A stretch of DNA of 40,675 nt from Bacillota bacterium (GTDB lineage Bacteria > Bacillota > SHA-98 > UBA4971): positions 1-40,675 of the forward strand of contig JAAYXB010000040.1 of assembly GCA_012516125.1 (NCBI GenBank). The letters run 5' to 3'. Every line of letters starts with the position of its first letter. The stretch's first letter is position 1. A program made the translations under genes and the position numbers. The notes under the pieces were generated by a model that had not been told where the DNA came from, did not search any database, and was given only the letters and a program-made list of their open reading frames with translations. This document shows positions 1 to 40,675 of this stretch, in pieces.

Positions 1-54
1 GGCCCACCCGAACTGTGCAGCTTTCAAGGTGCACCCGAAAAAGTTTATAAGCTC

Positions 55-173
<119 letters not shown>

Positions 174-385
174 GCTTTTTTATTGTACATGGACCCGAGC
201 GAGCACTGTCACCCATGTTGCAAGGCAGCACTTCCCAGACAATCTTTTGTGGCGAGCGACAATTTCCGGAGAGCGACGAAGGTCTTCGCTCGACCATAGC
301 CTGCGCAGCGGGCAAAAGGGCGGGACATTGAGTACCATCTCGAACGTGGTGGGCAAAGAGCAACACCACCGTCAAAACGACGCAT

Positions 386-400
386 TGACATCAATAGACA
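386..400. promoter_or_regulatory. operator-like motif, copy 1
   Basis: TGACATCAATAGACA. It differs at one base from TGACATCGATAGACA at 500-514 and at two from TGACATCGATGGACA at 1599-1613. All three lie in the control regions of the LacI-type regulator and of the ABC permease genes, so they are candidate binding sites of that regulator. Binding is inferred. Confidence 0.45.
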
Positions 401-449
401 ATGCCCATCAGACAATGCCCATTGAGATCGGGAAACGAGATCGGGAAAA
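397..449. repeat. two pairs of short direct repeats
   Basis: GACAATGCCCAT occurs at 397-408 and 411-422 (14 bp step). GAGATCGGGAAA occurs at 424-435 and 437-448 (13 bp step). They lie between the two operator-like motifs upstream of the regulator and may be additional protein-binding sites. Confidence 0.6.
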
Positions 450-499
450 ATGCTTGCGATGAAGGAAGGAATTTCGCCACGCACGTTGAATTAATGTAA

Positions 500-514
500 T
501 GACATCGATAGACA
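500..514. promoter_or_regulatory. operator-like motif, copy 2
   Basis: TGACATCGATAGACA, 46 bp upstream of the regulator start codon. It shares 14 of 15 bases with the copies at 386-400 and 1599-1613. The position fits autoregulation by the LacI-type protein. Confidence 0.5.
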
Positions 515-560
515 TCGCGCCTCTCCCTGGGCTGTATCCTGGCAGCAGGAGCGTCACAGC

Positions 561-1574
561 ATGGCAACGATATATGATGTGGCCAAAAAGGCAAACGTCT
601 CTGTGAAGACGGTTTCACGCGTGCTCAACAGGAGTCACCTGGTCAAGGAGGAAACCCGTTCGCGGGTCCTGGCTGCGATGACAGCCCTAGACTTCCATCC
701 AAATTCCGCTGCGCGGAGCCTCAGGCAGAAGCGGACGGGTGCCATTGGGTTTGTTGTTCCGTTCGGCTCTGATTTCGTGTTCCACGACCCGGGCATGATC
801 GAGCAGATCAAGGGCGCCCTCGATCTCCTCAACGAGCGCGGCTATGACATGGTGCTGTCAGTGCCCACGAACAGGGACGACGCCCTCAGAGAAGTCGTGC
901 GGCTGACCAAGCGACGCAACGTCGACGGCGCCATACTGTATGGGATGGCCGGGGCGGACAGCATAGTGAAGGAGCTCTCAGAAAAGGGCTTCCACTTCGT
1001 GTCGCTCGGGTACTGCTACCCTGAGCAGACACACAACTTCGTGGAGATCGACGCCGTCGCCGGTGGTATGGCGGCGACCCGGTACGCCCTGTCCCTCGGG
1101 CACACCCGCATCGGACTCATCAAGGAACCGAGGAACTTCCTTTCCCCCAACAAGCGAAGCATTGCGGAAGGCTATAAGGCTGCGTTGGAGCAGGCGGGCG
1201 TCCCGTATGACGAGCATCTTCTCCGCGAGGGGGACTATACCGTGGCCGGGGGCTACTGGGCGGCGTGTCGCCTGCTCGATCAGGATAGCGAGGTCTCCGC
1301 CATTATCTGCAGCAGTGACCCGATGGCGCTGGGCGCCCTTCGCGCCCTCCGTGAGAGGGGCCTCGTCGCAGCGTCGGGCACCCAGAACGGCTTTCTGCTA
1401 TTGACCGGCGATTGCCTTCCCTCCACGAGGGCAATAGAGCCGTCGCTGGGCGGCATACAGGCGCCACTCTACGACCAAGGGCGCCTTGCCGCCGACATGC
1501 TAGTGTCGGTGATCTCCGAGCACCGCGATATACCGGGGATCATACTCAAGCCAACGATGCTGGTTCCTGCCTGA
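561..1574 (+). CDS. LacI-family transcriptional regulator
   Basis: 337 residues, normal for the family. The N-terminus (about residues 1-50) is a classic LacI helix-turn-helix: MATIYDVAKKANVSVKTVSRV, then the hinge segment HPNSAARSLRQKRTGAIGFVVP that leads into a periplasmic-binding-protein-like effector domain (about 60-337). The ATG is preceded by CAGGAG nine bases upstream. It stands just before, and in line with, two sugar ABC permeases, a solute-binding protein and cellobiose phosphorylase, so it most likely represses that cellobiose operon and senses cellobiose or a related sugar; the effector is inferred from context. Related 15 bp motifs precede both this gene and the permeases. Confidence 0.93.
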   Translation: MATIYDVAKKANVSVKTVSRVLNRSHLVKEETRSRVLAAMTALDFHPNSAARSLRQKRTGAIGFVVPFGSDFVFHDPGMIEQIKGALDLLNERGYDMVLSVPTNRDDALREVVRLTKRRNVDGAILYGMAGADSIVKELSEKGFHFVSLGYCYPEQTHNFVEIDAVAGGMAATRYALSLGHTRIGLIKEPRNFLSPNKRSIAEGYKAALEQAGVPYDEHLLREGDYTVAGGYWAACRLLDQDSEVSAIICSSDPMALGALRALRERGLVAASGTQNGFLLLTGDCLPSTRAIEPSLGGIQAPLYDQGRLAADMLVSVISEHRDIPGIILKPTMLVPA

Positions 1575-1598
1575 ATCAGGGCATTTTAGCCGGCCGAA

Positions 1599-1613
1599 TG
1601 ACATCGATGGACA
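1599..1613. promoter_or_regulatory. operator-like motif, copy 3, ahead of the ABC operon
   Basis: TGACATCGATGGACA, 37 bp upstream of the first permease start codon. The near-identity with the motifs at 386-400 and 500-514 supports shared control of the regulator and the transport genes. Confidence 0.5.
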
Positions 1614-1650
1614 CCACACGCCGCGCTCGTGTCGGGGCGGGCAGGGGGGT

Positions 1651-2616
1651 ATGAAGATGGAAGCGCCGGTTCGTTCGGTCGCAGGTGCCGCAGGGCGCAG
1701 GGTAGCGAGGGTCCTCAGGCGGAGAAGGCCGCTCCCTTACCTGCTGATCGCCCCTGCTCTTCTCGGCACGCTCCTGGTCCACGTTATCCCCATCATGTGG
1801 GGCGTATTCATAAGTTTCCGGGACCTTGACATCTATACGATCGCTAACTGGCGTGGGGCACCGTTCATCGGACTCGGCAATTACTTGGAAGCCCTCGACC
1901 TCGCCGACCCCGATGGTGTCCTGTTCATGAGGTCCATCGCCAACGTTGCCTATTACGGCGTGGTCACTATCTCGCTCGGCTACGCGATTGGACTCGGGGT
2001 CGCCTTACTTCTCAACCAGCGGTTCTACGGCAGGACCCTGGTCCGCGGGCTCGTGCTCCTGCCCTACATCATGCCCGACTCCGTTGCCTACAGCGTCTGG
2101 CGGTTCATATTTCAGGCGAGGGTCGGCATCGTGAACAGCTTCCTGATGTCTCTCGGCCTCATCAAGGAGCCGCTGGTATGGCTCGTCGGAACAAAGACCA
2201 TGTTCGCCGTCATGGTGGCAAGCATATGGAAGGGCTGGCCGTTTGCATGTCTGCTGCTCCTGGCGGGCCTGCAGTCGGTCCCTCGCGAACTCCTGGAGTG
2301 TGCCTCCATCGACGGCGCAAACTGGTGGCAGAGATTCCGCTTCGTTACCTGGCCGCACATCCTGCCCGTTACGAAGACACTAATTCTCTTGAACATCCTC
2401 TGGAACTTCAACGCCTATAACCAGTTCAAGGTGATGCTCGGGGACGATCCCGGAGTCTACGCTGAGGTCCCCTCGACGTTCGTCGTCAGGCAAGCTTTCG
2501 ACAACCTCAGGTACGGCCTGGGGGCGTCCATGTCCGTAGTCCTGGTGTTGATGATGACCGTGGTTGCCGTCATCTATCTGAAGACTCTGAAGCCGGGCAG
2601 ATCAGTGGAGGACTGA
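1651..2616 (+). CDS. ABC sugar transporter permease, MalF/UgpA-like
   Basis: 321 residues with about six hydrophobic membrane helices after a short basic N-terminus. The cytoplasmic EAA loop that contacts the ATPase is clear: VPRELLECASIDGANWWQRF with the conserved ASIDGA core. This is the MalF-type half of a carbohydrate-uptake-1 importer in the cytoplasmic membrane. The poly-G ribosome site (1644-1649) lies only one base before ATG 1651 but seven before the in-frame ATG 1657, so the true start may be 1657. The gene is followed after 7 bp by the second permease. No ATPase is encoded nearby, as is common in Bacillota, where one MsmK-like ATPase serves several importers. Confidence 0.93.
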   Translation: MKMEAPVRSVAGAAGRRVARVLRRRRPLPYLLIAPALLGTLLVHVIPIMWGVFISFRDLDIYTIANWRGAPFIGLGNYLEALDLADPDGVLFMRSIANVAYYGVVTISLGYAIGLGVALLLNQRFYGRTLVRGLVLLPYIMPDSVAYSVWRFIFQARVGIVNSFLMSLGLIKEPLVWLVGTKTMFAVMVASIWKGWPFACLLLLAGLQSVPRELLECASIDGANWWQRFRFVTWPHILPVTKTLILLNILWNFNAYNQFKVMLGDDPGVYAEVPSTFVVRQAFDNLRYGLGASMSVVLVLMMTVVAVIYLKTLKPGRSVED

Positions 2617-2623
2617 TGCAGCA

Positions 2624-3538
2624 ATGGTTCGCCGGAGGACGGCTTATCAGAGCTCGAAATCGCCCCGGGTGAGGGCGGTTCGGGTCGCCGAGCGGGTGGC
2701 GCTGTACGCGGCGGTGCTTGTAGTGCTCGTCGTGGTGCTCATTCCATATGTATGGATGCTGTCGGGATCATTCAAGACGAGCCTGGAGATACAGTCCGCC
2801 GACATAACCGATCCAGACCTTGCACCCCGCTGGATTCCTCGCACGTTCACCCTCGACAACTATCGGAACGTTAACCGCACCGTCAGGATCCTGGACTACT
2901 TCATGAACAGCATTATCGTTTCCATCGGGACGATGCTGCTCTGCCTTGCGCTCAGCATCCTCGCCGGTTACTCCCTCGCCCGCTTCGAGTTCAAGGGAAA
3001 GGGTCCGTACGTGCTGTCGCTGCTCGTGACCCAGATGTTCCCCGGGATACTTTTCCTCATCCCGTATTTCATCCTTTTCGTCTACATCAACAAGTGGACG
3101 GGGATTCAGCTAAAGAACACCTACGCAGGGCTCATCCTGACTTATGCTTCGTTTGCTCTCCCTTTCAGCATCCTGATGCTCCGGAGCTTCTTTGCGACCA
3201 TACCGAGGGAGATAGACGAGCAGGCTCAGATAGATGGATGCACCCCTGTGGGCGCCCTCTTTCGGGTGATCATCCCGGTAGCAAAGCCGGGGATAGCGGC
3301 CGTGGGTATATACGCGTTCATCATGAGCTGGAACGAGATCCTCTTTGCCTCGCTCCTCACGGGGCGCGAGACGAAGACGGTAGCCGTGGGCATCCTCGAG
3401 TACATAACCAATCAGGAGGCTCGCTGGGCGGGAATGATGGCCGCGTGCATCATCGTGACCATACCAGTCCTCGTGCTGTTCACGCTCATACAGAGGCACA
3501 TTGTGGAGGGGCTCGTGTCAGGGTCAGTCAAAGGCTGA
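2624..3538 (+). CDS. ABC sugar transporter permease, MalG/UgpE-like
   Basis: 304 residues, MalG-type second permease. It has a hydrophobic helix near the N-terminus ending in the IPYVWMLSGSFKT segment typical of the family, a periplasmic loop, further helices, and the EAA loop IPREIDEQAQIDGCTPVGAL. It would form the heterodimeric channel with the product of the gene 7 bp upstream. The context (solute-binding protein and cellobiose phosphorylase downstream) points to cellobiose or cello-oligosaccharides as substrate; this is inferred. Confidence 0.93.
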   Translation: MVRRRTAYQSSKSPRVRAVRVAERVALYAAVLVVLVVVLIPYVWMLSGSFKTSLEIQSADITDPDLAPRWIPRTFTLDNYRNVNRTVRILDYFMNSIIVSIGTMLLCLALSILAGYSLARFEFKGKGPYVLSLLVTQMFPGILFLIPYFILFVYINKWTGIQLKNTYAGLILTYASFALPFSILMLRSFFATIPREIDEQAQIDGCTPVGALFRVIIPVAKPGIAAVGIYAFIMSWNEILFASLLTGRETKTVAVGILEYITNQEARWAGMMAACIIVTIPVLVLFTLIQRHIVEGLVSGSVKG

Positions 3539-3746
3539 CAGCGGGAACAGCGGAAGTGAAGTATTGGTGCGCAAGGATGGGGGGTGAGGCTGGGGCCGGG
3601 CACCATGCGGGGAGCCGCGTCTCGGTAAGGAGAGTCTGGTAGGCCTGGCCTGGGTGGAGCTTGAGTCGATAGAGCGGGTTGACGGGTCGGTGGGCTATTC
3701 GGGTCCCAGGTTAACTACGACTCATCGCTAAGGGAGGCGAATCGAG

Positions 3747-5012
3747 ATGACGTTGAGAAGAGGGATTCTTGTCTGCGTCGTTCTCCTTGCCACGGTGAGC
3801 GTGGTGACGGCATCAGCCGCACCCAAGCAGATAACCTTCTGGGTGATGCCCAACGCTCCTGATGAGACGCACACCGCGTGGCTCAACAAGGTGGCGCAGG
3901 AGTTCAAGGCCGAGACCGGCGTTGAAGTCAAGTGGGAGATCGTAGGGTGGGGCGATGCGTGGTCGCGTATCGCGGCTGCGATTGCCACCGGCGAAGGTGC
4001 GGACGTTTCGCAGGTAGGGACGACGTGGAACCCGCAGTTCGCTGCGACAGGCGGGCTTGAGAAGATCGACATCGCAGAATTCGGCGGCGCGTCCGCATTT
4101 ATGAAGGCTAACCTGGAGTCCACGATGTACAAGGGGCAGCATTACGGGGTGCCTTGGTTTGCCGAAACCAGGTGCCTGTTCTACAACAAGGATATGTTTG
4201 CTGCAGCGAAGGTGAACCCGCCCCAGACCTATGACGAGGTCATAACAGTCGGAAAAGCAATAACGAAAGCGCTAGGTCAGGGCAAAGCGTTCGCCATGGC
4301 CGGCACGAACGCATGGGACCTCATCCATAACTGGGCGATCGTCCTCTGGGCGAACGGCGGTGATCTCGTCGACGTTGCGAACAAGAAGGCCGTCTTCAAC
4401 AGCGAGGCCGGGGTGCAGGCGATGAAGTGGTATGTGAGCCTCGTCGAAACCGGGCTTGCGGACAAGGCCTGCGCCGAGTACAACCAGCCCCAGGCTGACG
4501 CGGCCTTCATAAACGGCAACGTGGCCATGTGCTTCATGGGCCCCTGGAACATAGCCAACATCGAGCAGGAAAACCCCAGCCTGAACTACGGGGTGGTGGA
4601 ACCCCCGAAGGGATCGCACGGCCGGGCGTCGTTCTCCGGCGGGAGCAACCTCGTGGTGTTTAAGGCCAGCAAGAACAAGGACGCGGCCAAGGCATGGATC
4701 AAGTTCCTTCTGAGAAAGGAGAAGCTGGTTGACTACACCCAGAATCTCTCGCACATGCTTCCCGCGACGCTCGCTGCGTTCGAGGATCCCTACTACTCGA
4801 GTGGAGTCTGGAAAACCTTCAAGACCACTCTGAGCTACGCGACGGCTTATCCGCCCCTGGCAGTCTGGGGTGACATCGAGAATGCCATAGTCTCGGAGTT
4901 CAAGAAAATCCTCAGCGACTACATCGTCGGCAAGTACAGGGCGGATGACGTCAAGATCTACCTGGACGCTGCGGCGAAAAAGGTTGACGAGGCCCTGAAA
5001 CGGGAGAAGTAA
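3747..5012 (+). CDS. ABC transporter extracellular sugar-binding protein (family 1)
   Basis: 421 residues. A signal peptide of about 25 residues (basic start, hydrophobic core ILVCVVLLATVSVVTASA) leads to a mature part starting near APKQITFW. There is no lipobox cysteine, so signal peptidase I cleavage is likely. The mature protein has family-1 solute-binding features: the VAQEFKAETGVEVKWE segment, the GVPWFAETRCLFYNKDMF hinge strand and the INGNVAMCFMGPWN segment. It starts with GGGAGG nine bases before ATG. It should deliver the sugar to the permeases 200 bp upstream. The 208 bp gap before it holds no gene and may carry its own promoter. Confidence 0.93.
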   Translation: MTLRRGILVCVVLLATVSVVTASAAPKQITFWVMPNAPDETHTAWLNKVAQEFKAETGVEVKWEIVGWGDAWSRIAAAIATGEGADVSQVGTTWNPQFAATGGLEKIDIAEFGGASAFMKANLESTMYKGQHYGVPWFAETRCLFYNKDMFAAAKVNPPQTYDEVITVGKAITKALGQGKAFAMAGTNAWDLIHNWAIVLWANGGDLVDVANKKAVFNSEAGVQAMKWYVSLVETGLADKACAEYNQPQADAAFINGNVAMCFMGPWNIANIEQENPSLNYGVVEPPKGSHGRASFSGGSNLVVFKASKNKDAAKAWIKFLLRKEKLVDYTQNLSHMLPATLAAFEDPYYSSGVWKTFKTTLSYATAYPPLAVWGDIENAIVSEFKKILSDYIVGKYRADDVKIYLDAAAKKVDEALKREK

Positions 5013-5050
5013 TCTCAGATCTCAGCGCATTGAAAGCTGGTGCGGATGGC

Positions 5051-5080
5051 GGCGGGGATACCCTTCAGGGTGTCCCCGCC
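5051..5080 (+). promoter_or_regulatory. intercistronic mRNA hairpin between binding protein and phosphorylase
   Basis: A 13 bp stem (GGCGGGGATACCC with GGGTGTCCCCGCC, one G-T pair) closes a TTCA loop. No T-run follows, so it is not a normal terminator. Such hairpins after binding-protein genes are known to protect the upstream mRNA and raise binding-protein output over the genes that follow; that role is inferred here. Confidence 0.65.
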
Positions 5081-5120
5081 ACAAATAAACGGGCAAATGT
5101 ATAAGGAGGGGCCAGCAGGG

Positions 5121-7607
5121 ATGAAGTACGGGCACTTTGACGACGAAAGGCGCGAGTACGTTATAGAGCGCCCAGACACGCCGTCCCCATGGATAAACTA
5201 TCTTGGCACACGAGACTACTTTGCCATCGTCTCGAACACAGGGGGAGGCTACAGCTTCTACTCAGACGCAAGGCTCAGGCGTGTTCTGCGTTACCGCTAC
5301 AACAACATTCCTACCGACGAGGGCGGGAGGTACCTGTTCATTCGCCATGCGGACGGGGACTTCTGGTCCCCCACCTGGCAGCCCGTGCGAAAGCCGCTCG
5401 ACTCTTATGAGTGCCGGCATGGTCTTGGGTACACCTCCATAAGATCGTCGCGCCGAGGGGTCGCCGTCAGTATCACCTACTTCGTCCCGGTGAACGAGCC
5501 TCTCGAGGTCTGGCAGGTCGTTCTCGAGAACCGCAACGCACACCAGGAGGATATCACCCTTTTTTCGTTTGTGGAATTCTGCCTGTGGGATGCGCTGGAC
5601 GACCAGACGAACTTCCAGAGGAACCTCAACATCGGTGAGGTGGAGGTCGACGGGAAAGTCATATACCACACTACCGAGTACCGCGAGAGAAGGGACCACT
5701 TCGCGTTCTTCGCAACGAGCGGCGAGGTCGTCGGGTTTGACACGGACCGGGAGGCGTTCCTTGGTCCCTACGGCTCACTCTCGGCTCCGCGGGCGGTCGT
5801 GGAGGGATGGCCGGCAGGCTCCATCGCGTACGGCTGGGCCCCGATCGGATCGCATTGCCTGCGCCTGTCCCTTTGTCCCGGCGAGCAGAGGCGGTTGGTG
5901 TTTATCCTCGGGCTTGCGTGGAACAGGCCGGAAGAGAAGTTCACCGCGGACGGCCGCGTTAACAAAGCAGGCGCTCGCGAGATCATATCCCGCTATCTCG
6001 ACCCCGATGTCGCCGAGGCTGCGCGCGAGGAGCTTTCCCGTTACTGGACCTCGCTTCTCGCGGGCTTTCAGGCCGAGACACCTGACGCCGGCATGGCGCC
6101 GGTGGTCAACGTGTGGAACCAGTACCAGTGTATAACCACGTTCAATCTCGCGCGGTCGGCATCCTACTATGAGTCCGGCATCAGCAGGGGAATCGGGTTC
6201 CGCGATGGGAGCCAGGACGTTCTCGGTGCCCTCCACCAGGTTCCATCGTCTGTGAAGAGACGCCTTCGCGAGCTCGCCTCCATCCAGTTTGCCGCAGGCA
6301 ACACGTACCACCAATACTCGCCCCTCACGAAGCAGGGGAACAACGACATCGGCAGCGGGTTCAACGACGACCCCATGTGGCTCGTTATCGCCACAGCCCA
6401 GTACCTGAAGGAAACAGGCGACTTCGAGGCCCTGTCCATGAAGGCTGCGTTCGCGGATGATCCGCGGCCGGCCACCCTGGAGGAACACCTTCGTCGGTGC
6501 ATGTCATACACGCTGGCGAACCTCGGACCTCACGGGCTACCACTCATCGGCGAGGCGGACTGGAACGATTGTCTGAACCTGAACTGGACGACTCAGCACG
6601 ACGGCCGGGTAGCCGAATCAGTGCTCATCGGCGAGCTCTTTGTGCGCGCGGCCTTGGAGATGGCCCGGATCGCGAAGCTCAGGGGCAACGACGAGGAAGC
6701 CGAGGCGTACGCGAAGGCTGCGCGCGATATGGCGGCAGCCATAAACGCTCACGCCTGGGATGGCGAGTGGTACATCAGGGCCTTCGACGACAGGGGTACA
6801 CCTGTGGGCTCCTCCCGTAACGAAGAAGGGCGGATTTTCCTGGAGACCCAGCCCTGGGCGGTCATGAGCGGGGTTGCGCCGAGGGAGAGGGGTCTAGCTT
6901 GCATGGACGCTGTGTGGGCGCAACTCGCCACGCCGCACGGGATCGTGCTACAGCAACCCGCCTTCACCCGTTACTCCGAGGCTATCGGGGCGTGCACCTG
7001 CTATCCTCCGGGAGTCAAGGAGAACGCGGGGATCTTCTGTCACCCAAACACGTGGGCCATAATAGCCGAGTGCATGCTGGGAAGGGCCGACAGAGCCTAC
7101 TCTTACTACTCCCGACTGCTTCCCACCACCCGCGAGCGGATATCGGAGGTCCACAGGGCAGAGCCCTACGTTTACGCCCAGATGATAGCAGGCCCCGACT
7201 GCCCGCGCTTCGGAGAGGCCAAGAACTCGTGGCTCACGGGCACGGCGTCATGGATGTTAGTGGCGGTCTCTCAGTGGATCCTCGGCGTGCGGCCCGAGTA
7301 CGACGGGCTGACCATAGACCCGTGCATTCCTCCCGAGTGGCCGGGGTTCTCCGTGAAGCGGGTCTTCAGAGGCCACACGTACCACATCCGTGTCGAGAAC
7401 CCTGACCGAGTCAGCCGCGGAGTAGTCCGCCTCGAGCTGGACGGGCGGGAACTCGAGCCCGTACCTGCCGACCATGGGGCGGTCGTGCCAGGATATCACG
7501 CGCCACAAGAGCTTGTGGGATTCATTCCCGTCGACGCTGCGCACCTCCGCGGTGCAGGGAGCGAGCATTCAGTCAGGGTAGTGATGGGCAGGGCCTCCGG
7601 GGTCTAA
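5121..7607 (+). CDS. cbpA: cellobiose phosphorylase (GH94)
   Basis: 828 residues, the normal GH94 length. It catalyses the reversible phosphorolysis of cellobiose to glucose 1-phosphate and glucose in the cytoplasm. The N-terminus MKYGHFDDERREYVIERP and blocks such as ATLFSFVEFCLW-like FSFVEFCLWDALDDQTN, IGFRDGSQD, GNNDIGSGFNDDP and EAKNSWLTGTASW follow known cellobiose phosphorylases closely. The general acid lies in the ADWNDCLNLN motif (Asp at about residue 480 or 483). The start at ATG 5121 fits the family N-terminus and has AAGGAGG upstream; the open frame extends 27 codons further up, through the intercistronic hairpin. The stop codon TAA lies inside the terminal repeat of a mobile element, which adds a few non-native C-terminal residues. 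Phosphorolysis saves ATP in cellobiose use, which fits the uptake genes upstream. Confidence 0.95.
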   Translation: MKYGHFDDERREYVIERPDTPSPWINYLGTRDYFAIVSNTGGGYSFYSDARLRRVLRYRYNNIPTDEGGRYLFIRHADGDFWSPTWQPVRKPLDSYECRHGLGYTSIRSSRRGVAVSITYFVPVNEPLEVWQVVLENRNAHQEDITLFSFVEFCLWDALDDQTNFQRNLNIGEVEVDGKVIYHTTEYRERRDHFAFFATSGEVVGFDTDREAFLGPYGSLSAPRAVVEGWPAGSIAYGWAPIGSHCLRLSLCPGEQRRLVFILGLAWNRPEEKFTADGRVNKAGAREIISRYLDPDVAEAAREELSRYWTSLLAGFQAETPDAGMAPVVNVWNQYQCITTFNLARSASYYESGISRGIGFRDGSQDVLGALHQVPSSVKRRLRELASIQFAAGNTYHQYSPLTKQGNNDIGSGFNDDPMWLVIATAQYLKETGDFEALSMKAAFADDPRPATLEEHLRRCMSYTLANLGPHGLPLIGEADWNDCLNLNWTTQHDGRVAESVLIGELFVRAALEMARIAKLRGNDEEAEAYAKAARDMAAAINAHAWDGEWYIRAFDDRGTPVGSSRNEEGRIFLETQPWAVMSGVAPRERGLACMDAVWAQLATPHGIVLQQPAFTRYSEAIGACTCYPPGVKENAGIFCHPNTWAIIAECMLGRADRAYSYYSRLLPTTRERISEVHRAEPYVYAQMIAGPDCPRFGEAKNSWLTGTASWMLVAVSQWILGVRPEYDGLTIDPCIPPEWPGFSVKRVFRGHTYHIRVENPDRVSRGVVRLELDGRELEPVPADHGAVVPGYHAPQELVGFIPVDAAHLRGAGSEHSVRVVMGRASGV

Positions 7608-7914
7608 GCGAGAGCGCGGAAATGCTCCCGACCTCGGGGAGGGGTTGCCGGTGGTTGCACGAGGGATGCCGACGTCCGGCCGGTCGTCCGACGTAACGGA
7701 TTGTGTCTGGGCACCCCGGCTGGGGCGCCGTACCCGAGAGCAACACCGGCAACCTGCTAGATGGTGGGAAACTGGGAGAAACTGACGAATGAGACTGTTG
7801 CTTCTTTCCTCTTTATGGCATTGCTGTGCGGCAGAGCCCCGGGAAACGGCCGCTGTGGACGGTTAAACAGGCCGCGGCTGGGGCAAGCGCACGGTCTCAC
7901 GAATCCTCACTTGG
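7604..7914 (+). mobile_element. 200-bp MITE-like element, copy 1 (interrupted)
   Basis: Oldest-looking intact copy of a ~200 bp element with terminal inverted repeats (CTAAGCGAGAGCGC at the left, reverse of CCAAGTGAGGATTCG at the right). Internal landmarks are the GAGGGGTTGCCGGTG arm and its inverted partner CAACACCGGCAACC. About 197 bp remain once the 110 bp insert and its 4 bp duplication are removed. The left end overlaps the cellobiose phosphorylase stop codon. No coding capacity. Confidence 0.8.
7790..7899 (+). mobile_element. 110-bp MITE-like element nested in copy 1
   Basis: Begins TGAGACTGTTG, ends CACGGTCTCA (inverted), exactly 110 bp, and is flanked by the direct repeat CGAA (7786-7789 and 7900-7903). 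Removing it with one CGAA restores the right arm of the host element. The same element, also 110 bp, sits at 16687-16796. Confidence 0.8.
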
Positions 7915-7920
7915 CGCAGG

Positions 7921-7945
7921 GCGGGTTAACCCCGCGTGTTTTCTC
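7921..7945 (+). terminator. possible transcription terminator
   Basis: The palindrome GCGGGTTAACCCCGC is followed by GTGTTTTCTC. It could end the cellobiose operon transcript after the mobile element. The stem is short and the T-run is broken, so support is weak. Confidence 0.3.
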
Positions 7946-8306
7946 GGTGTCCTCCTCCCTTCAGATGGCTGAGCTGTGATAGAATACAACTGACCGGGTG
8001 AGTGGAAGGGCGTGCCGAACCGGCACGGCACCTGCGGAGAGCTCGTGCTGACTGCGGGGCCTATGAGGCAACGGGACGCTGCGTTCCGTGGGATGACGGG
8101 ATCCCGGGGGAGTGCCGGATTCTGCTCGTCGGTTGCGGACGGACTGACACGGGAAGCCCGCCCCGCGTTGGAACTGTGAGACCAGGGAGGCAGACACAGA
8201 GGCTTCTGGTGGAGAGGTTGTGATCCGGCCACAGGCCGCGTGTCCCATAAAGCCGCCGCTGATGCTCCCGTGACGGACGTCCTGCAGGCATTTGCCCGAA
8301 CACCAG
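7946..8306. other. gene-free stretch ahead of ruvC
   Basis: No protein is recognised in either direction. A hairpin GTGCCGAACCGGCAC lies near 8012-8026, and a -10-like TAGAAT lies near 7979-7984. The consensus signatures of RNase P RNA, tmRNA and SRP RNA are not visible. Nothing further can be supported. Confidence 0.5.
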
Positions 8307-8336
8307 TTGCCCATGCAAGGCGACGGATGGTATAAT
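8307..8336 (+). promoter_or_regulatory. sigma-A promoter of ruvCAB
   Basis: TTGCCC, an 18 bp spacer, then a perfect TATAAT with the extended -10 TGG just before it. It lies 23 bp ahead of the ruvC ATG, so the leader is very short. Confidence 0.75.
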
Positions 8337-8359
8337 CAGGTGGACGGGAGGCGCTTGCC

Positions 8360-8902
8360 ATGCCGAGCGATGCCGGCCCTCCTGCGCAGGGGGCGAGCGT
8401 GACGGGCCTGAGAATCATCGGCATCGACCCGGGCCTTGTTGATACAGGCTACGGCATTGTCGACGTGTCCGGCGTCCGTGTCCGCCTGGTTGAGGCCGGG
8501 CTGGTCCGAACGACGGCGTCTGCGCCCGTCGAGGTGCGGCTGAGGGAGATCTTTGAGGGCGTGCTGTCGCTCCTGTCGGAGCACCTTCCGGCCGCCGTCA
8601 TCGTCGAGGACCTTTACACGAGCTACCGGCACCCCAGGACGGCCGTGCTGATGGGTCATGCACGCGGCGTAATCCTGCTCGCCGCAAGCAGCAGGGGGCT
8701 CGAGGTCGTGTCATACCCGCCTGCGCGGGTGAAGAAGGCGCTCACCGGCAGGGGCACCGCGAGTAAGGAGCAGATCCAGAGGATGGTCCAGATGCGGCTG
8801 GGGCTTGATGAGGTCCCTGAGCCGGACCACGTGGCCGACGCGCTGGCTCTCGCCCTGTGCCACCACAACTTCCTGACGCACGCCGTGCCGGGGCTGGAAT
8901 AG
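8360..8902 (+). CDS. ruvC: crossover junction endodeoxyribonuclease RuvC
   Basis: 180 residues. The protein cuts Holliday junctions as a dimer, together with RuvAB. The acidic catalytic set is visible: Asp in IIGIDPGLVDTGYG, Glu in VIVEDLYTSYRHP, and the two Asp of PDHVADALALALCHH. ATG 8360 has GGGAGG eight bases upstream; a GTG at 8399 (giving VTGLRIIGIDPG) would match the shorter E. coli N-terminus. It is first in ruvC-ruvA-ruvB. Confidence 0.96.
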   Translation: MPSDAGPPAQGASVTGLRIIGIDPGLVDTGYGIVDVSGVRVRLVEAGLVRTTASAPVEVRLREIFEGVLSLLSEHLPAAVIVEDLYTSYRHPRTAVLMGHARGVILLAASSRGLEVVSYPPARVKKALTGRGTASKEQIQRMVQMRLGLDEVPEPDHVADALALALCHHNFLTHAVPGLE

Positions 8903-8925
8903 GTGGAAATGTTGGAGGCGTTCAC

Positions 8926-9594
8926 TTGATCTCTGCGATCACCGGCAAACTCGTGCGTGTCCAGGAGGACCGCGTAACCATACAGGTCGGCGGCCTGTCC
9001 TATGATGTGCTCGTGTCCCCTTCAACGGCCCGGGCGCTCGCAGCCCGGCGGGAGCAGGAGGTCAGGCTCGAGACGATATTCTACATCCAGGGCGCGCCTG
9101 GGGGAGTCGGCAACACCGTCCCGGTGCTTGTGGGGTTCCTGACTGAGGTGGACAAGGAGTTCTTCGAGCACTTTATCACGGTAGGGGGCATCGGGCCCCG
9201 AGCCGCGCTGAAGGCCCTTGCCATCCCGACACCTCGCATCGCGCGGGCCATCGAGAACGCCGACATCGTGACCCTGAGCTCTCTCCCCGGGATCGGCAAG
9301 CAGAAAGCCGCCAAGATCGTCGCCGAGCTCAAAGGGAAGGTGACCCGGTTCGCCCTGGGCGTCGAAGTCGAAGGGGAAGTAGAGGCGAGGGCGGAAGTCC
9401 CGGTCGCGGCGGAGCCTGTGGACGAAGTGGCCGCGGAGGCGCTCGAGGTGCTGCTACAGCTCGGTTACAGGCGGCAGGAGGCCGAGGAGATGATCCGCCA
9501 GGCGATGGCCAAACGCGCCGACATCCGGAGCGCCGAGGCCATCATACAAGAGATATACAGATCCACACAGCGCGCGGTCGAGCGCGGCGGTTAG
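8926..9594 (+). CDS. ruvA: Holliday junction branch migration protein RuvA
   Basis: 222 residues with the three RuvA parts: an OB-fold N-terminus starting LISAITGKLV, helix-hairpin-helix repeats (VGGIGPRAALKALA and LSSLPGIGKQKAAKIVAEL, about residues 85-145), and a C-terminal UBA-like domain (about 170-215) that binds RuvB. The TTG start at 8926 is preferred because GGAGG lies seven bases before it and the next residues match the family start. RuvA grips the four-way junction and loads RuvB. Confidence 0.95.
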   Translation: MISAITGKLVRVQEDRVTIQVGGLSYDVLVSPSTARALAARREQEVRLETIFYIQGAPGGVGNTVPVLVGFLTEVDKEFFEHFITVGGIGPRAALKALAIPTPRIARAIENADIVTLSSLPGIGKQKAAKIVAELKGKVTRFALGVEVEGEVEARAEVPVAAEPVDEVAAEALEVLLQLGYRRQEAEEMIRQAMAKRADIRSAEAIIQEIYRSTQRAVERGG

Positions 9595-9746
9595 CGTGAC
9601 TGCGAGGAGCGGCAAGAGCCCGGGAAGGGCCGGGGTGTTTCTTCCCAAGACACCGCGGCCTTAGCCATGGGAAGGTTCAGTTCGAGCTTGGTTGCCAATA
9701 GCCTGCGTACTGCCACGTGGGCGCACGGATGCATGGGGGCGAGACG

Positions 9747-10772
9747 ATGACCCGAGTGAGGCTTGTAAGCGCAGAGGAGCAGAGGGAGGAAGAGAGCTAC
9801 CAGCGAAGCCTTCGCCCGTCGGTGCTTGCCGAGTTCACCGGGCAAAAGCAGGTGGTCGCGAACCTCGCGATAGCCGTGGAGGCCGCCAGAAAGCGCAAGG
9901 AGGCCCTCGACCACGTCCTCCTTTACGGCCCTCCCGGCCTTGGCAAGACCACGCTCGCGCACATCATCGCGAACGAGATGAAGTCGAACATAATCTCCAC
10001 GTCAGGGCCTGCCATAGAGCGGCCCGGCGACCTCATGGGAATTCTCACAAACCTTGAGGACGGCGACGTGCTCTTCATCGACGAGATCCACAGGCTGCCG
10101 AAGGTGGTCGAGGAGTTCATCTACTCCGCCATGGAGGACTTCCAGATCGACTTCGTGGTGGACAAGGGCGCTTTCGCGAAGACCATCAAGGTACCGCTCA
10201 AGCATTTCACGCTTGTGGGGGCCACCACGCGGGCCGGGCTTCTCTCGGCGCCGCTCCGGGAGCGGTTCGGCATATTCCACCACCTGGACTTCTACCCGCC
10301 GGAGGAGCTTGCTGAAATAGTGAAGAGATCGGCGTCCATCCTCAGGGTCACTGTGGAGGACGAGGCCGGGGCCGAGATCGCGAGGCGCTCGCGCGGCACG
10401 CCCAGGGTGGCGAACAGGCTGCTCAAGAGGGTGCGCGATTACGCTCAGGTCAAGGCGGATGGCGTCATTACGAAGGATGTGGTGGCCGCTTCCCTCGCCA
10501 TGGAGGGCATCGACGATGTGGGCCTCGACAACCTCGACAGGAAGTACCTCAGGGCCATCATCGAGTACTACGGCGGCGGCCCGGTCGGGATAGAAGCCCT
10601 TGCCGCGACGCTCAACGAGGAGCAGGATACCCTCGTGGACATGGTGGAGCCTTTCCTGCTCAAGATCGGGTTTGTGGTGCGCACGGCGAGCGGCCGACGC
10701 GCCACCGAGCTTGCGTTCCGCCATCTCGGAATCGCGCCGAACGTGCAGAAAGGCCTTCCGTCGCTGTTCTAG
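9747..10772 (+). CDS. ruvB: Holliday junction branch migration ATPase RuvB
   Basis: 341 residues, the usual length. It is a hexameric AAA+ motor that drives branch migration. Walker A is GPPGLGKTT, Walker [10 protein letters not shown], and the sensor/arginine-finger segment is [17 protein letters not shown]. The C-terminal winged helix includes the [18 protein letters not shown] block. ATG 9747 has GGGGGC seven bases upstream and gives the standard N-terminus; the frame opens ten codons earlier. A 152 bp gap separates it from ruvA. Confidence 0.96.
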
Positions 10773-10823
10773 AGCGAGCATTCCTGTATGTGAAGCAGGG
10801 CGACATCCACGCCTTAAGACTGC

Positions 10824-11210
10824 CTACAGGCGGAGGCGCTCCAGGATTGCTTCTCTGAGCCTTTCTACCTGCCGGACGGCGTCCGCAGCTACGTCCTGCT
10901 CAGGCCAGAATTCGTCGTCATACCGGGCTGCAACGGCGTAATCCGTGAGCTGCTCGAGATCAAGGTTCTCCCACACGAGCGTCTTATCGATGGCAGAGCA
11001 CAATCGGGCCAATTCCTCGAGGTCATGCGTACGCGGTATGGGCCGTTCGTGATAGGCAAGGAACGCCTTCAGGTATTTCTCTGCAGCCTGCTGGCAATGG
11101 AAACATGCTGTGTCGTATGGACCCTCACTTGCCACTGTACGCCTCGCGTCCGCAAGGTCGCTTTCAGCCTTGCGGATCCATCCACGGGCGAGATCCTTTC
11201 TGTCCTTCAT
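10824..11210 (-). CDS. HEPN-domain protein (putative toxin of a HEPN/MNT pair)
   Basis: 128 residues, all-helical HEPN type. Typical segments are WIRKAESDLADARRT, YDTACFHCQQAAEKYLKAFL and the RPIPRTHDLEELARLC loop, which carries an R-x5-H arrangement. The tyrosine of the canonical RX4HXY toxin motif is not present, so RNase activity is uncertain. It starts 47 bp inside the 3' end of the upstream nucleotidyltransferase gene, the typical order and overlap of HEPN/MNT modules, where the MNT partner neutralises the HEPN protein. It is the last gene of a five-gene minus-strand run and ends tail-to-tail with ruvB. Confidence 0.85.
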   Translation of the reverse strand: MKDRKDLARGWIRKAESDLADARRTVASEGPYDTACFHCQQAAEKYLKAFLAYHERPIPRTHDLEELARLCSAIDKTLVWENLDLEQLTDYAVAARYDDEFWPEQDVAADAVRQVERLREAILERLRL

Positions 11211-11538
11211 GATAGAGGACCCGTCCCTCCCTCAGGATCGTTGTAATAAAGGCATTTGGTACGCTTTGCCACTCCTCGACCTCGGCGGGTGTGTATACGA
11301 CGATGTCTTTCGCGGGGAATAGACCGGCGAGAGCCCGCCGAATCGGGGCAGCCCGCCTCCACCTTGGCAGACTGGACTCTGCAACCACCAGTATATCGAG
11401 GTCGCTATCAGGGCGGAAGTCTCCTCGAGCCCGTGAGCCAAACAGCACTATGAGCTTCGCGTTTGTCACAGACCGGATTCGCCTGGTAGCCTCGGACAGA
11501 AGCTCCGGAGTAACTCGGGGAAACCCCGTGGGATCCAT
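11164..11538 (-). CDS. MNT-type nucleotidyltransferase (putative antitoxin)
   Basis: 124 residues. The nucleotidyltransferase signature GSRARGDFRPDSDLDILV is complete: the GSRARG turn and the DSDLD metal-binding aspartates. The ATG at 11538 is preferred over upstream in-frame codons because GGAGGAG stands about nine bases before it and the product then has the normal minimal-NTase length. It overlaps the HEPN gene that follows. In studied pairs, the MNT protein inactivates the HEPN toxin by adding AMP to it; that activity is inferred for this pair. Confidence 0.85.
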   Translation of the reverse strand: MDPTGFPRVTPELLSEATRRIRSVTNAKLIVLFGSRARGDFRPDSDLDILVVAESSLPRWRRAAPIRRALAGLFPAKDIVVYTPAEVEEWQSVPNAFITTILREGRVLYHEGQKGSRPWMDPQG

Positions 11539-11662
11539 CCAGTTCCACTCCTCCGTGTCGATGATCTGGTCACCTGACGATGGGACCCAGCACCTCCGGG
11601 TTATCGTTTCCAGCTTCAGTAGCACGGAATCCAGACGTCCTTTGCCCCTCGCGCTGCCCGGG

Positions 11663-13861
11663 CTATCTCGTTGACCTGTTGTAAAGGCCGGGCAGGTACT
11701 TTTCATATAGCTCGACGTTGAAATCCGGCGGGTTTTCATCCCTGAAGCGGTACAGGGCGTCGAGGTCCAGGTCCCCGACCACGACCTCTTCCTCGTCGAA
11801 GGAGGCCGCTCGCACGAGCCAGCCGTCGCCGGAGGGCGTCATCTCCAGGGGGGCCACAAGTCCGCTTCGCCCGGTGAAAGGTATCCCCAGGAGGTTGCCG
11901 ACGGCCGCGGCCGAGACCCCGAGCACCTGGCTCTCCTGTACTCTCGGCCAAATGCCCCGCATCGTACGCCAGAAGAGGTACTCCTCGTTGTTGGCGGACG
12001 GGATGACCACGATGTCCGTGCCCCGGAGGCGCGCGATGCGGAAGGTCTCGAAGTAGGTGGCGTCCATGCATATGGGGAACGCGATGCGCCCGAGCGGGGT
12101 GTCGAGGACCTCGAGGTCCGAGCCAGGCTCGAATCCCCACGCGGCCTCCATGGGCACGAGGTGCAGCTTGCGCTGCTTTGCGATGACCTCCCCGTCGGGG
12201 CCGTAGAAGTAGCCGATGGCGCGCATCCTGCCGTCGTCGTCCTCGAGAAACGCGCTGCCTGTGATGATGTAGACGCGGAACGCCCTGGCGAGCGTTGAGA
12301 AAGTTGTCTCGTAGATTCGCTTCACAGCGGGCGAGATGATGCGGAACACTTCGGCGACTTTCACGTCGGTGCCAGCCATGTCGGCTACAGCGGCGTCTAT
12401 CCCCTTGGCGGCCAGCTTCTCTATCCCCGGGACGAGGCCGACGAGCGGCGTCCCCGAGTCCTCCGGGAACACCACCAGCTGGGCGCCCTGGTCCACCGCC
12501 GCCTTTGTGAGGGTGTATATCTTCTCTGCGTACGTCCTGGCGTCCTTGATGAGGTCCAGCCGCATCTGCACCGCGGCCACGCGAACCCTGGGGGTGCGGG
12601 CGCCGGAAACAGGATCGGCACTGCCACCGGGGCGGACACCGGAACCGGGACCGGGAGCAGGGCCGGGACCCGGACCAGAGCTGAACGAGGCACATGCGCT
12701 GCTCGGCGTGATGCGCTGCCTGGCAAGGTGCTTTCGGACCACCGCGGGGCGAGACGCCCATCGCAGGAGCGCCTTGAACGCGAGGCCACGCAACACGTTA
12801 GCTATCCGCTGTGGTGCCTTCTGTACCGGTTTCTGTGCGTCGCCACGGCTGTGGTCAGGGCCACGGCCTGAGGCTGCAGAGGAAGCCGCCCGTCCCGCCG
12901 ACTCGCCGGTGGACGGCCGGCCGGCGCCGGCGCCGGCGCCGGCGGTGGGGGTGTGGGCTGCCGCATAGTCCCGGTAGAGATGTGGAAACCACGTGCTGTA
13001 AAGGCCCGGGTTGAGATGGCGAAAGACCGGGAAGCGTTCGATGGTGCTCCTGATCGACGGGAACGAGAGGTCCGCGACGATGACGTCCTCGACGGTGGTG
13101 CGGGCCACGCGCGCGAGCACGCCGGTGTCCCCCTCGGTCATCTCGCACGTCGCGTAGATGGTGGACCTGCCCTCGAACTCGACGCCACCCGCCAGTCCGA
13201 CGAGACACGCCTCCACCCCGAAGACCTGGTTCTGCTGGACGTTCTGCCACATGCCGCGCACCTGGTGCCACTCACTGTAAGGCGCAGGGACAGCAATAGG
13301 CGCGAGCACGATCTGTGCTCCCCGGAGGGCGAGGATGCGCATGACCTCGGGGTACCACGCGTCCTCGCAGATGGCGAACCCCACCGCGCCGAGGGACGTG
13401 CGAAACACCTCGAGATCGTCGGACCTCACAAACCCGCTCGCGCGCTCGTCGCGCGAGAGGTGGGTTTGGGCCTGAGTGCCGATGACGTCGCCTCCAGGGG
13501 ATAGAAGGTGAGCCACATTCCGCACGCCGCCTGCGGTCGGCACCGGGATGGTGCCCGGCGCGATGTACATGTGGTGCTGCGCGGCGAGGCTGGAGAAGAG
13601 CCGCAGGAAGTCGGTCTGCGGGCTACTGTCTTGCGGCGAGGCAAACACCTTTGCCACAGCCGCGCCGAAGCCGGGACCTAGAAAGAGGTTGGCGCCCGGG
13701 TGGGCCGCAGCCAGATAGGCCAGGCCCGTGTAGGCGGGGAACACCACCATGTCCGCGCCAAGCCCTGCGGCACGGGCCACAAGCTCGCCCACGCGCGCTT
13801 CGAAGTCGTCAAGCGACTCGCGGCGCCTTGCCGCAAACTGCACACATGCCACGCGGCTCAT
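11663..13861 (-). CDS. tandem double carbon-nitrogen hydrolase (nitrilase superfamily), N-terminal half lacking two triad residues
   Basis: 732 residues with two nitrilase-fold domains. Domain 1 (about 1-295) has Cys164 (FAICEDAWYP) but Ala43 where the catalytic Glu belongs (VVFPAYTG) and Thr132 where the Lys belongs (QTHL). Domain 2 (about 424-732) has the full Glu466-Lys564-Cys597 triad (VVFPEDSG, KQRKLHL, FPICMDATYFE). A linker of about 120 residues rich in Gly, Pro, Ala and Ser joins them. The enzyme should hydrolyse an amide or nitrile C-N bond; the substrate cannot be told. Its ATG overlaps the stop of the HepT-like gene by 4 bp, so it is translationally coupled to that MNT/HEPN pair. 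Confidence 0.88.
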   Translation of the reverse strand: MSRVACVQFAARRRESLDDFEARVGELVARAAGLGADMVVFPAYTGLAYLAAAHPGANLFLGPGFGAAVAKVFASPQDSSPQTDFLRLFSSLAAQHHMYIAPGTIPVPTAGGVRNVAHLLSPGGDVIGTQAQTHLSRDERASGFVRSDDLEVFRTSLGAVGFAICEDAWYPEVMRILALRGAQIVLAPIAVPAPYSEWHQVRGMWQNVQQNQVFGVEACLVGLAGGVEFEGRSTIYATCEMTEGDTGVLARVARTTVEDVIVADLSFPSIRSTIERFPVFRHLNPGLYSTWFPHLYRDYAAAHTPTAGAGAGAGRPSTGESAGRAASSAASGRGPDHSRGDAQKPVQKAPQRIANVLRGLAFKALLRWASRPAVVRKHLARQRITPSSACASFSSGPGPGPAPGPGSGVRPGGSADPVSGARTPRVRVAAVQMRLDLIKDARTYAEKIYTLTKAAVDQGAQLVVFPEDSGTPLVGLVPGIEKLAAKGIDAAVADMAGTDVKVAEVFRIISPAVKRIYETTFSTLARAFRVYIITGSAFLEDDDGRMRAIGYFYGPDGEVIAKQRKLHLVPMEAAWGFEPGSDLEVLDTPLGRIAFPICMDATYFETFRIARLRGTDIVVIPSANNEEYLFWRTMRGIWPRVQESQVLGVSAAAVGNLLGIPFTGRSGLVAPLEMTPSGDGWLVRAASFDEEEVVVGDLDLDALYRFRDENPPDFNVELYEKYLPGLYNRSTR

Positions 13862-14340
13862 TCCTGGCTACCCCTTCTCTCGAGGAAAGAGAGGAACTCG
13901 TCCATCTCCATTCTGACATTCCCGAAAACCTGGCGAAGCGCCTCAATGAGAGGCGCCATCCTGACGGGAGAGAGTCGGAACGTATAGACGTTGCGGACGA
14001 CGTGGCGGAAGCCTCTATAGACATCGAGAGTGTCGCGGAGATCCCTCGAGATTACGGGCGGCCGCACCAGCGCGACATCGGTGGCCATCTGGCGCAGCAG
14101 TTCCTGGTGCCAGTTCTCACCTTGAGGCTTGCTCTGGTCGACTTCCGTGGCAATGAGTTCGAAGATCCTTTCCAGGCCAGTATAGAAGCCATGGAGGTTC
14201 AGAGCGACGCTATCGAGGTAAGCATCATCGCCTTTCAATTTGGCGGCATCCCAGGCGCGGAGGGCGCGATCGGCTGCCTTCTCGATCTCGCTCAGTTCTT
14301 CCCGGATCCTGCTTGCGAGGACGAGATAGCCCTTGTTCAT
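13858..14340 (-). CDS. HepT-like HEPN protein (putative ribonuclease toxin)
   Basis: 160 residues, helical. It resembles the HepT-like ribonuclease group through LASRIREELSEIEKA, SVALNLHGFYTGLERIFELI, WHQELLRQM and the motif YRGFRHVVRNVYTF, which carries the Arg/His/Tyr residues of the active site in that group. ATG 14340 overlaps the MNT stop by 4 bp (ATGA), and its own stop overlaps the nitrilase start by 4 bp. That arrangement means coupled translation of MNT, HEPN and nitrilase. The toxin role is inferred. Confidence 0.85.
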   Translation of the reverse strand: MNKGYLVLASRIREELSEIEKAADRALRAWDAAKLKGDDAYLDSVALNLHGFYTGLERIFELIATEVDQSKPQGENWHQELLRQMATDVALVRPPVISRDLRDTLDVYRGFRHVVRNVYTFRLSPVRMAPLIEALRQVFGNVRMEMDEFLSFLERRGSQE

Positions 14341-14717
14341 AGCTCCACACCTTCCCTCTCGATCGCTTCCCTCAAGGACTGTCTGCAGTCCGCCGGGTCT
14401 ACAAGATCGATTTTGAATCGGCTTGAAAGTGCCGTCACGGCGCCCACGGCGGCGTAGAACCGTCTCTCGGGGATACCCCAGGCCGCCAGGTCGATGTCCG
14501 ACCAACGGTTGAACCGGGAACGGGAGGCCAGGGACCCAAAGACCACTACTTTGCGGGCTCCAAAAGAGCTTTTCAGGAGGGCCGCAGCGCGCCTCGCAAC
14601 GTCCATCGCTTCTTTGTATCGCGCCGCGACAACCTCCTCGGCCTCCGTTGTGCGCGCGAAGGTCAGCGGGTATCGGCCGGCATAATAAGCTGTCAGATCA
14701 GCCTTATCGCTCTTCAT
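14337..14717 (-). CDS. MNT-type nucleotidyltransferase (putative antitoxin), second pair
   Basis: 126 residues. The NTase motif is VVFGSLASRSRFNRWSDIDLAAWG with the GS turn and the SDIDL aspartates. An N-terminal helical part (about 1-50) precedes it. ATG 14717 has AAGGA six bases upstream. It is the first gene of the minus-strand run and partners with the HepT-like gene it overlaps. Sequence similarity to the other MNT in this run appears low beyond the motif, so the two pairs are not a recent duplication. Confidence 0.83.
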   Translation of the reverse strand: MKSDKADLTAYYAGRYPLTFARTTEAEEVVAARYKEAMDVARRAAALLKSSFGARKVVVFGSLASRSRFNRWSDIDLAAWGIPERRFYAAVGAVTALSSRFKIDLVDPADCRQSLREAIEREGVEL

Positions 14718-14782
14718 GCGAATCCTTGCCTTTCGGGGATCTATCACGCTCAGCACAAGCTTGCGAATCACTGCCACTTTGC

Positions 14783-14981
14783 GAGAGGTTGCCGGTGGCT
14801 GCACGACGGGGCTACAGATCTTGCCACTCACCCGCGAGCCGCATGTTCGCGGGTTTGTGCTGGCATTCTTCTTCAGGGGCTTCGCCGCGCGCCCGCGAAC
14901 CGGATCCTATGGAGGCGCCTCGCTTGGAGGAGGCGCCCCGCTTGAAGCACCGGCCCCCTCCCCGTGAGGTGCGACACCGGC
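14783..14981 (+). mobile_element. decayed copy of the 200-bp MITE-like element
   Basis: Left-arm match at 14783-14812 (GAGAGGTTGCCGGTG followed by GCTGCACGACGGGG) and right-arm match at 14950-14981 (CTCCCC, then TGCGACACCGGC). Between them lie a GGCGCC/CCCCGCTTG core remnant and extra hairpins (for example ACCCGCGA pairing with TTCGCGGGT). The ends are not recognisable. Confidence 0.5.
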
Positions 14982-15052
14982 GCCCCGCAGGCTTCCGCGG
15001 AGTGACGCCGACTCACGGAGCTTACGAAGCCGCATCTGGTCGTCCTGCCAAC

Positions 15053-15081
15053 ATTATACCATACCCATCCGTGGGACCGAA
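15053..15081 (-). promoter_or_regulatory. possible extended -10 promoter for the MNT-HEPN-nitrilase run
   Basis: On the minus strand a perfect TATAAT is preceded by TGG (extended -10), while the -35 match 17 bp upstream (TTCGGT) is poor. It points at the five-gene minus-strand unit about 330 bp downstream. Confidence 0.4.
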
Positions 15082-15259
15082 CCACTTGCGAACGCGAACC
15101 CCCGCGCCGCTCCACAACCGAGCCATTTGGCAGGAAACACCGGACGTGAGTAGAAGAATCCTGAGGCGATAGGTCCACGGCTGTAGCTGCTGCGGGTTCC
15201 GGGCGGCTGCCGCCGGCACCACGGCAACCCAAAGAGGGCCGCGAAGAGGAGGAGTTCAT

Positions 15260-16642
15260 GTGCGAGCGAGATCCGAGTACGCCGAGCCGTACCGCATCAA
15301 GGTGGTGGAACCCATCAGGCTGATATCTCGCGCAAGGCGGGAGGAGGTGCTCCGCGAGGCTGGGTACAACGTCTTCAACATCCCATCGCATGAGGTGTAC
15401 ATCGACCTCCTCACCGACAGCGGCACCTCTGCCATGAGCGACAACCAGTGGGCAGGCCTCATGATGGGTGACGAAGCGTACGCCGGTAGCAGGAACTTCT
15501 TCCACCTCCAGGAAACCGTGCGCGAGCTGTTCGGGTTCAAGTACGTGCTTCCAACACACCAGGGCCGGGGCGCCGAGAACATCCTCACCACGGTGCTTGT
15601 GAAGCCGGGCGACCGCGTGCTCGGCAACATGCACTTCGACACCACCGAGGGCCACATCCGCCTGAAAGGCGGCGAGCCGGTAAACCTGGTGATAAGGGAA
15701 GGATACGAAACCGCAACGCGCCACCCGTTCAAGGGAAACATAGATACAGAGCGCCTCCTGGGCGAGATACGCCGCTACGGCAGGGAGCGCATACCGTTCA
15801 TCAACATCACGATCACGTGCAACAGCAACGGCGGCCAGCCAGTTTCGATGGCCAACATCCGCGAGGTGAGCAGGATAGCGAGAGAGCACGGGATCAGGGT
15901 GTTCTTCGATGCCGCCCGGTTCGCCGAGAATGCGTACTTCATCAAGGAGCGCGAGGAAGGATACGCCCACAAGACTATCGCGGAGATTTCCCGGGAAATG
16001 TTCTCCTACGCGGACGGCTGCACCATGAGCGCGAAGAAGGACGCCCTCGTGAACATAGGCGGCCTCTTCGCCACGAACGACGAGGACCTCTATCGCAAGG
16101 CCGGGCAGTGGGGCATCGTCTACGAGGGTTTTCTTACGTATGGCGGGCTCGCAGGTCGCGACCTGGAAGCCATGGCGAGAGGCCTTCGCGAGGTGATCGA
16201 CGAGACGTACCTCGAGGACCGCATCGGCCAGGTGGCGTACCTGGGCGGCCGCCTCATCGAGGAGGGCATCCCCATCATCGAGCCGACCGGCGGGCATGGG
16301 GTGTACGTGGACGTGAAGAGGTTCCTGCCGCACCTGCCGCAAAGCGTCTTCCCGGCCCAGGCCGTGATTTGCGAACTCTACCTGGAAGCGGGCGTGCGCG
16401 CGGTGGAACTTGGGGCCGCTGCTTTCGGTCGTACTGACGAGGAGACTGGCGAACAGATCTTTCCCAAGCTTGAGCTCGTGAGACTCGCCATCCCGAGGCG
16501 CGTATACACGGACAGGCACATGGACGTGGTCGCCCGCGCTCTGGCCGCCATTGCGAAGCGCAAGGACAGGATACACGGCATGAAGCTGGTGTATGAGGCC
16601 CCGGTGCTGAGGCACTTTACCGCGAGGTTCGAGCCACTCTAG
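15260..16642 (+). CDS. tnaA: tryptophanase (beta-eliminating lyase)
   Basis: 460 residues, PLP enzyme of fold type I that splits tryptophan into indole, pyruvate and ammonia. The PLP lysine is in CTMSAKKDALVN. Family blocks include EPYRIKVVEPIRLI, IDLLTDSGTSAMSDNQWAG, PTHQGRGAEN and GGQPVSMANIREV. Tyrosine phenol-lyase is the close alternative and the overall length and spacing resemble it, but two specificity positions are of the tryptophanase kind: Asp in MHFDTTEGH (phenol-lyase has Thr) and Leu in VRAVELG (phenol-lyase has Arg). The start is GTG 15260, with AGGAGG seven bases upstream; an ATG two bases earlier is out of frame. No tnaC-like leader peptide was found. Confidence 0.88.
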   Translation: MRARSEYAEPYRIKVVEPIRLISRARREEVLREAGYNVFNIPSHEVYIDLLTDSGTSAMSDNQWAGLMMGDEAYAGSRNFFHLQETVRELFGFKYVLPTHQGRGAENILTTVLVKPGDRVLGNMHFDTTEGHIRLKGGEPVNLVIREGYETATRHPFKGNIDTERLLGEIRRYGRERIPFINITITCNSNGGQPVSMANIREVSRIAREHGIRVFFDAARFAENAYFIKEREEGYAHKTIAEISREMFSYADGCTMSAKKDALVNIGGLFATNDEDLYRKAGQWGIVYEGFLTYGGLAGRDLEAMARGLREVIDETYLEDRIGQVAYLGGRLIEEGIPIIEPTGGHGVYVDVKRFLPHLPQSVFPAQAVICELYLEAGVRAVELGAAAFGRTDEETGEQIFPKLELVRLAIPRRVYTDRHMDVVARALAAIAKRKDRIHGMKLVYEAPVLRHFTARFEPL

Positions 16643-16671
16643 CAACGCCACTTTGATCATAGCAGGACTTG

Positions 16672-16985
16672 CTAAGTGGGGGTGCAAGAGACTGTTGATG
16701 TTTCCCACATTATGGCAAAGCAGCCCTGTTGAATCGCGTAAAACCGCCGCCGCGCTCGGCCAGACTACCAGCTGCTGAGCAAGTTCAACAGTCTCATGCA
16801 AAAACGCTCCCGACTTTTGGGAGGGGTTGCCGGTGATTGCACGAGGGGTGTCAAAATCCGGCTGCCTAGCCGGACGGGCCGGATTTTGGCGAAGCGCGCC
16901 CCGCTTGGGGCGCCGTCCCCGAGCGCAACACCGGCAACCCGGCAACTACTGGAAGAGGGGCGAGGACTAATGCACCCTCACTTAG
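16672..16985 (+). mobile_element. 200-bp MITE-like element, copy 2 (interrupted)
   Basis: Ends CTAAGTGGGGGTGC and GCACCCTCACTTAG are inverted repeats. Without the 110 bp insert and its 4 bp duplication, the element is 200 bp. The interior carries AAAATCCGGC and GCCGGATTTT arms around a small loop, and CGCCCCGCTTGGGGCG. It lies between tnaA and the ttcA-like gene. Confidence 0.88.
16687..16796 (+). mobile_element. 110-bp MITE-like element nested in copy 2
   Basis: AGAGACTGTTGA at the left and TCAACAGTCTCA at the right form inverted ends. It is flanked by direct TGCA repeats (16683-16686, 16797-16800) and interrupts the left arm of the host element. Its length equals that of the copy at 7790-7899, and the first ~35 bp align well with it. 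Confidence 0.85.
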
Positions 16986-17165
16986 GTGTCAAAGGCCGGG
17001 GACTGGGATCTCTGAGCAGAGGTCGGTGTGAAGAGAGTGCATCCGGCGGCGATTGCCGACCCTATCCGGGCCTTCTTGCCGGAACCGCCCCAAGTGAAGG
17101 AGATTCAGAGCCGGTACCTCAGAACCTCAGGACCCCGGGTGAGATGAGCAGGGGGGTACAGACGC

Positions 17166-18089
17166 ATGAAAGATGACCTGTGCGGCAAAGCCCGCCCGTC
17201 CGCCCACCCAGGGTTGGAGCGCGGGACGCTCTCGCGCTCTCAAGCCCGCCGCATCTGGCGCGCCATCATCGAGTTTCAGATGATATCCGAGGGCGACCGA
17301 ATCCTGGTGGGCTTTTCGGGCGGAAAGGACAGCGCGTTTCTGCTCTACGCGCTGGCTGCCATCCGCGCATACTCGCCCATCGACTTCGCTGTTGCAGCCG
17401 GCCACATTGGCATGGGCTTTGACTCCGACCAAGACAGCGCAGCGTCGGAGCGCCTGGCCAGGTTCGCGAGGAGGCTGGGCGTGCCGTACCTCGTGAAGGA
17501 GACGAACATCGCGCGCGTCGCCTTCGACGCTCATCAGAAAGAAAACCCGTGCGCCATCTGCTCCCACCTGCGCCGGGGCGCCCTCAACGGTCTTGCCAGA
17601 GAGAACGGGTTCAACAAAGTTGCGCTCGCTCACCATCGTGACGACGTCATCGAGACGTTCCTCATGAGCATCCTGTACTCGGGGCAGATCCACACCTTTC
17701 GCCCTGTAACATTTCTTGACCGGACCGGCATAACTGTCATCCGGCCGCTTGTATACTTCAAGGAGTCGGAGGTAGCGGGGGCAGCTCGCCGGATCGGCTA
17801 TGAGCCGGTTCCAAGCCCCTGCCCGATGCAAGGGGCAAGCCACCGGGCGAAGGTAAAGGAACTCATCCGAGCCCTCACCCGGGAAAACCCCATCGTGTAC
17901 GACAACCTCTTCAAAGCGATCCACTCAGACGCCATCGGAGACCTGTGGCCGCCCGTCGCCAGAGACCAGGAGATGCGCGACCGCCACAAGGCGATTTTCG
18001 GGAGGCTCGGCCGCGCCAAACCACCGGAGCCCGACGAGACCCCAGACGCGCCTGCCTCGCCGAGCGGCGCGCATGGGGCAGACGGGTGA
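17166..18089 (+). CDS. TtcA-like tRNA 2-thiolation enzyme (PP-loop ATPase)
   Basis: 307 residues. The PP-loop ATP-binding motif is SGGKDS (51-56). A CAIC motif (Cys129, Cys132) and a further Cys219 in PSPCPMQ match the cysteines that hold the iron-sulphur cluster of TtcA, the enzyme that makes 2-thiocytidine in tRNA. ALAHHRDDVIETFLMSI is the conserved segment after the CxxC. ATG 17166 has a G-rich site ten bases upstream. Exact tRNA target (C32 or another base) cannot be read from sequence. It converges on the thioesterase gene, 7 bp away. Confidence 0.85.
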   Translation: MKDDLCGKARPSAHPGLERGTLSRSQARRIWRAIIEFQMISEGDRILVGFSGGKDSAFLLYALAAIRAYSPIDFAVAAGHIGMGFDSDQDSAASERLARFARRLGVPYLVKETNIARVAFDAHQKENPCAICSHLRRGALNGLARENGFNKVALAHHRDDVIETFLMSILYSGQIHTFRPVTFLDRTGITVIRPLVYFKESEVAGAARRIGYEPVPSPCPMQGASHRAKVKELIRALTRENPIVYDNLFKAIHSDAIGDLWPPVARDQEMRDRHKAIFGRLGRAKPPEPDETPDAPASPSGAHGADG

Positions 18090-18096
18090 CACGAAG

Positions 18097-18531
18097 CTAT
18101 AGTGCCGGACCCGGTGCTCCCGGGTTCTGTTCTATCTCCGATACGACGAGGAACGTGCCCTCCGCTTCGGCCGCGACCTCTCCTGTGCTGTCTCTTACCT
18201 CAGACCTTAGCGCATAACGCTTCGAGCCGCTTCTCACGATCTCGCCCGCTACCGTGACCTGGGCCCCGATGCGGACAGGCTTCCTGAACCTCACTGCCAT
18301 CGTCACGGTGACCGCAATCTTTCCACGGAGGATGAGCGCCCATGCCATGGCCTCGTCCAATAGGGCACACACGATCCCGCCATGGAGCACTCCGGAAAAC
18401 CCCTGGAACTCCTCTCTCGGGACGAACGTCGCGACGGCCCGGCCCTCACCGTCCATACGAAACTCCAGTTTCAAGCCGATCGGGTTCTTTCGGCCGCATG
18501 CGAAACACTTTCCGTCGTCTACGAAGTCCAT
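18097..18531 (-). CDS. PaaI-family hotdog thioesterase
   Basis: 144 residues, one hotdog domain. The family motif GFSGVLHGGIVCALLDEAMAWA includes the HGG turn and the acidic residue of the active site. The N-terminal CFACGRKNPIGLKL segment is common in this subgroup. It probably hydrolyses acyl-CoA thioesters; the substrate is unknown. The start lies 13 bp inside the RNase H-like gene, so the two are likely co-transcribed. Confidence 0.85.
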   Translation of the reverse strand: MDFVDDGKCFACGRKNPIGLKLEFRMDGEGRAVATFVPREEFQGFSGVLHGGIVCALLDEAMAWALILRGKIAVTVTMAVRFRKPVRIGAQVTVAGEIVRSGSKRYALRSEVRDSTGEVAAEAEGTFLVVSEIEQNPGAPGPAL

Positions 18532-19040
18532 TCCTGTGCCTCGTCTCCCATATTACTTATCAGGTCACAAGCATAGTTCTCATCGCCGCGCGGTGCTGCG
18601 CGCTCGCTGAAAGCTGGGAGCGTGGGAGCCACCAGCGACATCCCGTAGCGCACCTCAAAAGCTTTGTAAGTGTGGGCGAGAGCCCTTATCTGCAGGGCCA
18701 GCCCGACAAGGGCAGGAGGGGCCTTTTCACCCCCACCGGCCACGGAAGCTGCGACCTCGTTGTCTATGTAAACTACGACACGCTGGGCGCGATACCTCCT
18801 GGCTATCTTCAGCGCCTCTAGAATAGCCATGAGCCCGGCCTCGTCGTCTGTGGCGTTCTCCCAGTTGAGAGCTACCTCAGCAAACGGTGCGCCGCTACCG
18901 CTGGTGATGACCATGTGCGCCCTCGCTGGCAGGAAAGCACTTCCTCCGGACATGCGAATGAGCACCCTTACCGTCCGGAGAGCAGGTTCCCGGCGGAACT
19001 TCTTCATCTCCGCCGGCGCGCGTAGTGCTGGAGCACCCAT
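18519..19040 (-). CDS. RNase H-like protein, probably degenerate
   Basis: 173 residues. The middle resembles an RNase HI fold: the helix TDDEAGLMAILEALKIARRY with Glu67, and the strand RVVVYIDNEVAASVAGG with Asp93. The first strand reads VLIRMSGGS, with Ser31 where catalytic RNases H have Asp, so normal RNase H cleavage is doubtful. ATG 19040 is chosen because GGGAGGTG lies six bases upstream; the frame opens ten codons earlier. Function unknown. Confidence 0.6.
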   Translation of the reverse strand: MGAPALRAPAEMKKFRREPALRTVRVLIRMSGGSAFLPARAHMVITSGSGAPFAEVALNWENATDDEAGLMAILEALKIARRYRAQRVVVYIDNEVAASVAGGGEKAPPALVGLALQIRALAHTYKAFEVRYGMSLVAPTLPAFSERAAPRGDENYACDLISNMGDEAQEWTS

Positions 19041-19172
19041 TTGTTGCACCTCCCGAACGGATGTTCGCATTCACATAGTATCACACCTTCCCTCTCGTGT
19101 CAACTCCTGGATTTCGATTGGTACTCGACTAATGTCGATCCCGCCCTTCCTGCACTGAGGCGAGGCACCGTG

Positions 19173-19946
19173 CTACCAGTGGGACAGAAAGCGCCTAAGT
19201 GCTGCCAGGAAGAGCCCATGTGCCCCGAGGAAGGCGATCGATGACGCGCCGGCTAGCAGAGGAAGTAACCCCGCTCCGTGCTCTACAAGGCGGGCAGGCG
19301 CGTTTGCGATCAGGGCGACCGGGACGACCCATGTAAAGATCGTGCGCATCGCCGACGGGTAGAGCCGAATCGGGTACTGCCCGAACAAGATGAGGTCCAT
19401 CGCCGCGTTGATGCTGGCTGAAAACTGCTTACTGAGAAGCGGAGCGGTGGCGGCGAGAACAAATAGACTGTAAGTCACCATGCTGCCGAGGACGATCCCC
19501 ACTGCCACGAGGATCATGGTGACCGTTGAAAGGAGTCCCCCCAGGTACAGTCCCAAGACTGCTATGGCAAACCCCGATACTGTACTTGGCACCTCCCCGA
19601 ACTCGAAGTGAACAAATGGAAGCACGACATGCGGCCCTGGCGGCAACAGCAGGACGCGGTCAATCTCGCCACCCCTGACGTACCTGGAGGCGAAGAACAC
19701 GGTCCACGCTCCCGCCGCGTACGCGAGCGCCGTAGCACCCTGGAATATGCCGTAGGTCAGCGTGGCGAGCCATTCCGACCCGGCCCTAAGCCTTGTTGTT
19801 GTCACGAGCACGAACGCTAGGCCCAGCGCCTGGTAGAGGCCCACGGAAGAGAGCCATATCCAGAAAGCCGCCGGCGACAGTCTGTGTGAGCGAAATCGCA
19901 TCCGCAAGAGGGCATACGCTGCCCGCAGGCTATCCGCCATACACAT
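19173..19946 (-). CDS. ABC-2 type membrane protein (DUF990-like), second subunit
   Basis: 257 residues, about six membrane helices. The pattern fits ABC-2-like permeases of the DUF990 kind: a basic N-terminus, RYVRGGEIDRVLLLPP after the second helix, and the FGQYPIRLYPSAMRTIFTWVVP segment. It overlaps the first membrane subunit by 17 bp. With that protein and the ATPase it should form an exporter of unknown substrate. Confidence 0.83.
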   Translation of the reverse strand: MCMADSLRAAYALLRMRFRSHRLSPAAFWIWLSSVGLYQALGLAFVLVTTTRLRAGSEWLATLTYGIFQGATALAYAAGAWTVFFASRYVRGGEIDRVLLLPPGPHVVLPFVHFEFGEVPSTVSGFAIAVLGLYLGGLLSTVTMILVAVGIVLGSMVTYSLFVLAATAPLLSKQFSASINAAMDLILFGQYPIRLYPSAMRTIFTWVVPVALIANAPARLVEHGAGLLPLLAGASSIAFLGAHGLFLAALRRFLSHW

Positions 19947-20745
19947 CCAGGCGCCTGAGGCGCCTTCTCCAAAGGAGCAGTCCTACCGAGAAAAGGACGA
20001 CTCCCCATGCGAACTGGATGGCAATGCGTCCTGAGCCTCCTTCGAGGGCCACGACCACAGGCGTATCCGCAAGGTGCGGGAAGGGCAGGTACGCGAGCAG
20101 GCGTCGAGCCCAGGCTGGAAACAGGTAGAGAGGGATAACCGCCCCCGATGCGAGTTGGGCGAGGAAGCTCTTCAGCTGCACTGCAGCTTCATCCTGCTTC
20201 AGGGTGGTGCCAATATACGCCGTAATCAGGGAGAGGCCCGTTGCAGCAATTGACGCGAGTACTAAAGATATCAGGAACAAGACCGCGCGGGGCCAGGATA
20301 CGTCTATCGACACCCGATACAGAAGTGCGGAGGTAAGCACCACAGGCGCTACGATGGCAACAGAGCGCGCGATTCCGGCCAGACCCCTCGCAAGCAAGGT
20401 CGCGAGAGGATCGGGCGGCGCAAGAGCCCATACCAGGAGTGACCCACTCATGTAGCTCTCAATTAGGCATCTATCTATCTGCTGACCGCCGGAGAATGCG
20501 AAAGCAAGCCTGGCGACCACGAGGTAGCGCACCGCTGCGCCCGAGGGGTCGATGCCGCTCAAGAAGGCGAACTGCGCGAGTACGACAGCCCCGGCGCTCA
20601 GAACGAAGACCGCCAGGTCTGACAGAGGTACAACGGCCTCCTTCGCGTACAAACCGGCCACGCGTAACCACGAGCTCGCACCGGGTGATGCTTGCTGAAG
20701 CGGTCCTCTCCAGGCCCTCGATGATGCGCCTTCACCGCCGCTCAT
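19930..20745 (-). CDS. ABC-2 type membrane protein (DUF990-like), first subunit
   Basis: 271 residues with about six membrane helices. Segments GGQQIDRCLIESYMSGSL and AVIPLYLFPAWARRLLAYLPF match the DUF990 kind, which usually occurs as paired membrane proteins with one ATPase. ATG 20745 is chosen because it overlaps the ATPase 3' end by 14 bp and gives a normal N-terminus; the open frame continues upstream inside the ATPase gene. Confidence 0.82.
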   Translation of the reverse strand: MSGGEGASSRAWRGPLQQASPGASSWLRVAGLYAKEAVVPLSDLAVFVLSAGAVVLAQFAFLSGIDPSGAAVRYLVVARLAFAFSGGQQIDRCLIESYMSGSLLVWALAPPDPLATLLARGLAGIARSVAIVAPVVLTSALLYRVSIDVSWPRAVLFLISLVLASIAATGLSLITAYIGTTLKQDEAAVQLKSFLAQLASGAVIPLYLFPAWARRLLAYLPFPHLADTPVVVALEGGSGRIAIQFAWGVVLFSVGLLLWRRRLRRLDVYGG

Positions 20746-21427
20746 CGCTGACGACCCTCCCTGCTTCGATGCGGATAAGCCGGTCAGCGCACTCGAGGTC
20801 GTCTTTTCGATGGCTGATGAGAAAGACCGTCGCGCCGTGGGCGCGCATCTCTTGTAGGAGGTCCAAGAAGCGCGGCAGGTACTCGAGGTCCAGTGCCTCG
20901 GTGAGCTCATCGAGGAAGAGGAGCCTAGGCGCGTGAAGCAATAGAAGGCCAAGCTCAGCCCGGGCACGCTGCCCCTGGGAGAACTCCCGAGGCGGTCGAG
21001 ACATCAGGTGCGCAAGGTCCAGGTGGCGTGTGAGGAAGTCCAGTCGACTTGAGAACTCGGCGCTCTCAACCGAGTACAGTTCGCGATGAAGCGTAAAGGA
21101 GTCTATCAGAGGAAGATTCGAAAGAAGAGCCGTCCGACGGGAACTCCCATATCCTATCGTGCGCTTGAACGCTGGATCGAACACATTGGGCTTCGACCCG
21201 AAAACCTTCACTTCACCTTGCACAGGAATGTGTATCCCACACATGGTCCGAAGAAGCGTGGATTTGCCCGATCCGTTGGGACCGACTACGCCGACGATCT
21301 CGCCGGGCCAGAACTCGAGGGTGATATCCTGAAGCGCGAGGCGCCTTTCAACTATTCTCCTAAGGCCACGGTAGTGCCACGATTCGTACTCGATTGATAC
21401 CCCGTCAAGCTCCACGACATGGGCCAC
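20732..21427 (-). CDS. ABC transporter ATP-binding protein
   Basis: 231 residues. Walker A is GPNGSGKST, the signature FSQGQRARAE, Walker B LLFLDELTEALD, and the switch histidine is in LISHRKDD. The D-loop region reads DELTEALD, not the common DEPTSGLD. GTG 21427 has GAGGTG about eight bases upstream. The N-terminal IEYESWHYRGLRRIVERR segment is typical of DUF990-partner ATPases. It powers the two membrane subunits that follow. A consensus promoter lies 270 bp upstream. Confidence 0.9.
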   Translation of the reverse strand: MAHVVELDGVSIEYESWHYRGLRRIVERRLALQDITLEFWPGEIVGVVGPNGSGKSTLLRTMCGIHIPVQGEVKVFGSKPNVFDPAFKRTIGYGSSRRTALLSNLPLIDSFTLHRELYSVESAEFSSRLDFLTRHLDLAHLMSRPPREFSQGQRARAELGLLLLHAPRLLFLDELTEALDLEYLPRFLDLLQEMRAHGATVFLISHRKDDLECADRLIRIEAGRVVSDERR

Positions 21428-21693
21428 TCAGAACACACCTCACACTCCGTAGGTCAGCAAGTTGCGCACCAACGCGGACTCTATCTGCGTGCTCCTGCGG
21501 GCGACGGCTCCACAAATCGGCGATGTACATGGGATTAGCTCTCCTCACGAACGCGTCAACGGGGCGGTTGTCAAGAGCTCACTCTGGTAAGTCGTTCAAG
21601 TATGCAGGGAACTATGGCTGCAGGACTGTACTTCAGATTGGGCTACATGAGGCGCCTGTCAATGTACGATACGCTTCGCCATCAGGCAGTTCC

Positions 21694-21722
21694 ATTATAA
21701 CGAGGGCACTTGGTAGTGTCAA
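21694..21722 (-). promoter_or_regulatory. consensus sigma-A promoter of the ABC exporter
   Basis: On the minus strand: TTGACA, exactly 17 bp, TATAAT. Both hexamers are perfect. The leader to the ATPase start is about 260 nt long. It is the strongest promoter match in the window. Confidence 0.85.
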
Positions 21723-21819
21723 CCAGACGACTTGCCTCATCAAAGAAGTACTCGAAATGGATTCGTTGCCTCATATCAAAAACGTAGCCGAAGGGAGTGA
21801 GCGGAACACGCCCAAGACT

Positions 21820-22019
21820 CTAAGTGAGGGTGCAGAAATGCTCCCGACTTTTGGGAGGGGTTGCCGGTGATTACACGAGGGGCGTCAAAATCCGGCCACT
21901 GGCTAGACGGGCCGGATTTTTGGCGAAGCGCGCCCCGCTTGGGGCGCCATCCCCGAGTGCAACACCGGCAACCTGGCAACTACTGGAAGAGGGGCGAGAA
22001 CTAACGCACCCTCACTTGG
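21820..22019 (+). mobile_element. 200-bp MITE-like element, copy 3 (intact)
   Basis: Uninterrupted 200 bp copy, ends CTAAGTGAGGGTGC and GCACCCTCACTTGG. Nested inverted arms from outside in: the terminal repeat, GGTTGCCGGTG with CACCGGCAACC, ACGAGGGG with CCCCGAGT, AAAATCCGGCC with GGCCGGATTTT. It encodes nothing. No clear target duplication flanks it. Confidence 0.9.
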
Positions 22020-22020
22020 C

Positions 22021-22135
22021 CAGGCAGCCAGCTACCCAGCCAGCCAGCCAGCCAGCCTGCCAGCTAGCTAGCCAGGAAGCGAGCTACCCGGCCAGCCAGT
22101 CATCCGGCAGCTAGCCAGCGATCCAGTCAGCCGGC
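22021..22135. repeat. CCAG tetranucleotide repeat tract
   Basis: Imperfect tandem CAGC/CCAG units fill about 115 bp directly after the right end of MITE copy 3. Runs such as CCAGCCAGCCAGCCAGCC are near-perfect; others are interrupted by GCTAG. No coding function is evident. Confidence 0.8.
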
Positions 22136-22150
22136 AGCCCGGATACGGGT

Positions 22151-23016
22151 GATCGCCCGAGGGCGAGGTCGGGGCTAAACCTGGTCCCGTGGGGATCAGG
22201 CTCGCTCGGAATCTGGTCCTCCGGAAACCACCCCTGCCGCGCTCCGTCGCTACAACCGGGCAAGGTGGAGCACCAGGGACCAGATCCCGCCTGAAGATAG
22301 TCCTCTCGGGACCAGCTTGGCGCGCGTTCTGGTCCTCTCGTGACCGGGACGCGTCGGCCGCCGCCGGGGGTGGTGCACCAGGGACCAGGTTGCCCGCGAG
22401 GTTGATCCCCTGGGGACCATCCGCACGCAAATCCTGGTCCCTTGGGGACCAGGGGTTTCGGGACATCTCGCAAGGTGGTTACGTGGGGACCAGGTGACGG
22501 GCGAAGTTGGTCCCCAGGGGACCGTCTTCGCGCGTAACCTGGTCACCAGAGGACCAGATCCGGCATCCTCGTGGAGCGGGTGTCAGGAGGGTGGGTCTCT
22601 GGTAACCAGATTCCGCACGGGGTTGGTCCCTCAGGGACCAGGTGTACGCAGATCCTGGTCCTTTGAAGACCACCCGTCCACGGCCACCCGTGGAGGTGGT
22701 CCCCTGGGGACCAGACGGCGGACGAACCTGGGTCCCTGGGGACCATCTTTGCGTGGGTCCTGGTCACCAGGGGACCAAGTTCGGCGTCTTGCCAGTTGAA
22801 CCGCTAGTAGTCTGCTCCAAAACCGCCCGTGCCGCGCCCATGGGACAATCGGTACGCCGCCTAGCTGCGGATTTGCGGGCTGAGCCTGCAGTCGCTAGAG
22901 TCGCGCGCGAGTTTCGGAGCACGCTTCTAGGAGGGTGGGTCTCTGGTAACCAGATTTCCCGCGGGGTTGGTCCTCCAGGGACCACCCGCGCGAGGGATCC
23001 TCGGTTCTCAGGGACC
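22151..23016. repeat. phased array of 15-bp palindromes in triplets
   Basis: About 20 imperfect palindromes of the form GGTCC-N5-GGACC start at 22183, 22215, 22267, 22299, 22331, 22372, 22404, 22436, 22477, 22509, 22541, 22593, 22625, 22657, 22698, 22730, 22762, then 22937, 22969 and about 23002; a diverged first unit is at 22151. Steps are 32 bp within a triplet and 41 or 52 bp between triplets; a 175 bp step precedes the last triplet. Spacers within a triplet are conserved, and the second resembles the reverse complement of the first, so each triplet (79 bp) is a nested palindrome. The array lies between MITE copy 3 and cotJA. No gene spans it. Function unknown. Confidence 0.9.
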
Positions 23017-23470
23017 ACCCAGCGACGACCGCTGCCGCGAGCCCGCCGTGGCCTTCCGGTCGAGCGCATGTTCGGCCGCCCTTGTTGTCGCCCTTGTTGT
23101 GAGCTTTGCCGCAGCGTGGTCCACCGGATGTGGTTGCCGCTCGGGCTTGTTTTGCGGCGACCCGGTCGCTCGGCGTGGTTTTCGCACCGTTCCTGTCCTG
23201 TGGGCATAGAATGTCACAGGAGCCATGCCGTGGTCGGAAGCGGCGACCGGCGCCGCCTTGCGCCACAGCGCGGGCAAAGCCTGGTCGCTCGGCACACTGT
23301 GTACTTGCCCTCAGCCCCGCCGGTTCACCTAGACGCGAGGGATGGAGCGGAGGCATGAGGCGTTCCGGGGCCACCGGCCGTGCCGAGCTACACCCCGCGG
23401 CACCATGCTGCCGCATTCCGTCCGGCACGGCACCGCGAATGAGACGACCAGACGCGAGGAGGAATAGCGA
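23017..23470. other. gene-free stretch upstream of cotJ
   Basis: No protein or RNA gene is recognised. The part next to cotJA should hold its sporulation promoter, but no convincing sigma-E or sigma-K hexamers were picked out by eye. Confidence 0.4.
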
Positions 23471-23668
23471 ATGGCAGATACGAAGCCGAACACCCCAAAC
23501 AACACCAGCCCTCAGGAGGGGGAGACTACGGGCTATTTCGGCGAGCTTGCCCGAGCGTACATCGTGCCGCAGATGTACTCGCGCATCTGGAGCCCCGCAG
23601 AGGGCCTGATGAAGGGGACGATCTTTCCGGAGCTGTACCGGCCGTATGAGCCGGGGATGCGGCCATGA
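23471..23668 (+). CDS. cotJA: spore coat associated protein CotJA
   Basis: 65 residues. The C-terminal half YIVPQMYSRIWSPAEGLMKG followed by TIFPELYRPYEP is the CotJA signature; the N-terminal 25 residues are a polar tail. GAGGAGG lies seven bases before ATG. First gene of cotJA-cotJB-cotJC, made in the mother cell and assembled into the inner coat in Bacillus. Confidence 0.92.
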   Translation: MADTKPNTPNNTSPQEGETTGYFGELARAYIVPQMYSRIWSPAEGLMKGTIFPELYRPYEPGMRP

Positions 23669-23718
23669 TGAGGACTACCGGGGCTGGTCCCAGGAACCCA
23701 GAGACGGAGGGATGGCAC

Positions 23719-23979
23719 ATGGACCAGAGACGTCGAGAACTCCTGCGGATCATGGAGCTGGAGTTTGCGGCCATAGAACTCAACTTGTTTCTGGACACCC
23801 ACCCGGATGAGCCGCGCGCCCTCGCCGACTACAACGCGGTGGCACAGGAGCTAATGAGGGCGAAAACGGCGTACGAGTCACGCTACGGGCCTATCCTGAA
23901 CTACGGGCAGAGCATGAGCCAGGAGACCTGGCGCTGGGTGGAGGATCCGTGGCCGTGGGAGATCACCTTTAACAGGTAA
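23719..23979 (+). CDS. cotJB: spore coat protein CotJB
   Basis: 86 residues. The pattern MDQRRRELLRIMELEFAAIE then LNLFLDTHPDEPRAL, the AKTAYESRYGPI segment and the Trp-rich end WRWVEDPWPWE are typical of CotJB. ATG 23719 is preferred over 23665 because GGAGGGA stands six bases upstream and the product then starts like the family. It follows cotJA and precedes cotJC by 18 bp. Confidence 0.92.
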   Translation: MDQRRRELLRIMELEFAAIELNLFLDTHPDEPRALADYNAVAQELMRAKTAYESRYGPILNYGQSMSQETWRWVEDPWPWEITFNR

Positions 23980-23997
23980 CAGGAGGGAGTGACGAGC

Positions 23998-24570
23998 ATG
24001 TGGATATATGAGAAAAAGCTCGAGTATCCCATCAGGGTATCGTATACCAACCCTAGGCTGGCCAAGGAGATCATCACCCAGTACGGCGGGCCTGATGGCG
24101 AACTGGCAGCGTCCCTGCGCTATCTCACCCAACGGTATACCATGCCAACACCGCAGGCCAAGGCGGTACTGACGGACATCGGCACCGAAGAGCTAGCGCA
24201 CATGGAGATCGTGGCGGCCCTCGTCTACAACCTCATCAAGAACGCAACGGTGGAGGAGATCAAGGCCGCGGGCCTCGACGACTACTATGCCGACCACGAC
24301 AAGGCGCTGTACTTCGTCAACGCCGCAGGCGCACCATGGGTGGCCAGCTACATTCAATCCAAGGGAGACCCCGTCACCGACCTGCACGAGGACATGGCCG
24401 CCGAGCAGAAGGCAAGATCGACCTACGAATACCTCATCCGGCTTTCGGACGACCCGGACGTCACGGATGCCCTGCGTTTTCTCAGGGAGCGCGAGATCGT
24501 GCACTTCCAGAGGTTCGGGGAGACGCTGAACCTGGTGCACGAGTGGATGGACTCGAAGAAAGTGTTCTGA
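23998..24570 (+). CDS. cotJC: spore coat protein CotJC (manganese catalase family)
   Basis: 190 residues of the ferritin-like manganese catalase family. Metal-ligand segments are visible: an early Glu (in RLAKEIITQYGG or near it), DIGTEELAHMEIV (Glu and His) and the later EDMAAEQKARSTYEYL and REREIVHFQRFGE. The start MWIYEKKLEYPI is the family N-terminus; AGGAGGG lies ten bases upstream, and a GTG at 23989 would add three residues. It may detoxify peroxide in the spore coat. Confidence 0.94.
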   Translation: MWIYEKKLEYPIRVSYTNPRLAKEIITQYGGPDGELAASLRYLTQRYTMPTPQAKAVLTDIGTEELAHMEIVAALVYNLIKNATVEEIKAAGLDDYYADHDKALYFVNAAGAPWVASYIQSKGDPVTDLHEDMAAEQKARSTYEYLIRLSDDPDVTDALRFLREREIVHFQRFGETLNLVHEWMDSKKVF

Positions 24571-24640
24571 GAACTCGTCTGTCGCTGCTGCCGGGCGGGT
24601 GCGCGACAGCGACAGGCTAAACGCAGGCTCATGGCCGCCC

Positions 24641-24839
24641 CTAGGTGAGAGTGCAGAAGTGGTCCCGACTTTTGGGAGGGGTTGCTGGTGTTGCACTCGG
24701 GGACGGCGCCCCAAGCGGGGCGCGCTTCGCCAAAATCCGGCCCGTCGGGCAGGTGGCCGGATTTTGACACCCCTCGTGCAATCACCAGCAACCCCCCAGA
24801 TGCTGGCAAAGTGGGAGGAACTAACAAACCTTCACTTAG
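24641..24839 (+). mobile_element. 200-bp MITE-like element, copy 4 (core inverted)
   Basis: Ends CTAGGTGAGAGTGC and the inverse of CTTCACTTAG. The outer arms read in the same direction as in the other copies, but the ~120 bp core between TTGCTGGTG and CACCAGCAA is reverse-complemented. GCCCC directly precedes TAGGTG and directly follows CACTTA, a possible 5 bp target duplication. Lies after cotJC. Confidence 0.88.
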
Positions 24840-24902
24840 CCCCCGCAGCGCCCGCGACACGGCGGTTGGCGGCGGCTGCACCCTCGCACCGACACCTTAA
24901 GC

Positions 24903-26324
24903 TCACGTCATTTCTTGACTCTCGACACCGGCCCTGCCTCTCGCGGCAAGTTCGCGCTTAATCCTGGCCAGGGTCTCGCCGTGTAGCGGGTACATCCTGA
25001 GGACCAGGTACGCAAGGACGAGCGCGATAACGGGCACCCCCGCCATTAGGAACCGGATTCCACTCTCCACGGAGGGCGGTTGCACCGGGAGATTCGGGTT
25101 GTAGCCGCTCGCCTTCAATACCTGGCTCATTACGAGGGCTTGCGCCGAGACGCCCAGCCTGATGAACAAGGCGTTTGCCCCGAAGTACATCCCCTCGCGC
25201 CGCCGTCCGGTGCGGATCTCATCCTCGTCGATGACGTCGGCGATGAGAACGTCGAACAGCAACATAAGCCCCGCAAGGCCGAGCCCGAGGAGGGCGCCGC
25301 AGGCGATGCCCATTCCCAGGCCTTTTGCCGCAGCGAAGGGAATCAGGGTTAGCGCGAACAATAGGATGGCATTGGACATCGCGCGCTTCGGCCCCACCTT
25401 CACCGTGTAGCGCATCCAGGGCGCCAGCATGACGAAGACCACAAGGAATGCCGCGCCTAGAAGGAACGAGGACTGCTCCTCGGCGATCCTGAGCGCGTAT
25501 TTCGCGTAGAATGGCACCATCGCCATGATCAGGACGAACGTGAACTGCACGAGCATGGAGGATACGACGTAAGTCATGAAGGACTTGTTGGCGATGGTAT
25601 GTTTGAGCGCCGGGAACACGTTGAGCGGCTCCTCGCCGGCCCGGGGCTCCGTCTCACGGCTGCCGAGTAGCGAGACGGCGAGGGCTACGGCCGTGACGGC
25701 GCCGTATATGCCCGCCATGGCGCTCCAGCCCAGGTTCCCGTACACCATCGGCGCAAGTGCGATGCCGATGATGAGCCCGAGGTTCCCGAATATCTGGCGC
25801 CACATGGACACCACGGCCCGGTCCTTGAGGCTCGGGAACATCTCGGGGAAGAGCGCGGTCCAGTTAAGGATGACGAGGGTGTAGAGTCCATCGAACAGGA
25901 ACATCATTACCGTGAAGTAGATGAAGAGCGGGATATGGCCGCCGCTTGCGATTCGGAACGGCGGGATCCACAGGAAGATGAACGCCAACGTAAGAGGAAT
26001 GAAGCCGCCTGCAACATAAGGAATGCGCCGTCCCCATCTCGTGCGGGTGCGGTCAGAGATGTACCCGAAAAGCGGGTCATTGATGGCGTTCCAGATGCCG
26101 TAAGCGATCATGCTGTAGCCTATGAGTTCGATGGGGACCTTCAAGACGTCAGCGTAGAAAAACACGATGTAAGTCTGAACCGCGTAAGCCGACACGCCTG
26201 AGCCCAGGGCACCGAAACTATAAGCCAGCTTTTCCCAGGTCTTCACATCGCGCGCATGCCGCCCTTTGCCTGCGCCAGCTACGCCAGAGACGCCCGCTCC
26301 AGCGACCCCGCGCGGCACGGACAC
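24903..26324 (-). CDS. GPH-family sugar/cation symporter (MFS, MelB-like)
   Basis: 473 residues, about 12 membrane helices. The N-terminus KTWEKLAYSFGALGSG, the GIWNAINDPLFGYISDRTRT segment with the Asn-Asp pair of the cation site, and RWGRRIPYVAGG are hallmarks of the glycoside-pentoside-hexuronide symporters. The first 26 residues are a Gly/Ala/Val-rich tail; GTG 26246 (giving MKTWEKLAY) is an equally good start. Substrate unknown. It stands alone on the minus strand. Confidence 0.88.
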   Translation of the reverse strand: MSVPRGVAGAGVSGVAGAGKGRHARDVKTWEKLAYSFGALGSGVSAYAVQTYIVFFYADVLKVPIELIGYSMIAYGIWNAINDPLFGYISDRTRTRWGRRIPYVAGGFIPLTLAFIFLWIPPFRIASGGHIPLFIYFTVMMFLFDGLYTLVILNWTALFPEMFPSLKDRAVVSMWRQIFGNLGLIIGIALAPMVYGNLGWSAMAGIYGAVTAVALAVSLLGSRETEPRAGEEPLNVFPALKHTIANKSFMTYVVSSMLVQFTFVLIMAMVPFYAKYALRIAEEQSSFLLGAAFLVVFVMLAPWMRYTVKVGPKRAMSNAILLFALTLIPFAAAKGLGMGIACGALLGLGLAGLMLLFDVLIADVIDEDEIRTGRRREGMYFGANALFIRLGVSAQALVMSQVLKASGYNPNLPVQPPSVESGIRFLMAGVPVIALVLAYLVLRMYPLHGETLARIKRELAARGRAGVESQEMT

Positions 26325-26678
26325 TCCCGTGAGGAAGCCGTGTTCAGGGCGAGAGCCAGGCTCCGGGCCGCATACAGACCTCCCTCCTGGACAGGATCCG
26401 GGTTGCAGCCCGGTCCGCTACCCCTGCACTGGCGCAAGGGTGCGCAAACTCTAGTATTCGTCAGGTAACGTCAGATTCCTTTCGCACCTGCCCACGGCCC
26501 GCCAAGAAGTGGTAATCCCCCGCCCTGACCCGGCCACGAGGCGACAATAAGGTTTTCCCGGGGACCCCTGGACAAGATTCCCAGCATACCACGCCATGCA
26601 TATTCTGAACCATAAAACCCCGAGAAAAGCAGGAACTATGTCCATGAATGCGAATGATTACAAGGCCAGGCTCAGGCG
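26325..26678. other. gene-free divergent control region
   Basis: Lies between the divergent symporter and gin genes. No gene is recognised. A 22 bp motif beginning ACCATAAAACCCCGAG (26609) recurs 110 bp downstream with one small shift (26719, ACCATAAAGCTTCCGAG), inside the 5' part of gin. Confidence 0.5.
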
Positions 26679-26936
26679 GTGATTCATGTGCGGTCTGCGG
26701 TCCAGGATAATCGGAATGACCATAAAGCTTCCGAGAAAGCTTGCGACCTGTCCGGACGGCGCGCATGCCTTGTATGTGGAAGGCCGGGGACAGACGGTCC
26801 CGTGATCCTCGGAAGAAGGCTCTGCACAGGGTGCGAGCGTGCCATTGTGAGCCTCGATGTTGGCGCTCGCGACTATGATTTCTTCGTCGCGAGGATCAGG
26901 GAAGCCTGGCGGTCATACATCCAGGAGCGGGAATGA
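26679..26936 (+). CDS. csfB: Gin/CsfB-type anti-sigma-G factor
   Basis: 85 residues. Two CxxC pairs (CLVC at 30-33 and CTGC at 49-52) form the expected zinc site, and ARDYDFFVARIREAW matches the conserved C-terminal end of Gin. In Bacillus, Gin blocks sigma-G (and sigma-E) at the wrong time or place in sporulation. The usual protein has about 60 residues, so the true start may be downstream of GTG 26679, which has a poor ribosome site. Position just ahead of a yaaO-like gene matches the B. subtilis order. Confidence 0.82.
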   Translation: MIHVRSAVQDNRNDHKASEKACDLSGRRACLVCGRPGTDGPVILGRRLCTGCERAIVSLDVGARDYDFFVARIREAWRSYIQERE

Positions 26937-27081
26937 CTCGAATTCGGGACCGTGGCACCACCTAATCCTGGCCCGCAGCGGCACCTACGGGCGGGACTGC
27001 AACCCGGGGCCGCGGTCAGGTCCCGACCAGGACACGCCCGGGACGTCGGACAAGAGGCTACAGCGACCCTCAGGGCGCAGC

Positions 27082-27116
27082 GTTGCGCGTTGCACGTTGC
27101 ACGTTGCACGTTGTGC
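27082..27116. repeat. five tandem heptamers (GTTGCAC)
   Basis: GTTGCGC, three perfect GTTGCAC, then GTTGTGC. A looser GGAGCGC/GGGAGCGCA run follows to about 27150. The tract lies in the spacer between gin and the decarboxylase, so any start codon inside it is doubtful. Confidence 0.8.
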
Positions 27117-27157
27117 GGAGCGCGGAGCGCTGGGAGCGCAGGGAGTGCGGCGAGCAC

Positions 27158-28987
27158 ATGGAGCGCACGGAGCGGCACGAAAACGGTGGAAGCGGCGGAC
27201 GTCCGCTTTCCGGTGGTCCAGTGGACGGGGCGCGGGCCCGAGATCAGGCTGCCGCGCCCCTCGTACAGGCGCTGCTGGAATACGCCGCGCAAAACCCCAC
27301 CCGGTTCCACATGCCTGGTCATAAGGGAAAACTGTACAGGGGAAAAGCGCACAAGGTAAGAGCGTGCGGTATCGCCGGCGGTTCCGCCGGGACCGGCACC
27401 GGCGCCACCGATCTCGATCTTGCGTACCTCCTCCTCATCATGGCTGGCGGAGCCTTTGCGGCGGATCTGACCGAGGTAGACGGCCTTGACGACCTTCACG
27501 CGCCCGAGGGCGCCATCAGGGGCGCCGAGCGCCTCGCCGCGCAGGCCTACGGCGCCGACGAAACGTTCTTCCTCGTGAACGGCTCGACGTGCGGCCTGCA
27601 CGCGGCGATAATGGCGACGTGCAGACCGGGCGATGAGGTCATCGTGTCGCGTGACACACATATGGCCGTCGCAGGCGGCCTCGTTCTATCGGGCGCGCGT
27701 CCCGTTTATGTCGCGCCTGAGGTGGACGAGCTTTATGAGATCCCGCTTGGCCCTTCACCTGATGCCCTCAGGACGGCGCTTTGCCACCATCCGTGCGCGC
27801 GGGCCGTGGTGCTCACGAACCCCAACTACTATGGGGTTGCGCCGGACATCAAAACTCTGGTGGCCATGGTACATGATTATGGTAAAATAGCAGTGGTGGA
27901 CGAAGCGCACGGCGCGCACCTCCCGTTTCACGAGGCGCTTCCGCCCTCGGCGCTGGAGGCCGGAGCGGACGCCGTGGTCTCGGGCGCGCATAAGTCGCTG
28001 CCGGCAATGACCCAGGCATCGTTCCTGCACCTCAAGGGCGGGGCGGTGGACCCGGAGGCTGTCCGGCGCATGCTGCGCCTGATAGAGACCACGAGCCCGT
28101 CCTACGTGCTCATGGCGTCGCTCGATGCGGCGAGGCGCGTTGCCGCCACGAGGGGGGGCGAGCTTCTCGACCGGGTCCTCCGGTCAGCCGCGGCCGCCAG
28201 GGAGCGGCTATCCCGCCTCCCTGGGGTGACGTGCTTGGATGCGGAGAGGCTTGCGGTGCGTGGCTTCGCGCACGATCCGACCAAGCTCGTGATTTCGTTC
28301 GCAGGCTTGCTCAACCACGGGGTCACGGGGGTCGAAGTTGCGCGTCTGCTCCGCGAGGGCCATGGGATCCAGGTGGAGCTTGCTGATGCCCGGAATGTTC
28401 TGGCTATACTGACGATGGCGGACTCCTGGGACGACGTGCAGAAGCTCGTCGCGGCAGTAGAGTTTGAAGTCGCACGTCTTACCGGAGGCAGGCATGCGGA
28501 AAGCTCAGAGGTTGCGGCGGACACCGGGTGTGCCGAGGCCAGGTGTGGCGAGGCCAGGTATGCCGACGCCGGGTGTGCCGACGCCGGGTGTGCCGAGGCG
28601 GGGTGTGCGCCTGGCCCCGGCGCAGTTGGCCCCAGCGCGGCTGGTCCCGGTGCAGCTGGTCCCGGCGCGGTTGGTTCCCGCTGTGCCGGCGGAGTGCCGC
28701 GCGGGGCAAGCGTTTGCGACCTTTTGAGGGACGTCCCTCCGCTGAGGATGACTCCGAGGGAGGCGGCGCTTTCGCCGGCGGAGTGGGTGCCCCTCCATGT
28801 GGCCCGCGGAAGGGTCGCGGCGGACGCCATCGTGCCGTACCCGCCGGGCCTCCCGGTACTGTGTCCTGGTGAGGAGATCACGGGGCCGCTTGTGGAATTC
28901 GTGTACGACGCGCTGTCCTCGGGGCTGGGGCTCCGGCTTCGGGGCGTGCGCGGTGACGGGTCAGTCCTGGTGGTTGCTGAGCGCTGA
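27158..28987 (+). CDS. Orn/Lys/Arg decarboxylase-like protein (YaaO family)
   Basis: 609 residues from ATG 27158 (start uncertain; GTG 27221 is another option). PLP-dependent fold-I decarboxylase family: FHMPGHKGK, TEVDGLDDLHAPEG, the pyridoxal Asp in VVDEAHGAH and the Schiff-base Lys in VSGAHKSLPAMTQ. Between PGHKGK and FAADLTEVDG there is an extra ~35-residue Gly/Ala-rich insert where relatives have a short loop. A second expansion near the C-terminal domain is built of 5-residue repeats (CADAG/CAEAG, then GPGAA/GPGAV), each 15 bp long in DNA. Typical members act on arginine or lysine; the substrate is not determinable. Stands in the conserved gin-yaaO order. Confidence 0.87.
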   Translation: MERTERHENGGSGGRPLSGGPVDGARARDQAAAPLVQALLEYAAQNPTRFHMPGHKGKLYRGKAHKVRACGIAGGSAGTGTGATDLDLAYLLLIMAGGAFAADLTEVDGLDDLHAPEGAIRGAERLAAQAYGADETFFLVNGSTCGLHAAIMATCRPGDEVIVSRDTHMAVAGGLVLSGARPVYVAPEVDELYEIPLGPSPDALRTALCHHPCARAVVLTNPNYYGVAPDIKTLVAMVHDYGKIAVVDEAHGAHLPFHEALPPSALEAGADAVVSGAHKSLPAMTQASFLHLKGGAVDPEAVRRMLRLIETTSPSYVLMASLDAARRVAATRGGELLDRVLRSAAAARERLSRLPGVTCLDAERLAVRGFAHDPTKLVISFAGLLNHGVTGVEVARLLREGHGIQVELADARNVLAILTMADSWDDVQKLVAAVEFEVARLTGGRHAESSEVAADTGCAEARCGEARYADAGCADAGCAEAGCAPGPGAVGPSAAGPGAAGPGAVGSRCAGGVPRGASVCDLLRDVPPLRMTPREAALSPAEWVPLHVARGRVAADAIVPYPPGLPVLCPGEEITGPLVEFVYDALSSGLGLRLRGVRGDGSVLVVAER

Positions 28988-29510
28988 TGCCGCTGGTCGC
29001 CACCAACGCCTCCACCCTTACGTATTCTGGCAGGACTGACATGTTTCTTTAAGGAAAGGAGGAGAAGCGTCGCGCGAACAGGGCATACGCCGTGGCAGGC
29101 ATGTCCGGACATGCCCGCCTTGCCTGGACGTGCGCGGACACGCGGAGCATGCTCGGTGTGCAGGGCGAGCTCGAGCGGGGCATGGTGGGTCAGGCGGAGC
29201 ATGTGGGGGCACGCAGGGCATGCGGGGCATGCGGGGCGCCCGGGCTGCTACGCGGCGGAGCATGCAGCCCACCCGGGGTATGCCTGGCATTTGAGGCGAG
29301 CACGGATAGCTGGGGTGTTGCCTTGCCGACACCGGTTGCGCAAGCAGCCGGACGGCGCGTCCACGCCCACCGGGCCGGGGCCTTCCGGCAAGCCCTGGAC
29401 TGGGGCCTTCCGCCGAGTCCGACTTCGCACGAGTGGCCTCACCATGGGCTTAACCTCGCGTGGTCGGTCCGTGGTGGGTCCTAAACGACGGCCCTGCGCG
29501 CGACGACCCT
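28988..29510. other. gene-free gap where tmk often lies
   Basis: No gene is recognised. A good ribosome-site sequence (AAAGGAGGAG, 29055-29064) has no start codon at a useful distance. A perfect 18 bp palindrome, GGCATGTCCGGACATGCC, lies at 29098-29115, followed by a GGGGCATG-rich stretch near 29180-29250. In B. subtilis, tmk lies between yaaO and yaaQ; no trace of it is seen here. Confidence 0.5.
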
Positions 29511-31259
29511 GTGACAAGACGGGAGATAACTGATAACCTGGACGAGCTTCTTGAAGTGTTGCCTCCGAGGATCCGCGACAGGCTGGAGCGCCTGGGAGAC
29601 CTCAACGATCTCCTCGAGATCGTCCTGGACCTCGGGCGACAGCCCGAAGCGCGCTTCCCGGCCGGCAAGTTCGTGTACCTCGGTGAAGAGCCGGTCAAGC
29701 GTGAGGACATCGAGTTCCTGACGAAGCGCGTGGGCGCGTTCGGCCACGACAACCGCGCGGGCATCGAGCGGACGCTCCACCGCATATCGGGCATCCGTAA
29801 CCGCTACGGCGAGATCGTCGGGCTCACCTGCCGGATCGGCCGCGCGGTCTACGGCACAATCGACATCGTGCGCGACGTCGTGGAGCTGGGCAAAAGCATA
29901 CTGCTGCTGGGCAGGCCCGGCGTGGGCAAGACCACCCTCCTACGCGAGGTGGCCCGGGTGCTGAGCGACGAGTTCAACAAGCGGGTGGTGGTTGTGGACA
30001 CCTCCAACGAGATCGCGGGCGACGGCGACATCCCGCACCCGGCCATCGGGCGGGCGCGACGGATGCAGGTGCCGGCATCCGTGCAGCAGGCCGATGTCAT
30101 GATCGAGGCCGTGGAGAACCACATGCCTGAGGTCATCGTCATCGACGAGATCGGCACCGAGGCAGAGGCGCAGGCCGCACGGACCATCGCCGAGCGCGGC
30201 GTGCAGCTCGTCGGGACGGCCCACGGCAACACCCTCGAGAACCTCGTCCTCAACCCGACCCTGTCGGACCTTGTCGGCGGCATCCAGGTCGTGACCTTGA
30301 GCGACGAGGAGGCGAGGAAGCGCGGCACACAGAAGACGGTCCTGGAGCGCAAAGCCCCGCCCACGTTCGACATCGTCATCGAGATCAAGGACCGGGACAG
30401 TCTGGCGATCCACCATGACGTGGCCCGCACAGTGGACCTGCTTCTGCGGGGCGTGGAGCCCAGGCCCGAAGTAAGGCGCAGGTCGGGAGAGGGCGAGATA
30501 GAGGTGGTGCAGGAGAACGGCCTGGCGGAACTCCTGGCACGGGAGGAGGGTCTCATCCCGCGCGAGGCGCCCGGCGAGGCCAGGTTGCCCGGCGCGTGGG
30601 TGTCCCCCGGGCCAGCCGGCGACCGGGAGGAGGGCTGGGAGCGCGCACGCCGCTGCAAGCACGAGCACGGCGCCGAACCGGGGCGCCTCGCTGGTTTCGC
30701 GAAGGCGGGAGGCGCGGCATTCCCAGGGGCAGTGGATACCTCGACCGGCGCAGGCTTCGGAGACCTCGCGGCGGGGCGGCCTCCGAAGGTGATGCGGCTG
30801 TATCCCTACGCGGTGAGCCGGAACCGGCTGGAGCAGGCCATCCGGACTACAGGGTTGCCTGTCTTCATCTCCAAGGACCTTGGCCAGGCCGACGCCGTCC
30901 TGACACTGAAAGGGCAGTACCGTAAGATGCCCAAGACGCTGCGCGAGGCGGAGCGCCGGGGTCTTCCGGTCCACATAATACGCAGCAACACGATAACGCA
31001 GATATCAAACTTTCTGCGCAACGCGTTCAGCGCAGACCGCGACGCCATCGAGGCGAACGCGCTCAAAGAGGCCGAGGAGGCGCTGGCAAAGGTCGTGTCC
31101 ATGGAGTGCCCGGTCGAACTCAACCCGCAGAACGCGTACGTCAGGAAGCTCCAGCACGAGCTTGCCGAGCGAAACAAGGTAAAGTCAACGAGCATAGGAG
31201 TGGAGCCGTTCAGAAGAGTGGTCTACTATCTGGAGCAATCGCGTAAGGAGAGTATGTGA
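29511..31259 (+). CDS. AAA ATPase with R3H nucleic-acid-binding domain (Ycf45-like)
   Basis: 582 residues from GTG 29511 (start uncertain, no strong ribosome site). N-terminal part [17 protein letters not shown], then an ATPase core with Walker [10 protein letters not shown] and Walker [20 protein letters not shown], the [18 protein letters not shown] segment, a variable Gly/Ala-rich stretch of about 90 residues, and a C-terminal region with [16 protein letters not shown] and the R3H motif [18 protein letters not shown] (R-x3-H). It resembles the SpoIIIAA/Ycf45-type family. It probably binds single-stranded nucleic acid; the exact role is unknown. It stands where tmk is in Bacillus. Confidence 0.87.
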
Positions 31260-31320
31260 TGAGAGCATGTGAGGCTAACATTCGAGTGGCTCCCGGGACC
31301 GCCGGGGGGAGGGGGTCCGG

Positions 31321-31650
31321 ATGAAACTTGTGATAGCGGTGGTTCAGGACCAGGACGCATCCCCGCTCATGGACGCGCTGGTGGACCGGGGCTTTCGGGC
31401 GACCAAGCTGGCCACGACAGGCGGGTTCCTGAGGCAGGGAAATACGACCCTCCTGATAGGCGTGGAGGACGAGCGGGCGGACGACGTGGTCGAGGTGGTG
31501 AGGTCCATCTGCCGGTCGCGGAGCCAGGTCATCTCGCCCATCTCGGCGGTCGGTCGGTCGGTGGAATCGTATGTTGGACAGCCTGTCGAGGTGCCGGTGG
31601 GCGGGGCGACCATCTTCGTCCTCGATGTCAGCAGGTTCGAGAAGGTGTGA
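31321..31650 (+). CDS. darA: cyclic-di-AMP receptor DarA (YaaQ, PII-like)
   Basis: 109 residues, the full family length. MKLVIAVVQDQDASPLMDAL then VDRGFRATKLATTGGFLRQGNTTLLIG is the family signature; the TTGGFLRQGN loop forms the nucleotide site. It belongs to the PII-like trimeric receptors that bind c-di-AMP. GGAGGGGG stands upstream of ATG. The next gene (holB) starts 7 bp downstream, as in the yaaQ-yaaR-holB order, with yaaR absent. Confidence 0.94.
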   Translation: MKLVIAVVQDQDASPLMDALVDRGFRATKLATTGGFLRQGNTTLLIGVEDERADDVVEVVRSICRSRSQVISPISAVGRSVESYVGQPVEVPVGGATIFVLDVSRFEKV

Positions 31651-31657
31651 GTGACAG

Positions 31658-32959
31658 GTGGCCTCAGAGAGGCGAGGACGGACAACTACGACGAGGACGG
31701 CCTCCGATGGTATGGTCAGCGCCGGCGGCGCCAGCTGGGCGCAGGAATCGCGCGCCCAGCAGCTTGCGGGGCTTGCCTGTCTCTCCGTTGGAGAGGTGAG
31801 CCGCGCGCTTGCAGGGGCGCTGGCGCTGGGCCGGGTGTCCCATGCCTATCTCTTCGCCGTGCTGAACCCCGGCCTTCCGACCCCCGGGGACGACGGGACG
31901 GACCGGGCGACGGCGGCCGCGCTCTCCTTTGCGCGTCGCCTCAATTGCGAGGCGCCTACCGGCGACAGCGCGTGCGGCACGTGCCTCTCGTGTCGGCTCG
32001 TCGCCGACGGGAACCATCCAGACGTGAGGATCGTCTCGCCCGACGGCCTGTCCGTGAAGATCGACCAGATCCGCGAGCTGAAGAGGGAGATGAGCCTGAA
32101 GCCCCGCCGCGACGGCGGCTTCCGGGTGACCATCATCGAGGGCGCGGAGAAGATGACGGTCGAGGCGCAGAATAGCTTCCTCAAGCTGCTCGAGGAGCCT
32201 CCTGAGAGGGCGGTGTTCATCCTGGTGTGCCAGAACCCGTCCGGACTGCTCCCGACGGTGAGGTCGAGGTGCCAGATGGTCCGCGTGCGCGCGGCGGACG
32301 GCGGCGAGGGCGAGATCGGAGACAGGTTTCGTAGTTTCGTGGACACGGTGAGACGGGCAGGGACCATGTCGCCCCTCCAGGTGCTCGAGGCGGCCGAAGC
32401 CCTCGAGAGGGGGCTGCGCTCAGAAGGGGCCGAGGCAGGCGCCGACACGCAAGGGGAACCCAGACAGCGGCTTGAGGCGGCCCTGGTGGCGGCGGCGGCA
32501 TGGTTCAGGGACGTCCTGGTGCTCAAGAGCACGGGTGATATCGCGCTGGCCTGCGCCGGGGCCGGGGCGGCTTGTGGGGACGGCGGCCCGTGGGCAGGCC
32601 CCAAAGCTGGTTCCGGGGGCGCGGGCCCGGGTGCTGGCGGCGGTGCGGTCTCAGTTGAGGACGGGAATCCGGCAAGGGACGGGGGCACGCAGGCCGGCAG
32701 GGGGGCAGCGCCCGACAGGGCGACGCACGCTGGCAGGGCGACGCTAGCCGACAGGGCGGCCGAGCTTGCGCGCGACGCGGCCGCACACAGCGTGGATGAG
32801 CTCATCCGGATGGTCGACCTAATAGAAGAAGCGCGGCGCCAGGTCAGGAGAAACGCCAACATGCGTCTCGCCCTCGAAGCGATGCTCTTCGCCCTGAAGA
32901 AATACCGGCTGCAGGCATGTCCACACGCAGGGCGCACGCACGAGTGCACGCACGAGTGA
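31658..32959 (+). CDS. holB: DNA polymerase III delta-prime subunit
   Basis: 433 residues versus about 330 usual. Clamp-loader AAA+ fold: HAYLFAVLNPG, a Cys4 zinc module (the CGTCLSC segment), GAEKMTVEAQNSFLKLLEEP (sensor region), and the SRC motif VRSRCQMV that gives the arginine finger. Walker A is degenerate (no GKT), normal for delta-prime. The extra length is a Gly/Ala/Pro/Arg-rich insert (about residues 270-375) before a C-terminal helix. GTG 31658 or ATG 31712 could be the start. Confidence 0.92.
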   Translation: MASERRGRTTTTRTASDGMVSAGGASWAQESRAQQLAGLACLSVGEVSRALAGALALGRVSHAYLFAVLNPGLPTPGDDGTDRATAAALSFARRLNCEAPTGDSACGTCLSCRLVADGNHPDVRIVSPDGLSVKIDQIRELKREMSLKPRRDGGFRVTIIEGAEKMTVEAQNSFLKLLEEPPERAVFILVCQNPSGLLPTVRSRCQMVRVRAADGGEGEIGDRFRSFVDTVRRAGTMSPLQVLEAAEALERGLRSEGAEAGADTQGEPRQRLEAALVAAAAWFRDVLVLKSTGDIALACAGAGAACGDGGPWAGPKAGSGGAGPGAGGGAVSVEDGNPARDGGTQAGRGAAPDRATHAGRATLADRAAELARDAAAHSVDELIRMVDLIEEARRQVRRNANMRLALEAMLFALKKYRLQACPHAGRTHECTHE

Positions 32960-33013
32960 GCGCGAGTGAGGAGGATGGAGAGCGCTGGATTTGTGGAAGG
33001 AGATAATGAGCCG

Positions 33014-34843
33014 ATGATAAACGTAGTCGGCGTGAGATTTCGGAGCGCCGGGAAGGTATACTACTTCGACCCCGGAGACATAGAGCTTTCCGACGGGGAC
33101 AAGGTGATCGTCGAGACCGTGCGCGGTCTTGAGTGTGGTGAAGTGGTGGGCGAGCCGAGGCTGGTGCCTGACGAGGAGGTAGCTCAGCCGCTCAAGAAGG
33201 TGATTCGGAAGGCCGCGCCCGAGGACGAGTCCGTGGTCGAGGAAAACCGCGAGAAAGAGCGCAGGGCATTCAAGATCGGCCTTGAGAGAATCGCGGCGCA
33301 CGGGTTGCCGATGAAGCTGGTTGACGTGGAGTACACGTTCGACGGCAGCAAGATCATCTTCTTCTTCACCGCAGATGGCCGTGTGGACTTCCGCGAGCTT
33401 GTCAAGGACCTTGCCAGCGTGTTTCGCACCCGCATCGAGCTCCGCCAGATAGGCGTGCGGGACGAGGCGAAGATGCTGGGAGGCCTCGGCCCCTGCGGGA
33501 GGCCGCTTTGCTGCGCAACGTTCCTGCCCGACTTCGAACCGGTGTCGATCCGCATGGCCAAGGACCAGAACCTCTCGCTCAACCCCGCGAAGATCTCGGG
33601 CATATGCGGCAGGCTCATGTGCTGCCTGAAGTACGAGCACGAAGTTTACAAGGACCTGCGCCAGGCGCTGCCGCCTGTTGGCAGCGAGATCGATACAGAG
33701 ATGGGCAGGGGCAAGATCACAGAACTGGACGTCCTCAAGGGAATCGCCTCCGTGAAGATGGAGGACGGTAAGACCGTGCGCGTGGACGTCCGCGAGCAAG
33801 ACGGCTCGTCGCGATACCGTGTTGTCACGAGCCGGTGGAGCGGGCCGTGCGGGCCGTGCATCCCGTGCGGCACGCCCGAAAAGTCCCAGGCGCCGGAGAC
33901 GGAGGTGGAGGTGGAGGTGGGGGTGGAGGCGGGGGCGGACCTGGAGGACGGTCACCAGCTCGAGGACGACTACCCGGGCGACACCCTAAGCCTTGTTGAC
34001 CGCCTTGCGGTGGCACAAAGCGAGAGCGCGGCCGCGGCTGCCGTGCGCGAACGCCACGACGCTGTCGCGACCGACGTGGACGAGCCGGAGCCGGAGCGGG
34101 AGCGGGGCACAACGCCTGACGCTCAGGCCCGGGACGCAACGCCGGCCGGGGCCGGGGTCAGTGCCGAGGCCAGGGCCAGGGCGGGTGCCGGGGCCGCTCG
34201 CGGGTCCGCGAACGGAGACGGCGCTGTCGCTGTGGTGGACTCGGGCCGCATCCGCGCCGCGCGGGCTAGGAAGCGCAGGCGTCGCGCCAAACACGGTCGG
34301 AGGCCCGGCCAGCCTGGCGCGGCTGGCGAGGTTGGGAAGCCCGGCGGGTCCCGGGAGCAGGCGGCGGCTGTGCATGCCAGGGTAAGCCCAGGCGGGCGAA
34401 ACACGTGCCGGGCCAGGAAGGCCGAGCAACCGGATGCGTCCGTAGAGTCCGGCCAGAGTCAGTCGGGGCAGCGGGGCCACCCGGGGCAGTCCGACCGGCC
34501 CGGCAAGCCCGGTAAGCCCGGTCCATCTGGTACGTCCCTCCGGCCCAGCCCGTCCGTCCAGCCGGGCGAAGCCGGCCAGACCAGCGGTGCCAGTCCTGGT
34601 CCTGGTCCTGGCTCCGGTCCCGGTTCTGGTTCCGGTCCTGGTTCCGGTCCTGGACCCGGACCCGGACGCGGGCCTGACCAGCGCCGCCGGGCCCGACGCC
34701 GTCGCAGGCCGGCACGTCCGGGGCGGGGCGCGACCGTCACGCCGACGGCCGCCCAGGCCCAGGGATCAGCGGCCGTCGATGAGGGCTCAGTGGCTACCGA
34801 TGACCGTCCGGATCGAGACCGGCGCACAGGAACCGGCAGGTGA
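33014..34843 (+). CDS. ricT: RicT/YaaT (PSP1-domain) RNase Y-complex protein with long disordered tail
   Basis: 609 residues. The first ~275 match RicT/YaaT: MINVVGVRFRSAGKVYYFDP, LKKVIRKA, GLGPCGRPLCCATFL and GRLMCCLKYEHEVY, with the Cys pairs that hold an iron-sulphur cluster in the RicAFT complex, which helps RNase Y mature mRNAs and affects sporulation. The last ~330 residues are low complexity: acidic, then Arg/Lys-rich, then Pro-Gly-Ser hexamer repeats, ending in RRARRRRRPARPGRG. ATG 33014 has AAGGAGAT nine bases upstream. It overlaps rsmI by 4 bp. Confidence 0.93.
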   Translation: MINVVGVRFRSAGKVYYFDPGDIELSDGDKVIVETVRGLECGEVVGEPRLVPDEEVAQPLKKVIRKAAPEDESVVEENREKERRAFKIGLERIAAHGLPMKLVDVEYTFDGSKIIFFFTADGRVDFRELVKDLASVFRTRIELRQIGVRDEAKMLGGLGPCGRPLCCATFLPDFEPVSIRMAKDQNLSLNPAKISGICGRLMCCLKYEHEVYKDLRQALPPVGSEIDTEMGRGKITELDVLKGIASVKMEDGKTVRVDVREQDGSSRYRVVTSRWSGPCGPCIPCGTPEKSQAPETEVEVEVGVEAGADLEDGHQLEDDYPGDTLSLVDRLAVAQSESAAAAAVRERHDAVATDVDEPEPERERGTTPDAQARDATPAGAGVSAEARARAGAGAARGSANGDGAVAVVDSGRIRAARARKRRRRAKHGRRPGQPGAAGEVGKPGGSREQAAAVHARVSPGGRNTCRARKAEQPDASVESGQSQSGQRGHPGQSDRPGKPGKPGPSGTSLRPSPSVQPGEAGQTSGASPGPGPGSGPGSGSGPGSGPGPGPGRGPDQRRRARRRRRPARPGRGATVTPTAAQAQGSAAVDEGSVATDDRPDRDRRTGTGR

Positions 34844-35628
34844 GGTTCGTGGAGTCAGAGGGGTCTACGGGGTCTGCGGGGCCTACGGGAGGACGACCGG
34901 CGCCGGGTACCCTCTACGTGTGCGCGACCCCCATAGGCAACCTTGAGGACATAACCATGAGGGCACTCAGGGTGCTGCGCGAGGTGGACCTCGTGGCCGC
35001 GGAGGACACGCGGCACACGCGGAAACTCCTCGCGCATTACGGTATCCCGGCCAAAATGGTGAGCTACCACGAACACAACGAACGCTCCCAGGCGCTCCAT
35101 ATTGTCGAAGTCCTGCTGGGCGGGGGAAGCGTCGCCCTTGTATCTGACGCGGGGACGCCGGGGGTATCGGACCCCGGCGCGCACCTCATCCGGGAGGCCA
35201 TATCAAACGGGATCCCCGTGGTGCCCGTCCCGGGGCCATCGGCGGTGATTGCTGCCCTTGTCGTATCGGGGTTTTGCCCGGACGAGTTCACGTTCATAGG
35301 CTTTCTGCCGAGGAAGGGCAGAGAGCGCCGCGAGGCCCTTGAGCGGGTTGCGCAGGAGAAAAGAGTGGTTGTCCTCTACGAGTCTCCGTACAGGGTCGCG
35401 CGGACCCTCTCCGATCTTACTGTGGCCGTCGGCGGCGAGCGGAGGGTCGCGGTCGCTCGAGAACTCACCAAGGTCCACGAGGAAGTCGTCCGTGGCGCCC
35501 TCGGCGAGATCGCGGCGCTCTTCGACGGCAGGACGGTGAAGGGCGAAGTAACGATAGTGCTTGACGCGCCGGAGGCTCGGGGGCGTCCTTCGAGCAAGAC
35601 GAAAACGAGGGGCGACCACACAAAGTAA
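34840..35628 (+). CDS. rsmI: 16S rRNA (cytidine-1402 2'-O) methyltransferase RsmI
   Basis: 262 residues, tetrapyrrole-methylase fold. Motifs: TLYVCATPIGNLEDIT, AEDTRHTRKLL, SYHEHNE, ALVSDAGTPGVSDPG and VPVPGPSAVIAAL. GTG 34840 overlaps the ricT stop (GTGA). The first ~22 residues before GTLYVCATP are Gly/Ser-rich. It methylates the ribose of C1402 in 16S rRNA. Its order after ricT is the Bacillus one. Confidence 0.95.
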   Translation: MRFVESEGSTGSAGPTGGRPAPGTLYVCATPIGNLEDITMRALRVLREVDLVAAEDTRHTRKLLAHYGIPAKMVSYHEHNERSQALHIVEVLLGGGSVALVSDAGTPGVSDPGAHLIREAISNGIPVVPVPGPSAVIAALVVSGFCPDEFTFIGFLPRKGRERREALERVAQEKRVVVLYESPYRVARTLSDLTVAVGGERRVAVARELTKVHEEVVRGALGEIAALFDGRTVKGEVTIVLDAPEARGRPSSKTKTRGDHTK

Positions 35629-35638
35629 ACGTCGCCCC
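35609..35638 (+). terminator. hairpin across the rsmI stop codon
   Basis: GGGGCGAC and GTCGCCCC form a perfect 8 bp stem around a 14 nt loop that holds the stop codon. A second stem, CTGATGC with GCATCAG (35647-35673), follows. Neither has a T-run, so termination is only possible. Confidence 0.3.
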
Positions 35639-35734
35639 CACGGAGCCTGATGCTTCGAAGAACACGGCATCAGAATTCTCGTGCCGGACTGCCGGACGGT
35701 GTCAGGGTTCGCGTGCCGAAAGATTGGGCCTTTC

Positions 35735-35980
35735 TCAGGTGAGGCCCTTCATCTCCTCAAGGCAATCACGGCAGATGTTCTTCTCCCTGTAGATCCTGAT
35801 GTTGTCGGCATTCCCGCAGAAAATGCAGGCGGGCTCATATTTCTTCAATATGATCTTCTCGCCGTCAACGTAGATCTCGAGAGCGTCTTTCTCTGCGATC
35901 TGTAGGGTCCTGCGAAGCTCGATCGGAATTACCACGCGACCTAGCTCATCCACTTTGCGAACGATTCCCGTAGACTTCAT
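35735..35980 (-). CDS. abrB: AbrB/SpoVT-family transition-state regulator
   Basis: 81 residues. The swapped-hairpin DNA-binding domain is MKSTGIVRKVDELGRVVIPI and ELRRTLQIAEKDALEIYVDG; the C-terminal part has CIFCGN and CRDCLEE, a four-Cys module usual in clostridial AbrB. It probably represses post-exponential genes. GGAGGGAG stands before ATG. It lies convergent to rsmI, as does B. subtilis abrB. A sigma-A promoter is just upstream. Confidence 0.93.
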   Translation of the reverse strand: MKSTGIVRKVDELGRVVIPIELRRTLQIAEKDALEIYVDGEKIILKKYEPACIFCGNADNIRIYREKNICRDCLEEMKGLT

Positions 35981-36032
35981 GTCTATCAGCTCCCTCCTTC
36001 TTATTTACAGGCTTCGACAGCTTCCTGCACAC

Positions 36033-36061
36033 ACTATACTTTATTTTCCAAGGCAAGTCAA
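36033..36061 (-). promoter_or_regulatory. sigma-A promoter of abrB
   Basis: Minus strand: TTGACT, 17 bp, TATAGT. It lies about 50 bp upstream of the abrB start codon. Confidence 0.75.
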
Positions 36062-36270
36062 GGCTCCGCTAATAGTTTTTGCCTTATCTAGCAGAATAAG
36101 CGCTATTGCACGCTATCTTGGCACAGTTAGCACTACTACTAAGCCGCCCTGAGAGCCGCACTCGATGGCCAACCAGATGCGGCATCCTACCCAGCTTCCT
36201 ACAACGCCGGGCCTGTCCCGCGACGCGTCTCTTGGTCCCGGGGACACCCAAGCGGGCACTTCCTGGAGCT

Positions 36271-36370
36271 ACCCTTGACGCTCCTTGACGGTCCTTGCCG
36301 CTCCCTAACGCGCCTTGCCCCTCCTTACCGCGCCAGAACACGCTTTAGCACGCCCTAACGCGCCTCACTG
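36271..36370. repeat. ten tandem copies of a 10-bp repeat
   Basis: Units in exact 10 bp register: ACCCTTGACG, CTCCTTGACG, GTCCTTGCCG, CTCCCTAACG, CGCCTTGCCC, CTCCTTACCG, CGCCAGAACA, CGCTTTAGCA, CGCCCTAACG, CGCCTCACTG. The consensus is about CKCCTTRACG. It lies between divergent abrB and metG control regions. Confidence 0.8.
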
Positions 36371-36560
36371 GTCCCGCCCCGATCCCCCGATGGGTGACAT
36401 ATGGAACGCTTTGCGGGGGACCCGTGACGTAGGGAACGGATGAGGCGGCAATGGCGACGTGCGGCACCGATCAGCGGCGTCGGCGCTGACGCACGGAACT
36501 GAGAGGGACTGAGGTGTTTGGCCTCTGGGCAGGAGGCCACACGGCACGCGCCGGTTAGGC

Positions 36561-36590
36561 TTGACATGGGGCGAAACCTCAGGATATATT
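36561..36590 (+). promoter_or_regulatory. sigma-A promoter of the metG leader
   Basis: TTGACA, an 18 bp spacer and TATATT. Transcription from here would make a ~560 nt leader that contains the T-box. Confidence 0.7.
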
Positions 36591-36790
36591 GAGTGCGGAC
36601 ACTTCGCTCTGGTTTGATACCGTCCGGCCGAGGCCGGCGGTCCTCGGTGGCGGGGTCCCCAGAGGCGATCTTCCAGGGACTATAGACCTGACCGACTATA
36701 GACCCATGGCTCAGAGGGCCCATAGATTGGACAGCGAGAAAGCATAATACCCATGGGCTCACAACAACGTCGGTGCTCCAAGAAGCCAAA

Positions 36791-37140
36791 AGCGATGATG
36801 GGGATGAGTACGCAGAGGACCCGCCAGAGAGAGCCGGGAGCGAAGGTGAAAGCCGGTGCGGGGAGCCTGCCGAACATGGCCCCTGAGCTGCGGGATGAAA
36901 GTGAGGCCGGGGTCGGCCGTCGCAAGTAGTCTGTCGGCCGGGCGAGCATGAGAGGCGAGGCGCCCGTTACAGCGCCGGGGCATGCGGCTTGTTCAGGCTG
37001 TCTGCGTGGTTACCTGCTTGCCGCCGTGCCTCGTGAGGCCGGAGCCGCAAGGCTCCGGTGAAGCTGGGTGGTACCGCGAGATGTCGTCCTCTCGCCCCAC
37101 GGGAAGGCGCCTGCCTTCCGGACGGGGCGAGAGGCATTTT
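36791..37140 (+). promoter_or_regulatory. T-box riboswitch, methionine specifier, ahead of metG
   Basis: Stem I landmarks: GATGGGGATGAGTA (36798-36811), AGAGAGCCGGG, GGTGAAAGCCGGTG, and a specifier loop GAACATGGCCCCTGAG with ATG at 36876-36878. The T-box motif TGGGTGGTACCGCG (37065-37078) is nearly perfect and is followed by a terminator stem CCTCTCGCCCC with GGGGCGAGAGG (37088-37098, 37124-37134). Uncharged tRNA-Met should stabilise the antiterminator and let metG be transcribed. The T-run after the terminator (CATTTT) is short. Confidence 0.9.
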
Positions 37141-37158
37141 GCTGTGGGGGTGTTCCAC

Positions 37159-39477
37159 GTGGAAAAATTCTATCTCACGACAGCCATCGATTATGTCAAC
37201 GGCGAGCCGCACCTCGGCCACGCATATGAAAAGATAGCGGCCGACGTGATCTCGCGTTTCAAGAGGCTGGCCGGGTATGACACGTTCTTTCTGACCGGCA
37301 CCGACGAGCACAGCCTCAACGTGGCGAGGCAAGCCGAGAAGCAGGGCATGGCGCCCAAGGCGTTCTGCGACAGAATGGCGGGGCTTTTTCGGAAGGCTTG
37401 GGATAAGCTCAACATCCGCCCCGACCGGTTCATCAGGACGACCGACGAGGACCACATCGCCACCGTCCGCGACATCGTGCGCCGGGCCAACGAGCGCGGC
37501 TACATCTACCAGGGTACTTACTCGGGGCACTATTGCGTGTCCTGCGAGAGGTTCGTCGAGGAGAAGGACCTGGTGGACGGGCGTTGCCCTCTCCATCCCA
37601 GCCGCGAGCCTGAATGGGTCGAGGAGAAGAACTACTTCTTTGCGCTGTCGAAGTTCCAGGAGCCGCTCCTGCGGCATATCGAGGAGCACCCGGAGTTCAT
37701 CCTGCCTGAGACCAGGCGCAACGAGGTGGTCAACAGGATCCGCGAGGGATTGCAAGACGTGAGCATTTCCCGGTCCACCCTTGCCTGGGGGGTGCCGTTC
37801 CCCGAGGAGATCGACCCGAACCAGGTGGTGTACGTGTGGTTCGACGCCCTCATCAACTATCTCACCGGGGCGGGTTACGTCCCCGGGACGAACGACTTCG
37901 GAAAGTGGTGGCCCGCAGACCTTCACCTTATCGGCAAGGACATCACCTGGTTCCACTGCGTGATCTGGCCCGCTACGCTCATGGCGGCGGGGGTTCCGCT
38001 CCCGAAGACGGTGTTCGGGCACGGGTTCGTGACTGTGAAGGGCGCGCGGATGTCCAAGTCCGAGGGAGTGGTGGTGGACCCGGTCAGGCTGGCCGATAGC
38101 CTCGGGGCCGACCCGCTCCGCTACTACCTCATGAAGGCCGTCCCGTTCGGACAGGACGGCGATTTCTCATACGAGGGCCTCGCCGAGACATACAACGCGG
38201 ACCTTGCCAACGACCTCGGCAACCTCCTGAACCGGACGTGCGCCATGGTGGAGAAGTACTTCGACGGTCGCGGCCCGGCTCCGCAGGAATACGAGCCCCG
38301 CGACCGGGAACTTGCGGACCTGGCGGGGCGCGTGACCCGGCGCGCCCACGAGCTTATGGAGGCGCTCGACCTCACAGGCGCGCTCGGCGAGATATGGACC
38401 CTTGTGGACGGAGCCAACAAGTACATCGACGAGGCGGCGCCCTGGGCGCTCGCGCGCGAGGGGCGGCGGGGGCGGCTGGCCACGGTCATGTTTGGCCTCG
38501 CGGACGCGCTTGCGAGGGTCGCGGTCATGGCGAGCCCGTTCATCCCCGAGGCCGCGGGGCGGATCTGGACGTCGCTAGGGCTGGACGGCGCGGCGCCGCT
38601 GGAAGGCGTGTGGTGGAAGGCTGGCACGCTCGACCTCGGGCGGCTGGTGCAGGGGGCCAGGGTGAAGCGCCTCGGGCCGCTTTTCCCCAGGCTCGACGTG
38701 GAAGCTTCGGACTTGGCGAAAGGTGAGTTCCGCCTGGCGGAGCTTGCGCAGGATAAGAAGAAGGAAGGCGAGCGGACTGCCGCTGGCCCTGGCCCCGGTC
38801 CTGACCCTGGCGCCGGCGCTGGGACTGGCGCGGGGGCTCGTATTGGCACTAGCGCTAACACTAACGCTGGCATCATCAGCACAGCTCCGAGCACTGCCCC
38901 GAGCGCTGCTCCAAGCGCGGGCCCGAGCGCCAGTACGAGCGCGGGCAGAAGCCCCGACACGCGCGCTTGCGCCAACACCGGTAGTGGTGGGGTGAGCGGA
39001 CCGACCCATGACCGTCCGGCTGCCAAGGACGGGAAGGACGGGAGAGACAAAGAGCCCAAGAACAGGAAGGAGGGTGCGAAAGTGACCGAGCAAGAGGCGA
39101 GACCGGCGACACCGCAGGAACGTGAAGGGGCGGGGACGCCCGCCGGCAACCTGATATCCATAGAAGAGTTCGCCAGGCTCGACCTGCGAGTGGCGAAGGT
39201 CCTTGCGGCAGAGAGGGTCGAAGGCACCGATAAGCTCCTCAAGATCGATATCGACCTCGGGACGGAAAAGCGCCAGATTGTGGCCGGGATCGCGAAGCAC
39301 TACGCTCCCGAGGACCTCGTCGGCAAGCAGATAGTCGTGGTGGCGAACTTGAAGCCGGCTAAACTTCGCGGTATCGTCTCCCAGGGCATGCTGCTCGCTG
39401 GCTCGACGCCCGACACATCGCAGCTCGCCATCGTCACAACCGACCGCGAGCTGCCGCCGGGCTCGAAGGTGCGCTGA
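37159..39477 (+). CDS. metG: methionyl-tRNA synthetase with C-terminal tRNA-binding domain
   Basis: 772 residues versus about 650 usual. HIGH motif is PHLGHAY, KMSKS is GARMSKSEG. A zinc knuckle (YCVSCERF and CPLHPSREP) is present. The anticodon-binding helical domain runs to about residue 540. A low-complexity linker of about 110 residues, rich in Pro/Gly then Ser/Ala/Thr, follows. The Trbp111-like domain ends the protein (SIEEFARLDLRVAKVLAAE, QIVAGIAKHY, LKPAKLRGIVSQGML). GTG 37159 is chosen as start: VEKFYLTTAIDYVNG is the family N-terminus and GGGGG lies about seven bases upstream; the frame runs up into the T-box. It charges tRNA-Met. Confidence 0.95.
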   Translation: MEKFYLTTAIDYVNGEPHLGHAYEKIAADVISRFKRLAGYDTFFLTGTDEHSLNVARQAEKQGMAPKAFCDRMAGLFRKAWDKLNIRPDRFIRTTDEDHIATVRDIVRRANERGYIYQGTYSGHYCVSCERFVEEKDLVDGRCPLHPSREPEWVEEKNYFFALSKFQEPLLRHIEEHPEFILPETRRNEVVNRIREGLQDVSISRSTLAWGVPFPEEIDPNQVVYVWFDALINYLTGAGYVPGTNDFGKWWPADLHLIGKDITWFHCVIWPATLMAAGVPLPKTVFGHGFVTVKGARMSKSEGVVVDPVRLADSLGADPLRYYLMKAVPFGQDGDFSYEGLAETYNADLANDLGNLLNRTCAMVEKYFDGRGPAPQEYEPRDRELADLAGRVTRRAHELMEALDLTGALGEIWTLVDGANKYIDEAAPWALAREGRRGRLATVMFGLADALARVAVMASPFIPEAAGRIWTSLGLDGAAPLEGVWWKAGTLDLGRLVQGARVKRLGPLFPRLDVEASDLAKGEFRLAELAQDKKKEGERTAAGPGPGPDPGAGAGTGAGARIGTSANTNAGIISTAPSTAPSAAPSAGPSASTSAGRSPDTRACANTGSGGVSGPTHDRPAAKDGKDGRDKEPKNRKEGAKVTEQEARPATPQEREGAGTPAGNLISIEEFARLDLRVAKVLAAERVEGTDKLLKIDIDLGTEKRQIVAGIAKHYAPEDLVGKQIVVVANLKPAKLRGIVSQGMLLAGSTPDTSQLAIVTTDRELPPGSKVR

Positions 39478-39526
39478 GGTTCCGAGCGAAGCAGGTCTGG
39501 GTCCGGGCCAGGCGGAGGTGGTGTAA

Positions 39527-40345
39527 TTGGCGGATACACGCGGCAGCGTGCAGGTGATCGATACCCACGCCCACCTTGATCACGAGCGGTTCCGGGACGA
39601 CCTCGACCACGTGATAGCAAGGGCGAAGGCCGCCGGCGTGTGGCCTGTGATCGAGGTCGGCTCCGACCTTGCCACCTCGCGTGCCGCCCTGGGGCTTGTG
39701 CGCCGTTACCCCGGCCTTCTCGCCGTGGTAGGTATCCACCCGCACGAGGCCAAGACAGCCTCCGATGCGGCACTCGAGAGCATCCGTGCCATGGCGCGTG
39801 AGCCCGGGGTCGTCGCCATCGGCGAGATCGGCCTGGACTACCACTACGACTTCTCCCCCCGTGACGAGCAGCGGCGGGCCTTCGCGGCGCAGATTGGCAT
39901 CGCGAAGGAGGTCGGCCTTCCCATCGTCGTCCACGACCGCGAGGCCCACGCGGACACCGTCGCCATCCTGAAGTCGGAAGGCGCCGCGGCCGTCGGGGGC
40001 GTCATGCACTGCTTTTCCGGCGACTGGAAGGTGGCCCGGACTGTCCTCGACATGGGTTTCTACATTTCTGTCGGCGGCACCCTCACCTTCCCGAACGCCA
40101 CTTCCCTGCGCGACCTCGTCGCCCGCCTCCCCCTCGATAGGCTCCTCCTCGAAACCGACTGTCCTTACCTCACCCCGGTCCCCCATCGCGGCAAGCGCAA
40201 CGAGCCCGCCTTCGTGGTCCTCGTGGCTCAAGAGCTTGCGAGGATCAAGCACGTCAACGTTCACGACGTCGCGACCGCAACTGCCCAGAATACTTCCATT
40301 CTGTTCCGGATGGCTGAGCTCCTGCGTATAAACGCCCTTCGCTGA
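39527..40345 (+). CDS. tatD: TatD-family metal-dependent hydrolase (YabD)
   Basis: 272 residues, TIM-barrel nuclease family. Metal ligands: HAHLDH at the N-terminus, Glu in IGEIGLDYHY, His in VVHDREAH, the HCFSGD loop and Asp in LLETDCPYLTP. The start is TTG 39527 with GGAGGTG about six bases upstream. It follows metG by 49 bp, as in the B. subtilis metS-yabD pair, and probably shares the T-box transcript. Family members act as 3'-5' DNA exonucleases or D-Tyr-tRNA deacylase-like hydrolases; the exact substrate is unknown. Confidence 0.94.
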   Translation: MADTRGSVQVIDTHAHLDHERFRDDLDHVIARAKAAGVWPVIEVGSDLATSRAALGLVRRYPGLLAVVGIHPHEAKTASDAALESIRAMAREPGVVAIGEIGLDYHYDFSPRDEQRRAFAAQIGIAKEVGLPIVVHDREAHADTVAILKSEGAAAVGGVMHCFSGDWKVARTVLDMGFYISVGGTLTFPNATSLRDLVARLPLDRLLLETDCPYLTPVPHRGKRNEPAFVVLVAQELARIKHVNVHDVATATAQNTSILFRMAELLRINALR

Positions 40346-40534
40346 GCGCGGGTTCACGACCCCGTGCGCGAGACCTGATCTCCACAGACGCTTCTAGGAA
40401 CGCACTCCCTTGAGACTAGCCCCGGCGGTCTCCGCGAAAGCGGCAGCGATCTCAGGCCTCGAGCCTGGCTCCTGCTACGCGCCGAGCCGAGTAACGACGG
40501 GATGCCAGAGTCTTGCCAGGACATAGTGCCCTCA
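40346..40534. other. gene-free spacer after tatD
   Basis: No gene, hairpin or promoter is convincingly recognised in this spacer. Confidence 0.4.
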
Positions 40535-40675
40535 CTAAGTGGGGGTGCAAAAATGCTCCCGACTTTTGGGAGGGGTTGCCGGTGATTGCACGAGGGGTGT
40601 CAAAATCCGGCCACTGGCCGGACGGGCCGGATTTTGTCAAGGCGCCCCGCTTGGGGCGCCGTCCCCGAGTGCAAC
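40535..40675 (+). mobile_element. 200-bp MITE-like element, copy 5 (cut by window edge)
   Basis: Starts CTAAGTGGGGGTGC and follows copies 2 and 3 through the core to CCCCGAGTGCAAC. A short deletion joins GGATTTTG to TCAAGGCGCCCC where other copies have GGCGAAGCGCG. The right arm lies beyond the window. Confidence 0.88.

Follow-up and report, generated by a model that had tools for sequence, protein, structure and literature searches.

A dispersed Bacillota element with terminal inverted repeats and an internal array of helically phased palindromes, a candidate scaffold for protein binding

We found that the palindrome array in this DNA is the interior of a dispersed repeat, and we propose that this repeat is a compound mobile element whose dyads form a phased binding array, a joint reading to which we give a probability of about 0.58. 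That the locus is a compound non-autonomous element with terminal inverted repeats (TIRs) and an internal palindrome satellite is very probable, given the dispersal of the copies, their TIRs and the empty sites found in related genomes. That the dyads form a phased array of sites for a putative protein we consider rather probable on sequence grounds, namely the conservation of the dyads, the depletion of indels and the 10.5-bp phase.

The window, i.e. the whole stretch of 40,675 bp that was analysed, belongs to the draft genome of an uncultured Bacillota bacterium, 3.2 Mb in 98 contigs (G000), which we compared with five congeners: G004 (JACIXY01, "Bacillota bacterium MAG-64"), G001, G002, G003 and G005. 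The repeated unit is of the 17-mer type TGGTCC-N5-GGACCA, and a scan of the whole window with it gave 10–12 matches out of 12 in the array and at most 9 at all sites outside. The perfect GGTCC-N5-GGACC form is present in a few units only, and the outer TGG...CCA is near-invariant. Dyad units of the main array start at 22150, 22182, 22214, 22266, 22298, 22330, 22371, 22403, 22435, 22476, 22508, 22540, 22592, 22624, 22656, 22697, 22729 and 22761, and three further units at 22936, 22968 and ~23001. Between the 17 units from 22182 to 22761 the steps are of 32 bp (11 times), 41 bp (three times) or 52 bp (twice). The original prediction, made from the window alone, had described this run of 17 units with the same step counts, which are exact on re-scanning, and the unit that it had placed before the run and the three that it had placed after it are likewise present in the scan. 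The units fall into triples, with steps of 32 + 32 bp inside each triple and of 41 or 52 bp between triples, and the spacing has a superperiod of 221 bp (105 + 116 bp).

The step of 175 bp from 22761 to 22936 holds a 126-bp insertion; only 3 bp stand in its place in the G004 orthologue, a net difference of 123 bp, so that the uninterrupted step is 52 bp. The inserted repeat also has stand-alone copies, ~98% identical, elsewhere in the genome, and its ends resemble CTAGAAGCGTGCTCCGAAAC inverted repeats. The window copy has no terminal TIRs. A CCAG-rich tract forms its left edge, next to MITE-b, a repeat with dozens of copies across G000, G001, G002 and G003. On the right it is truncated and ends just past the last unit, as does its G004 orthologue, and both lack the tail, the MITE and the right TIR that intact copies have. 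The features of the locus are collected in Table 1.

Table 1. Features of the palindrome-array locus, in window positions.
Feature	Positions	Strand	Basis
MITE-b, adjoining dispersed inverted-repeat element, ends CTAAGTGAGGGTGCG and complement	21820..22017	.	
CCAG-rich low-complexity leader, left edge of the window copy	22019..22139	.	Also in some other copies, e.g. L101, L106, L098
Main palindrome array, 18 dyad units in six triples	22150..22777	+	Unit scan, spacing, copy alignment
126-bp insertion of another dispersed repeat	22805..22930	.	Genome copies; not in the G004 orthologue
Last three units of the array, set apart only by the inserted repeat	22936..23017	+	Unit scan; G004 orthologue
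Right limit of element-like sequence in the truncated window copy	23018..23040	.	

As for the neighbourhood, a segment with ABC-2 transporter genes (~18.9–21.8 kb of the window) separates the array from the gene that is its direct neighbour in G004, and this segment is seemingly missing from the G004 orthologous locus. Downstream of the array, at 23472–24570, a small ORF precedes a gene resembling manganese catalase (Pfam Mn_catalase), a layout which we take to recall the cotJABC spore-coat operon. A 5S rRNA gene (Rfam RF00001) is found at the left end of the window, at 56–172.

Homologues of the array were found at more than 30 places in the source genome. Since ~20 of these touch contig ends, we estimate the real number of arrays at roughly two dozen, and these MAGs are fragmented partly because of the arrays, in which ~20 contig ends of the draft fall. 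G004 has many arrays and G001 two decayed ones; none were found in the congeners G002, G003 and G005, in 11 further genomes of the class, or in 55 relatives outside the genus, a set that overlaps with the class genomes. A two-dyad pattern allowing at most 2 mismatches occurred 169 times in G000, 179 times in G004, twice in G001 and not once in the other 14 class genomes. Apart from JACIXY01, a scan of 84,980 species genomes gave matches in four single contigs from unrelated genera. By our own estimate chance alone would yield about half a match; these four may be chance matches or small unrelated repeats. The plasmids, phages and viral contigs searched gave no array match. At the 18 loci examined the element is intergenic, except for one doubtful overlapping ORF call. 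The original prediction had named random unit spacing in related genomes as the result that would speak against it; the related arrays keep the same steps, and the order of the steps is common to all array copies.

Alignment of the copies revealed conserved sequence on both flanks of the array. The element is bounded by inverted repeats, of the type CTATAGATAGCCAAC at the left end and the complement of this at the right end. L105 (1599 bp) and L087 (1631 bp) have such TIRs at both ends, and many truncated copies have one at a single end. Intact copies measure 1.3–1.6 kb, have no conserved reading frame and consist, in order, of the outer TIR, a MITE-related left end, a short GC hairpin, an array of variable length, a tail of ~170 bp and a 112–118-bp MITE with the opposite TIR. 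Between the conserved ends the number of 221-bp modules varies. The right-hand 114 bp of the element are a copy of a MITE that also occurs alone, at 112–118 bp, in G000, G001 and G003, and the left end is MITE-like and varies between subfamilies. Since the copies do not all have the same left MITE, the whole may not be a single unit, and the array would then be a passenger between MITEs.

Comparison with orthologous sites provided empty sites for two of the copies. At the site of G002 that corresponds to L093 there is no element, and homology ends 4 bp short of the left TIR. G001 likewise lacks the L087 element at the corresponding site; here homology ends ~8 bp short of the left TIR and resumes ~36 bp past the right TIR. 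The sequence of the empty sites has diverged, and a target duplication is therefore not readable there. Inside a CRISPR array of G001 (contig C36, 3291–3628, L145) sits a 338-bp element that shares its ends with these copies but has hardly any palindrome array, and that is flanked by an 11/12-bp duplication. No clear target-site duplication was seen in L105, L087 or the small MITEs. The transposase families searched were DDE_Tnp_1 and Y1_Tnp, and none of the DDE_Tnp_1 genes of G000, G004 and G001 has the TIRs of the element. An IS4-type (DDE_Tnp_1) partner was set aside, as matching TIRs were not found.

The steps had been predicted to lie close to 3, 4 and 5 helical turns, so that all sites would face one side of the helix. 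This agrees with the phase coherence of the 18 main-array units, which is 0.95 at 10.50 bp, the best period within 9.5–12 bp. When the same layout was given three random step lengths (25–60), 0.5% of the trials matched that coherence, a modest significance (~0.005), as no more than three of the step lengths are independent. In 28 arrays taken together, 492 of 524 steps deviate from an integral number of turns by at most 0.1 turn, most of these steps being inherited copies and not independent events. Tandem duplication of the 105/116-bp triple accounts for much of the quantisation, which therefore does not amount to 16 independent observations. Two arrays, L021 and L018, contain odd steps of 63 and 94 bp, which equal normal steps plus ~22 and ~21 bp, i.e. 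two helical turns, as if only phase-keeping insertions persisted; the cases are too few to test.

The main rival of the phased binding array is a neutral satellite, that is, a MITE-like internal tandem repeat that would owe its spacing to duplication of a 221-bp unit and its uniformity to gene conversion, with no binding protein. We judge it unlikely, while giving it real weight. It is in line with the way in which the array splits into 105/116-bp triples, and also with the finding that divergence exceeds that of the flanks in some orthologous arrays, as expected if copies convert one another. The latter is the case for the pairs L088/L105 and L091/L108, and suggests gene conversion or misassembly of short-read MAGs, so that arguments for selection are weakened for these two pairs. 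However, a neutral satellite does not predict dyads half as variable as the spacers and exactly in register. Among 25 aligned arrays, the variability between copies was 0.059 in units and 0.119 in spacers, and this contrast is maximal exactly in register, reversed half a period off, and persists for all four bases outside CpG (p = 4e-11). When triples are compared within one consensus array, units are 76% identical and spacers 56%. Nor does it predict that indels should be several times rarer in the array than elsewhere in the element. Gap openings per mismatches were 37/2456 in the arrays, 14/190 in the left part of the element, 19/187 in its right part and 35/268 in MITE-b, which makes indels in arrays 5–9 times rarer than in most comparison repeats; by the same measure the small MITE-114 family, with 6 gap openings/293 mismatches, has few indels too. 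Finally, it does not predict the contrast between units and spacers that is seen between orthologues at the window locus: in the pair formed by the window copy and L036, 8 of 306 unit sites differ versus 32 of 322 spacer sites (p = 1.4e-4), with a difference of ~3–7% in the flanks.

A structured RNA, in which the array would be transcribed and its palindromes would form a chain of hairpins, had been offered by the original prediction as the alternative to a binding array, and our data make it improbable. Both strands do fold more stably than shuffled sequences (z = -7.2 and -10.7), a result expected of any palindrome array, and at some loci the element sits between co-directional genes. Against this, double-sided pair changes do not exceed those of slid controls (13 cells vs 18 at slide -3), a consistent G-U preference is absent on both strands, and the 10.5-bp phase is not expected of RNA. 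Further, the Rfam families detected in the array were all below the gathering score, with only miRNA-like sub-threshold matches to inverted repeats. A protein-coding explanation of the periodicity, also envisaged beforehand, fails as well, as no frame is open: stops occur in nearly every frame of 25 arrays, and the unit steps are not multiples of 3. The minus strand of L087 does have an open stretch of 322 codons, but this was rejected too, not being conserved in L105.

Even if mobile in origin, the arrays could also be retained by the host, as sites for partition or for organising the chromosome. The conservation of dyads continues past speciation at the window locus, and several orthologous arrays are common to two species, as such a role would have it; but the arrays are missing from three congeners of similar genome size and two copies are absent at orthologous sites, and we hold this reading to be more improbable still than the RNA. 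The original prediction of a cooperative binding array is borne out in part. The binding array itself gained from the phase, the conservation of dyads and the depletion of indels, whereas the proposal of a unique partition site, origin or nucleoid anchor does not fit a dispersed TIR element that is present or absent at orthologous sites. Operator arrays or parS-like arrays of dimeric DNA-binding proteins consist of repeated dyads at whole-turn spacing, with both the sites and the spacing constrained. Our array is like them in all of these respects, and differs in that it rides a mobile element in dozens of copies and in that its motif was not recognised as a known operator.

Known families of dispersed repeats resemble the element in part. 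Prokaryotic MITEs usually measure 50–500 bp (review PMC10969869). The element shares with them its TIRs, the lack of coding capacity, many dispersed intergenic copies and presence or absence among relatives; its 112–118-bp relatives with the same ends are ordinary MITEs, and these and the 338-bp form fit the MITE length, whereas the compound form of 1.3–1.6 kb exceeds it and contains an internal constrained satellite. The BOX elements of Streptococcus pneumoniae have the structure boxA-boxB(n)-boxC and measure 67–637 bp (PMC3049150). The likeness to BOX is in architecture only: both are dispersed, mostly intergenic and non-coding, with fixed ends, a variable count of tandem internal modules, inverted-repeat ends and nesting with other repeats. 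Unlike BOX, the array element reaches 1.3–1.6 kb, its modules are dyad triples phased at 10.5 bp, and it has no Rfam match. BIMEs, which are made of REPs, bind gyrase, IHF and Pol I and have been proposed to be non-autonomous mobile elements (PMC2817692). They too have regularly spaced palindromes between genes, but RAYT is absent from the array genomes, and the element has TIR ends and is built of triples of 17-bp dyads, where BIMEs have REPs that alternate in orientation. A REP/BIME element spread by a RAYT (Y1) transposase, which the intergenic arrays of regularly spaced palindromes would recall (PMC2817692), is thus the least credible reading, since Y1_Tnp (PF01797) had no match in the array-bearing G000 and G004 (G003 has one match and no arrays) and the copies end in TIRs and flanking MITEs.

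Returning to the compound mobile element with a phased binding array, we infer its mobility as one unit, the origin of the array and the existence of a binding protein. The element would have spread into intergenic sites, some of which are common to two congeners, and the array would have grown inside a nearly array-less element by tandem duplication of the 105/116-bp triple. The palindromes would be the binding sites of a putative dimeric, sequence-specific DNA-binding protein. With the sites on one face of the helix (steps of ~3, 4 and 5 turns), bound dimers could touch each other or bend the DNA coherently, and the protein would serve either the element, in transposition or silencing, or the host. 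A more specific version, in which a mobile element with its own phased operator array of ~20 dyads, in dozens of copies, recruits the putative dimeric protein as a cooperative filament or a wrapped complex, is tentative and on the whole doubtful.

If the operator-array reading is true, the host gains hundreds of ordered binding sites. Dispersed repeats of the BOX or BIME kind are common and poorly explained, and an internal satellite that keeps its sites and their rotational phase across species divergence provides a testable case in which such a repeat may be a scaffold for protein binding, and not only selfish debris.
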